NCBI GenBank assembly: GCA_020048755.1
Contig: JAIFMD010000060.1
Span: 1-43,899 of the forward strand
Length of the DNA: 43,899 nucleotides
DNA from: Spirochaetota bacterium
Lineage (GTDB): Bacteria > Spirochaetota > Spirochaetia > Treponematales > UBA12059
Direction: 5' to 3'
Positions 1 through 43,899 of this stretch are shown piece by piece; the first letter of the stretch is position 1; each line of letters starts with the position of its first letter. Both the position numbers and the translations under genes were made by a program. The notes under the pieces were generated by a model that worked only from the letters and a program-made list of their open reading frames with translations, searched no databases and had not been told where the DNA came from.

Positions 1-254
1 AACTTTTCCCGGTCGGGTGCAGCACCGGTGATGTGCGACTCGGGAATGCCACAGGTACGCATGGCCCGCCACTTGTAATGGTCGCCCTTGAGCCAGAGCT
101 GCGTCAGGTTTTCAAAGCGGGTATTCTCCGCTATCTGGTGCGGCGGTACGTGGCAGTGGTAATCAAAAATGGGCATGCCCTCAGCGTAGTCATGGTACAG
201 CGTCCTGGCAGCATCGCCTTCCAGCAAAAAATCCTCGTTCAAGAACTGTTTCAT
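1..254 (-). CDS. uxaC: Glucuronate isomerase, N-terminal part (gene runs off the window's left edge)
   Basis: Manual minus-strand translation from ATG at 254: [84 protein letters not shown], typical UxaC N-terminus with HCH motif; AAGGAG upstream. Not in the ORF track because it is truncated. Confidence 0.92.
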
Positions 255-300
255 CACGATCTGCTCCTTGTGCCTCGTCGAGGCGGCTTTGTCGAGGTGG

Positions 301-1071
301 TCAGATATTGCTGACCAGGTAACCGCCATCGACCGGCACAGTAACACCGGTAACGAACCCGGCAGCCTTGTCCGAAGCGAGGAAGAGGCTCACGCCGGCG
401 ATTTCTGATACATCGCCAAAGCGGCCGAAGGGTGTATGCGCCATCACGTCCCTGCCACGCGGCGTCAACTCGTTCGTCTTTTCGTCTATGAGCAGCGCCT
501 TGTTCTGCTTGCCGATGAAAAAACCGGGGGCTATGCCGTTGACCCTTATGCCGGCAGGTGCGAATTCCTTGGCGCAGGCCATCGTGAGGTTGATGACCGC
601 GGCCTTGGCGGCACCGTAGGCCCAGACGCCAGACAGTGGAATGTAGGAACTCATCGAGGCCAGGTTGATGATGTTGCCCTTGATGCCTTTCTCAATCCAG
701 AACGCCGCAGTCACCTTGGTCGGCACCACCAGCCCCGCTATCAGGTTGAGCTTGAGGATGTCCTCGAAGAGCGGTACGTCTATCGCGGTAAAGCTGGACT
801 TGCCCTTGTTGCCGCCGGCATGTTTTACGGCTTCTTCTGAATTCGTGTCCACCACCACCGTCAGGATACGTGGTACGGCATCCGCAAGCCCGGGCAAGCC
901 AAGCAGGCGCTGCTTTGCCGCTTCGATGGATTCCATCCGGTGTCCCCACAGCGCGACTTTGGCACCGGCCTTGAGGAATGCCTCGGACATGGCCCCGGCT
1001 ATCGAGCCACCACCTCCTGTGATTGCTACGGTCTTGCCTTCAAAAGAGAACATGGCGTCCAGATAGTTCAT
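301..1071 (-). CDS. SDR-family oxidoreductase, probably D-mannonate oxidoreductase-like
   Basis: [12 protein letters not shown] Rossmann motif, YGAAKAA catalytic motif, C-terminal PVDGGYLV; adjacent to uxaC. Confidence 0.88.
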
Positions 1072-1862
1072 CGTCGCACTCCTTGCCTGGAAAAATTGTC
1101 TGACTGGTCGTCAGAGATTATGACCTCGAGGCCAAAGGCCTTGAGGTCTTTTTCATGCGTAAAGTCCTTGTCACTTATAAGCACGTCAACGTCTCCGGCC
1201 CTCGCAAATATGGAAAATGCTTCCCGTCCAAATTTCGTGGAATCGGCCAGCACGACGCGCCGTTTTGACACCTCGATTACCTTCTGCTTGAGCTGGGATT
1301 CTATAAGGTTCTGCGATGAAAACACGCCGCGCGCCGAGAAGCCCGTGGTCCCCAGGAAACAAGTCTCGATGTTGAGAGGACGGAGCGCCTCGATGGCCAT
1401 GGGGCCGATGAAGGATCCCGCCTCCTTGCGGTAACTGCCACCCAGGCTTATCAGGCTTATTTCGGGACACTCGCCGAGCAGCACCATGACGTCTATGGAG
1501 TTGGTGACGACCCTGAGGTTGGTGTCCTTGAGCTCTTTGGCCAGCAACAGGCAGGTGCTCCCGGCATCCAGGTAGATGGTCTCGCCTTCCTGGACGAGTT
1601 CCCTCGCTTTCCGCGCTATGCTCTGCTTCGCCTCGATGTGCTCGTGCTGGCGTACTTCTATTGCCTTGAGGAAACGGATATCCTCGGCAATCCGTGCGCC
1701 GCCCCTGGTCCGTATCAGGCAGCCCATTTCCTCCAGCTGGGTAAGATCCTTGCGTATCGTCACCTCCGATACGTCCAGCTTCTGGGAAAAATCGCCTACG
1801 GAGACGGAGCGGAGCAGGCTCAGAAGCTTGAGTATCTCGGCATGGCGGGGTATGTGGGTCAC
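1068..1862 (-). CDS. DeoR/GlpR-family transcriptional regulator
   Basis: N-terminal HTH (VSVGDFSQKLDVSEVTIRKDLTQLEEMGCLIRTRGGA) and DeoR sensor domain (IYLDAGSTCLLLAKEL...); overlaps SDR gene by 4 nt; GTG start. Confidence 0.93.
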   Translation of the reverse strand: MTHIPRHAEILKLLSLLRSVSVGDFSQKLDVSEVTIRKDLTQLEEMGCLIRTRGGARIAEDIRFLKAIEVRQHEHIEAKQSIARKARELVQEGETIYLDAGSTCLLLAKELKDTNLRVVTNSIDVMVLLGECPEISLISLGGSYRKEAGSFIGPMAIEALRPLNIETCFLGTTGFSARGVFSSQNLIESQLKQKVIEVSKRRVVLADSTKFGREAFSIFARAGDVDVLISDKDFTHEKDLKAFGLEVIISDDQSDNFSRQGVRR

Positions 1863-2020
1863 GTTTCATTACCTTTCGTTTTTCAGAATATATCGAAGGC
1901 ATGGAGTTGTCAATAAAGTACTTTTAAACTTGTTTCTTCTGTTATAAACTTGACCATAGCAAATTTTCATGGCAGTAGGTTTCGTAACAGTGCGGGCAAT
2001 GAAAGGAACGGCAAGCACCT

Positions 2021-2914
2021 ATGAGCAGCACCCTGCATGATCTGGCTCTGTTCCCCGGGGATCTGGCGCCGGCCCGGTCTTTTTTTGTCGGTATCGATTC
2101 TGATGGTTGCGTGTTCGATACCATGGAACTGAAACAGAGAACATGCTTCTGCCCGAATTTCATAGACAGCTTTGGACTGCAGGCAGTCTCAGGCTACGCC
2201 CGCGAGGCCTGGGAATTCGTCAATCTGCACTCCAGAACCAGGGGCTGCAATAGGTATGAAGCAGTCCTGCGGACCCTGGAACTACTCCGGGAACATCCTG
2301 GCATCAAATCCAGCCCTGTTGCCCTGCCGAAGCTTGCCGGGCTCGCAACCTGGCTGCAGCATGAACCGAGCCCCGGACTGACCACGCTCAGGGCCGAACT
2401 CGACAGGACGGGAAGCGCGGAGCTGGAACTGGTCTACCTCTGGTCGATCGCGGTTGACGAGGCGATCGGTAAGTCAGCCGGCATCGTGCCACCCTTTCCC
2501 CTCGTGCGGGAATCGCTTGAAGCCATGCGGGGCAGTGCCGACATCATGGTTATCTCGCAGACCCCCTCGGAGACGCTCAGACGGGATTGGGCACAGCACG
2601 GCCTTGACGGCCTGGTCCGCCACATAGCCGGCCAGGAAGCGGGAACCAAGTCCGGCCAGTTACGACTGGCCACCGAGGGAATGTACTGCCCGGACAGGAT
2701 CCTGATGATCGGTGATGCCCCCGGCGACCTTGAAGCAGCCAGACGCAACAAAGCGCTCTTCTACCCGATCCAGCCCGGTAACGAAGTGGAATCCTGGAGG
2801 CGGTTCCATGACGAAGCTCTCGACAGGTTTTTTGAAGGTAGCTTTACAATGAAGTATCAGGAGATGCTTCTCGAGGAATTCAGCGTCCAATATCCGTCCG
2901 CCAGACCAGTATAA
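2021..2914 (+). CDS. HAD-family hydrolase
   Basis: FFVGIDSDGCVFDTME (HAD motif I) and ILMIGDAPGDLEAARRN (motif IV). Confidence 0.82.
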   Translation: MSSTLHDLALFPGDLAPARSFFVGIDSDGCVFDTMELKQRTCFCPNFIDSFGLQAVSGYAREAWEFVNLHSRTRGCNRYEAVLRTLELLREHPGIKSSPVALPKLAGLATWLQHEPSPGLTTLRAELDRTGSAELELVYLWSIAVDEAIGKSAGIVPPFPLVRESLEAMRGSADIMVISQTPSETLRRDWAQHGLDGLVRHIAGQEAGTKSGQLRLATEGMYCPDRILMIGDAPGDLEAARRNKALFYPIQPGNEVESWRRFHDEALDRFFEGSFTMKYQEMLLEEFSVQYPSARPV

Positions 2915-2962
2915 CGGTGATCCCACAGGGTCTGGCACGGTCATATTTTGGTGCCAGTCCAT

Positions 2963-2997
2963 AAAAAAACGAGGATGGCATTTTGTTGCCACCCCCG
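2963..2997 (-). terminator. Intrinsic terminator downstream of tRNA-Thr
   Basis: Minus strand CGGGGGTGGCA-ACAAAA-TGCCATCCTCG followed by TTTTTTT; 11-bp stem with two G-U pairs. Confidence 0.82.
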
Positions 2998-3037
2998 TAT
3001 TTTCATTCCCCAGAAAGATTTAGTCCAAGGTTTTTCA

Positions 3038-3110
3038 AGCCGAGACCGAGAATCGAACTCGGTACCTGCGCATTACGAGTGCGCCGCTCTGCCAAGTGAG
3101 CTATCTCGGC
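3038..3110 (-). tRNA. tRNA-Thr (anticodon CGT)
   Basis: Cloverleaf on minus strand: GCCGAGA TA GCTC ACTTGGCA GAGC G GCGCA CTCGTAA TGCGC AGGTA CCGAG TTCGATT CTCGG TCTCGGC; all stems pair; CCA not encoded. Confidence 0.95.
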
Positions 3111-3172
3111 GATTCGGGCGAGAATATACCTGAAACAGGGGACGAAGGGCAAGAGCCACCAGAGCGCACGCG

Positions 3173-3817
3173 TTATTTCTTGCGCTTGGAATTGACAAAA
3201 CGGATGAAGTCGTTGATGTTCTTGACGACCATATGGTCAACGAAGAGCTCTATGCGGCGCTGCTTCACGAAGTGGCCGAGCAGGGTCTGGACTTCAGCGG
3301 GGTTCATACCGGCCCAGTGTGCCACATCGTCCACCGTCACCTTGAACTCCCGCCTGTCTCCACTGACCTCACCCGGGTTGGTGGAACCCTGCGTCTCATC
3401 GAGCATCAGGAATACATCTGCGATCTTGGCCTGGGGGTCGTCCAGGGTAAGGATCATGAACCGGCGTTTCTGGTCGTATATCCGCTTGGTGAACACCTTG
3501 AGCAAGCGCAAGGCAATCTGAGGATTGCCTATCATCAGGATCTCGAAATTGGCCCGGTTGAACTCAAGCACCTTGACGGTTTCCAGCGCGATGGCGGTTG
3601 CAGAACGCGGGGCGCCTTCCAGTATGGCCATCTCGCCAAATATCTCGGGAGCGGAGAGGATGTCGATGTTCTTTTCTATGTCGCCGACAATCTTGGTTAT
3701 GCGGACGCGACCAGCCTGGATGAGGTAGAAGCTGTCACCAGGCTCGTACTCGGCAAAGACTATCTCCCCGGGCTGGTAGGTCCGCGCAAAGCGTCCGAAT
3801 CCTGCTAAGTCCGCCAT
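3173..3817 (-). CDS. Cyclic nucleotide-binding (Crp/Fnr-like) protein
   Basis: cNBD signature FGEMAILEGAPRSATAIA; C-terminal HTH-like region; start moved to ATG at 3817 (MADLAGFGRF). Confidence 0.85.
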   Translation of the reverse strand: MADLAGFGRFARTYQPGEIVFAEYEPGDSFYLIQAGRVRITKIVGDIEKNIDILSAPEIFGEMAILEGAPRSATAIALETVKVLEFNRANFEILMIGNPQIALRLLKVFTKRIYDQKRRFMILTLDDPQAKIADVFLMLDETQGSTNPGEVSGDRREFKVTVDDVAHWAGMNPAEVQTLLGHFVKQRRIELFVDHMVVKNINDFIRFVNSKRKK

Positions 3818-3818
3818 G

Positions 3819-4892
3819 TCAGGCTCCTGCCAGCGCGTTGAGCGCTTTTTTTGCCTTGATGCGGGCACTGGAATCCTCATCGCCCGGCATCGACAGCACC
3901 TTGGAATAGAAGGCCTTTGCCTTGACCTTGTCACCCTTCTTGTCCCAGGACTGCCCCATGATGAAGAGGATATCGGCCATATCAGGATGTTTCGGAGCGC
4001 TCTGCACTATGCCCGTAAAGTGCTTTATGGATAGATCCCACTGTCCGAGGGCAAACAGGCAGCGCCCCATGTCGAACTGGGCCTTGGCTACATATTCAGA
4101 CTCATCCCCTGCTTCCGCGATGACCTTGAGGGCCTTGAAGGCATCCTGGTACTTTTCCTGGGAGAACAGGCTGACGGCGTTGTAGTAATCCTTGGCCAGA
4201 TCGGAGAGGCTCGCACCTTCTGACGCCTTGCCTGCACTTGCGTTCTGGGGCGACTCATCAGGGGATTCGGAATCGACAGAAAAGTTGGCCGGAGGCGCGG
4301 ACTGCGCAGCGGCCGGGGATCCGGCAAGCGGAGCCGGCCCCTTGCCGTCACCGTAGCGCGACAGAGAGGCTTCGGCAGTCTCTAGAAAGCGACCTGCGGA
4401 TTCGGCCATCTTGCCGGTAGGATAATAGGTCAGGTAGCGGCTGAGCACATACCGGGCCTGGGAATACATGCGGTTGCGCAGGTAATACTCTCCGGTCTTG
4501 AAGAGCCCCATCTCCGCGTTTACCGCGGAAGGATTCTCCATGAGGTTTTCAACCTGCTTGTGTATGTGCCGGAGCTGATTCGAGAAGACTTTGAGCATCT
4601 TAATGATGATGCGGGTGTTGGACATGGAGAAGGCTTCGAATTCAGGAACGGTAAAGGTGAGTACATTGGCATCTTCCAGGACGACGGCGTTCTCCTCGCG
4701 GGGGTAATGGCCGAGGGAGCTTTTTACACCAAAGAACTCGCCAGTCTGGATAATTTCGCGGATTGGCTTGCCGGTCTCGATGTCACTATAGTTCAGGCTG
4801 ACCTTGCCACGCTGGAGGACGAATACTCTGTCTCCCTGGTCTCCCTGGAAGTAAATAACCGAGTTTGCACGGTACGTCCCTACCTTGGGCAT
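3819..4892 (-). CDS. Cyclic nucleotide-binding domain protein with C-terminal TPR repeats
   Basis: N-terminal cNBD-like beta-roll (VIYFQGDQGDRVFVLQRGKVSL), C-terminal TPR-like repeats (YQDAFKALKVIAEAGDESEYVAKAQFDMGRCLFALGQWDLSIKHF). Confidence 0.82.
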   Translation of the reverse strand: MPKVGTYRANSVIYFQGDQGDRVFVLQRGKVSLNYSDIETGKPIREIIQTGEFFGVKSSLGHYPREENAVVLEDANVLTFTVPEFEAFSMSNTRIIIKMLKVFSNQLRHIHKQVENLMENPSAVNAEMGLFKTGEYYLRNRMYSQARYVLSRYLTYYPTGKMAESAGRFLETAEASLSRYGDGKGPAPLAGSPAAAQSAPPANFSVDSESPDESPQNASAGKASEGASLSDLAKDYYNAVSLFSQEKYQDAFKALKVIAEAGDESEYVAKAQFDMGRCLFALGQWDLSIKHFTGIVQSAPKHPDMADILFIMGQSWDKKGDKVKAKAFYSKVLSMPGDEDSSARIKAKKALNALAGA

Positions 4893-4987
4893 CGTTTCCT
4901 CATTGATACAGTATTACGGCCAGAGCCTGATCCTGTGAGCCGCTCGCCCATTATAGTATATATCAAGCTATCAAGCCATGCCGATTG

Positions 4988-6211
4988 TCAACAATCGAAG
5001 GGCAGGTAGTCAAGACGTTTTTTAAAGCCAACCGCAGTTCTGATACTGCGGTACAGGGTAGCAGGGGTACCCCTGACCAGCATCGGCCGGCCGCCCACCG
5101 TGACTTCTTCATACGCAACATCCCTGGGAATGAGTTCTTCAAACCGTTTATCCGCCAGGACGGGCACTCCATCTACTGAAAGAAACTCGATATCTTCCAT
5201 GGAACAGGCTGCGAGGTTTTCATAGGGATCGTCATTGCTGGCCCTGAGGACGAGGATGTCGGCCTTCATGCCTGGCTCGAGTGCACCGATGCGATCGGCC
5301 ATGCGGAAGGCCCTGGCGGGGTTGACGGTGACCATGGAGAACAGGGCTTTGGCCGGCAATTCCTCGCCGTACAGTTCCCGGTACGTTTTTCGGGCGAATT
5401 TCATCTCCGCGAGCAAGTTTGGTGAACCGGTAGCGGTTGAGTCAGTGCCGATTGCGACATTGATGCCGGCCTTGAGGATCTTGCGTATCTTGCAGGTAAC
5501 GTTGAACATGAAGTAATTCGAAGCCGGGCACCAGGATATCGAGGCGCCAGCCTTGGCGGTCTTCTTGATGTCCTCGTCTGAGAATCCTATACAATGGATG
5601 AATACATCGTGGTCATCGAGGCAGTTCAGCCTCTCGAGGATGCCTATGCCGTCCTGGGACTCAGGATCAAAGCCTTCCTCGAGATGGGTAATGTGCGGCC
5701 AGTTGTTGGCAAGGGCCCTGGCATGTTCGATCTCTATGCCTTCTCCCCAGTGCAGATCGAAGGAGGAGCATTCATGGGACAGGCAATATTCCTCGATCAC
5801 CCTGATGGGCAAGCGGGGCAGGTAGTCTCCATTGATCTCGTGCGGAAAGTGATCGTTGGCAGTCGCCACACCAGAGAACATATTTTTATATGAAGACAGG
5901 AAATACATCTGTTCTACGTTGATATTCGAGCGCTCTTCAAAAACTGGTGAGGATTTGAGGTCGGCATCCCAGGGAGCCCAGTTCAGGTAGAACCTGTCAT
6001 CCTTGGGACCAACCCGCGGCAGGTAGTTGCCCCTGAAATGATCGTGGATGTTGATCAGGGCAGGGTACACAATCGAGGCCCCACCGAGGTCAAAGGTCGG
6101 GCCGGGAAGACGATCCTGCGTCAACGTGCTGCCGTGTACCGAGAGTGAACCACGACTTCGTATGCTATCACCGCTCGCAATGTCGGCGTTTTTGATCGAA
6201 TAATTTGTCAC
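4988..6211 (-). CDS. Amidohydrolase superfamily protein (cytosine/guanine deaminase-like)
   Basis: NIHDHFRG (HxH), FIHCIGF, GTDSTAT metal motifs; C-terminal ALEPGMKADILVL. Confidence 0.85.
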   Translation of the reverse strand: MTNYSIKNADIASGDSIRSRGSLSVHGSTLTQDRLPGPTFDLGGASIVYPALINIHDHFRGNYLPRVGPKDDRFYLNWAPWDADLKSSPVFEERSNINVEQMYFLSSYKNMFSGVATANDHFPHEINGDYLPRLPIRVIEEYCLSHECSSFDLHWGEGIEIEHARALANNWPHITHLEEGFDPESQDGIGILERLNCLDDHDVFIHCIGFSDEDIKKTAKAGASISWCPASNYFMFNVTCKIRKILKAGINVAIGTDSTATGSPNLLAEMKFARKTYRELYGEELPAKALFSMVTVNPARAFRMADRIGALEPGMKADILVLRASNDDPYENLAACSMEDIEFLSVDGVPVLADKRFEELIPRDVAYEEVTVGGRPMLVRGTPATLYRSIRTAVGFKKRLDYLPFDC

Positions 6212-6481
6212 TTCAGTCCATCCTTGCCCCGGGGGATGCTTACCGTGCTCATGCGCGGAAAGATTCCGCCGATTCTACGTATTCGGCTCTTATTATATTT
6301 CGGCGGGAAAGTTAAAAAAATTGACACCGAACGGTTGATTGTACCATTCAAACACATACTTGTATGAAAAAAATGTTGCCGGTGTACAATTTCCTGTTGG
6401 CATAGTAGAATGTATGCTTGCTCTTAATGCACTCGATACATTTAAAACGCCTTGAACGGCGCATCTGTGAGGAATAACGAC

Positions 6482-6988
6482 ATGATCAATATACGTGAAT
6501 ACGAGCTCGTCTCGCTTGAAACCGGCGCATACCGGGATATCGAACTCGATATCCTCAAGGAAACGCTGGCGACATGGAAGGCAAATCCAGGTTCGCCGTT
6601 CGAACTCATCGAACTGCGCGACGGATCGATATTGGCAGGTTTCTGCCTGTACTACCATGCTCCGAACACTGATTACACGTATGATGTACATACCTTCGTT
6701 GTGGGGCGGGATTACCGGAACAAGGCTGTAGGCCCACGCTTGATAGAGCTGCTTGAGGAACGGCTCCTTGAGACAAAGAAGTATGCCGTCATCAGGATGG
6801 AGACTTCAAAGGTCAAGGAAAACGCAATCGGCGACGAGTTTTTCCAGTCCATTGGATTTCAGACCATAGGCCACATCCCGGGTTTCTACGATGCGGAGAA
6901 CGATTACTACATCTATGTGAAAGCCGTCTCGAGCATAAAGCTCAAAGAACCTGATTCCGGCGAAAAGCCGGAACTGGCGGACGAGTAG
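6482..6988 (+). CDS. GNAT-family N-acetyltransferase
   Basis: VVGRDYRNKAVGPRLIELLEE acetyl-CoA loop; start at ATG 6482 with TGAGGAA upstream. Confidence 0.8.
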   Translation: MINIREYELVSLETGAYRDIELDILKETLATWKANPGSPFELIELRDGSILAGFCLYYHAPNTDYTYDVHTFVVGRDYRNKAVGPRLIELLEERLLETKKYAVIRMETSKVKENAIGDEFFQSIGFQTIGHIPGFYDAENDYYIYVKAVSSIKLKEPDSGEKPELADE

Positions 6989-6991
6989 GCC

Positions 6992-7927
6992 ATGCTGATA
7001 GCCGCGATCGAGGCGGGTGGCACCAAATTCGTGCTCGGCCTGCTCGAAGGAACGCCTGGTGGCAGCACGTCGGCAGACAGCCAGGCACCGACAATACTCC
7101 AGAAGACCCGGATACCGACAGAGGATCCCGCGAGCACGCTCAAGGCGGCCGCCGCGTGGTTTGAGCAGGCGTTCCGGGAGCGGGGACGGGCGGCGGTCTT
7201 CGGCGTCGCGTCCTTCGGACCGCTCGCGGGCAGGTTCGGGCAGGCGACCTGGGGCCGGATAGGTCCGACGCCGAAGCCCGGTTGGGCCGGATTCGACCTG
7301 GCTGGCGAACTGCGGAGGCTGACCGGGCTTGATCCGGTGATGGATACCGACGTGAACGCTGCTGCCTTTGCTGAAGGTCTGTGGGGTGCCTCGCGCGGGC
7401 TCTCGGATCATGTGTATGTTACCGTAGGTACCGGCATCGGTGGCGGGGTCGTTACGAACGGCGCGTTGCTGCATGGGGCCGGCCACCCGGAAACCGGCCA
7501 TGTGCCGGTGCCGCGCGAGCCAGGTGACGAGTATCCGGGCCGCTGCCCGTTCCACGGAGCTTGCCTGGAAGGCATGGCCTCCGGGCCGGCCGTAGGCGAA
7601 CGCTGGGGCACGCCGGCTGAAAACCTGCCGGCCGGGCATCCCGCCTGGGATCTCGAGGCACGGTATCTGGCTTCAGGCTTCCTGCCCTTCGTGCACGTGC
7701 TGGCCACCGAACGCATCGTTCTGGGCGGTGGACTGGGCTCGGCGCCGGGTCTCATGGAGCTGGTACGGGGGCATCTCAGAACCAGGCTGGCTGGCTACGC
7801 GCCCAGGCTCGACGAGCCAGGCGCGATGGACGCATTCATAGTGCCGCCGGGTCTCGGCGGCGACGCGGGCCTGCTCGGCGCGGCAGCTCTGGCTATGTTT
7901 CGTCCAGGATTTCCGTCCTCGGGCTGA
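6992..7927 (+). CDS. ROK-family sugar kinase (fructokinase-like)
   Basis: IEAGGTKFVLGL, DTDVNAAAFAEGLWG, VTVGTGIGGG, ETGHVPVPR...C-C zinc region CPFHGACLEG. Confidence 0.93.
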   Translation: MLIAAIEAGGTKFVLGLLEGTPGGSTSADSQAPTILQKTRIPTEDPASTLKAAAAWFEQAFRERGRAAVFGVASFGPLAGRFGQATWGRIGPTPKPGWAGFDLAGELRRLTGLDPVMDTDVNAAAFAEGLWGASRGLSDHVYVTVGTGIGGGVVTNGALLHGAGHPETGHVPVPREPGDEYPGRCPFHGACLEGMASGPAVGERWGTPAENLPAGHPAWDLEARYLASGFLPFVHVLATERIVLGGGLGSAPGLMELVRGHLRTRLAGYAPRLDEPGAMDAFIVPPGLGGDAGLLGAAALAMFRPGFPSSG

Positions 7928-8064
7928 TTGTTGAAAATTACGCAATACTGTATGTTTTTTAACCCCCGATGCACGTTCAGGGGTTATAGTCTTCGAAATC
8001 ACCTGCATATGGCTTAAAAAAAGTTTTCCAACTGATGTATCGCTGAGTTATTTGGAGGGCCTTG

Positions 8065-9876
8065 ATGAGCCGTAGACTGTTGCCGAATGCTACCATACTC
8101 GTAAAACTCCTCGCACTGAGTGTCGTCATGGTTATCATGCTCGTTGCGCAATACGTTCTCGGTTCCACGGGACTGGTACGTTTTTCCAGCTCGCTTGACG
8201 AGATACAGAATATCCATGTTGCGATGATGCGGGATACGGCACGGCTGACTTCGTTGACGTATGAAATCCAGCTGGGCCTCTACAAATCAATCAATTACAG
8301 TGCTCAGAGGTATGACCAGGCAGCGGTCGTCTCAATGGTAGGCAGCATAAAGGACCTGAATTCGTCAGGAAACGACGTAATTTCCCAGTTCAGCGGTTAC
8401 CAGGGGCTGTCGGAGGACACGCTTGCACGCATAGCGGAATTGCAGAAGGCGTATGACGGGTATTCAAAGTATCTGGCATCGTCAATATCCTTCGTCAAAG
8501 ACGATCCGGCGCTGGCATTGTCATCGATGCCGGAAACAGAAGATAAATTTGCACTTCTTATTCAGGAGATAAAGACACTGGATCAAACGGTCAGGGCTAT
8601 CGGAGACGCTGCGACGATGCAGGTGGTAATCGATACGAGGACGTACAAGCGGCAGTTGATTCAGATCGTTGCTCTGGCGGTGGTATTGCTGGCTTCCATC
8701 GTGCTGGTAACAGTGATTTCCATGAGGATACCACTCCGGAGGCTCATGGCGCTTCTGAAAACCATGGAAGCCGGCGACCTCAGGTCTGCGGCCGGGCTTG
8801 GTGGCAGGGATGAAATGGGCAGGATGGGCTCGAGCATCGACGCCCTTACAGAAGGGCTCAAATCGCTGCTCGGTACGGTGAAAGACCGTGTACTGGAGCT
8901 TGAGCGGGTCGGGCAGGACCTCTCCTCGAACATGGCAGAAACGGGATCTGCCGTTGTCCAGATCAATTCAAATATAGCCAGTACGAAAACCCAGCTCGAG
9001 GAGCAATCGGCATCCGTCGCGGAAGTATCACTGGCTATAGAAGAGCTGGCCCAGGGCGATGCCAGCCTCGCAGGCAGGATTGAAGAGCAATCAGGTGTTG
9101 TTGATCTGTCTTCAGAATCAGTAGCGGGCATGATAGCCAGCATGGAATCCGTGGCAAAGGCCGCATCGGTGGCCAGATCCACAAGTGAAGAGCTTGTGGG
9201 GCTAGGATCAGACGGCAAAGCAAAGCTCGACGAGGTGCGTGAGCTGGTGCGGGTGATAGTCATGCATTCAGAAAGCCTGGGAGATGCCGCATCGGTCATA
9301 TCGGAGATCGCCAGCAAGACCAACCTTCTGGCCATGAACGCTGCAATCGAGGCAGCACATGCAGGCGATTCCGGCAAGGGATTTGCCGTGGTGGCAGACG
9401 AGATCCGCAGATTGGCCGAGCAATCTACGGCGCAGGCCAAGGATATTTCAGCGGGACTCGGAAAAGTCGCTTCATCAATCCAGTCCGTCGGCATAGCGGC
9501 TGAATCCGCGGTTGAATCCTATGATGTCGTCCATGACAAGTCGTCATCGCTCGGCATGGAAGTCTCAAAGATCAGTGTGGCTGTAGAGGAGCAGAAAAAT
9601 GATGGTAACCGGGTCCTTCAGGCTCTGTCGCGCCTGCGCGAGATAACCCAGGAAATCTCGTCAGGCTCAGCCAAGCTGGCCAGCGGCAGTCATACCATAC
9701 TTGCCCAGGTCTCCAGGCTCAACGCCATCAACCGTTCTGTTGTCCAGAACAATGAAGAGATTACAATAGGCACGAAGGAAATAAACCAGGCGGTGGCGGG
9801 GACCACAGACCTGGCTTTCCATACTGCGGAACTCATCACCGAGGTCAGGCTGGCGGCAGACCGCTTTACGATATAG
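8065..9876 (+). CDS. Methyl-accepting chemotaxis protein
   Basis: Two TM segments, HAMP region, signalling hairpin [38 protein letters not shown]. Confidence 0.95.
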
Positions 9877-11860
9877 CGGCGAGGTCTATAGCCACTGCTG
9901 CGAGCAATGGTGCGGCCGAGACCCCGGATCCTGTCGCCTCGCGCATCCACTGGTTGGGCGTGAGGCGACCGAGCCTGCACATCCGGCCCATGGACTCGCC
10001 TACCCTCCTTCCGGCCATCGCGGCCTCTATCTGGAAGGCTATCAGGTGTCCGAGCGGGTAGTCCGGCAAGTACATAGCCAGTTCGATCATGTGCGCGTAC
10101 ACCCCCAGCACCAGTGCGTCCCTGAAGCCATACGCGCTGGCAAAGTAGCGGTTCCAGACGTCCCTGGCTATCGTCATTGCGGCTTCGCGAAGGTCGCGGG
10201 CAGTGCAGTCAGGATGGGCATACAGCCACTGCCACAGTTCCATGTCCACAAGGCCTACGCCCGCTATCTCGCAGGTGATCCAGTAATCAGACAGGGCCGA
10301 TGGTCCCTGCGGCGCGCCATCAATACCGAGGATGGCCAGGTCGCGGGCCTGGAACACGAACGCGAATGCCTCGGTAAAGGCGTTGTTGGGCACGCCGGAC
10401 ATGAAGTACTCGTCGATGCCGTGCAGGGAGAACACCTGCTCGACATTGTGTCCCAGTTCGTGGCACGCGATGTTGAAGCCCTTGTAGTCCATTCCCGTGG
10501 CCGGAACGCGGGTGCGCAGATGGACGGAATCGGAACGCTTTGCAGCGGGCATGGCATGGCCTGAACCACGGGCCGGGTCGACCTCGATGCGCTCCGCGAG
10601 CCAGCGGGCGGTTTCAGTGTCAAAGCCCAGGACGCCCAGGATGCGCGGCAGGTCTGCCTTGAATGCACGCGCATCGGGATACCGTTTCCGCGTTACTGCA
10701 TCAAGGTCCGCCTCGTTGACGGCCCTGGCAGCCCCGAAGCCCCTGTACCAGACATCGAAGGCCTCGAGCGGGCGGCCGAGCCGCTTTCCGAGTAGCTCCG
10801 CGGCCTGTTTCAGCGCTGGTGACGACAGGACTTCATGGAAAAGCCGTTTTACATCACGCTCGGGAAGCTCACGCTCGACGTTGAATTTGCGCTCAACGAG
10901 GCTGGGGTTGTCCGGGCACCACAGGTCGTATTCCCGCTCGGCGTTGAAAATGGCCAAGAGCCGGCCATAGCGTTCATCGCCTTCACGCGCGGCGTCTACC
11001 AGTGTTCCGGCCGTGTTCCAGGTTTTTCCGGTGTATGGATCCCAGGCAAGCTGCAGGGAATCAATGAAGCCGAGGGGAATGGTGCCATCGACGATGCGCT
11101 CCATGGCCTTGTACAGCAGGCGCTGTTTTGAGAGCGCTGCGGGGTCGGCGTAGAGGGCCTTGATTTCGTCACGGAGGTTCCAGTGCATGAGGAGGCGCTT
11201 GTCGTCGGGGAAGTATGCGGCACCAGTGGCTCCAGCAGCCGCAGTAGTTTCTGGAATGCCATGGGTATCGCGGAGGAGCGAGGGATACAGGTAGTAGCCG
11301 GCGATGTAGGTTTCCGCGGCTGCAAACGCGGAGGACAGGCGCTGGGCGGCGCCTGACGGAACCCGTTCAGTAAAAAGATCGCCGAGCCGGGCCTCTGCCC
11401 ACTGGCGTCTGGTCCAGGCTGGCCCTTCCTTCTGCTTAATCTCCAGGCTTTTGTAAGGGAAATTCAGGTGGACGACGAAGGCAAGCTTGTTGGCGAAAAA
11501 ATCGTCTGACAGGTGCGCATGCGGGGACCATTCTGACAGGATGGCATCTACGGGCAGGACGGGGCCTTGTTCGATGTGGACACCCCACTGAAAGGTCCTG
11601 GACACCGCGAGGGCGGAACCGTAGAGCTCTTCGAATACCATTTCAAGCCTGGAGAACAGGCCGTCGCGTCCGGCTTCCGTCGCGGCAAACTGCGAGGAGC
11701 AGAATGACTCGAAATCTTCTACTGTGCCATCCTCATCCCGCCAGTAGGTTGCGGCACAGAGTACACCTTCAAGAGCCCTCTCGCGGCAGGCCTCACCTTT
11801 TTCTTCTGCCAGCCGGTTGACTATCTTCTCTACGACGGCATCCTTCAACCTCAGGTTCAT
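9866..11860 (-). CDS. Zinc metallopeptidase of gluzincin type (HExxH...E)
   Basis: [13 protein letters not shown]...[17 protein letters not shown]; start trimmed to ATG at 11860 ([13 protein letters not shown]) to resolve overlap with the divergent gene. Confidence 0.75.
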
Positions 11861-12011
11861 CACGGGCCTCCTCGATACCATCGATCGTAATCCGGCGCAT
11901 TCTGACAGGCAAGGGACCGTGCTGGAAAAGGCGGCAAATATCGGATATTGTTTTATCCAGGGATTGTACGACCCGATTCCAGTAAAAGTTTGCCAGCCCG
12001 AGGAGCCGACC

Positions 12012-14030
12012 ATGCAACGCTCTACCCGCATCCGCTTGACGACAGCATTCGCCGCCCTTGCATCGATGACCTTCATCGCAGCCACGTCGACCAGGCCCTT
12101 CGATCCGCTGGAATCGGTACCGGCCGGGGCTGTCGCTGTCGTTACGATAGGTGATCCGTCAACGCTGTTGCGGAACATTACCGGATTCCTCCATGGTGCG
12201 GGACTCGAAGAACCGGCCGTTGCCATTGAAGATTTCGTATCCTCATTGCTGGCTCCTTCGGATGGTGGCGAGATACCTGAAAGCGCAAGGACCTTGTTCA
12301 ATGCCGTAGATCTGGGCAGGCGGCTGATCGTAGCGGTGTACCCGGGAATGGAGACCGCCGGGCGACCGGCTGCACTGTTGTTCCTACCCCTGCGTTCCAC
12401 ACTTTCGCCGAAGGAACAGATGGAGCTGAATGCGGCCATCAACGAGACGCTGGAATCGGAAACCGAGCCTGGTTCAATATCAATGGACTACCCGGGTTAC
12501 GTCGTCGTACGTACCGACAGCGCTGATATTCCAGCTTACGGTTCCGGTGCCACCATGGACCTGGCCAGGCTGGCTGCCTATTCAGCCTCGAGCATAGCGG
12601 TCTGGGCTGACCCGAATGCCGGAGCGCAGTACCTGGACCTGCTGCCCGACAATATAGGCGCTCTATTGCCCGGTCCGGATGACGGTTATCAGGATGACTA
12701 TGAATACTGGTCTGAAGACGTGCCGCTGGACACTGAAATTGAAGAAGAATCATTCGTCGACAATGAAGCCTGGATTGACAACGAGGCTGTTGACAACGAG
12801 GAATCCGGAGGCTTCACCGACAACGAGGCCGATGTGGATGTCGTGAATCCTGTCGACAACGAGCAAGCCGAGGAGAGTATTGAATACGCCGAAGACTACT
12901 CCTGGGACGACGAACCGGAGTTCGAAGAAGCAGATGGTCCACCGTCAGCCGATCCTTTCTCAGGTGCATTTGACCAGATCGGCGAAACTCTGAAACAGGG
13001 GCTGGAGGAACTCGCCGGCATCGAATTTGCGGTCATAGTCCAGAAGGACAGAATCTGGGTCAGGGCGGGTGTGGAACTGAATGCTGGGGGTAGCCTCGCG
13101 CCTATGGCCAGGCGCGCCGCCGCAGGCGATGCCTCGTTGCCCTACCTTGCCTACTGTGAGGCTGATTCACTGGTTTCTGTCGCCTGGTCGGCACCCTACG
13201 ACTGGAGCCTTCCCCTCGTAGAAGCAATGTACGAGCTCGTACTGCCGAATGATGAACTCGCCGGAGCAGCCATGGCGAGCATGAAGGCATATGCTGCCGC
13301 CGCAGGAATGAACGGCGGGATGTCCCTTGGAGTAGACCCTTCCGAAGAACTCATGCTCGCCATCCGGGCTGGTATCGACGCTGACGACGGAAATATGCTG
13401 GAACTGCTGTCACGAGGCCTGGGACTCAAGGTCTCGGGAGCCCTCGAACTCACCGACCGTCAAGCCTTCCGTGATGCAGCTGCCAAGGCAATCGATTTTG
13501 CCAAAGACCCTGCTTATGGTGAGATACTGGCTTCTTCCGGGTTTTCCATCGATATAAACCGCGCAGTAGGCGTAGTGGAGGGCATGCCCTACGACGCCTA
13601 CACCTATTCGTTCATATCCCAGGGAGGATCAGGAGACCAGGCAGCCGCTGTGGCTGAACTGATGGGGAGACTCATTTCACCGGTATACATCTACAAAGAC
13701 GACAAGGCATTCTTTGGATTGGGCTCACTCAAGGATGCCACCGCTGCCATACCCAAGACTGGCGCCAGGCTTCCACTCCGCACGGACAAGACCTTCAAGG
13801 CCCTCAGGGCCGGAGCGCCGGCCGACACCCGCGCCCTCTTCTACCTCTCTACCAAGGCGCTATCCAGGCTTCTCTTGCGCGCCCGACCGGCTGACCAGGC
13901 ACCACTGGGCTACAACGCCGGCAACCTCTCTGGCTTCCTGTCCTGGCTCGATGCATCCCCAACCACGGTTGGCTTTGGCATGGGGATAGGCGCGGAAGAC
14001 ATCAAGGCCATCGTGGCGGTATTCAAGTAG
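12012..14030 (+). CDS. Secreted/membrane-anchored DUF3352-like protein with acidic DNE repeat insert
   Basis: Signal-peptide-like N-terminus MQRSTRIRLTTAFAALASMTFIAATS after the 12012 ATG; long soluble body; internal D/E-rich segment. Confidence 0.7.
   Translation: MQRSTRIRLTTAFAALASMTFIAATSTRPFDPLESVPAGAVAVVTIGDPSTLLRNITGFLHGAGLEEPAVAIEDFVSSLLAPSDGGEIPESARTLFNAVDLGRRLIVAVYPGMETAGRPAALLFLPLRSTLSPKEQMELNAAINETLESETEPGSISMDYPGYVVVRTDSADIPAYGSGATMDLARLAAYSASSIAVWADPNAGAQYLDLLPDNIGALLPGPDDGYQDDYEYWSEDVPLDTEIEEESFVDNEAWIDNEAVDNEESGGFTDNEADVDVVNPVDNEQAEESIEYAEDYSWDDEPEFEEADGPPSADPFSGAFDQIGETLKQGLEELAGIEFAVIVQKDRIWVRAGVELNAGGSLAPMARRAAAGDASLPYLAYCEADSLVSVAWSAPYDWSLPLVEAMYELVLPNDELAGAAMASMKAYAAAAGMNGGMSLGVDPSEELMLAIRAGIDADDGNMLELLSRGLGLKVSGALELTDRQAFRDAAAKAIDFAKDPAYGEILASSGFSIDINRAVGVVEGMPYDAYTYSFISQGGSGDQAAAVAELMGRLISPVYIYKDDKAFFGLGSLKDATAAIPKTGARLPLRTDKTFKALRAGAPADTRALFYLSTKALSRLLLRARPADQAPLGYNAGNLSGFLSWLDASPTTVGFGMGIGAEDIKAIVAVFK
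12756..12874 (+). repeat. Degenerate tandem DNE(A/E/Q) repeat coding segment
   Basis: VDNEAWIDNEAVDNEESGGFTDNEADVDVVNPVDNEQ: five DNE units, encoded by repeated gacaacgag/gacaatgaa. Confidence 0.85.
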
Positions 14031-14062
14031 GCTGAAGGGCCCGCTGACCAGAGTGCCCCGGA

Positions 14063-14899
14063 TCACCGCTTTCCTGCGACAAAACGCTCGACGACGGCCC
14101 GGTAGGCAGGGTCAGCCCACGCGTATTCCAGGATCGCCTCCAGGTAACCGCCCGGCTCGCCGGTGTCCAGACGCTGTCCCTCCACGCCCTTCCAGGAGAC
14201 CTTGCCGGCGGCAATCATCCTGTCCAGCGCGTAGATGTGGTAGTACTCGCCGGCACCGTGCTGCTTCCAGCCTTCAGCGAGGAGGTCAAAGAACTCCGGG
14301 GTATACAGGTAGCGGCCGATTGAAATCTCGTGGCTGGGCTCGCGGCCCTTCGCGGGCTTCTCTATGAAGCCGCGTACGCCGGTACCATCCGGAGCGGGGT
14401 CTATGACGCCATAACGGGAGACATCACCCGGATCATGGACGGCCGCCAGCACGCAGTGGCCCGTTTTTTCGTACACGTCGATGAGCTGGCGGGCCAGCGG
14501 CACGGTGCCGAAATGCAGGTCGTCAGGATAGGCCACGACGCAGGGTTCGCCGCCCAGGAACGGCGCGGCCTGGAGCAGGGCATGGCCCGTACCGCGCATT
14601 TCAGTCTGGCGCACGAACGAGATGTGCGCCTTGGGCGGAGCGATGAGCGCAGCTTTGTCAGCCTTGCCTTCGCGGGCAAAGACTGCCTCGAGCTCAGCCT
14701 CGTGGTCAAAGTAGTCGTCGAGCGCCTTCTTGCGGCGGCTCGTGATGATGATGATGTCTTCGATGCCCGACGCGACGAATTCGTCGACGACAAAGCCAAT
14801 CGAAGGCTTGTTGATGAGTGGGAGCATTTCCTTGGGCACGGTCTTGGTGACCGGAAGGAAGCGGGTGCCGTAACCGGCGGCGACTATTATGCCTTTCAT
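14063..14899 (-). CDS. galU: UTP--glucose-1-phosphate uridylyltransferase
   Basis: MKGIIVAAGYGTRFLPVTKTVPKEMLPLINKPSIGFVVDE; start at ATG 14899. Confidence 0.94.
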   Translation of the reverse strand: MKGIIVAAGYGTRFLPVTKTVPKEMLPLINKPSIGFVVDEFVASGIEDIIIITSRRKKALDDYFDHEAELEAVFAREGKADKAALIAPPKAHISFVRQTEMRGTGHALLQAAPFLGGEPCVVAYPDDLHFGTVPLARQLIDVYEKTGHCVLAAVHDPGDVSRYGVIDPAPDGTGVRGFIEKPAKGREPSHEISIGRYLYTPEFFDLLAEGWKQHGAGEYYHIYALDRMIAAGKVSWKGVEGQRLDTGEPGGYLEAILEYAWADPAYRAVVERFVAGKR

Positions 14900-15012
14900 G
14901 GAACATGATGATACCCGGCGAACCGGATCTAGCCAAGCCCGGGTACCTCGAAGGATCACCGGTCACCGCCCGCCTTTGAGCAGTGGCCGGATAAGCATTA
15001 AAGAAACCTGAG

Positions 15013-16977
15013 TTACCCGTGTATGCCCAAAGCCCAAGGGACCCAGCCGGGATACCCCAACTCAAGCGTTAGGACGAGTGTTTGCCATGCCGGTCTGACA
15101 GTGCCCGTCCTTTTGCCGAATTTGGCCATGGCTGGCAAGGCAAACGGTAACTCTGCCGCATGCAAGGCTTCGATCCCGAGCCAGATTTTAAACCAGGTAG
15201 ACGGATCCAGCCCGACGCCGACCCCGAGCGCTCCGATACCCGCGAGCACTAGCGGCCCCCACGTTACTATGAACGTGGTGAGGGCTTGCGATTTCCAGAA
15301 CAGCTTGTAGACATACCGCTCCTCGTAGACGCCTCGAAGCGAGGCTACGAAAGCGTCATCCTCAAAGGACAACAACCTTTTTTTCTCGGCGTGATCCATC
15401 GGAGGCATGGGCCAGGCTATCCAGGACGAGGCTCTGGCCGCTCCGTCCGGTCCGACGGGAACGGGCGGCTCCGACGAGGTCTCGAACGGAACGTCGAGCC
15501 GGACGCCCGCACGTATCAGCTTACGCCGGATTCCCCGCGTCCTGACGGTTTCCTGGAGAATAGCTATAAAATTCCTGTTATGCAGCGACAGGACCCGACA
15601 AGACGTTTTTGTTATCTGGTGGATGGCCATGTGGGGCGCGTTGGCGAACGGCATGCAGCCCTCGACAAAAACATCCGCCTTCTGGCCAACACGACGGCCG
15701 CAGCTGCCCACGACAAGTTTTTTTCCTGGCAGCGCGAACATCGACGCCTCGTCCCAAGCCTTGCCGTCGGCGTCGTACCACACCGGATCCGCGCCTTGAG
15801 TGCCGGTTCCCGCGAGTCCGGGACCTATGATGATGACGCCCGGGGTCGTCGGCTTGTACCCTTCAGCCTCGACGAGCGACAGGCCGAAGCGCGTAGTGGC
15901 AGCGCAACCGCCCCAGCAGGCCTGCTCGACCGATCGGGCGAAAGCTGGACCAGGTGCGCCGGTTGCCTGCTTGCGGTCTATGCCTACGAGAATCCTGAGG
16001 CCGGGGAAGGCCTTTTTAACGCGGTCGGAGAGGAGCGATTGATCCGCGGGCCTGAACGGCACAGGCGTGGCGTCGCCTATAAGCTTTACGCCTTCGGGCT
16101 CGCCGAAGCCCAACTCGTCGGCGACCCGCATCAACTCTATGGACGAAGGCTCGAAGCCCATGATGCGGGTAGCTACACGATCGGTCTCCACGGCGTGATC
16201 GCCCGCGATGACGAGGCGGCTGTCCACGGGGTCGACCGGTGCTGGACACTCGCCCTCGCCACCGACAACGCCGTCGATGAACACAAGGTCCGGCTTGAAC
16301 AGGTACAGCATCTCGACGAGTTTGCGGTCTATTGCATAGTGGTGGTGACGCTGACGCAGGTTGTACGGTATGACACCCATTGCATTCTTGAACCCAAGAG
16401 TTACACCGGTATACAGGTTTGTCTTGAGCTTGGGAACAGAAACGTACGCTGCTTCACCCCGGACAACCTCGGAGAAGACACGCGGTACGAGTATTTCACG
16501 CTGCACGCCGGCCTTGGGAAGAAAGTACCTGTCTACCGGCATCTCTTCCAGTGCATAGAGGCCACAACCGCGCCGCCTGGCTAGCCTGTCGAGCCCGGAA
16601 GTCCGGAATGAAGCTCGTGTGGGATTGCCCCGCCCCGACGACTCAACGATATCGATGGAGCCGGCCCTGGCCGATATCCATAGTATCAGCGCGTCCAGCA
16701 CACGGGGGTCAGTCGTCTCAGGGGAAACTGGTGCGACCGTGCCAAAATGGTCGTATACCGTCACGAGGTTGGGCTTGACCAGCACACGCCTGTCTTTGAA
16801 CCTGGCACCGACTCCAGATTCAGCGTCGAGCCTGTCCATCGCGGTAAACACCGCAGTCCTGATGGCTGACACTTCGGGACGATCGTCCCAGGCTGCGGTA
16901 CCGTAGTCCCGCGAAAGTGCTGCACAATCCGGCACAAATTCGTGCCGCGGTAGTCTCTCGATGACGATGGTTGCCAT
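15013..16977 (-). CDS. DUF362 domain-containing protein with C-terminal membrane segment
   Basis: VLVKPNLVT, PKLKTNLYTGVTLGFKNAMGVIP, PDLVFIDGVVGGEG motifs; hydrophobic C-terminus; start at ATG 16977. Confidence 0.83.
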   Translation of the reverse strand: MATIVIERLPRHEFVPDCAALSRDYGTAAWDDRPEVSAIRTAVFTAMDRLDAESGVGARFKDRRVLVKPNLVTVYDHFGTVAPVSPETTDPRVLDALILWISARAGSIDIVESSGRGNPTRASFRTSGLDRLARRRGCGLYALEEMPVDRYFLPKAGVQREILVPRVFSEVVRGEAAYVSVPKLKTNLYTGVTLGFKNAMGVIPYNLRQRHHHYAIDRKLVEMLYLFKPDLVFIDGVVGGEGECPAPVDPVDSRLVIAGDHAVETDRVATRIMGFEPSSIELMRVADELGFGEPEGVKLIGDATPVPFRPADQSLLSDRVKKAFPGLRILVGIDRKQATGAPGPAFARSVEQACWGGCAATTRFGLSLVEAEGYKPTTPGVIIIGPGLAGTGTQGADPVWYDADGKAWDEASMFALPGKKLVVGSCGRRVGQKADVFVEGCMPFANAPHMAIHQITKTSCRVLSLHNRNFIAILQETVRTRGIRRKLIRAGVRLDVPFETSSEPPVPVGPDGAARASSWIAWPMPPMDHAEKKRLLSFEDDAFVASLRGVYEERYVYKLFWKSQALTTFIVTWGPLVLAGIGALGVGVGLDPSTWFKIWLGIEALHAAELPFALPAMAKFGKRTGTVRPAWQTLVLTLELGYPGWVPWALGIHG

Positions 16978-17174
16978 GTGCAAAACCTCCACGAAATTCT
17001 TGTCCAGTGGTATCAACCTTACGGTTTAATCACTGTTAATTACATGACTCAAAATGATTTATGCATATAAAAACAAGTTTTCAGACATACCATACATCAA
17101 TCGCCGGCCCTGGAACAAGTTAGCTCAAAAACACCCCAAAGGTTTGTACCACTGAAGAAAGAAAGCCATGACTG

Positions 17175-17200
17175 GCAAAACCGAATATATTCGGTTTTGC
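17175..17200. promoter_or_regulatory. 26-bp perfect palindrome, candidate TetR operator
   Basis: GCAAAACCGAATATATTCGGTTTTGC equals its own reverse complement; lies between divergent DUF362 and TetR genes. Confidence 0.75.
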
Positions 17201-17266
17201 TATACACCCTATTGCGAACATGGTATCCTGTCAACTGAAATTTGACCTTGTCCCGGGGGAGCACCG

Positions 17267-17911
17267 ATGAGCCTGAACGATAGACAAACCCAGGGCATTG
17301 ATCCGTCTGTACGGCGCAGAACAGGAACCGGTACCAAAAAAGGCCGGGAAACCAGAGACCGAATCTTCGCTGCGTCAATAGCACTGATTACAGAAAAAGG
17401 CTACGACGAGGCGACAGTCCCCGACATATGCGTGGAGGCGGGTATATCCACCGGCAACTTTTATCACCATTTCAGGTCCAAGAGCGACATTCTGCTGGCG
17501 TACGTCATAGATGAGAGTGACGCCCTTCTTAAGTACTACCAAAGCCTGGAGAACAAGTCCCGCCGCGAAGCGTTGCTCTTGTGCGTCGAACGCTTCTTCA
17601 GTTATTACGCGCTCAAGGGCCGTAATTTCGTTGCCAGCTTCCTTTCCATACTACTGCTCGAAGGCGGCGCATGGTTTAGCCCGGATGAATTGTCACTGCA
17701 GACCATTACACGGGACTCGATAGAACGAGGTGCAGCATCGGGGGAATTCATCAACGGACCGCTCCTTGAAGAAGCACTGGAACTGGCGACGGGCCTGGTC
17801 TGGGACCTCTCATGTTCCTGGTGTGTAGCGGGAGGCCCCGACGGACTCTCGTCTTTGGCTAGAGTACGTTTCGAGCGGCTGTTGACTCTGCTCGACAATC
17901 GAGTCGATTGA
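17267..17911 (+). CDS. TetR/AcrR-family transcriptional regulator
   Basis: RDRIFAASIALITEKGYDEATVPDICVEAGISTGNFYHHFRSKSDILLAYV HTH. Confidence 0.93.
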   Translation: MSLNDRQTQGIDPSVRRRTGTGTKKGRETRDRIFAASIALITEKGYDEATVPDICVEAGISTGNFYHHFRSKSDILLAYVIDESDALLKYYQSLENKSRREALLLCVERFFSYYALKGRNFVASFLSILLLEGGAWFSPDELSLQTITRDSIERGAASGEFINGPLLEEALELATGLVWDLSCSWCVAGGPDGLSSLARVRFERLLTLLDNRVD

Positions 17912-18013
17912 CGCCAGCAACCAACCCTCTTACAATGCCCCGCAGATGGAATACTCCGAGATGAGGGTACCGGACAGCAGAACGGTTTTGCCCGGACACA
18001 GAAATAAAACCGC

Positions 18014-18627
18014 ATGAAGATACTGTGCGTCTCCGATCTGGTCGATCCGCTCGTCGATTCTCCGGGCATACGGGAACGGTTCACATCGTGACGGCACTGA
18101 ACAAACCGCTGCTGTTCGTGTTTGGCAACCACAACCTCAAGGACTATCACTACTACCGGCCCGCAGCTGGCACCAGACCGCCATTTCCGGTACATGATTA
18201 CAAGTATGATGCCGGCACGACCTATACGGGTTTCAAGATCCGCAGGGAATCAGGACTCATCATACTGGGGCTGGGAGGGTCACTCCGGTACAACAACGGC
18301 CTGAACCAGTACAGCCAGTCGGAGATGTGGCTACGCGTGTTCTTGCGGGTGCCCGTTCTGCTCTGGAATACGCTGGTCCACGGAAGGGCCGTAGACATCG
18401 TGCTTACCCATGCACCGCCACGTGGCATCCATGATCGCAGAGACCTGTGCCACCGCGGTTTTGATGCGTTCCTGTGGCTCATGCGCGTATGGAAGCCCCG
18501 CTATCTGGTGCATGGTCATGTGCACCTGTACGATGCCCGCGAGAGCCGGAAAGCCCGGTTCTGCGATACGACGGTCCTGAATGCCTACGGGCACTACCTG
18601 CTGGATACGGAGGCCGATCATGCCTGA
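18014..18627 (+). pseudogene. Calcineurin-like metallophosphoesterase with out-of-frame internal deletion
   Basis: ATG 18014 gives MKILCVSDLVDPLVDSPGIRERFTS* (frame 2, stops at about 18091); continuation TALNKPLLFVFGNHNLKDYH...VLTHAPPRG...YLVHGHVHLY is in frame 1. The segment with the GD metal motif is absent. Confidence 0.72.
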
Positions 18628-19546
18628 CACCTTTGACGATATGGCCGCCATGGATTTTTCCCGCGCGCGTCTGGCCGAAGCGCTCTCGCACATTGGAAGC
18701 TTCATGACACCGGGCAAGCGGCAACTTCTGGCTCTGGACGAAGTCCGATCCATCCTGAAGATACGTGGTGAAGAGTACCGCGGAGTACTGCCGGTGCCGC
18801 TGGACATGATCATAGGCTCGGAGGGACGGTACCGGGATTTTGCCCGCGGTTTCCTGCCGCGACATGGCTACCTGCGCGACCGCTGGGTACGCGTCGATTC
18901 GGCCCACTACCACGACGTCATCCTTCCGCCGGTTCGTCTCTACGAACTGGGTGGCGCTTATTTCGTGCGTGACGGCAACCACCGAGTCTCGGTAGCCAAG
19001 CTCCAGGGCACGCTCGAGATTGATGCCGAGGTGGTCTCACTCAGTTCGACGATACGCATCGACAAGGGCATGAGCATGGATGACATCAGGCATGCGCTCA
19101 TCGAGTACGAGAAGAAGGAATTCTATGCCCAGACCCTGTTCGGTCAGATAACGGACGACGCGGACCTGGACTTCACGAGCCCCGGCGCCTACGACCAGAT
19201 CGTCGAACACATCCTGGTGCACAAGTACTATATGAACCAGGGCACCAAGGAAGAAATGGACTTCGTCATGGCCCTGGATTCATGGTACCGCACGGTGTAT
19301 GTGCCGATTGCCGAAACGATCAGGGCAGAACGCCTCGTTACCCGTTTCCAGGACCGCACGGTGGGTGACTTGTACCTCTACATCGTCAAGCACTGGGACG
19401 CCCTCAAGAAGCGCTACGGCATACACTACCCCGCTTCGGAAGCGGTCAAGGATTTCAACATCCGCTACGGCAAGGGTTTCTGGAAAAGCCTCGGATCCGC
19501 CATCGCCGGATTGTTCAGAAAAAAGGGACCTGCCCCTCGAAGCTGA
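18620..19546 (+). CDS. ParB/sulfiredoxin-fold-like protein (ParB N-terminal-like domain)
   Basis: VRLYELGGAYFVRDGNHRVSVAKLQG resembles ParB N-terminal box; start ATG 18620. Confidence 0.68.
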   Translation: MPDTFDDMAAMDFSRARLAEALSHIGSFMTPGKRQLLALDEVRSILKIRGEEYRGVLPVPLDMIIGSEGRYRDFARGFLPRHGYLRDRWVRVDSAHYHDVILPPVRLYELGGAYFVRDGNHRVSVAKLQGTLEIDAEVVSLSSTIRIDKGMSMDDIRHALIEYEKKEFYAQTLFGQITDDADLDFTSPGAYDQIVEHILVHKYYMNQGTKEEMDFVMALDSWYRTVYVPIAETIRAERLVTRFQDRTVGDLYLYIVKHWDALKKRYGIHYPASEAVKDFNIRYGKGFWKSLGSAIAGLFRKKGPAPRS

Positions 19547-19561
19547 CGAAGGCCGGCCCGG

Positions 19562-20374
19562 TCAGGGACAGGCGCGGAGCCGTCCATGCACCAGGACGAC
19601 GGTGACGGGCGGATCCGCAAGGCCGTTACGCCAGCGGACGAGCGCGCTGGAGGTAGACCCGGTGCCGCAGGCAAGCGTCTCGGCCTCGACGCCGCGCTCG
19701 AAGGTGCGTACGAAGAGGCGCTTGCCGCGCAACTCGGTGAAGTTGGCGTTGACGCCTTTTGCGCCAAAGTCGGCATGGTGCCTCACGGCCTGCCCGAGCG
19801 TCTCCAGTGGTACCGCGTCAATGTCCGCAAAGGCCTGGCTGCCATCGCTGTCCAGAATGGCACCGATATCGATCACGAAATGCAGGCTGCCCACGTCGAC
19901 GAAACGGCCGCACAGGGTCAGGTCGCCCACGCGGATGGTGCGCGGCTCATCCATGCGGAACCGGGGATCAAGCTCGAAGCGCGCCTGGCCTTCCGCCAGG
20001 GAGACGCCAGCGTAATCGGCACCCGCGAAGCGGAAGCGTATACGTTCACCCGCCCGCACCAGGCCGAGTGTCCGGGCACGCTCGATTGCGCAGCGGGCCC
20101 CGTTGCCGCAGAGCATGCCGCCCGAGCCGTCGGCGTTGTAGAAGTCAACCTCGAAGGCAAACCCGCCCGTGCCTGGCGTCATTATCATCAGCCCATCGGC
20201 ACCGATGCCGTAGCGCCTGTCGCACAGCCTGACGATCACGTCGCTGCTCAACGGGGCATGGGTCGCGAGTTCCAGATCGTCAGCCTGTACCACGATGAAG
20301 TCGTTGCCCGCGCCGCAGAGTTTGGCGAACGGGAGCGTTGCTTTTGTACTACTCATAGATACAGAGTTTGCCAT
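19562..20374 (-). CDS. dapF: Diaminopimelate epimerase
   Basis: FAKLCGAGNDFIVVQ, ADGSGGMLCGNGARC, ERGVEAETLACGTGSTSSA; both catalytic Cys motifs present. Confidence 0.96.
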   Translation of the reverse strand: MANSVSMSSTKATLPFAKLCGAGNDFIVVQADDLELATHAPLSSDVIVRLCDRRYGIGADGLMIMTPGTGGFAFEVDFYNADGSGGMLCGNGARCAIERARTLGLVRAGERIRFRFAGADYAGVSLAEGQARFELDPRFRMDEPRTIRVGDLTLCGRFVDVGSLHFVIDIGAILDSDGSQAFADIDAVPLETLGQAVRHHADFGAKGVNANFTELRGKRLFVRTFERGVEAETLACGTGSTSSALVRWRNGLADPPVTVVLVHGRLRACP

Positions 20375-20544
20375 GCGTATAACTATATAGAAGGTTTGAT
20401 GGCTGCGGAAGCACTCGACCACAAATCCGGACTCATAGATTGATACTCACTCCGCCTTGGATCCTGTTGCACCAGGAAACGCGGAAAAATTATTGGCATT
20501 CTCAAAATGGATTTTCAATGTTACAGTATATATGAAAATATAAA

Positions 20545-20562
20545 TATATAGTCGACTATATA
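20545..20562. promoter_or_regulatory. 18-bp perfect palindrome in AT-rich leader of the DHOD-like/Mbx cluster
   Basis: TATATAGTCGACTATATA, self-complementary, about 25 bp upstream of the GTG start of the first gene. Confidence 0.6.
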
Positions 20563-20586
20563 GATAAGCTATAGAGGAGGACCTAC

Positions 20587-21573
20587 GTGGCCACTATCGA
20601 AACAACGTTTCTTGGGCTTGCATTGCAGAGTCCGATCATCGTCGGAAGCAGCAGCCTGACGGGACAGGCCAGGACTATCGCGGAACTAGCGAAAGCGGGA
20701 GCAGGGGCGGTGGTCCTGAAATCCCTGTTCGAGGAGCAAATCCTGAACGAGGCAGCCCGGGAAGCCGGCAGGGGGGGCGTGGTCTACGGACACGATGACC
20801 TCGATGGTTTCGTCTCGTACTACACTAAGAAGCACTCGATAAGCGAGTACATCGGGTTGATCAAGGCCAGCAAGGCAGCCAGCCCCATTCCGGTCATTGC
20901 AAGTATCAACGCAATCAGCAATGGTGAATGGAAGAGCATAGCCTCCGAGATCGCTGCGGCCGGGGCTGATGCGCTCCAGCTCAACTTGTTCGTGAACCCC
21001 TTCGATGAAAATCGAAGCGCGGACCAACTTGAAGCTCTCTATACGGATATCGTCCGGAGCGTCAAGGCTGTGTGTTCCATCCCGCTGGCCGCGAAGATCG
21101 GTCCCTACTTCACCGCAATCCCGCGCATGGTCAGGGCGCTCGCACAAGCCGGAGCGGACAGTGTCATACTCTTCAACCGCTACCAGAGCCCTGACATTGA
21201 CATCGACAAGCTGGCTTTCCACACGGCTCCAGCCATCAGCTCGGCGGGCGAATACGTCCAGGCCCTGCGCTGGGTATCGCTCGTTTCCGGCTCTGCCGGC
21301 GTTCCCGTCATCGGTGCCACGGGCATCCATGACGACCAGGCGCTCATAAAGATGCTGCTGGCAGGCTCACCGGCTGTAGAGGTGGTCAGCACCGTGCTCC
21401 GCAACGGCCACAAGCAGATTGGCGCCATGAACAAGGGCCTGTCCGACTGGATGGATGCCCACGGGTACACCAGCATCGCAGCCTTCAGGGGAGCAATGGC
21501 AGGCAAGGCACCCGCGGACCGCGCTTCGCTGGAACGGTTCCAGTACATCAAGACCTTCGGTGATGCAAACTGA
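20587..21573 (+). CDS. Dihydroorotate dehydrogenase-like FMN protein
   Basis: Class 1 DHOD-like TIM barrel: LGLALQSPIIVGSSSLT...VVLKSLFEEQI...PLAAKIGPYFTAIPRM...VPVIGATGIHDDQALIKMLLAGSPAVEVVS; GTG start after GAGGAGG. Confidence 0.87.
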   Translation: MATIETTFLGLALQSPIIVGSSSLTGQARTIAELAKAGAGAVVLKSLFEEQILNEAAREAGRGGVVYGHDDLDGFVSYYTKKHSISEYIGLIKASKAASPIPVIASINAISNGEWKSIASEIAAAGADALQLNLFVNPFDENRSADQLEALYTDIVRSVKAVCSIPLAAKIGPYFTAIPRMVRALAQAGADSVILFNRYQSPDIDIDKLAFHTAPAISSAGEYVQALRWVSLVSGSAGVPVIGATGIHDDQALIKMLLAGSPAVEVVSTVLRNGHKQIGAMNKGLSDWMDAHGYTSIAAFRGAMAGKAPADRASLERFQYIKTFGDAN

Positions 21574-21649
21574 TGGATTCACACACTGATCTATTTTGGA
21601 TGCGCAATCCAATACATATAGATACTCGAACTCTATGACAGGGGGCTCC

Positions 21650-22147
21650 ATGAAATCGAGAAACGGACTGCCTTTCCTCATCGCCGCGCTTGCCGCCGTC
21701 TGGCTGCTGGTAACCTCGAGTGTGCGGCTGGATGAACTGGCCGTCGGGGCACTCGCGGTGCTGGTCGTAGCGCTGGCAGTGAGGAAACTATCCGGCGTTT
21801 TTGCCGGGATACGCTTTACACCCAGGTCCGCGGCCTTTGCGGTCGTCTATGTGCTCATCTTCCTCAGGGAGCTGGTCAAGGCAAACCTGGATGTTGCATT
21901 GCGGGTTCTGAACCCGGCCCTGCCTATCAGGCCAGGCATCGTTGAAGTCAGAACCGGGATGAAGTCTCCCCTGGGCAAGCTGTTGCTGGCCAACTCCATC
22001 ACGCTGACGCCCGGCACGCTGACGCTGGACGTGCAGGAAGACCGGATGTACATCCACTGGATCGATGTGAAGGGGCAGGATATAGAAGGCGCGACGAAAG
22101 CCATAGTCACCGCCTTTGAAGGCACGCTCAAGGAGGTGGTTGAATGA
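21650..22147 (+). CDS. Mrp/Mnh antiporter subunit E-like (MbxA-type)
   Basis: VLIFLRELVKANLDVALRVLNP...LLLANSITLTPGTLTLDVQEDRMYIHWIDV is MnhE/MrpE signature. Confidence 0.92.
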   Translation: MKSRNGLPFLIAALAAVWLLVTSSVRLDELAVGALAVLVVALAVRKLSGVFAGIRFTPRSAAFAVVYVLIFLRELVKANLDVALRVLNPALPIRPGIVEVRTGMKSPLGKLLLANSITLTPGTLTLDVQEDRMYIHWIDVKGQDIEGATKAIVTAFEGTLKEVVE

Positions 22148-22398
22148 TCCTGACCATTTCGCTGGCCCTGATGGGCCTCGCAGCGCTCCTGACCATCATC
22201 CGCCTGCTCCGCGGCCCTTCGGCCTTTGACAGGCTCGTCGCATCCGATGTACTCGCGGTGATCTCCACGGCCTTCCTCGCCGTATTCAGCGTCATGTCGG
22301 ACACGGTGTTTTTCATGGATGTAGGAATCGTCAACATCATCCTGGGCTTCATCGGCGTGGTGATGATAGCCCGCTTCCTCCAGGGGGTCATGAAATGA
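22144..22398 (+). CDS. Mrp/Mnh antiporter subunit F-like (MbxB-type)
   Basis: Small MrpF-like protein: IRLLRGPSAFDRLVASDVLAVIS; 4-nt overlaps on both sides. Confidence 0.92.
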   Translation: MILTISLALMGLAALLTIIRLLRGPSAFDRLVASDVLAVISTAFLAVFSVMSDTVFFMDVGIVNIILGFIGVVMIARFLQGVMK

Positions 22399-22718
22399 CG
22401 ATAGTCGGCAATTTTTTCATCCTTCTGGGCAGCGCCTTCCTGGTACTCGGCGGGCTCGGGCTCCTGCGGATGCCAGATGTGTACAACCGGCTGCAGGCGG
22501 GCACAAAAGCTTCGACGCTCGGTGCGATGAGTGTGCTGTTGGGCAGCGCCTTCCTGGCTCCTGGCATCGCGACTAAAGCGGTGCTCGTCATAGCGTTCAT
22601 AGCCCTGGCCAACCCCATATCCTCGAGCACCATAGGACGGAGTGCCTACAAGGCAGGCGTACCGCTGGCGCCCGTAAGTGTGCGGGACGACCTTAAAGAC
22701 AAGGAGAGCAACGCATGA
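22395..22718 (+). CDS. Mrp/Mnh antiporter subunit G-like (MbxC-type)
   Basis: LGSAFLVLGGLGLLRMPDVYNRLQAGTKASTLG is the MnhG signature. Confidence 0.93.
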   Translation: MTIVGNFFILLGSAFLVLGGLGLLRMPDVYNRLQAGTKASTLGAMSVLLGSAFLAPGIATKAVLVIAFIALANPISSSTIGRSAYKAGVPLAPVSVRDDLKDKESNA

Positions 22719-23035
22719 CGACCTGGATCGTACTTTTCATCAGCGTACTCCTGATCACCATGGCCCTGGCCGCGGTATTCAGCCGCTCGCTTGCCTCGGC
22801 GGTAATCATACTGTCCACCCTGAGCCTCTTCGCTGCGCTGCTGTTTGTGCTGGTCGCAGCTCCCGATGTGGCCATAACCGAGGCAGCCATAGGCTCGGCG
22901 CTGACCACGGTGGTCTTTGTGCTGGCCCTGTACCGCACCAAGGATGCACCGTCCGCCGACAGCCGCTCGCCCAAGAACATGGCCGACGAAAGCGGAAATG
23001 CGGCCAGATCAGTGCAGGAGGTGCCTCATGCGTAA
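22715..23035 (+). CDS. MbhD/DUF4040-type subunit of Mrp-like module
   Basis: SLASAVIILSTLSLFAALLFVLVAAPDVAITEAAIGSALTTVVFVLAL. Confidence 0.87.
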   Translation: MTTWIVLFISVLLITMALAAVFSRSLASAVIILSTLSLFAALLFVLVAAPDVAITEAAIGSALTTVVFVLALYRTKDAPSADSRSPKNMADESGNAARSVQEVPHA

Positions 23036-23762
23036 ACTCACCGGACTGCTCCTGATGGGCGGGTTCGTGCTGTACCTGGTTGCGCTGGTTCCCGGCATGT
23101 TTGCGCCGGAAACGCCGGTCTCCCTCGAATCAATAGGCAAGGACATCATCGCGACGACGGAGCGTGTAAGCGGCTCGGCCAATGTGGTTACCGCCATCGT
23201 AGTACAGTACCGCGGCCTCGACACCCTGGGCGAGGTGACGGTGCTGTTCGTAAGTGCCCTCGGAGTCGCCATCCTCGCATCGGGCTTCAAGGACAATGTA
23301 TTCAAGACAATGTTCGCGGCCGACGACGGCGGTTTCGTGCTGCAGTATGGGGGACGGTTCCTCATGCCCTTCATCGTGCTCATAGGCGTGTACATCATAG
23401 CCCATGGACACCTGTCACCCGGAGGCGGTTTTCCGGGCGGTGTGCTCATAGCCACGGCGGTGTTCATCGTCATCCTGACCGGTGAATCGGTGAAAATACC
23501 GCACCGCCTGCTGTCACTGCTTGAAGGAGCCGCGGGGCTGGGCTTCATAGGCCTCGGCGCGCTTGGCTTTCTGGGTGCGGATCAATCCTTCCTTGCAAAC
23601 ACCTTGCCCAAAGGCGAATTCATGACCCTGTTCAGCGCGGGCTTCATACCCTTCATCTACGCGATGGTGGGCATCAAGGTAGCAAGCGAACTGACCACCG
23701 TGGTCGCGGTCCTTACGCAGGCTCCGCACCATGACACTGCAAAGGAAGAGGGGCGCCCATGA
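23028..23762 (+). CDS. MnhB-like subunit with N-terminal MbhE-like region (apparent fusion)
   Basis: N-terminal MbhE-like helices; C-terminal GRFLMPFIVLIGVYIIAHGHLSPGGGFPGGVLIATA = MnhB; start moved to ATG 23028. Confidence 0.87.
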   Translation: MRKLTGLLLMGGFVLYLVALVPGMFAPETPVSLESIGKDIIATTERVSGSANVVTAIVVQYRGLDTLGEVTVLFVSALGVAILASGFKDNVFKTMFAADDGGFVLQYGGRFLMPFIVLIGVYIIAHGHLSPGGGFPGGVLIATAVFIVILTGESVKIPHRLLSLLEGAAGLGFIGLGALGFLGADQSFLANTLPKGEFMTLFSAGFIPFIYAMVGIKVASELTTVVAVLTQAPHHDTAKEEGRP

Positions 23763-24112
23763 TCAGCACGGCCCAGATTCTGTACGGTACCTCGTTCGCG
23801 CTCATCATCATCGGCCTGTACGCGGTGCTGAGCCAGCGCAACCTGATACGCATCGTCATCGGCCTCAACGTGGCGGATGTCGGCATCAACATACTCCTCG
23901 TAACGCTCGGCTACATTGAAGGTGGCCGGGTACCCATATTCGCGCCGGGCCAGCCGACGACAAACTGGGTGGATCCCGTACCGGCGGCCCTCGTACTGAC
24001 GGCCATCGTCATCGGCTTCGGTGTAACGGCGCTGATGCTCACCCTTGTCATGCGCCTCTATGCCAAGTACGGCACCATCGACGCATCGCGCATCCGGGGG
24101 CTCAAATGGTAA
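23759..24112 (+). CDS. MnhC/NuoK-like subunit (MbxG-type)
   Basis: IGLYAVLSQRNLIRIVIGLNVADVGINILLV...DPVPAALVLTAIVIGFGVTALML. Confidence 0.94.
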   Translation: MISTAQILYGTSFALIIIGLYAVLSQRNLIRIVIGLNVADVGINILLVTLGYIEGGRVPIFAPGQPTTNWVDPVPAALVLTAIVIGFGVTALMLTLVMRLYAKYGTIDASRIRGLKW

Positions 24113-25542
24113 GCCCGATGCTTTTCATCATCGCCCCCCTCGCGGCAGCCTTCCTCATGATCTTCATCAACAGGCGCGGTGCAGCGCTCGCACTCTCGCT
24201 GCTGACACCCGCGGGCCTGGCAATACTGGGTGTCTCATGGCTGCCGGCAACGCTGGTACGGGCACAGCCCATCGTGGTGGCCTCGATCAAGGCACCGCTG
24301 GGCATACCGCTGAGCCTCGACGCGCTGGGAGCGGGCATGGCCATCCTCGTGGCCGTAAGCTCCGTCCTCATCGTGCTGTATTCGTCGTCCTACATACACA
24401 GGGGACATCACGAAGTGCGATATTACGCAGTGGTGATGATACTCCTGACCTCAGCCTTTGGCCTGGTGCTGACGCGGGACATCTTCAACCTGTTCGTGTT
24501 CTTCGAGATACTCTGCATCTCCTCCTACATACTCGTATCCTGGGAGCAGAGCGGCGCGGCCCTCGAGGCGTCGTTCAAGTACATGGTGCTCGGTTCCATC
24601 GGTTCGACCTTCCTGCTCGTATCGATAGCCCTGGCCTACAAGGCCGCAGGAAGCCTCGCGATGGCCGACATAGCCGTAGCCTTCGATTCAGCTCCCAGAG
24701 GCTACGTGATCATGGCCGCTGTAACCTTCCTCTTCGGAGTGGGTGTTGAAGCGGCCATCTTCCCGGTCAATTCATGGCTGCCCGATGCCCACTCGTCTGC
24801 CCCCAGTTCGATCAGTGCGATACTGTCCGGTTTCGTCATAGAACTGGCCCTCGTCGTAACGTTCCGGGTGCTCAACACGGTATTCGCGGCTGTAGACGTG
24901 CTGCCGCTGCTGCAAATCATAGCGATTGCAGGCGTCCTGGTCGGCGAGTTCTCGGCCTTTGGCCAGAAAGACCTCAAGCGCATGCTGGCGTATTCCAGCA
25001 TCAGCCAGATAGGCATCATGCTGTTCGCGCTCTCTCTGGGCAGCACGGCGGGTGCCCAGGCGGGGCTGTCGCACCTGCTGATGCACGCCGGCGCAAAATC
25101 GGCGCTGTTCCTGATCGCAGGCTACTTCATACTGCGCACGGGCAGCAGGCTGATAGATGACTACACGGGCCTGGGTTATCGCATGCCGGTCTCGGCGGCC
25201 CTGTTCGGACTGGCGGCCCTGTCGCTCGTTGGCGCACCACCGTTGTTCGGTTTCTTTACCAAGTTCCAGATACTCGCGGCTGCCGCCGCAACCGGAGGGG
25301 GCCTGGCCTGGTTCGGCATAGCCAGCATCCTGTCCGGCACCGTGCTCGAGGCGGTCTACCTGTTCCGGGTCATCCGGGTGCTGTTCGCGCAGCCGGCTGA
25401 ACGTTCCCGAGTCGAGATGGACCTGCCGGCCCTCGTTTCGGTGGCGCTGTTTACCGCTCTGGTCGTGTTCGGAGCGTTGCTCCTGCCGTCCTTGTCGTCA
25501 ATGATCGGCCCGATCGCCGACGGGCTTGCGACCCTGCACTGA
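24106..25542 (+). CDS. MrpD/NuoM-like antiporter subunit 1 (MbxH-type)
   Basis: RDIFNLFVFFEILCISSYIL, LPDAHSSAPSSISAILSG, GAPPLFGFFTKFQIL. Confidence 0.94.
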   Translation: MVSPMLFIIAPLAAAFLMIFINRRGAALALSLLTPAGLAILGVSWLPATLVRAQPIVVASIKAPLGIPLSLDALGAGMAILVAVSSVLIVLYSSSYIHRGHHEVRYYAVVMILLTSAFGLVLTRDIFNLFVFFEILCISSYILVSWEQSGAALEASFKYMVLGSIGSTFLLVSIALAYKAAGSLAMADIAVAFDSAPRGYVIMAAVTFLFGVGVEAAIFPVNSWLPDAHSSAPSSISAILSGFVIELALVVTFRVLNTVFAAVDVLPLLQIIAIAGVLVGEFSAFGQKDLKRMLAYSSISQIGIMLFALSLGSTAGAQAGLSHLLMHAGAKSALFLIAGYFILRTGSRLIDDYTGLGYRMPVSAALFGLAALSLVGAPPLFGFFTKFQILAAAAATGGGLAWFGIASILSGTVLEAVYLFRVIRVLFAQPAERSRVEMDLPALVSVALFTALVVFGALLLPSLSSMIGPIADGLATLH

Positions 25543-25551
25543 TAGGAAGGT

Positions 25552-27420
25552 ATGATGTATACACAAGCATTATTGGCGCTTCCGCTGGTAGGATTCGTCG
25601 TCACTATCGTGCTCCAGGGTACAGCCAGGCGCTCCCCGGCCATACTGAAAACATGGGCATTGCTTGCCTTCGTCGCCATGGCAGCAGTCGCCACGCTCGC
25701 ATTTCCAGAAATCGGCGACACGTACACTGGCCCGATGGTTTTTGGTTCGTCACTCAGCATCGGCCTGACCGACCTCTCCTGGTGGTTCGTCATGATGATA
25801 GCCGGGATCACCGTGCTGACAAGTTTCTTTACCCTCGGAGCACTCCGCGATACAGGCACCTACCCGATGTATTACGGATGGCTCTTCCTCAAGGTCTTCG
25901 GCATGCTGGGCCTCGTGATGTCCCGTGACCTCCTGACATTCTTCATCATGTGGGAAATCATGAGCTGGGCTACGTACTTCGTCATGCAGCAAGGCAAGGA
26001 AGAGGGGCGTGAAGCAGCGCTGGGCTACCTCGTCTATGCCATCGTAGCCGGCATGGTTCTGCTCGGCGGTGTGCTCTTCATACACCAGAGCGCGGGCAGC
26101 TTCGAGTTTGCCGTGATCACTGCATATATGGCTAAGGCTGAATTCGGCATCCTCCTTGCCTCGGTGCTGCTCGTCCTGGTCCCGTTCCTGATCGAAGCGG
26201 CCGTGTATCCAGCTCATGGCTGGCTACCGTCTGCGTACGCATCGTCTGAAACATCGATGACGGCATACCTGTCGAGCATCTCGACACGCATGGGACTCTT
26301 TGGCCTCATACTGTTCGTGTTCTCGGTGTTCGGCCTCAAGGCAATAGACCGTATCGGCATATCGGCCCACCTGAACCTGCGCACGATACTGCTCGTGCTT
26401 GCGGCTCTGACAGCGGTGCTCCCGACATACACCGCTCTGTTCCAGCACGATGCCAAGCGGCTCCTGACCTGGCACTCGATAGGCCAGGGCGGCTACATGC
26501 TCCTCGGACTGGCGACAGCGTCGACCCTTGGTACCGCCGGCGGACTCATGCACATCTTCAACTACATGACCTATGTGGCGCTGATCATCTTCAGCATCGC
26601 TGCAGTGGAGTACCGTACCGGGACGACCAACCTGAACAAGCTTGGCGGCCTGATTGTCAAGCAGCCAGTCGCCTTCCTGGGCATGCTGTTCGGCATCATA
26701 GGCCTGGCCGGCATCCCGCCGATGAACGGCTTCGTATCCAAGTGGTTCATCTACCGGTCACTGATCCTGGGCGGGTACCCGTTCATAGCGCTGGCGGCCT
26801 TCATCGCAACGGTCGGCACTATCATGTCTGTGTACAAGCTGATCCACAACACGTTCCTCGGGCAGCTGCCGGAGCGCTACAACGACGTGAAGGAAGTGGG
26901 CCTGCTCATGCAGTTGCCCATCTGGATACTGATGGGTGTGGTGTTCACTACGGGCGTCTTCCCGGGGCTCATCCTGCAGTGGATCGCAAAAATCCAGGTT
27001 GGTATGGGCATCGTACCGATAGCATGGACCCTCGGCGGAGTGGCCAGGGAAGCCGGCGACCTCAACATGATGGTCGTAACCGCCGTGTTCATGGCCACCT
27101 TCGCCGTCGGTGCAATCATCTTCTTCATAGGTGGCAAGCGGCGGATCGTGTCTCAATACGACAACTACGCGGCGGGGCATTTCCTCAACAAGGATGTGCC
27201 GTACAACTTCAACTACAACTTCTACAGCGCTTTCGACCACATCTTCGAGAAGCTGTACCATGACGCACCAGTGCAGACAGCCATACGCAACCTCGGACGC
27301 TTCGTCAGGATGGTAGCCGACTACGTCCGCAGGTTCTTCACCGGCCAGATCAACACCTACGCGGCCTACTACGTAGCCGCGGTCATCATCGCGCTGGCGA
27401 TCCTCAAGGAGATCCCATGA
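25552..27420 (+). CDS. MrpA/MrpD/NuoL-like antiporter subunit 2 (MbxH'-type)
   Basis: SRDLLTFFIMWEIMSWATYFV, YPAHGWLPSAYASSETSMTAYLSS, GIPPMNGFVSKWFIY; long C-terminus. Confidence 0.92.
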   Translation: MMYTQALLALPLVGFVVTIVLQGTARRSPAILKTWALLAFVAMAAVATLAFPEIGDTYTGPMVFGSSLSIGLTDLSWWFVMMIAGITVLTSFFTLGALRDTGTYPMYYGWLFLKVFGMLGLVMSRDLLTFFIMWEIMSWATYFVMQQGKEEGREAALGYLVYAIVAGMVLLGGVLFIHQSAGSFEFAVITAYMAKAEFGILLASVLLVLVPFLIEAAVYPAHGWLPSAYASSETSMTAYLSSISTRMGLFGLILFVFSVFGLKAIDRIGISAHLNLRTILLVLAALTAVLPTYTALFQHDAKRLLTWHSIGQGGYMLLGLATASTLGTAGGLMHIFNYMTYVALIIFSIAAVEYRTGTTNLNKLGGLIVKQPVAFLGMLFGIIGLAGIPPMNGFVSKWFIYRSLILGGYPFIALAAFIATVGTIMSVYKLIHNTFLGQLPERYNDVKEVGLLMQLPIWILMGVVFTTGVFPGLILQWIAKIQVGMGIVPIAWTLGGVAREAGDLNMMVVTAVFMATFAVGAIIFFIGGKRRIVSQYDNYAAGHFLNKDVPYNFNYNFYSAFDHIFEKLYHDAPVQTAIRNLGRFVRMVADYVRRFFTGQINTYAAYYVAAVIIALAILKEIP

Positions 27421-28328
27421 ATTCCGGTATAGGCCTCATAGTCTGGATCATAGCCTACCCGTTCGTAAGCTTCTCCCTGGGGGTACTGCTCGGCGGCTAC
27501 GGCCGCAAACTGACAGCGCGCATCCAGCGCCGTGTCGGGCCGAGCTGGATACAGCCATTCTTCGACGTGGTAAAGCTGATGTCCAAGAAGACAAACGTGA
27601 GCCACGGCTACATGCACGACGTGGCCATGATGATGCTCGTCGGCGGTACCCTGCTGACTATGTATTTCGTCCCCGTTCCCGGCTTTCACTACTTCAGCCA
27701 GTTTGGTGACTACATCGTCATCATGTACATCCTCCTCGTACCGCCGCTGGGCATGGCCCTCGGCGTGGGCCAGACAGCCAACCCCAACGGCAGCATCGGC
27801 ATTGCGCGCGCGCTCCAGATGCTCGCAGGCTACGAGGTGACCTTCGTCCTGACCTTCATAGGCTTTGCGATGAAGAACGGCACGACGAGCATGTACGAAC
27901 TGATGATGATCCAGCAGTCCGGCGGCGTCGCTACCTGGGGTCTGGTTACCAACCCGCTCCTGGGCGTGGCCGCGCTGTTCTGCCTGCAAGGCATGATGAA
28001 CGAGAAGCCCTTCGAGGTCGTCATTGCCCCGCACGAGATTGCTACCGGCCCGATGACTGAAATGGGCGGCAAGTACCTCGGAATGATGTTCATCCAGCAC
28101 CTTATCAATCTGGTCGTCGAGCTGACCATCTACATGAACCTGTTCCTTGGTGGCGCCACCAACTGGTTTGAGTACGTGGCCAAGCTGTTCGCGCTGTTCA
28201 CGCTCGTCATGAGCGTCAACGCCGTCTACGGCCGTTTCAGGACTGATTCGGCCCTGCGCTTCTTCTGGAAACTCCCCCTGCCAATGGCGGCCCTGGGTGT
28301 CATCCTCATCATGATCAACGGAATATAA
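27417..28328 (+). CDS. NuoH/MbhM-like membrane subunit
   Basis: GGYGRKLTARIQRRVGPSWIQPFFDVVKLMSKK, NEKPFEVVIAPHEIATGPMTEMGGKYLG. Confidence 0.95.
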   Translation: MNSGIGLIVWIIAYPFVSFSLGVLLGGYGRKLTARIQRRVGPSWIQPFFDVVKLMSKKTNVSHGYMHDVAMMMLVGGTLLTMYFVPVPGFHYFSQFGDYIVIMYILLVPPLGMALGVGQTANPNGSIGIARALQMLAGYEVTFVLTFIGFAMKNGTTSMYELMMIQQSGGVATWGLVTNPLLGVAALFCLQGMMNEKPFEVVIAPHEIATGPMTEMGGKYLGMMFIQHLINLVVELTIYMNLFLGGATNWFEYVAKLFALFTLVMSVNAVYGRFRTDSALRFFWKLPLPMAALGVILIMINGI

Positions 28329-28342
28329 GGGAGGCTGTCCAT

Positions 28343-28930
28343 ATGGCCGAGAAAGAGCTGACCCAGCGGACTGCCTGGGACAAGGTGCTCGCGAATCTTA
28401 GAAAAAGAAGCCTCTGGATGCTTCACTACTGCACCGGCTGCGGCGCGGTGGAATTGCCGCCGACGATGACGTCGCGTTTCGACATGGAACGGTTCGGCAT
28501 CATGCCGATGGTCACGCCGAGGCAGGCCGACATACTCCTCATAACCGGCTACCTGAGCGTAAAAACACTCAAGCGCGTCATCCTCATCTACGAGCAGATG
28601 GTAGCGCCCAAGTATGTCGTTGGTTTCGGCAGCTGCACGATCAACGGCGGCATGTACTGGAACAGCTACACCACGATCAAGGCTCTGGACCGCTACCTGC
28701 CCGTCGAGATGTACCTTGCAGGCTGCATGCCCAGACCGGAGGCCATCATATCGGGCTTCAATTCCCTGATAGACAAGATCGGCAAGGGAGAGGCCAACAG
28801 CTGGAAGGATTATTACGAGAACTACGAGTTCTACAAGAAGAACCAGGACCACGTGTTCGGCGATATCGAGACCCACCATGACGTGCCGGCTGACGGAAGG
28901 TACTTCGGGATACTGGAGGCTAAACGATGA
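28343..28930 (+). CDS. NuoB/MbhJ-like [4Fe-4S] small subunit
   Basis: HYCTGCGAVELPP, VVGFGSCTINGGMY, YLAGCMPRPEAI: four proximal-cluster Cys retained. Confidence 0.95.
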   Translation: MAEKELTQRTAWDKVLANLRKRSLWMLHYCTGCGAVELPPTMTSRFDMERFGIMPMVTPRQADILLITGYLSVKTLKRVILIYEQMVAPKYVVGFGSCTINGGMYWNSYTTIKALDRYLPVEMYLAGCMPRPEAIISGFNSLIDKIGKGEANSWKDYYENYEFYKKNQDHVFGDIETHHDVPADGRYFGILEAKR

Positions 28931-29535
28931 ACGCACAGACCCAGGCCCCAACCACAAGCCGGCCGCCAGCCGCCACTGGAGCGCCCCGGATGACCGAGGC
29001 CCTTGTTTCAGCCATCACTGCGGAGACGGGCATCGCGACATTCCGCACCAAGAGCCCGCGAAGGATAGAAGGCACGGTCCAGGCAGACGCGCTGCACTCC
29101 TTTGCTGCCGCCCTGCGCTCTCGGGTTGGCTTCGAGCACCTGTCTGCCATCAGCTGCGTTGACTGGATAGCCGAGGGCGAGTTTGAACTCGTCTACCATT
29201 TCTGGAGTTACCGCGACAGCCACCTGGTATCCGCCAGGGTGCGCATACCCAGGGAACCCGGATCCATGGCGACCATAACCGACTTGTGGTTGCCTGCCTC
29301 GTTCTTCGAGCGCGACATACACGAGTTCTACGGCGTGGTGTTCCAGGGCAACACCGATCTGGAGCGCTACATACTCTCTGACTGGAAGGGGCCGCCCCCG
29401 ATGCGCAAGGACTTCTCCAGCCGTGACTTTGCCCACGAGCACTTTACCTTCAAGGATTACGAGCCGACCTGGGACGAGCTGATCGATGGTGGCTACCACG
29501 GCCAGAAGAGACAAGGGGAGGGATCAGATGAGTAG
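28927..29535 (+). CDS. NuoC/MbhK-like subunit
   Basis: LWLPASFFERDIHEFYGVVFQGNTDLERYILSDW...PPMRKDF. Confidence 0.93.
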   Translation: MNAQTQAPTTSRPPAATGAPRMTEALVSAITAETGIATFRTKSPRRIEGTVQADALHSFAAALRSRVGFEHLSAISCVDWIAEGEFELVYHFWSYRDSHLVSARVRIPREPGSMATITDLWLPASFFERDIHEFYGVVFQGNTDLERYILSDWKGPPPMRKDFSSRDFAHEHFTFKDYEPTWDELIDGGYHGQKRQGEGSDE

Positions 29536-30688
29536 CATCATCACCGCCAACGACGGCCGGGACATCATGCCCGGAGCCAATGCCCCCGAGAACCGTGAAT
29601 ACAACATGTTCATCGGCCCCAACCACCCCGGCATCGAGGGCAACTTTGCCCTCAAGCTGGTTGTGGAAGGCGATACCATCGTCAGGGCAAAGACCGAGGC
29701 CGGCTTCCTGCATCGTGGCTTCGAGAAACTCATGGAAGAGCGACTGTTCATACAGAACATCGCGATAGTCGCGCGCATCTGCGTGCCGGACCCGGACCCG
29801 AATGAAGAGAACTACGCCCGCGCGATAGAGACGATCGCCAATATCGAAGTGCCGCGCCGCGCGCAGTTCATCCGCGTCCTGGTGCTGGAACTCTCGAGGA
29901 TAGGCAGCCACCTCTTCACCTTCGGCGGCCATGCCGGAACCATAGGCCTGTACACCCTGCCCAACTGGAGCATCTCCGACCGCGACCGTGTCCTTGAGCT
30001 GTTCGAGGAACTGACCGGGGGCCGCGTGTACCACATCTACAACATGCCAGGCGGCGTGAGGCGCGACCTGCCCAGCGGCTTCAAGCAACGCGTGCTCGAC
30101 GTTATGTCATACATCGAGGAAAGGCTGCCTGAATACGACGACATCTTCTTCAACAACAAGATACTCCTCAATCGCGCCCAGGGCATCGGCGTGCTCCCGA
30201 AGGACAAGGCGCTCGAGTGGGGCGCTACGGGCCCTGACCTCCGGGGCGCAGGCTTCGCCCACGACGTCCGCAAGGACGATCCGTACGAAGTCTACGGCGA
30301 GCTCGAGTTCGAAGTTCCGACGGGAGAAGCGAGCGATGCGTACAGCCGCCTGATGGTCCGCCGCCGCGAGATAGAACAGTCCATCAGCATAGTCCGGCAA
30401 GTACTGGACAAGATGCCTGAAGGACCTGTCTGGAACAAGCAGCCCAACCCGCTCAAGTGGCGGGTCCCGGCCGGCGACGCCTACGTGCGCACCGAGAGCA
30501 GCAAGGGCGAATACGCCTACTACATGGTCAGCGATGGTGGTATACGCCCCTACCGCGTCCATGTCCGCGGCGCCAGCGTTACCCACGGCGTGCACATCCT
30601 GGAACACATGCTCACGGGCGCCCGCATCGAGGACGCATCGCAGATCATGTTCAGCATGGACGCCTGTCCGCCCGAAGTGGATCGATAG
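29528..30688 (+). CDS. NuoD/MbhL-like large subunit, Mbx-type with half of the NiFe cysteines missing
   Basis: GPNHPGIEGNFALKLVVEGDTIV...HRGFEKLMEER...RVPAGDAYVRTESSKGEYAYYMVSDG; only Cys residues are in ARICVPDPD and MDACPPEVDR. Confidence 0.94.
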   Translation: MSSIITANDGRDIMPGANAPENREYNMFIGPNHPGIEGNFALKLVVEGDTIVRAKTEAGFLHRGFEKLMEERLFIQNIAIVARICVPDPDPNEENYARAIETIANIEVPRRAQFIRVLVLELSRIGSHLFTFGGHAGTIGLYTLPNWSISDRDRVLELFEELTGGRVYHIYNMPGGVRRDLPSGFKQRVLDVMSYIEERLPEYDDIFFNNKILLNRAQGIGVLPKDKALEWGATGPDLRGAGFAHDVRKDDPYEVYGELEFEVPTGEASDAYSRLMVRRREIEQSISIVRQVLDKMPEGPVWNKQPNPLKWRVPAGDAYVRTESSKGEYAYYMVSDGGIRPYRVHVRGASVTHGVHILEHMLTGARIEDASQIMFSMDACPPEVDR

Positions 30689-30697
30689 GAGATACCG

Positions 30698-32908
30698 ATG
30701 GCCATCGACAAGATAGGAAGCATTTTAAGACCCTTTACCGCGCTCAAGCACATCGCGGAAAAGCCGGATACCATCGACGTCCCCAGGCATTACCGGCCGG
30801 CGGCAGAGCGGTACCGTGGTTTTCATGTGAACGATATGGAAAAATGCATAGGTTGCGGCACCTGCGCCGAGATCTGCGACAACGATGCCATCCGCATGGT
30901 GCCAGTCAAAGGCAAGGAGGCCGGAGTCGGCAAGACCCCGTACCGGCCGGCCATAGACTACGGCCGTTGTTGCTGGTGCGCGCTCTGCGTCGACGTATGT
31001 ACGACCAACTCACTGTCCATGACACGGGAATACACGCACATCAGCCCGGACACCAATACCTTCTTCATCCTTCCGGACGAGAAGGGCATCCACGAAAAGG
31101 AATTCCCCACGGGCTGGCATGCCGATGACACGATCAACTTCCTGGACCTGAAGCGGGTTCCCATGGAGGCCCTTTCGGCTGAGGAGCGCGGGGATTCCTT
31201 CATCGAGATAATCAAGGGCTTCAGCAAGGAGCAGGCGAGGAAAGAAGCCAGTCGTTGCGTATCATGCGGACTCTGCACGGCTGCCTGCCCAGCGCACATG
31301 AACATTCCCGAGTACATCGACGCCATCTGGAACGATGACCTTACCGAATCAGGCAGGCAGATGTACAAGACAAACCCGCTGCCCGATGTCTGCGGCCGCA
31401 TCTGCACCCACGCGTGCGAGACCGCGTGCAGCATAGGCGTCCGCGGAGAACCAATCAGCATCCGCTGGCTCAAACGCTACGCTATGGACCAGATACCTGC
31501 CAGCCAGCTGGACACCCTCCTTACCCAGAACGTGGTCAAGCAGGGTTCGCAGAGCGTCGCCGTCGTCGGTGCCGGACCGGCAGGCCTTGCCGCCGCCTAC
31601 TACCTGGTGCTGATGGGATACAGGGTCACCGTATTCGAGAAGCACCCCAAGGCGGGAGGCATGATGCGGTACGGCATGCCCGAGTACCGCCTGCCCTATG
31701 AGGCGATTGACAAGGACATAGACTTCATCCTGTCGCTCGGCGTTGAACTGAAGACCGGCATCACGGTAGGCAAGGACCTGCCCCTCGATGCGGTCCAGAA
31801 GGATTTCGATGTCGTCATCATGGCCACCGGCTTTCACGGAGGGCGCAGCACCAGGGTTCCCGGAACAGATCACACCATGGTGTTCCAGGCCGTGGACCTC
31901 CTTGCGCGCATCACCAAGGGCGACAAATTTCCGGTTGAGAAGGAAATCGTAGTCATCGGCGGCGGCAACGTCGCCATGGACATAGCCCGCAGCCTCGCAC
32001 GCTTGCAGAAGAAGCAGTACGGCGAGGTCAGGCTCACCGTCACCTGCCTTGAAACCCGCGACATCATGCCTGCAGACGATGAGGAGATCGAGGAAGGCAC
32101 CGAGGAAGGTATCGTCTTCAAACCCGGGCGGGGTCCTGAGGAAATCATCATAGAAGACGGTGTCATCACCGGGCTCAAGACCAGCCGCTGTGTGCGGGTG
32201 TTCAATGACCAGAAGATGTTTGCCCCCGAGTTCGACAAGAATGACATAGAGGTATACAAAGGTGCCCAGATCATAGAAGCCATAGGCCAGGGACCCGAGT
32301 TCGATGTCTTTGCCCCCTTCACCGCATCACTTGAGATGGCCGGCAGGCGCATCAAGGTAGATGAGTACTTCCAGTCATCGCAGCCCTGGCTGTTTGTTGT
32401 CGGAGACATCATCAAAGGCCCCAACCTCATCACCGGTGTGGAGACTGGCCACCAGGCCGCGCTCGGCGTAGACTATTATCTGGGCAAACGCGCCAGGGAC
32501 GAGATAACCCGCATCGACGAGATGCTGGGCATCGCGCTGGCATTCCAGAAGGACCAGGTTGCACAGCTTGAAAAAGCACCGCGGTTGCCGGAACTCGCCG
32601 GTCTGCTCGCAATTGAGAAAACGAATCTGGGCATCGTGGAGGCTCTGCTCTCAGGCCGCAACACACGGATACACCTGCGGCAGGAACTGTCCCGCGTCAT
32701 GAGGCGCCGTGACTATGCCTACCTTGAAGCCCTGGCCCGGATTCCGGCAGGACCGGGTGCGGTCGAAGCGGTAGCGGTGAGGGCGAAGGCCGGCTTCCAC
32801 CTGTATACAGACATGCTTTTCCTTACGAAAAGCAAGGAACTCGAGTTTGCCATGGATACCCTGCGGGACCATTACCGCAGCCTGGCCGAGCGGTTCCAGA
32901 CCATGTAA
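30698..32908 (+). CDS. Fusion: NuoI/MbxN-type 2x[4Fe-4S] ferredoxin + GltD/NfnB-like FAD-NAD(P) oxidoreductase + uncharacterised C-terminal domain
   Basis: CIGCGTCAEIC and CCWCALCVDVC; GltD-type CVSCGLCTAAC...CGRICTHACETAC; FAD VVGAGPAGLAAAYYLVLMGYRVTVFE; NAD(P) VIGGGNVAMDIARS; one 736-aa ORF. Confidence 0.93.
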   Translation: MAIDKIGSILRPFTALKHIAEKPDTIDVPRHYRPAAERYRGFHVNDMEKCIGCGTCAEICDNDAIRMVPVKGKEAGVGKTPYRPAIDYGRCCWCALCVDVCTTNSLSMTREYTHISPDTNTFFILPDEKGIHEKEFPTGWHADDTINFLDLKRVPMEALSAEERGDSFIEIIKGFSKEQARKEASRCVSCGLCTAACPAHMNIPEYIDAIWNDDLTESGRQMYKTNPLPDVCGRICTHACETACSIGVRGEPISIRWLKRYAMDQIPASQLDTLLTQNVVKQGSQSVAVVGAGPAGLAAAYYLVLMGYRVTVFEKHPKAGGMMRYGMPEYRLPYEAIDKDIDFILSLGVELKTGITVGKDLPLDAVQKDFDVVIMATGFHGGRSTRVPGTDHTMVFQAVDLLARITKGDKFPVEKEIVVIGGGNVAMDIARSLARLQKKQYGEVRLTVTCLETRDIMPADDEEIEEGTEEGIVFKPGRGPEEIIIEDGVITGLKTSRCVRVFNDQKMFAPEFDKNDIEVYKGAQIIEAIGQGPEFDVFAPFTASLEMAGRRIKVDEYFQSSQPWLFVVGDIIKGPNLITGVETGHQAALGVDYYLGKRARDEITRIDEMLGIALAFQKDQVAQLEKAPRLPELAGLLAIEKTNLGIVEALLSGRNTRIHLRQELSRVMRRRDYAYLEALARIPAGPGAVEAVAVRAKAGFHLYTDMLFLTKSKELEFAMDTLRDHYRSLAERFQTM

Positions 32909-32930
32909 TCATACCTCGTCCAATCGTTAA

Positions 32931-32968
32931 GCCCGCCTGGAGACCATTGGTCTTCAGGCGGGCCTTTT
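32931..32968 (+). terminator. Intrinsic terminator at end of Mbx-like cluster
   Basis: GCCCGCCTGGAGACC-ATT-GGTCTTCAGGCGGGC followed by cTTTTT; 15-bp stem with one wobble. Confidence 0.92.
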
Positions 32969-32982
32969 TGTCCGCTCCGGCC

Positions 32983-33819
32983 TCAGCGGTATTCCAGTTC
33001 CAGTCCGACGCCGACCTCTGACACCGGCAGGCTGGCAGCCAGGCTCATCCTGGCTGCGAAGTCAGTACAGTGACAGGGATGGAGGGACCGCGGGTTCAAG
33101 GCACCAAGCCGGCTGGCCGTAAACCCGAGCCGCTCGTCGGTAGCGCCGAGCAGGTGAAAACCTCCTACAATGTCGACGACACGGTCATCGCCGCAGACCC
33201 GGACCGCGTGTTCGACGATGTTGACGATGCCGGCATGCGAGCAGCCCGTGATGACGACGACCCCCTCGCTCCCCTTCCAGGCTATCGCGGTGTCATCGGG
33301 CAGCAGGTCGGGGATGGTGCCACCGGGGCGATCGGTCTCGCCGATGGGCGTGGCGCCTTCGATACTGCCCTGCCTCGGGATTTCTCCCAGGAATACAAAG
33401 CCGCCGCCCAGGTCCAGCGGCTCGCCCGAAAGGCGCGGTTCGAAATGGCCGGCAAGCTCATCCAGAGCCACGGGAGAACCGATGGACAGGCTGCCGTACC
33501 GCTTGGGGTCAAAGGCACGCGGGTGTGCCACGAGCAGGGGCAACCCGGCATGCTGCCGGCCGCTTGCCGCCGTTGTATCACGGGCAAGCAAGTGCCGGAG
33601 CCCTCCTGTGTGGTCGTCATGGCCATGCGAGATGACGACCGCGTCCACCGTGGCAAGATCGAGCCCGAGGGCCGCGGCATTGTCCAGAAAAATGCCGGAG
33701 TAGCCGGTGTCGAACAGGATGCGCGTTCCATTGGATTCAAGCAGGCACGAGAAGCCAGGCTCGCCTAGATAGTAGCGGTCTATGATGGTGTTGTTGTCGA
33801 CAAGTATGGTGAGTTTCAA
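32983..33819 (-). CDS. MBL-fold metallohydrolase
   Basis: VVISHGHDDHTGGLRHLL (HxHxDH), VVITGCSHAGIVN, DIVGGFHL; TTG start at 33819 after GGAGGA. Confidence 0.88.
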   Translation of the reverse strand: MKLTILVDNNTIIDRYYLGEPGFSCLLESNGTRILFDTGYSGIFLDNAAALGLDLATVDAVVISHGHDDHTGGLRHLLARDTTAASGRQHAGLPLLVAHPRAFDPKRYGSLSIGSPVALDELAGHFEPRLSGEPLDLGGGFVFLGEIPRQGSIEGATPIGETDRPGGTIPDLLPDDTAIAWKGSEGVVVITGCSHAGIVNIVEHAVRVCGDDRVVDIVGGFHLLGATDERLGFTASRLGALNPRSLHPCHCTDFAARMSLAASLPVSEVGVGLELEYR

Positions 33820-34006
33820 GCATTCCTCCGGAGCACACCGTCCGCGGCCCGTATCAGGATTCCACAGCACCGCGCATGCTGCTGCATTGTATCGTCATCG
33901 TCACGATCGCGCAAACACCGGCACCTGCATACGGGCTGCATATCGACTGCATAAATAGTGATTTAATTGTCACTTGACTAATTATAAGTCCACAAGTAAG
34001 GATTGC

Positions 34007-34036
34007 GTGTCCAGGCGCTACGAGCGCGCAGGACAC
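34007..34036 (+). promoter_or_regulatory. Stem-loop in leader of OFA transporter gene
   Basis: GTGTCC-AG-GCGCT-ACG-AGCGC-GCA-GGACAC nested inverted repeats about 30 nt before the ATG. Confidence 0.5.
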
Positions 34037-34067
34037 ATCATCTTTTGATCACCCGCAGGGAGCTTCA

Positions 34068-35318
34068 ATGAACAAACCGAGCAAGGCAGTCGGCATCCTG
34101 GTCGCCGGAACCGGCATCAACCTTACCATCGGATTCCTGTACGCGTGGAGCGTATTCAAGAAGGCCATGGTGGCCAACTGGGGCTGGACCCACAGCGAGG
34201 CCAACGCGGCGTATACCGTCGCGATCGTCATCTGGGCTGTGGCCCTGCTGATCGCCGGCGTCGTCCAGGACAGGATCGGGCCCAGGCGGGTCATACAGAT
34301 CGGCGTGTTCCTCGTCGGCACGGGCCTCATCGCGTCGAGCTTCTTCCAGACGCCCCTGGCCATGATCATCACGGTCGGCGTCATCGTAGCCACCGGCATA
34401 GGCTTCACCTACGGTTGCGTCACGCCGATGGCGATGAAGTGGTTCCACCCCTCGAAAAAAGGCATGGTCTCGGGCATCACCGTCGCCGGCTTCGGCGTCG
34501 CCGCCGTGTACCTCGCACCCCTGACGAGCGCCCTCATCAAGAATTTCGGCATATCACGGTCATTCCTCATCCTGGGCATCGGCATACTCGCCATAGCCCA
34601 GCCCCTCTCCTTCATCGTAAACAACCCCAAGCCCGGCTATGTTCCCGAGGTACTGGTAGTCGCGGCGGGCAAGAAGAGGCGCAAGAAGCTTGACGGCTAC
34701 AACTATACCTGGCGGCAGATGGTCAGGACGCCGGCTTTCTACATCCTCTGGTTCATGTTCGTGCTGTCATCCTCCGCTGGCGTCATGATGATAGGCCACC
34801 TGGCCTCAATAGCCACGAGCCAGGCCAACATCCTCAACTCGGCCTACATCGTTTCGCTGCTGGCCATCAGCAACGCCTCCGGCCGCGTCGGTGGCGGTAT
34901 GCTGTCAGACCGCATAGGCAGGCGCAATACGATGCTGATAGTCTTCAGCACCCAGCTCCTGAACATGCTGGCGTTCTCGTTCTACACGACCGAGCCGCTG
35001 ATCATCCTGGGTACCGTCGTAGCCGGCTTCTCGTACGGCTCGCTGATGTCCACCTTTCCGTCCATCACCTCGGACAACTTTGGCATGAAGAGCTACGGTG
35101 CCAACTACGGCGTGCTCTACACAGCCTGGGGCGTCTCGGGCGTGCTCGGCCCGCTCATAGCCGGCTGGGCGATCGACGTGACCAAGTCATATTCCCTGGC
35201 CTACATCATCTCGGCGGTCCTCCTCGGTGTGGCCATCGTGCTGGGCCTTATCCTCAAGCCGGTACACACCGCGCCCAAAGGCACCAACGACAAGCCCGTG
35301 ACGCTGGCGACAACATAA
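34068..35318 (+). CDS. MFS transporter, OFA (oxalate/formate antiporter-like) family
   Basis: GTGINLTIGFLYAWSVFKKAM, ASSFFQTPLAMIITVGVIVATGIGFTYGCVTPMAMKWFHPSKKGMVSGI. Confidence 0.9.
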   Translation: MNKPSKAVGILVAGTGINLTIGFLYAWSVFKKAMVANWGWTHSEANAAYTVAIVIWAVALLIAGVVQDRIGPRRVIQIGVFLVGTGLIASSFFQTPLAMIITVGVIVATGIGFTYGCVTPMAMKWFHPSKKGMVSGITVAGFGVAAVYLAPLTSALIKNFGISRSFLILGIGILAIAQPLSFIVNNPKPGYVPEVLVVAAGKKRRKKLDGYNYTWRQMVRTPAFYILWFMFVLSSSAGVMMIGHLASIATSQANILNSAYIVSLLAISNASGRVGGGMLSDRIGRRNTMLIVFSTQLLNMLAFSFYTTEPLIILGTVVAGFSYGSLMSTFPSITSDNFGMKSYGANYGVLYTAWGVSGVLGPLIAGWAIDVTKSYSLAYIISAVLLGVAIVLGLILKPVHTAPKGTNDKPVTLATT

Positions 35319-35350
35319 AGACCAGACTGCGACCTGACCCGGGGCGGAAG

Positions 35351-36778
35351 GTGGACAGTCGTCCGCTTTCCGCCTATTTTATACACCACATGAAACGCCC
35401 CGCCCTCCTCCACCTGTACGTCTCATGCTTTCCGCTGCTTTTCGCAGCCGCCCTGGCAGTCGAGGCAGGACTTGTAACAGTCGACAGCATCCGTCTGCCG
35501 GTAGCCGCGCTGAACGCCGTATTCATCGTTCTGGCGCTGATCCCGGTCAGGGGCTACGTGCTCGCCGTATCGACGATATGCATGGCAGCCGCGGCACTCA
35601 TAGCACTGGCGTACCGGGTACCGTTCGCTGAGGCGGCGGCGGCTTTCAATAAAAGTGCCGGCATCATTGCCTTCATCGCCGTCGTGCCGGCGCTGGCCAT
35701 TCCCATCAGTTCCGGCCGTCACGGCAACTCCAGCCGCCTGGTTCGCAGGCTGACCGGCTTCCTGGCTCTCGCGGGCATCGAGCTCCTCATGGCCATTGCG
35801 CTCAATATCGGTTCCATCCCCACCATGCAGAAACTGCTGGACAAGTCCCGCCTGCCAAGGCGTTACCTTTCGCTGGTGTATTCCGCGGGGTACTCGTCGT
35901 ACATGGTGCTGTCTCCTTTTGACGGGCTCATCAACGCACTGATACTGGCGGCGGGAACCACCTACGCGGGCTACTTTACGCGGGGGCTTGCAATGACGGC
36001 AGCCATCATGGCCGCGGGGTGCCTGCTCTTGCTGACCGACAGCAAGCTTGCCCGTGACGAGGCTTCCGCCAGGGAAGCCGCAGGGCAGGAAACCACCGGG
36101 GCTGGCACCCTGGACTCCAGTGCGCTCGCTGGAACAGCGCAGGCGAGGCCGGGCCGCAAGATACTGGAACTCGCAACGCACATCGTCGCCATGATAGCCG
36201 CATCGGCGGTGGCCCTCCGCCTCGCCAAGCCGGACAATCCTGCCGTGATGACGGCCCTCGTCATCCTGGCCTGGTCGTTCCTGTGGACGAAGCTGCTGGG
36301 CATACCCTGGGGCCGTATCATACAAAGCGGACACGAATACGCCCTGGCACTGGCGGGCTTCAGAGCCTTCCTGCCCTTCCTGGTGTCGGCCGGCTTCCTG
36401 GGGGCGATGTTCGCCTTTACGCCTATAAAACCGCTGCTGGGCGGGCTCCTCGCGTCGATGTCCGGATTGCCACGGTACTTCACGCTGCAGGCCATCATAC
36501 TGGCAACAGCGCTCCTCTCCCTGGCCGGCGTGCACATGATGATAACCGTCGCGGCCATAGCCGCCGCCATGGATCCCGTAGCGCTCGGCCTGTCCAACCC
36601 CGGCTTCGCGCTCCTCCTCCTGACCTGCTGGTACGTTGCAATGAACGTCTCGCCCTTCGTGCCGTTCTCCGCCGTCGTCGGCGAGGCGATAGGCGAGAAA
36701 CCGGCAACGGTGGCGCTGCGCTACAACGTCAGGATGTCGCTGCTCATGCTGGTGGTGGCACCGCTGTTGATACGGTAG
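35351..36778 (+). CDS. Multi-pass membrane permease, DUF401-like
   Basis: Many hydrophobic segments, GYSSYMVLSPFDGLINALILAAGTTYAGYFTRG; GTG start at 35351 or ATG at 35390. Confidence 0.6.
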   Translation: MDSRPLSAYFIHHMKRPALLHLYVSCFPLLFAAALAVEAGLVTVDSIRLPVAALNAVFIVLALIPVRGYVLAVSTICMAAAALIALAYRVPFAEAAAAFNKSAGIIAFIAVVPALAIPISSGRHGNSSRLVRRLTGFLALAGIELLMAIALNIGSIPTMQKLLDKSRLPRRYLSLVYSAGYSSYMVLSPFDGLINALILAAGTTYAGYFTRGLAMTAAIMAAGCLLLLTDSKLARDEASAREAAGQETTGAGTLDSSALAGTAQARPGRKILELATHIVAMIAASAVALRLAKPDNPAVMTALVILAWSFLWTKLLGIPWGRIIQSGHEYALALAGFRAFLPFLVSAGFLGAMFAFTPIKPLLGGLLASMSGLPRYFTLQAIILATALLSLAGVHMMITVAAIAAAMDPVALGLSNPGFALLLLTCWYVAMNVSPFVPFSAVVGEAIGEKPATVALRYNVRMSLLMLVVAPLLIR

Positions 36779-36839
36779 ACACACTGAAGTTGATTGCCCC
36801 CAGCCCCACAAACCGGTACAATGACATCAGGTATCATCA

Positions 36840-38369
36840 GTGAAAATTCGAATCAAACCGACCGCCGTACGGGCCTTCGTGCTCGTCTTCCTCATCATGG
36901 CGCAACTCGCTCTTGTAGCCTTTACAATCTGGACCACCAGCAAAGTCTCCATTTATATCGATGCCGCACTTTCACTCATCAGCCTCTTCGTCGTCCTGTA
37001 CATAGTCAAGACCAGATCCGACCCTTCGTACAAGCTTACCTGGTCGATCCTCATACTCCTCATGCCCGTCTTTGGCGGTCTCTTCTACCTGCTCTTCGGA
37101 CTCCAGCCGTGGTCACACAGACTGAGGCGCAGGATGACGTCGCTGGAGGCAGCTGCGAGGCCGCACCTCAAACAGGATGCGGCTGTGATGGCTTCTGTCT
37201 CTGCATTGCGGTCTGATTTTGAAAGACAGGCACGGTACCTCTCGGAGACAGCCGGATTTCCGGTGTATGGTTCTTCTGATGCCGAGCACCTCAAGTCCGG
37301 TGAGGCACAATTTGAAAGCCTTCAGACCGAGCTGGCCAAGGCAGAGCGCTTCATATTCCTTGAATATTTCATAATCGAAGAAGGCCTCATGTGGAATACC
37401 ATACTCGGCATCCTGGTGGAGAAAGCCGCGAAAGGCCTGGACGTGCGGGTACTGTACGACGGCATCGGATGCATCATCACGCTGCCCCCGGATTACCCTG
37501 CGAAACTCGAAAGCCTGGGCATCGAGTGCGCTGTGTTCAACCCGGCGAGCGCGGTGCCGTCGACCATCCTCAACAACCGCGACCACCGCAAGCTCGTCAT
37601 CATCGACGGCTCCGTCGCGTTTACCGGCGGTGTCAACATGGCCGACGAGTACATCAACAAGATCGAGAAATTCGGACACTGGAAGGACGCTGCCGTCGTC
37701 GTGAAAGGAGCCGCAGTCGAGAGCCTTACCATCATGTTCATCAACATGTGGAACCTCCAGACGAAAGGCTGCACCGGCTACGAGGCCTTCCTGAACAACC
37801 GTCTTCCCCTGACCGGGAGCGATGTGTTCGTACAGCCATACGCTGACAGCCCCCTGGACGACGAGAGCGTCGGCGAGTCCGTATACATGAACATCGTCAA
37901 TGCCGCCCGATCATATATTTATATAACAACTCCATATCTCATCGTGGACCATACCATGATGACCGCGATCTGCCTTGCGGCCAAGAGCGGCGTTGATGTA
38001 CGGATTATCGCGCCGCGGCACTGGGACAAATGGTATGCGCACATGGCTACCCGCTCGTACTACGACGAACTCGTGGCGGCTGGCGTCAAGTTGTACGAGT
38101 ACGTGGATGGCTTCATGCATGCCAAAACCTTCGTGTCCGACGATATCGTCGCAGTCATAGGCACGACCAACCTGGACTACCGCAGCCTCTTTCTGCACTA
38201 CGAGTGTGGTGTGTTACTGTACGGTGGCCGGGCCGTGTCCTCGGTGCGCGATGACTTCGAGCATACACTGGAACGCTGCGATCCCGTAGCTCCTGGCGAG
38301 TATCGCCCCAGGAACATCGTCTCTCGGTTGTTCCTGCAGGCGCTCAGACTGATCGCGCCACTGATGTAG
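36840..38369 (+). CDS. cls: Cardiolipin synthase (phospholipase D superfamily)
   Basis: Two HKD motifs: NRDHRKLVIIDGSVAFTGGVN and FMHAKTFVSDDIVAVIGTTNLDYRS; N-terminal TM helices; GTG start. Confidence 0.94.
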   Translation: MKIRIKPTAVRAFVLVFLIMAQLALVAFTIWTTSKVSIYIDAALSLISLFVVLYIVKTRSDPSYKLTWSILILLMPVFGGLFYLLFGLQPWSHRLRRRMTSLEAAARPHLKQDAAVMASVSALRSDFERQARYLSETAGFPVYGSSDAEHLKSGEAQFESLQTELAKAERFIFLEYFIIEEGLMWNTILGILVEKAAKGLDVRVLYDGIGCIITLPPDYPAKLESLGIECAVFNPASAVPSTILNNRDHRKLVIIDGSVAFTGGVNMADEYINKIEKFGHWKDAAVVVKGAAVESLTIMFINMWNLQTKGCTGYEAFLNNRLPLTGSDVFVQPYADSPLDDESVGESVYMNIVNAARSYIYITTPYLIVDHTMMTAICLAAKSGVDVRIIAPRHWDKWYAHMATRSYYDELVAAGVKLYEYVDGFMHAKTFVSDDIVAVIGTTNLDYRSLFLHYECGVLLYGGRAVSSVRDDFEHTLERCDPVAPGEYRPRNIVSRLFLQALRLIAPLM

Positions 38370-38457
38370 AAAAGATTGCACATCCGATAATACGTACTGC
38401 ATGACGACCCGTGGTCAAACTCTTGAAGGCCTCGCTGTGCGTTGATAAACTCCATAT

Positions 38458-39465
38458 ATGTACCGTGAAGTAAAAAGAAACATCATCAGGGCTATTGCTT
38501 CTGTCCTGCTGTCTTCATCCTGCGCTACATTCCGCTCTGAGGTTGCCGCCCACCCCTATCTCATGCAGAGCCGCGAACAGATGTACGCCGCGACGCAGTT
38601 GGAAGGACCGTCAATCTTTCTTGAAAACGCCATGGACTACTTTGAGCTCACCCTTCCCGAGGGAGCGACCGCCTGGTGGACGCGAACCGGTCCGAACACG
38701 GAAACGGCGCTCTACATCTTCGAGCCGGCCGAACCGGAGAGCACGCTCGTCTTTGTTCACGGGTATCTCTCGCACTCCCTCTCCGCAGCCTTTCTTGTCC
38801 GCCATCTTCTGAACCTCAACATACGCGTTGTCTGCGCAGACCTTCCCGGCCATGGCCTCTCAGACGGAGAACCCGGAGACATAGAAACCTTTGCGGTTTA
38901 CGGCTCCTTCATCAAAGACACGTACGATTTTTGTCAGCGGCGATGGCCCGGTCCCATCGACTTTATCGGCCACAGCACCGGTTGCGCATCCATGCATGAA
39001 TTCCTTCGCCAGGGAAACTCAGGCTACAACCGGATCATCTTTCTCAGCCCCCTCGTGCGCAGCTGGCTCTGGGAAGCCTCGCTCACCGGATTGAGCGTAA
39101 CAGAAAAGTTCTCCAACACCTTCCCGGCGCTCAGGAACGTGGTGAGCCGGGACCGGAAATACCTGTATAAAAGCAAGCTCGACCATCTGCGCCTTCGGTA
39201 CGTTTCCGTGCACTGGGTATACGCCCTTGAAGCCTGGAATGAAGAACTTAAAACCGACAGCGTTCCCATCACCCGCGAAATCCTGGTCCTCCAGGGCACG
39301 GCCGATACGACGATCGACGCTCCGTACGGTAAAAAGCTCTACGCACGCCTCTTCCCGAACCTTATCCATACCGACATCCCGAACGGCATTCACTGTCTTC
39401 ATTCCGACATGCAGCCAAACCGTGAAATTGTTTTCCGCGAAATCACTGCATATCTTGCTGACTGA
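38458..39465 (+). CDS. Alpha/beta hydrolase (lysophospholipase-like), possible lipoprotein
   Basis: FVHGYLSHS, ADLPGHGLSDG, FIGHSTGCASM nucleophile elbow; ASVLLSSSC lipobox-like. Confidence 0.85.
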   Translation: MYREVKRNIIRAIASVLLSSSCATFRSEVAAHPYLMQSREQMYAATQLEGPSIFLENAMDYFELTLPEGATAWWTRTGPNTETALYIFEPAEPESTLVFVHGYLSHSLSAAFLVRHLLNLNIRVVCADLPGHGLSDGEPGDIETFAVYGSFIKDTYDFCQRRWPGPIDFIGHSTGCASMHEFLRQGNSGYNRIIFLSPLVRSWLWEASLTGLSVTEKFSNTFPALRNVVSRDRKYLYKSKLDHLRLRYVSVHWVYALEAWNEELKTDSVPITREILVLQGTADTTIDAPYGKKLYARLFPNLIHTDIPNGIHCLHSDMQPNREIVFREITAYLAD

Positions 39466-39468
39466 CAC

Positions 39469-40998
39469 CTATTCCACAAAAAGCCTCTTTGATGCGTACA
39501 CGGGGTCGGAGGTCAGGTTGACGCCGAGCTTGCGGAGGCCAGCCTCGTCGCCGGGAGTGGGCATGTGCGAGAGGTGCATCTGGCAACCGCGGAGCTGGTG
39601 GAGCTTGTCGACGCAGGCCTGGACCATAGGTGTCAGAGTTGCGCTGATTGAAAGGGCGATGAGGGCCTCGTCGACGTCCAGGCTGGCGCTCTTGCGGCCG
39701 AGCACCTCGCGCTTGAGGCGGGCCACCGATTCGATGACGAGCGGCGACAAAACGTCTATCTGGTCGGGCAGGCCGGCGAGCTGCTTTGCGGCGTTGAGTA
39801 CGGCCGCGGTGGCGGCGTGGAGCATCTTGGAGTTCTTGGCCGTGACGATGTCGCCGGAGGGCAACTGCAACGCAGCTCCGCAAAAAGCTGATCCGCCCGC
39901 CTTGGTATCGGCCGCAGCCGATACCTGCGCTTCGGCTGCGGCATTCCTGGCCGCGGGAACCACAGGCCTGTCGTCGGGCCGCAGGCCCAGTTCCTTCATC
40001 AGGAGATCAGCCTTCTCGAACGAAGATTTGTCAGCCATGCCCATCATATACTCGCTGGCGCAGCGCAGATAGCGCCGCACGACTTCCTGCCTGGCAGCCT
40101 CGCGCGCGGCCCCGTCGTCGACGATGGCGAAACCGGCCCGGTTGACGCCCATCTCGGTGGGTGAGCGGTATGCGTCGGGCTGCCCGGTGATGCGGTCCAG
40201 GATGCCCTTGAGTATGGGGAACGACTCCACATCGCGGTTGTAGTTGACGGAAACCTCGCCGGTGGCCTCGAGGTGGAATGGATCGATCAGGTTGAAGTCG
40301 CGCAGGTCCAGCGTTGCCGCCTCGTAGGCTATGTTGACGGGATGCTTGAGCGGCAGGTTCCAGATGGGAAAGGTCTCGAACTTGGCATACATGGCGTGCT
40401 CGCCGATGCGGCGGTCATGGTAGACCTGCGAGAGGCAGGTGGCCATCTTGCCCGAACCAGGCCCCGGACCGGTGACGACAACGAGGGGCTTGGTCGTGGC
40501 TATCCTGGGGTTTGCGCCGTAGCCCTCGTCGGAGACTATGCGGTCGACGTCGGTGGGATACCCCTTGGTGGGCTGGTGGACATACACGTTGATGCCGCGG
40601 TTCTCCAGCTTGGTCTTGAAGGCCTTGGCCGCCGGCTGGCCTTCCCAGCGGGTGATGACGACGGCGGATACGGAGAGTCCCCATTCACCCAGGTCGTCTA
40701 TCAGCTTCATCGCGTCGGCATCGTAGGTAATGCCGTAGTCGGCGCGGATCTTCCGGTGCTCGATTGCGCCAGCGTGGATGCACAGCACTATCTCCGCGTC
40801 GCGCTCGAGTTCCTTGAGGAGGCGGATCTTGACGTTGGGGTCATAGCCCGGCAACACGCGCGCGGCGTGAAAGTCGGCGAGCAGTTTGCCCCCGAACTCC
40901 AGGTAGAGCCTGCCTTCAAAGCGGCGCATGCGCTCCCTGATGAACGAAGCCTGCTCGGTGATGTATTTCTCGTTGTCGAATGCCTTTATTGCCGCCAT
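39469..40998 (-). CDS. DUF1846 domain-containing protein
   Basis: AFDNEKYITEQASFIRERMRRFEGRLYLEFGGKLLADFHAARVLPGYDPNVK; start ATG 40998. Confidence 0.92.
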   Translation of the reverse strand: MAAIKAFDNEKYITEQASFIRERMRRFEGRLYLEFGGKLLADFHAARVLPGYDPNVKIRLLKELERDAEIVLCIHAGAIEHRKIRADYGITYDADAMKLIDDLGEWGLSVSAVVITRWEGQPAAKAFKTKLENRGINVYVHQPTKGYPTDVDRIVSDEGYGANPRIATTKPLVVVTGPGPGSGKMATCLSQVYHDRRIGEHAMYAKFETFPIWNLPLKHPVNIAYEAATLDLRDFNLIDPFHLEATGEVSVNYNRDVESFPILKGILDRITGQPDAYRSPTEMGVNRAGFAIVDDGAAREAARQEVVRRYLRCASEYMMGMADKSSFEKADLLMKELGLRPDDRPVVPAARNAAAEAQVSAAADTKAGGSAFCGAALQLPSGDIVTAKNSKMLHAATAAVLNAAKQLAGLPDQIDVLSPLVIESVARLKREVLGRKSASLDVDEALIALSISATLTPMVQACVDKLHQLRGCQMHLSHMPTPGDEAGLRKLGVNLTSDPVYASKRLFVE

Positions 40999-41132
40999 TG
41001 ATGGAGCCTCCCTGACGGGACGGCAGTCTACACCGGAATGTCGGCCCTGCACCAGCGGACAGAAGCTTGTTGCATACCGCCGGATGCGGGTTTACAGTCT
41101 ACGGACAATCAGCAGAATGCAAAGGACGCGCC

Positions 41133-42071
41133 ATGATAAAGAACCTCTGGTATGCCGTGCTCGAATCAAAGGAAATTCCCCGCAAGAAACCCGCCGGCTT
41201 CATGCGCCTCGGCGAGCGGATGATCTTCTGGCGGGACGAAGCAGGCACGGCACACTGCTTCTTCGACCGTTGCGCCCACCGTGGTGCCTCGCTGGCCCTG
41301 GGCGATATTGTAGATGGACACGCCCGTTGCCCGTTCCACGGGCTGGAGTACGATGCCACCGGCCGCTGCGTAAAAATTCCCGCCAACGGCAAAAACGCGC
41401 CGGTGCCAGCAGCCTTCCAGATGCGCTCCTACCCCGTCTTTGAGGGCTGGGGCTGGATATTCATATGGTGGGACCTCAAGGAGCTAACCCGCTGGGGCAG
41501 CGTGCAGGATCCATGGAACAACCACTACACCCGCGTCGCGGAGAACCAGCTGGACGTGGCGCACCTGCCCTTCGTCCACCACAACACCATAGGCCGCGGC
41601 AACCGCACCCTGGTGGAAGGCCCGGGCGTGGAATGGGTCAGCGACAGCCTGTTCTTCCAGTACGTATACAACAAGGTCGACGACGGCTCCACGCCCCGCG
41701 GCCCGGACCAGGTGCCGGTGCCCGATCCCGACCGCGAGTACAAAATTGAGTTCCTTATGCCCAACCTGTGGGAAAACCGCATTTCCGACAAGCTCCGCGT
41801 TACAGCAGCCTTCGTGCCGGTGGACGAGGAACATACCATCCTGTACCTGCGCTTCTACCCGATCTTCATGCCCTTCCCGCCGCTGGCCTGGCTCATCGGC
41901 CGACTGGGTAGCCTGATGAACCTGGTGATCGCCCATCAGGACAGGCGCATCGTCAACACGCAACTGCCCAAAGCCGATGGCATCGGCAAGGGCGAGAACC
42001 TCTTCAGGGGCGACAAACCGATCATGGAATTCAGGAAGAAGCGGCAGGAGCTCAGGAAGCGGAGCACATAG
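41133..42071 (+). CDS. Rieske [2Fe-2S] non-haem iron oxygenase
   Basis: CAHRGASLALGDIVDGHARCPFHG Rieske motif; mononuclear Fe site NQLDVAHLPFVH and distal HQD; start ATG 41133. Confidence 0.9.
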   Translation: MIKNLWYAVLESKEIPRKKPAGFMRLGERMIFWRDEAGTAHCFFDRCAHRGASLALGDIVDGHARCPFHGLEYDATGRCVKIPANGKNAPVPAAFQMRSYPVFEGWGWIFIWWDLKELTRWGSVQDPWNNHYTRVAENQLDVAHLPFVHHNTIGRGNRTLVEGPGVEWVSDSLFFQYVYNKVDDGSTPRGPDQVPVPDPDREYKIEFLMPNLWENRISDKLRVTAAFVPVDEEHTILYLRFYPIFMPFPPLAWLIGRLGSLMNLVIAHQDRRIVNTQLPKADGIGKGENLFRGDKPIMEFRKKRQELRKRST

Positions 42072-42133
42072 CCCTGACCAGAGCAACACCGTTGTCGACT
42101 GGAAAAAAGCTGCCGGGAGGTTATACTCCCGGC

Positions 42134-43899
42134 ATGAGAACATCAGCCGCGCATTCCACCAGCATCGCCGTCGTCCTGGCCCTCGTCTGCATCTGGCCAG
42201 CCGTTGCGGGACCGGACAATTATGCCGCGCCAAACTCCGCACAACCCGCCCCGGTACTGATCGACACGTTCTCTCCAGCCGAACTGGTCGGGGTGGACCT
42301 GCCTACCTATGGGGCAAACCTGTGGACCTGGGGCCTGGCCCTCAAGGACGACGGCACCCTGCTCGTCGCCTGCGGCTCCACAGTGCTGGCCATGGACAGC
42401 CGCTGGCAGGTCACCGGGCTGCCAGCCAAAAAACTGAGCGACGAAGGAAACATGCTCTTCGCGTACAGGATATTCCTGACCGACGCAGAGACCATGTACC
42501 TGCGGAGCTCCGACGGTTCCGGCCTGTGGGCCTTTCCCGACGGGTCTCCGGATTACCGGCGCCTGCGCTCGGAAGGGCAAGCCGGTTTCACGTTCGGCGT
42601 GCTGGACGACGGCTCCACCTTCGTGGTCGAGGGCAACTCGGTGCGGATAACCAGGAACGGCGTCGACGCCAGCTTTGCCCTGCCGGCGAACGTTTCGACG
42701 ATGGCGGCAAGCGCCGGACCTGACGACACGATCTGGGTGTCCGATCTGATGAGCAGCTCCATACTGGTATTGTCCCAGGCGGGCACCGAACTCAGGCGCA
42801 TCAAGACTGACCTGGCGCTTGGCAACAGCCTGCAGAAATTGCAGGTGCAGCCGGACGGCAGCTTCTTCGGAGTCACGGCCAACAGCCTTCGCCGTTTCGA
42901 TGCGTCGGGAAAAACCGTCTGGACCTGGGACGGCAAGGATGAAGGCGTATCGGTGATGTTCTCGGTGATGATGGACATCGCGGCCGGAGCCGACGGCATC
43001 CTGTACATCAACGACTACCTGGGCAGGCGGATACTCAGACTCTCGGAGCGTCCGCAGGCCCTCCCGGCCAGCCTGAAGGCCGTGGCCGCCGCCGCAAAGG
43101 CAGCGCGGGCCGGCGGCGACAGACCGGAGCTGGACCTCGCCCTGGCGGACGTGTACGAAGCCATGGGCGCGTCCGAAGCGGCGCGGATGGCGCTGGTCAG
43201 GTATCTTGAAAAACGGCCTGCCGATGCCAGGGCGCAGGACCGCAGGCTCCGGCTTGAAACGGCGCTCCTGAAGATAAAGGCAACGGCCGCAGGCCGCGAT
43301 GTCCTGACCCTGCTGGAACGCTACGGAGCGGAAACGGCGCGTGACGCCTATGGCCGCGCCATGCGTACCTGGGAGTCGCTGCGCGCAACCGCGGGTGACG
43401 ACGGGGATGTGCGGGCCGCGATGGCCGCCCTGAGGAGCGCGTTTCAGGCTGCGGAGCGGGATTCCACAGTTGCCACTTCTTCGCCCAGGGTGCTTTCCAC
43501 CGAGATTTCAGCGCTCTTTCCGGCACTCATCCGTTCCTACCGGAGCAAACCCGCCGGGTCCATCCTCATCCGGAACACCCTGCCAGAGCCTCTGCGCAAC
43601 GTGCGGGCCGACTTCTATATAAAGAAGTACATGGATTTTCCGGCTGAAGGCAAAGCGGTAGCCAGCGTTGCCGCGGGAGCAGACGTCAGGCTTGACCTCT
43701 TCGCGTTCCTCAACGAAAGCGTGCTGGAGGTGCAGGAAGACTTGCCGCTCCAGGCCCAGGTTACCCTGCACTTCACCGATTCGCGCGGTGAACGTTCCAT
43801 CGAGCTGTCCCGGCAGGTCATGCTGTACCGGCGCACGGCCATAACCTGGGACGATACGTCGAAACTGGCTGCGTTCGTGACGCCCAACGAGGACAGCGT
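42134..43899 (+). CDS. Secreted propeller-like (NHL/SMP-30-like) protein, truncated at window's right edge
   Basis: Manual translation from ATG 42134: MRTSAAHSTSIAVVLALVCIWPAVAG... with repeated PDGSFFGVTANSLRRFDASG/DGILYINDYLGRRILRL blades; open to the end, so absent from ORF track. Confidence 0.75.
   Translation, partial: MRTSAAHSTSIAVVLALVCIWPAVAGPDNYAAPNSAQPAPVLIDTFSPAELVGVDLPTYGANLWTWGLALKDDGTLLVACGSTVLAMDSRWQVTGLPAKKLSDEGNMLFAYRIFLTDAETMYLRSSDGSGLWAFPDGSPDYRRLRSEGQAGFTFGVLDDGSTFVVEGNSVRITRNGVDASFALPANVSTMAASAGPDDTIWVSDLMSSSILVLSQAGTELRRIKTDLALGNSLQKLQVQPDGSFFGVTANSLRRFDASGKTVWTWDGKDEGVSVMFSVMMDIAAGADGILYINDYLGRRILRLSERPQALPASLKAVAAAAKAARAGGDRPELDLALADVYEAMGASEAARMALVRYLEKRPADARAQDRRLRLETALLKIKATAAGRDVLTLLERYGAETARDAYGRAMRTWESLRATAGDDGDVRAAMAALRSAFQAAERDSTVATSSPRVLSTEISALFPALIRSYRSKPAGSILIRNTLPEPLRNVRADFYIKKYMDFPAEGKAVASVAAGADVRLDLFAFLNESVLEVQEDLPLQAQVTLHFTDSRGERSIELSRQVMLYRRTAITWDDTSKLAAFVTPNEDS

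Follow-up and report, generated by a model that had tools for sequence, protein, structure and literature searches.

The window is a 43,899-nucleotide stretch of DNA from a member of the Spirochaetota. Re-annotation from scratch, using open reading frames and Pfam and NCBIfam profiles, identified an intact 13-gene mbx/MBS operon at 21650-32908; every feature described here is on the + strand. The operon begins with mbxA (MnhE-like, 21650..22147; PF01899, E 6e-40), mbxB (MrpF-like, 22144..22398; PF04066, E 7.8e-12), mbxC (MnhG-like, 22395..22718; PF03334, E 6.2e-24), mbxD (MbhD, 22715..23035; PF13244, E 1.9e-19), mbxE/F (a single ORF joining MbhE and MnhB, 23028..23762; PF20501 and PF04039) and mbxG (MnhC/NuoK-like, 23759..24112; PF00420, E 4.4e-26). 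Two antiporter-like subunits follow, mbxH (24106..25542; top PDB match 6u8y_H, E 8.7e-71) and mbxH' (25552..27420; 6u8y_X was the sole PDB match below 1e-40). The remaining genes are mbxM (NuoH-like, 27417..28328; PF00146, E 5.7e-49), mbxJ (NuoB-like, 28343..28930; ungapped alignment to 6u8y_J, E 7.7e-68), mbxK (NuoC-like, 28927..29535; PF00329, E 6.6e-28), mbxL (NuoD-like, 29528..30688; 385 bits against 6u8y_L and 173 bits against MbhL) and the gene for the fused MbxN subunit (30698..32908). ATG at 21650 is the most likely start of mbxA (the ORF caller had chosen TTG at 21596), and 29528 that of mbxL.

The first-pass annotation had described this gene order, including both antiporter-like subunits, and overlaps of 4-8 nt at most junctions. 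All 13 genes were present, open and in that order, and 9 of the 12 junctions overlapped by 4-8 nt; the other three were gaps of 9, 14 and 9 nt. With such spacing, the genes look like one tightly packed operon. A gene for a DHOD-like flavoprotein of the PRK07565 type (20587..21573; NCBIfam NF005741, E 1.6e-102) lies directly upstream and is a possible 14th member. A promoter scan of the sequence gave matches no more frequent than expected by chance. An intrinsic-terminator-like hairpin (32931..32963; 15-bp stem with 11 G-C pairs, followed by CTTTTTG) closes the operon. Neither this hairpin nor the third domain of the fusion protein (residues 601-736) had appeared in the first-pass annotation.

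The best PDB match was MBS (6u8y) for each of MbxL, MbxJ, MbxH and MbxH'. Window MbxL has only two cysteines, C85 and C380, which correspond to MbsL C85 and C385. C85 was kept in 89 of 91 loci, and C380 in 87 of the 89 loci having a residue at that position of the MbxL alignment. In the alignment of window MbxL, the hydrogenase partners of these residues, two of the four NiFe-ligand cysteines, were missing. Placement of L and J within true Mbh hydrogenases had been named beforehand as evidence against an Mbx/MBS identity; in the maximum-likelihood tree of MbxL, the window fell inside the MBS clade (support 99), apart from the CxxC hydrogenases and from Nuo/Fpo. A [NiFe] membrane-bound hydrogenase (Mbh) was thus ruled out by the tree and the cysteines, and the PDB ranking agrees. 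In MbxJ, C30, C33, C98 and C128 correspond to MbsJ C25, C28, C93 and C123. The last three were invariant across the family as cluster ligands, and the C30 position varied, being Gly in 16 of 17 members of the Bacteroidota-type group. This pattern fits the structure of MBS, in which C28, C93 and C123 hold the cluster and C25 is not a ligand (PMC7684303). On these sequence characters, we class the window complex as Mbx/MBS type and not as a hydrogenase, as had been proposed.

The window complex shares with the P. furiosus MBS/Mbx (6u8y), which reduces polysulfide (PMC7684303), the 13-subunit layout with two antiporter-like subunits, the two L cysteines and the three J cluster cysteines. In P. 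furiosus, however, MbxN is a separate ferredoxin subunit, whereas in the window it is fused to a GltD-like module predicted to use NADH. Respiratory complex I has a homologous hydrogenase-like arm and homologous antiporter-like subunits, and NADH is the predicted donor of the window complex as well. NADH enters complex I through NuoEFG but would enter the window complex through the GltD module. Complex I has also lost the two L cysteines, which window MbxL keeps, and there was no sign of quinone for the window complex. Mbx had previously been named in T. maritima (PMC9431562), Caldanaerobacter (PMC4596419), Thermoanaerobacter (PMC3608648) and vent symbionts (PMC11636981).

The fusion gene is one 2,211-bp ORF encoding 736 amino acids with no internal stop. 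The protein comprises an MbxN/NuoI ferredoxin domain (residues 1 to about 118), a GltD-like FAD/NAD module (about 150-600) and a ferritin-like helical tail (601-736), and its Pfam domains were a Fer4_7 pair (49-104), Fer4_20 (167-267) and Pyr_redox_2 (286-578). The same architecture was seen in relatives L039, L040 and L041 (79, 77 and 66% identity; 748, 750 and 759 aa) and is therefore not a sequencing error. The single ORF reported earlier was confirmed as unbroken and repeated in independent genomes; an assembly error or missed stop was ruled out by this recurrence and by the cluster cysteines kept in 73 fusions.

Searching GTDB genomes for matches to an MbxL profile yielded 80 loci, which were pooled with the Spirochaetota phylum loci. 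The fusion and mbxL occurred together in 71 loci, usually within 50 nt, so restriction of the fusion to one genome was ruled out. According to the GTDB record titles, the fused loci belong to Spirochaetota, Gamma-, Beta- and Alphaproteobacteria, Bacteroidota, Chlorobiota, Calditrichota, WOR-3 and Neomarinimicrobiota. In Spirochaetota, 12 fusion copies were found across 11 of 149 genomes, adjoining other mbx genes wherever the contig permitted. Nineteen loci had no fusion beside mbxL, and most of these stop at a contig edge. A free MbxN was present in two of the 19, one from Atribacterota (L054) and one from an archaeon (L097), and six had other or no recognizable genes after mbxL. Three of those six, from Beggiatoa-type genomes, were checked genome-wide and carried the fusion elsewhere, which excludes the strict rule, raised in the first-pass annotation, that the fusion always adjoins mbxL.

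Among 12 MBS-type loci of the archaeal phylum to which L097 belongs, 11 were unfused, with 10 free MbxN proteins of about 155-180 aa and one shorter fragment. The twelfth locus (L130) is fused and clusters with L029, a spirochaete copy in which both MbxL cysteines have been lost. Given 71 fused loci against 11 of 12 unfused archaeal loci, the fusion is the bacterial norm and the separate MbxN the archaeal form within the sampled loci. The fusion had been singled out as the notable part of the locus, but it is the usual bacterial arrangement and its full architecture is already covered by the NCBIfam family PRK13984 (NF010590, "putative oxidoreductase"). The window protein scored 854.7 bits against this model over positions 8-598, below the curated cut-off of 946 bits, a score reached by none of the 149 Spirochaetota genomes and exceeded by one of 14 control genomes. 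That control is presumably T. maritima, judging from the mbx cluster described for it (PMC9431562). Bacterial fused Mbx proteins of this family, including those of T. maritima and the vent symbionts, have the same ferredoxin-GltD architecture over 611 family positions and likewise follow mbxL in most loci. The window protein differs in its extra C-terminal helical domain and its NADH-type cofactor site. Distances between MbxL proteins correlated with those between the fusions, with r 0.92 for one half and 0.87 for the other, and none of 2000 shuffles gave values this high. Such a pattern is expected of a fixed subunit, although shared ancestry inflates the correlation.

Among the 73 fusions, all nine cysteines of the ferredoxin domain and all eight of the GltD N-domain were invariant. 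Position 259, at the FAD-proximal cluster, was Lys in 73 of 73, aligning with StnC K170 and with T. maritima NfnB E117; the Glu ligand of bifurcating NfnB occurred in none of them. Where NfnB has its NADP-binding YRR site, the window has CLE. Among DsrL proteins, those that use NADPH are told apart from those that use NADH by whether they carry YRR, and kinetics support this division (PMC7596348). Since the change from YRR to CLE is of the type that marks NADH-type DsrL, the window fusion is predicted to use NADH and not NADPH. Nearly all Proteobacteria had an acidic site, as did most Spirochaetota, whereas RRR was present in Bacteroidota, Calditrichota, Chlorobiota, WOR-3, Neomarinimicrobiota and three Spirochaetota; Bacteroidota and the relatives with RRR are predicted to use NADPH. 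The architecture proposed earlier, in which the ferredoxin arm is linked to a flavoprotein for NAD(P)H, agrees with the Pfam domains and the FAD and NAD(P) motifs, and the cofactor can be narrowed to a predicted NADH for the window clade.

The module shares with NfnB, GltD and StnC its fold (5jca_L, E 7.8e-43), the FAD and NAD(P) motifs and the eight cluster cysteines, but it is linked to a NuoI ferredoxin and, with it, to a membrane complex. The Lys ligand is shared with StnC, unlike bifurcating NfnB, and the window operon has no gene for an NfnA partner. StnC carries a NuoG domain on its chain; none was found by Pfam in the window fusion. AegA and DsrL also combine a ferredoxin domain and a GltD-like domain in one chain, and DsrL has an NADH/NADPH site split similar to that of the fusions. 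However, AegA and DsrL are soluble enzymes with no tie to an ion-pumping complex, whereas the window fusion belongs to an mbx operon; DsrL also carries a further ferredoxin domain at its C-terminus.

The window and relatives L030 and L039-L044 carry a C-terminal extension of about 130-165 residues, which in the window (residues 601-736; 32498..32908) appears to be a degenerate ferritin/rubrerythrin-like domain. Both structure models gave a four-helix bundle. The extension of L030 matched Rubrerythrin (PF02915, E 3.7e-8), and that of the window had no Pfam match to this family. A fold search with the extension returned mostly ferritin-like matches that were not significant (best E 0.06), and most of the expected iron ligands were absent from the window copy as judged by eye. 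We would guess at a structural or docking role for the tail.

Along the channel axis of the antiporter-like subunits (MbsH E138, E219, K250, H330 and K393; MbsH' E128, K217, K248, H336 and K399), 8 of 10 residues were kept or conservatively replaced in the window. MbsH K250 is replaced by E246 of MbxH; in MbxH', E215 replaces MbsH' K217 and R246 replaces K248. Both changes to Glu were uniform in the window clade (9 of 9 at K250 and 10 of 10 at K217), whereas Proteobacteria keep Lys (28 of 28 and 30 of 30, respectively). With Glu in place of two buried MBS lysines of the channel, the clade may pump differently or may have lost pumping.

A DHOD-like gene adjoined mbx in nine loci besides the window. 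It lay 5' of mbxA in the window, four relatives and three Bacteroidales, and 3' of the fusion in Calditrichaceae and Melioribacteraceae; most mbx loci had no such gene. The mbx-linked copies fell in two clades, suggesting repeated association.

Our preferred reading, to which we assign a probability of about 60%, is that the window encodes a bacterial ion-translocating complex of the MBS/Mbx type in which a non-bifurcating NADH dehydrogenase module would be built into the input arm and sulfane sulfur or polysulfide would be the substrate. It draws on the operon, the fusion, the MBS-type site residues, the cluster ligands, the cofactor-site split and co-inheritance, all of them features of sequence. 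NADH would reduce the FAD of the GltD-like domain, and electrons would then pass through the two [4Fe-4S] clusters of that domain, the two of the NuoI/MbxN domain and, at the membrane, the MbxJ [4Fe-4S] cluster with its three cysteines, five in all, to the sulfane-sulfur (polysulfide) substrate. Reactions at MbxJ/L/M would be linked to the passage of ions through MbxM, H and H'. The substrate, cofactor, direction and coupling ion are what we infer for this complex, and the direction probably depends on the host. In fermenters such as the window spirochaete, the complex may carry out sulfur-linked NADH oxidation, with ferredoxin possibly feeding the same arm; in sulfur-oxidizing Proteobacteria, an ion gradient may drive sulfide or sulfane oxidation with NAD+ reduction. 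By textbook potentials, transfer from NADH to polysulfide yields only about 50-60 mV, which leaves little energy for pumping several ions. Ferredoxin may therefore be a further electron source for the arm, or sulfur oxidizers may run the complex in reverse to form NADH. Some of the hosts, Flavobacteriales and Hyphomicrobiaceae for example, hint that sulfane may not be the substrate in all of them.

An Rnf-like pump had also been offered in the first-pass annotation, and we rate it below the preferred reading. Ferredoxin would reduce the NuoI domain, the fused GltD module would reduce NAD+, and the energy drop would drive ion export. Such a pump was proposed long ago for Mbx of archaea and of Thermoanaerobacter, and the fused module does retain its FAD and NAD(H) motifs. 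We nevertheless consider it rather unlikely, because ferredoxin and the fused flavin could exchange electrons without involving the membrane-side MbxJ cluster, which would bypass the presumed coupling site of the superfamily; moreover, fused complexes retain MBS-type J and L sites, and the P. furiosus MBS acts on polysulfide (PMC7684303). An electron-bifurcating or confurcating MBS, with NAD(P)H electrons divided at the GltD flavin so that some go to ferredoxin and others to the membrane arm, appears highly improbable. The fused GltD domain does share its fold with NfnB, a bifurcating subunit, and the Arg that contacts flavin N5 is kept (NfnL R201, R331 in the window); StnC keeps this Arg too, so it does not discriminate. 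The Lys that replaces Glu at the FAD-proximal cluster is the one found in the GltD domain of StnC, which does not bifurcate (PMC10482914), and on this residue bifurcation is disfavored.

The acceptor could instead be an organic disulfide, a quinone or the substrate of the DHOD-like protein, in which case the clade would not be sulfur-related. Dihydropyrimidine dehydrogenase is itself made up of GltD-like and DHOD-like parts, the DHOD-like gene adjoins mbx in several lineages, and channel residues differ between the window and MBS. We judge this alternative unlikely: the J and L residues specific to MBS are retained, most mbx loci carry no DHOD-like gene, and sulfur induces mbxA in T. maritima (PMC9431562). 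A tentative possibility is that the window clade has a distinct and so far undescribed NADH-linked pump, with its own NADH dehydrogenase, antiporter-like subunits re-tuned by the changes from Lys to Glu, and a DHOD-like redox partner. Also tentatively, the channel swaps would then reflect another ion or stoichiometry, and NADH would have been attached to the arm of complex I by a second evolutionary route, independent of NuoEFG.

Should the preferred reading of an NADH-linked MBS/Mbx complex hold, bacteria have twice connected NADH to the arm of complex I, the second time with a GltD module in the role of NuoEFG, and the arm was later retargeted between NADH and NADPH by lineage. For the evolution of complex I this would be a natural experiment, in which sulfane is the proposed acceptor. 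Genes annotated as "NADH-quinone oxidoreductase", "glutamate synthase" and "putative oxidoreductase" would be corrected to one complex, in sulfur bacteria, vent symbionts and Bacteroidota, and the predictions on cofactor, absent bifurcation and channel residues are open to testing. No description of the fusion, the Lys ligand, the cofactor split or the name PRK13984 was found in the open-access literature, although an earlier description may exist. We regard as new the Lys ligand in all fusions, the NADH/NADPH site split and the MBS-site cysteines kept in MbxJ and MbxL, along with the ferritin-like tail and two buried channel changes from Lys to Glu of the window clade and the DHOD-like neighbors of several members.

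The host genome, which is 65% complete, carries [FeFe] hydrogenases, and its context fits a fermenter. An RnfC-like match in this partial genome scored just below the cut-off.

Lysine was replaced by glutamate at two buried channel positions of the antiporter-like subunits (window 24106-27420), one each in mbxH and mbxH', and these replacements were specific to the window's clade. The helical, ferritin/rubrerythrin-like domain at the C-terminus of the fusion (window 32498-32908) was also found only in this clade, and the window copy has lost most of its iron ligands. At another compared locus, L038 (212-2233), the fusion carried an insertion of approximately 57 residues inside the NAD-binding region.

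A divergent fused complex from the window's own family, at locus L035 (9944-13985), had an MbxL lacking both MBS cysteines, a glycine at the C30 position of MbxJ, and a long branch in the tree. A second fused variant, with an MbxL lacking both remaining cysteines (RINV...), was common to one spirochaete genome (L029, 10459-13439) and one archaeal assembly (L130); this sharing probably reflects either transfer or contamination. In the Beggiatoa-type genomes G153, G152, and G155 (loci L096, L100, and L107, respectively), the mbx operon is broken up: each genome has the fusion gene, though it does not follow mbxL there.

A gene for a DHOD-like flavoprotein (window 20587-21573) adjoined the mbx operon in several lineages, preceding it in some and following it in others. 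Its product is a possible additional redox partner. A second paralogue, with 37% identity, was located elsewhere in the same genome (G000:C47).
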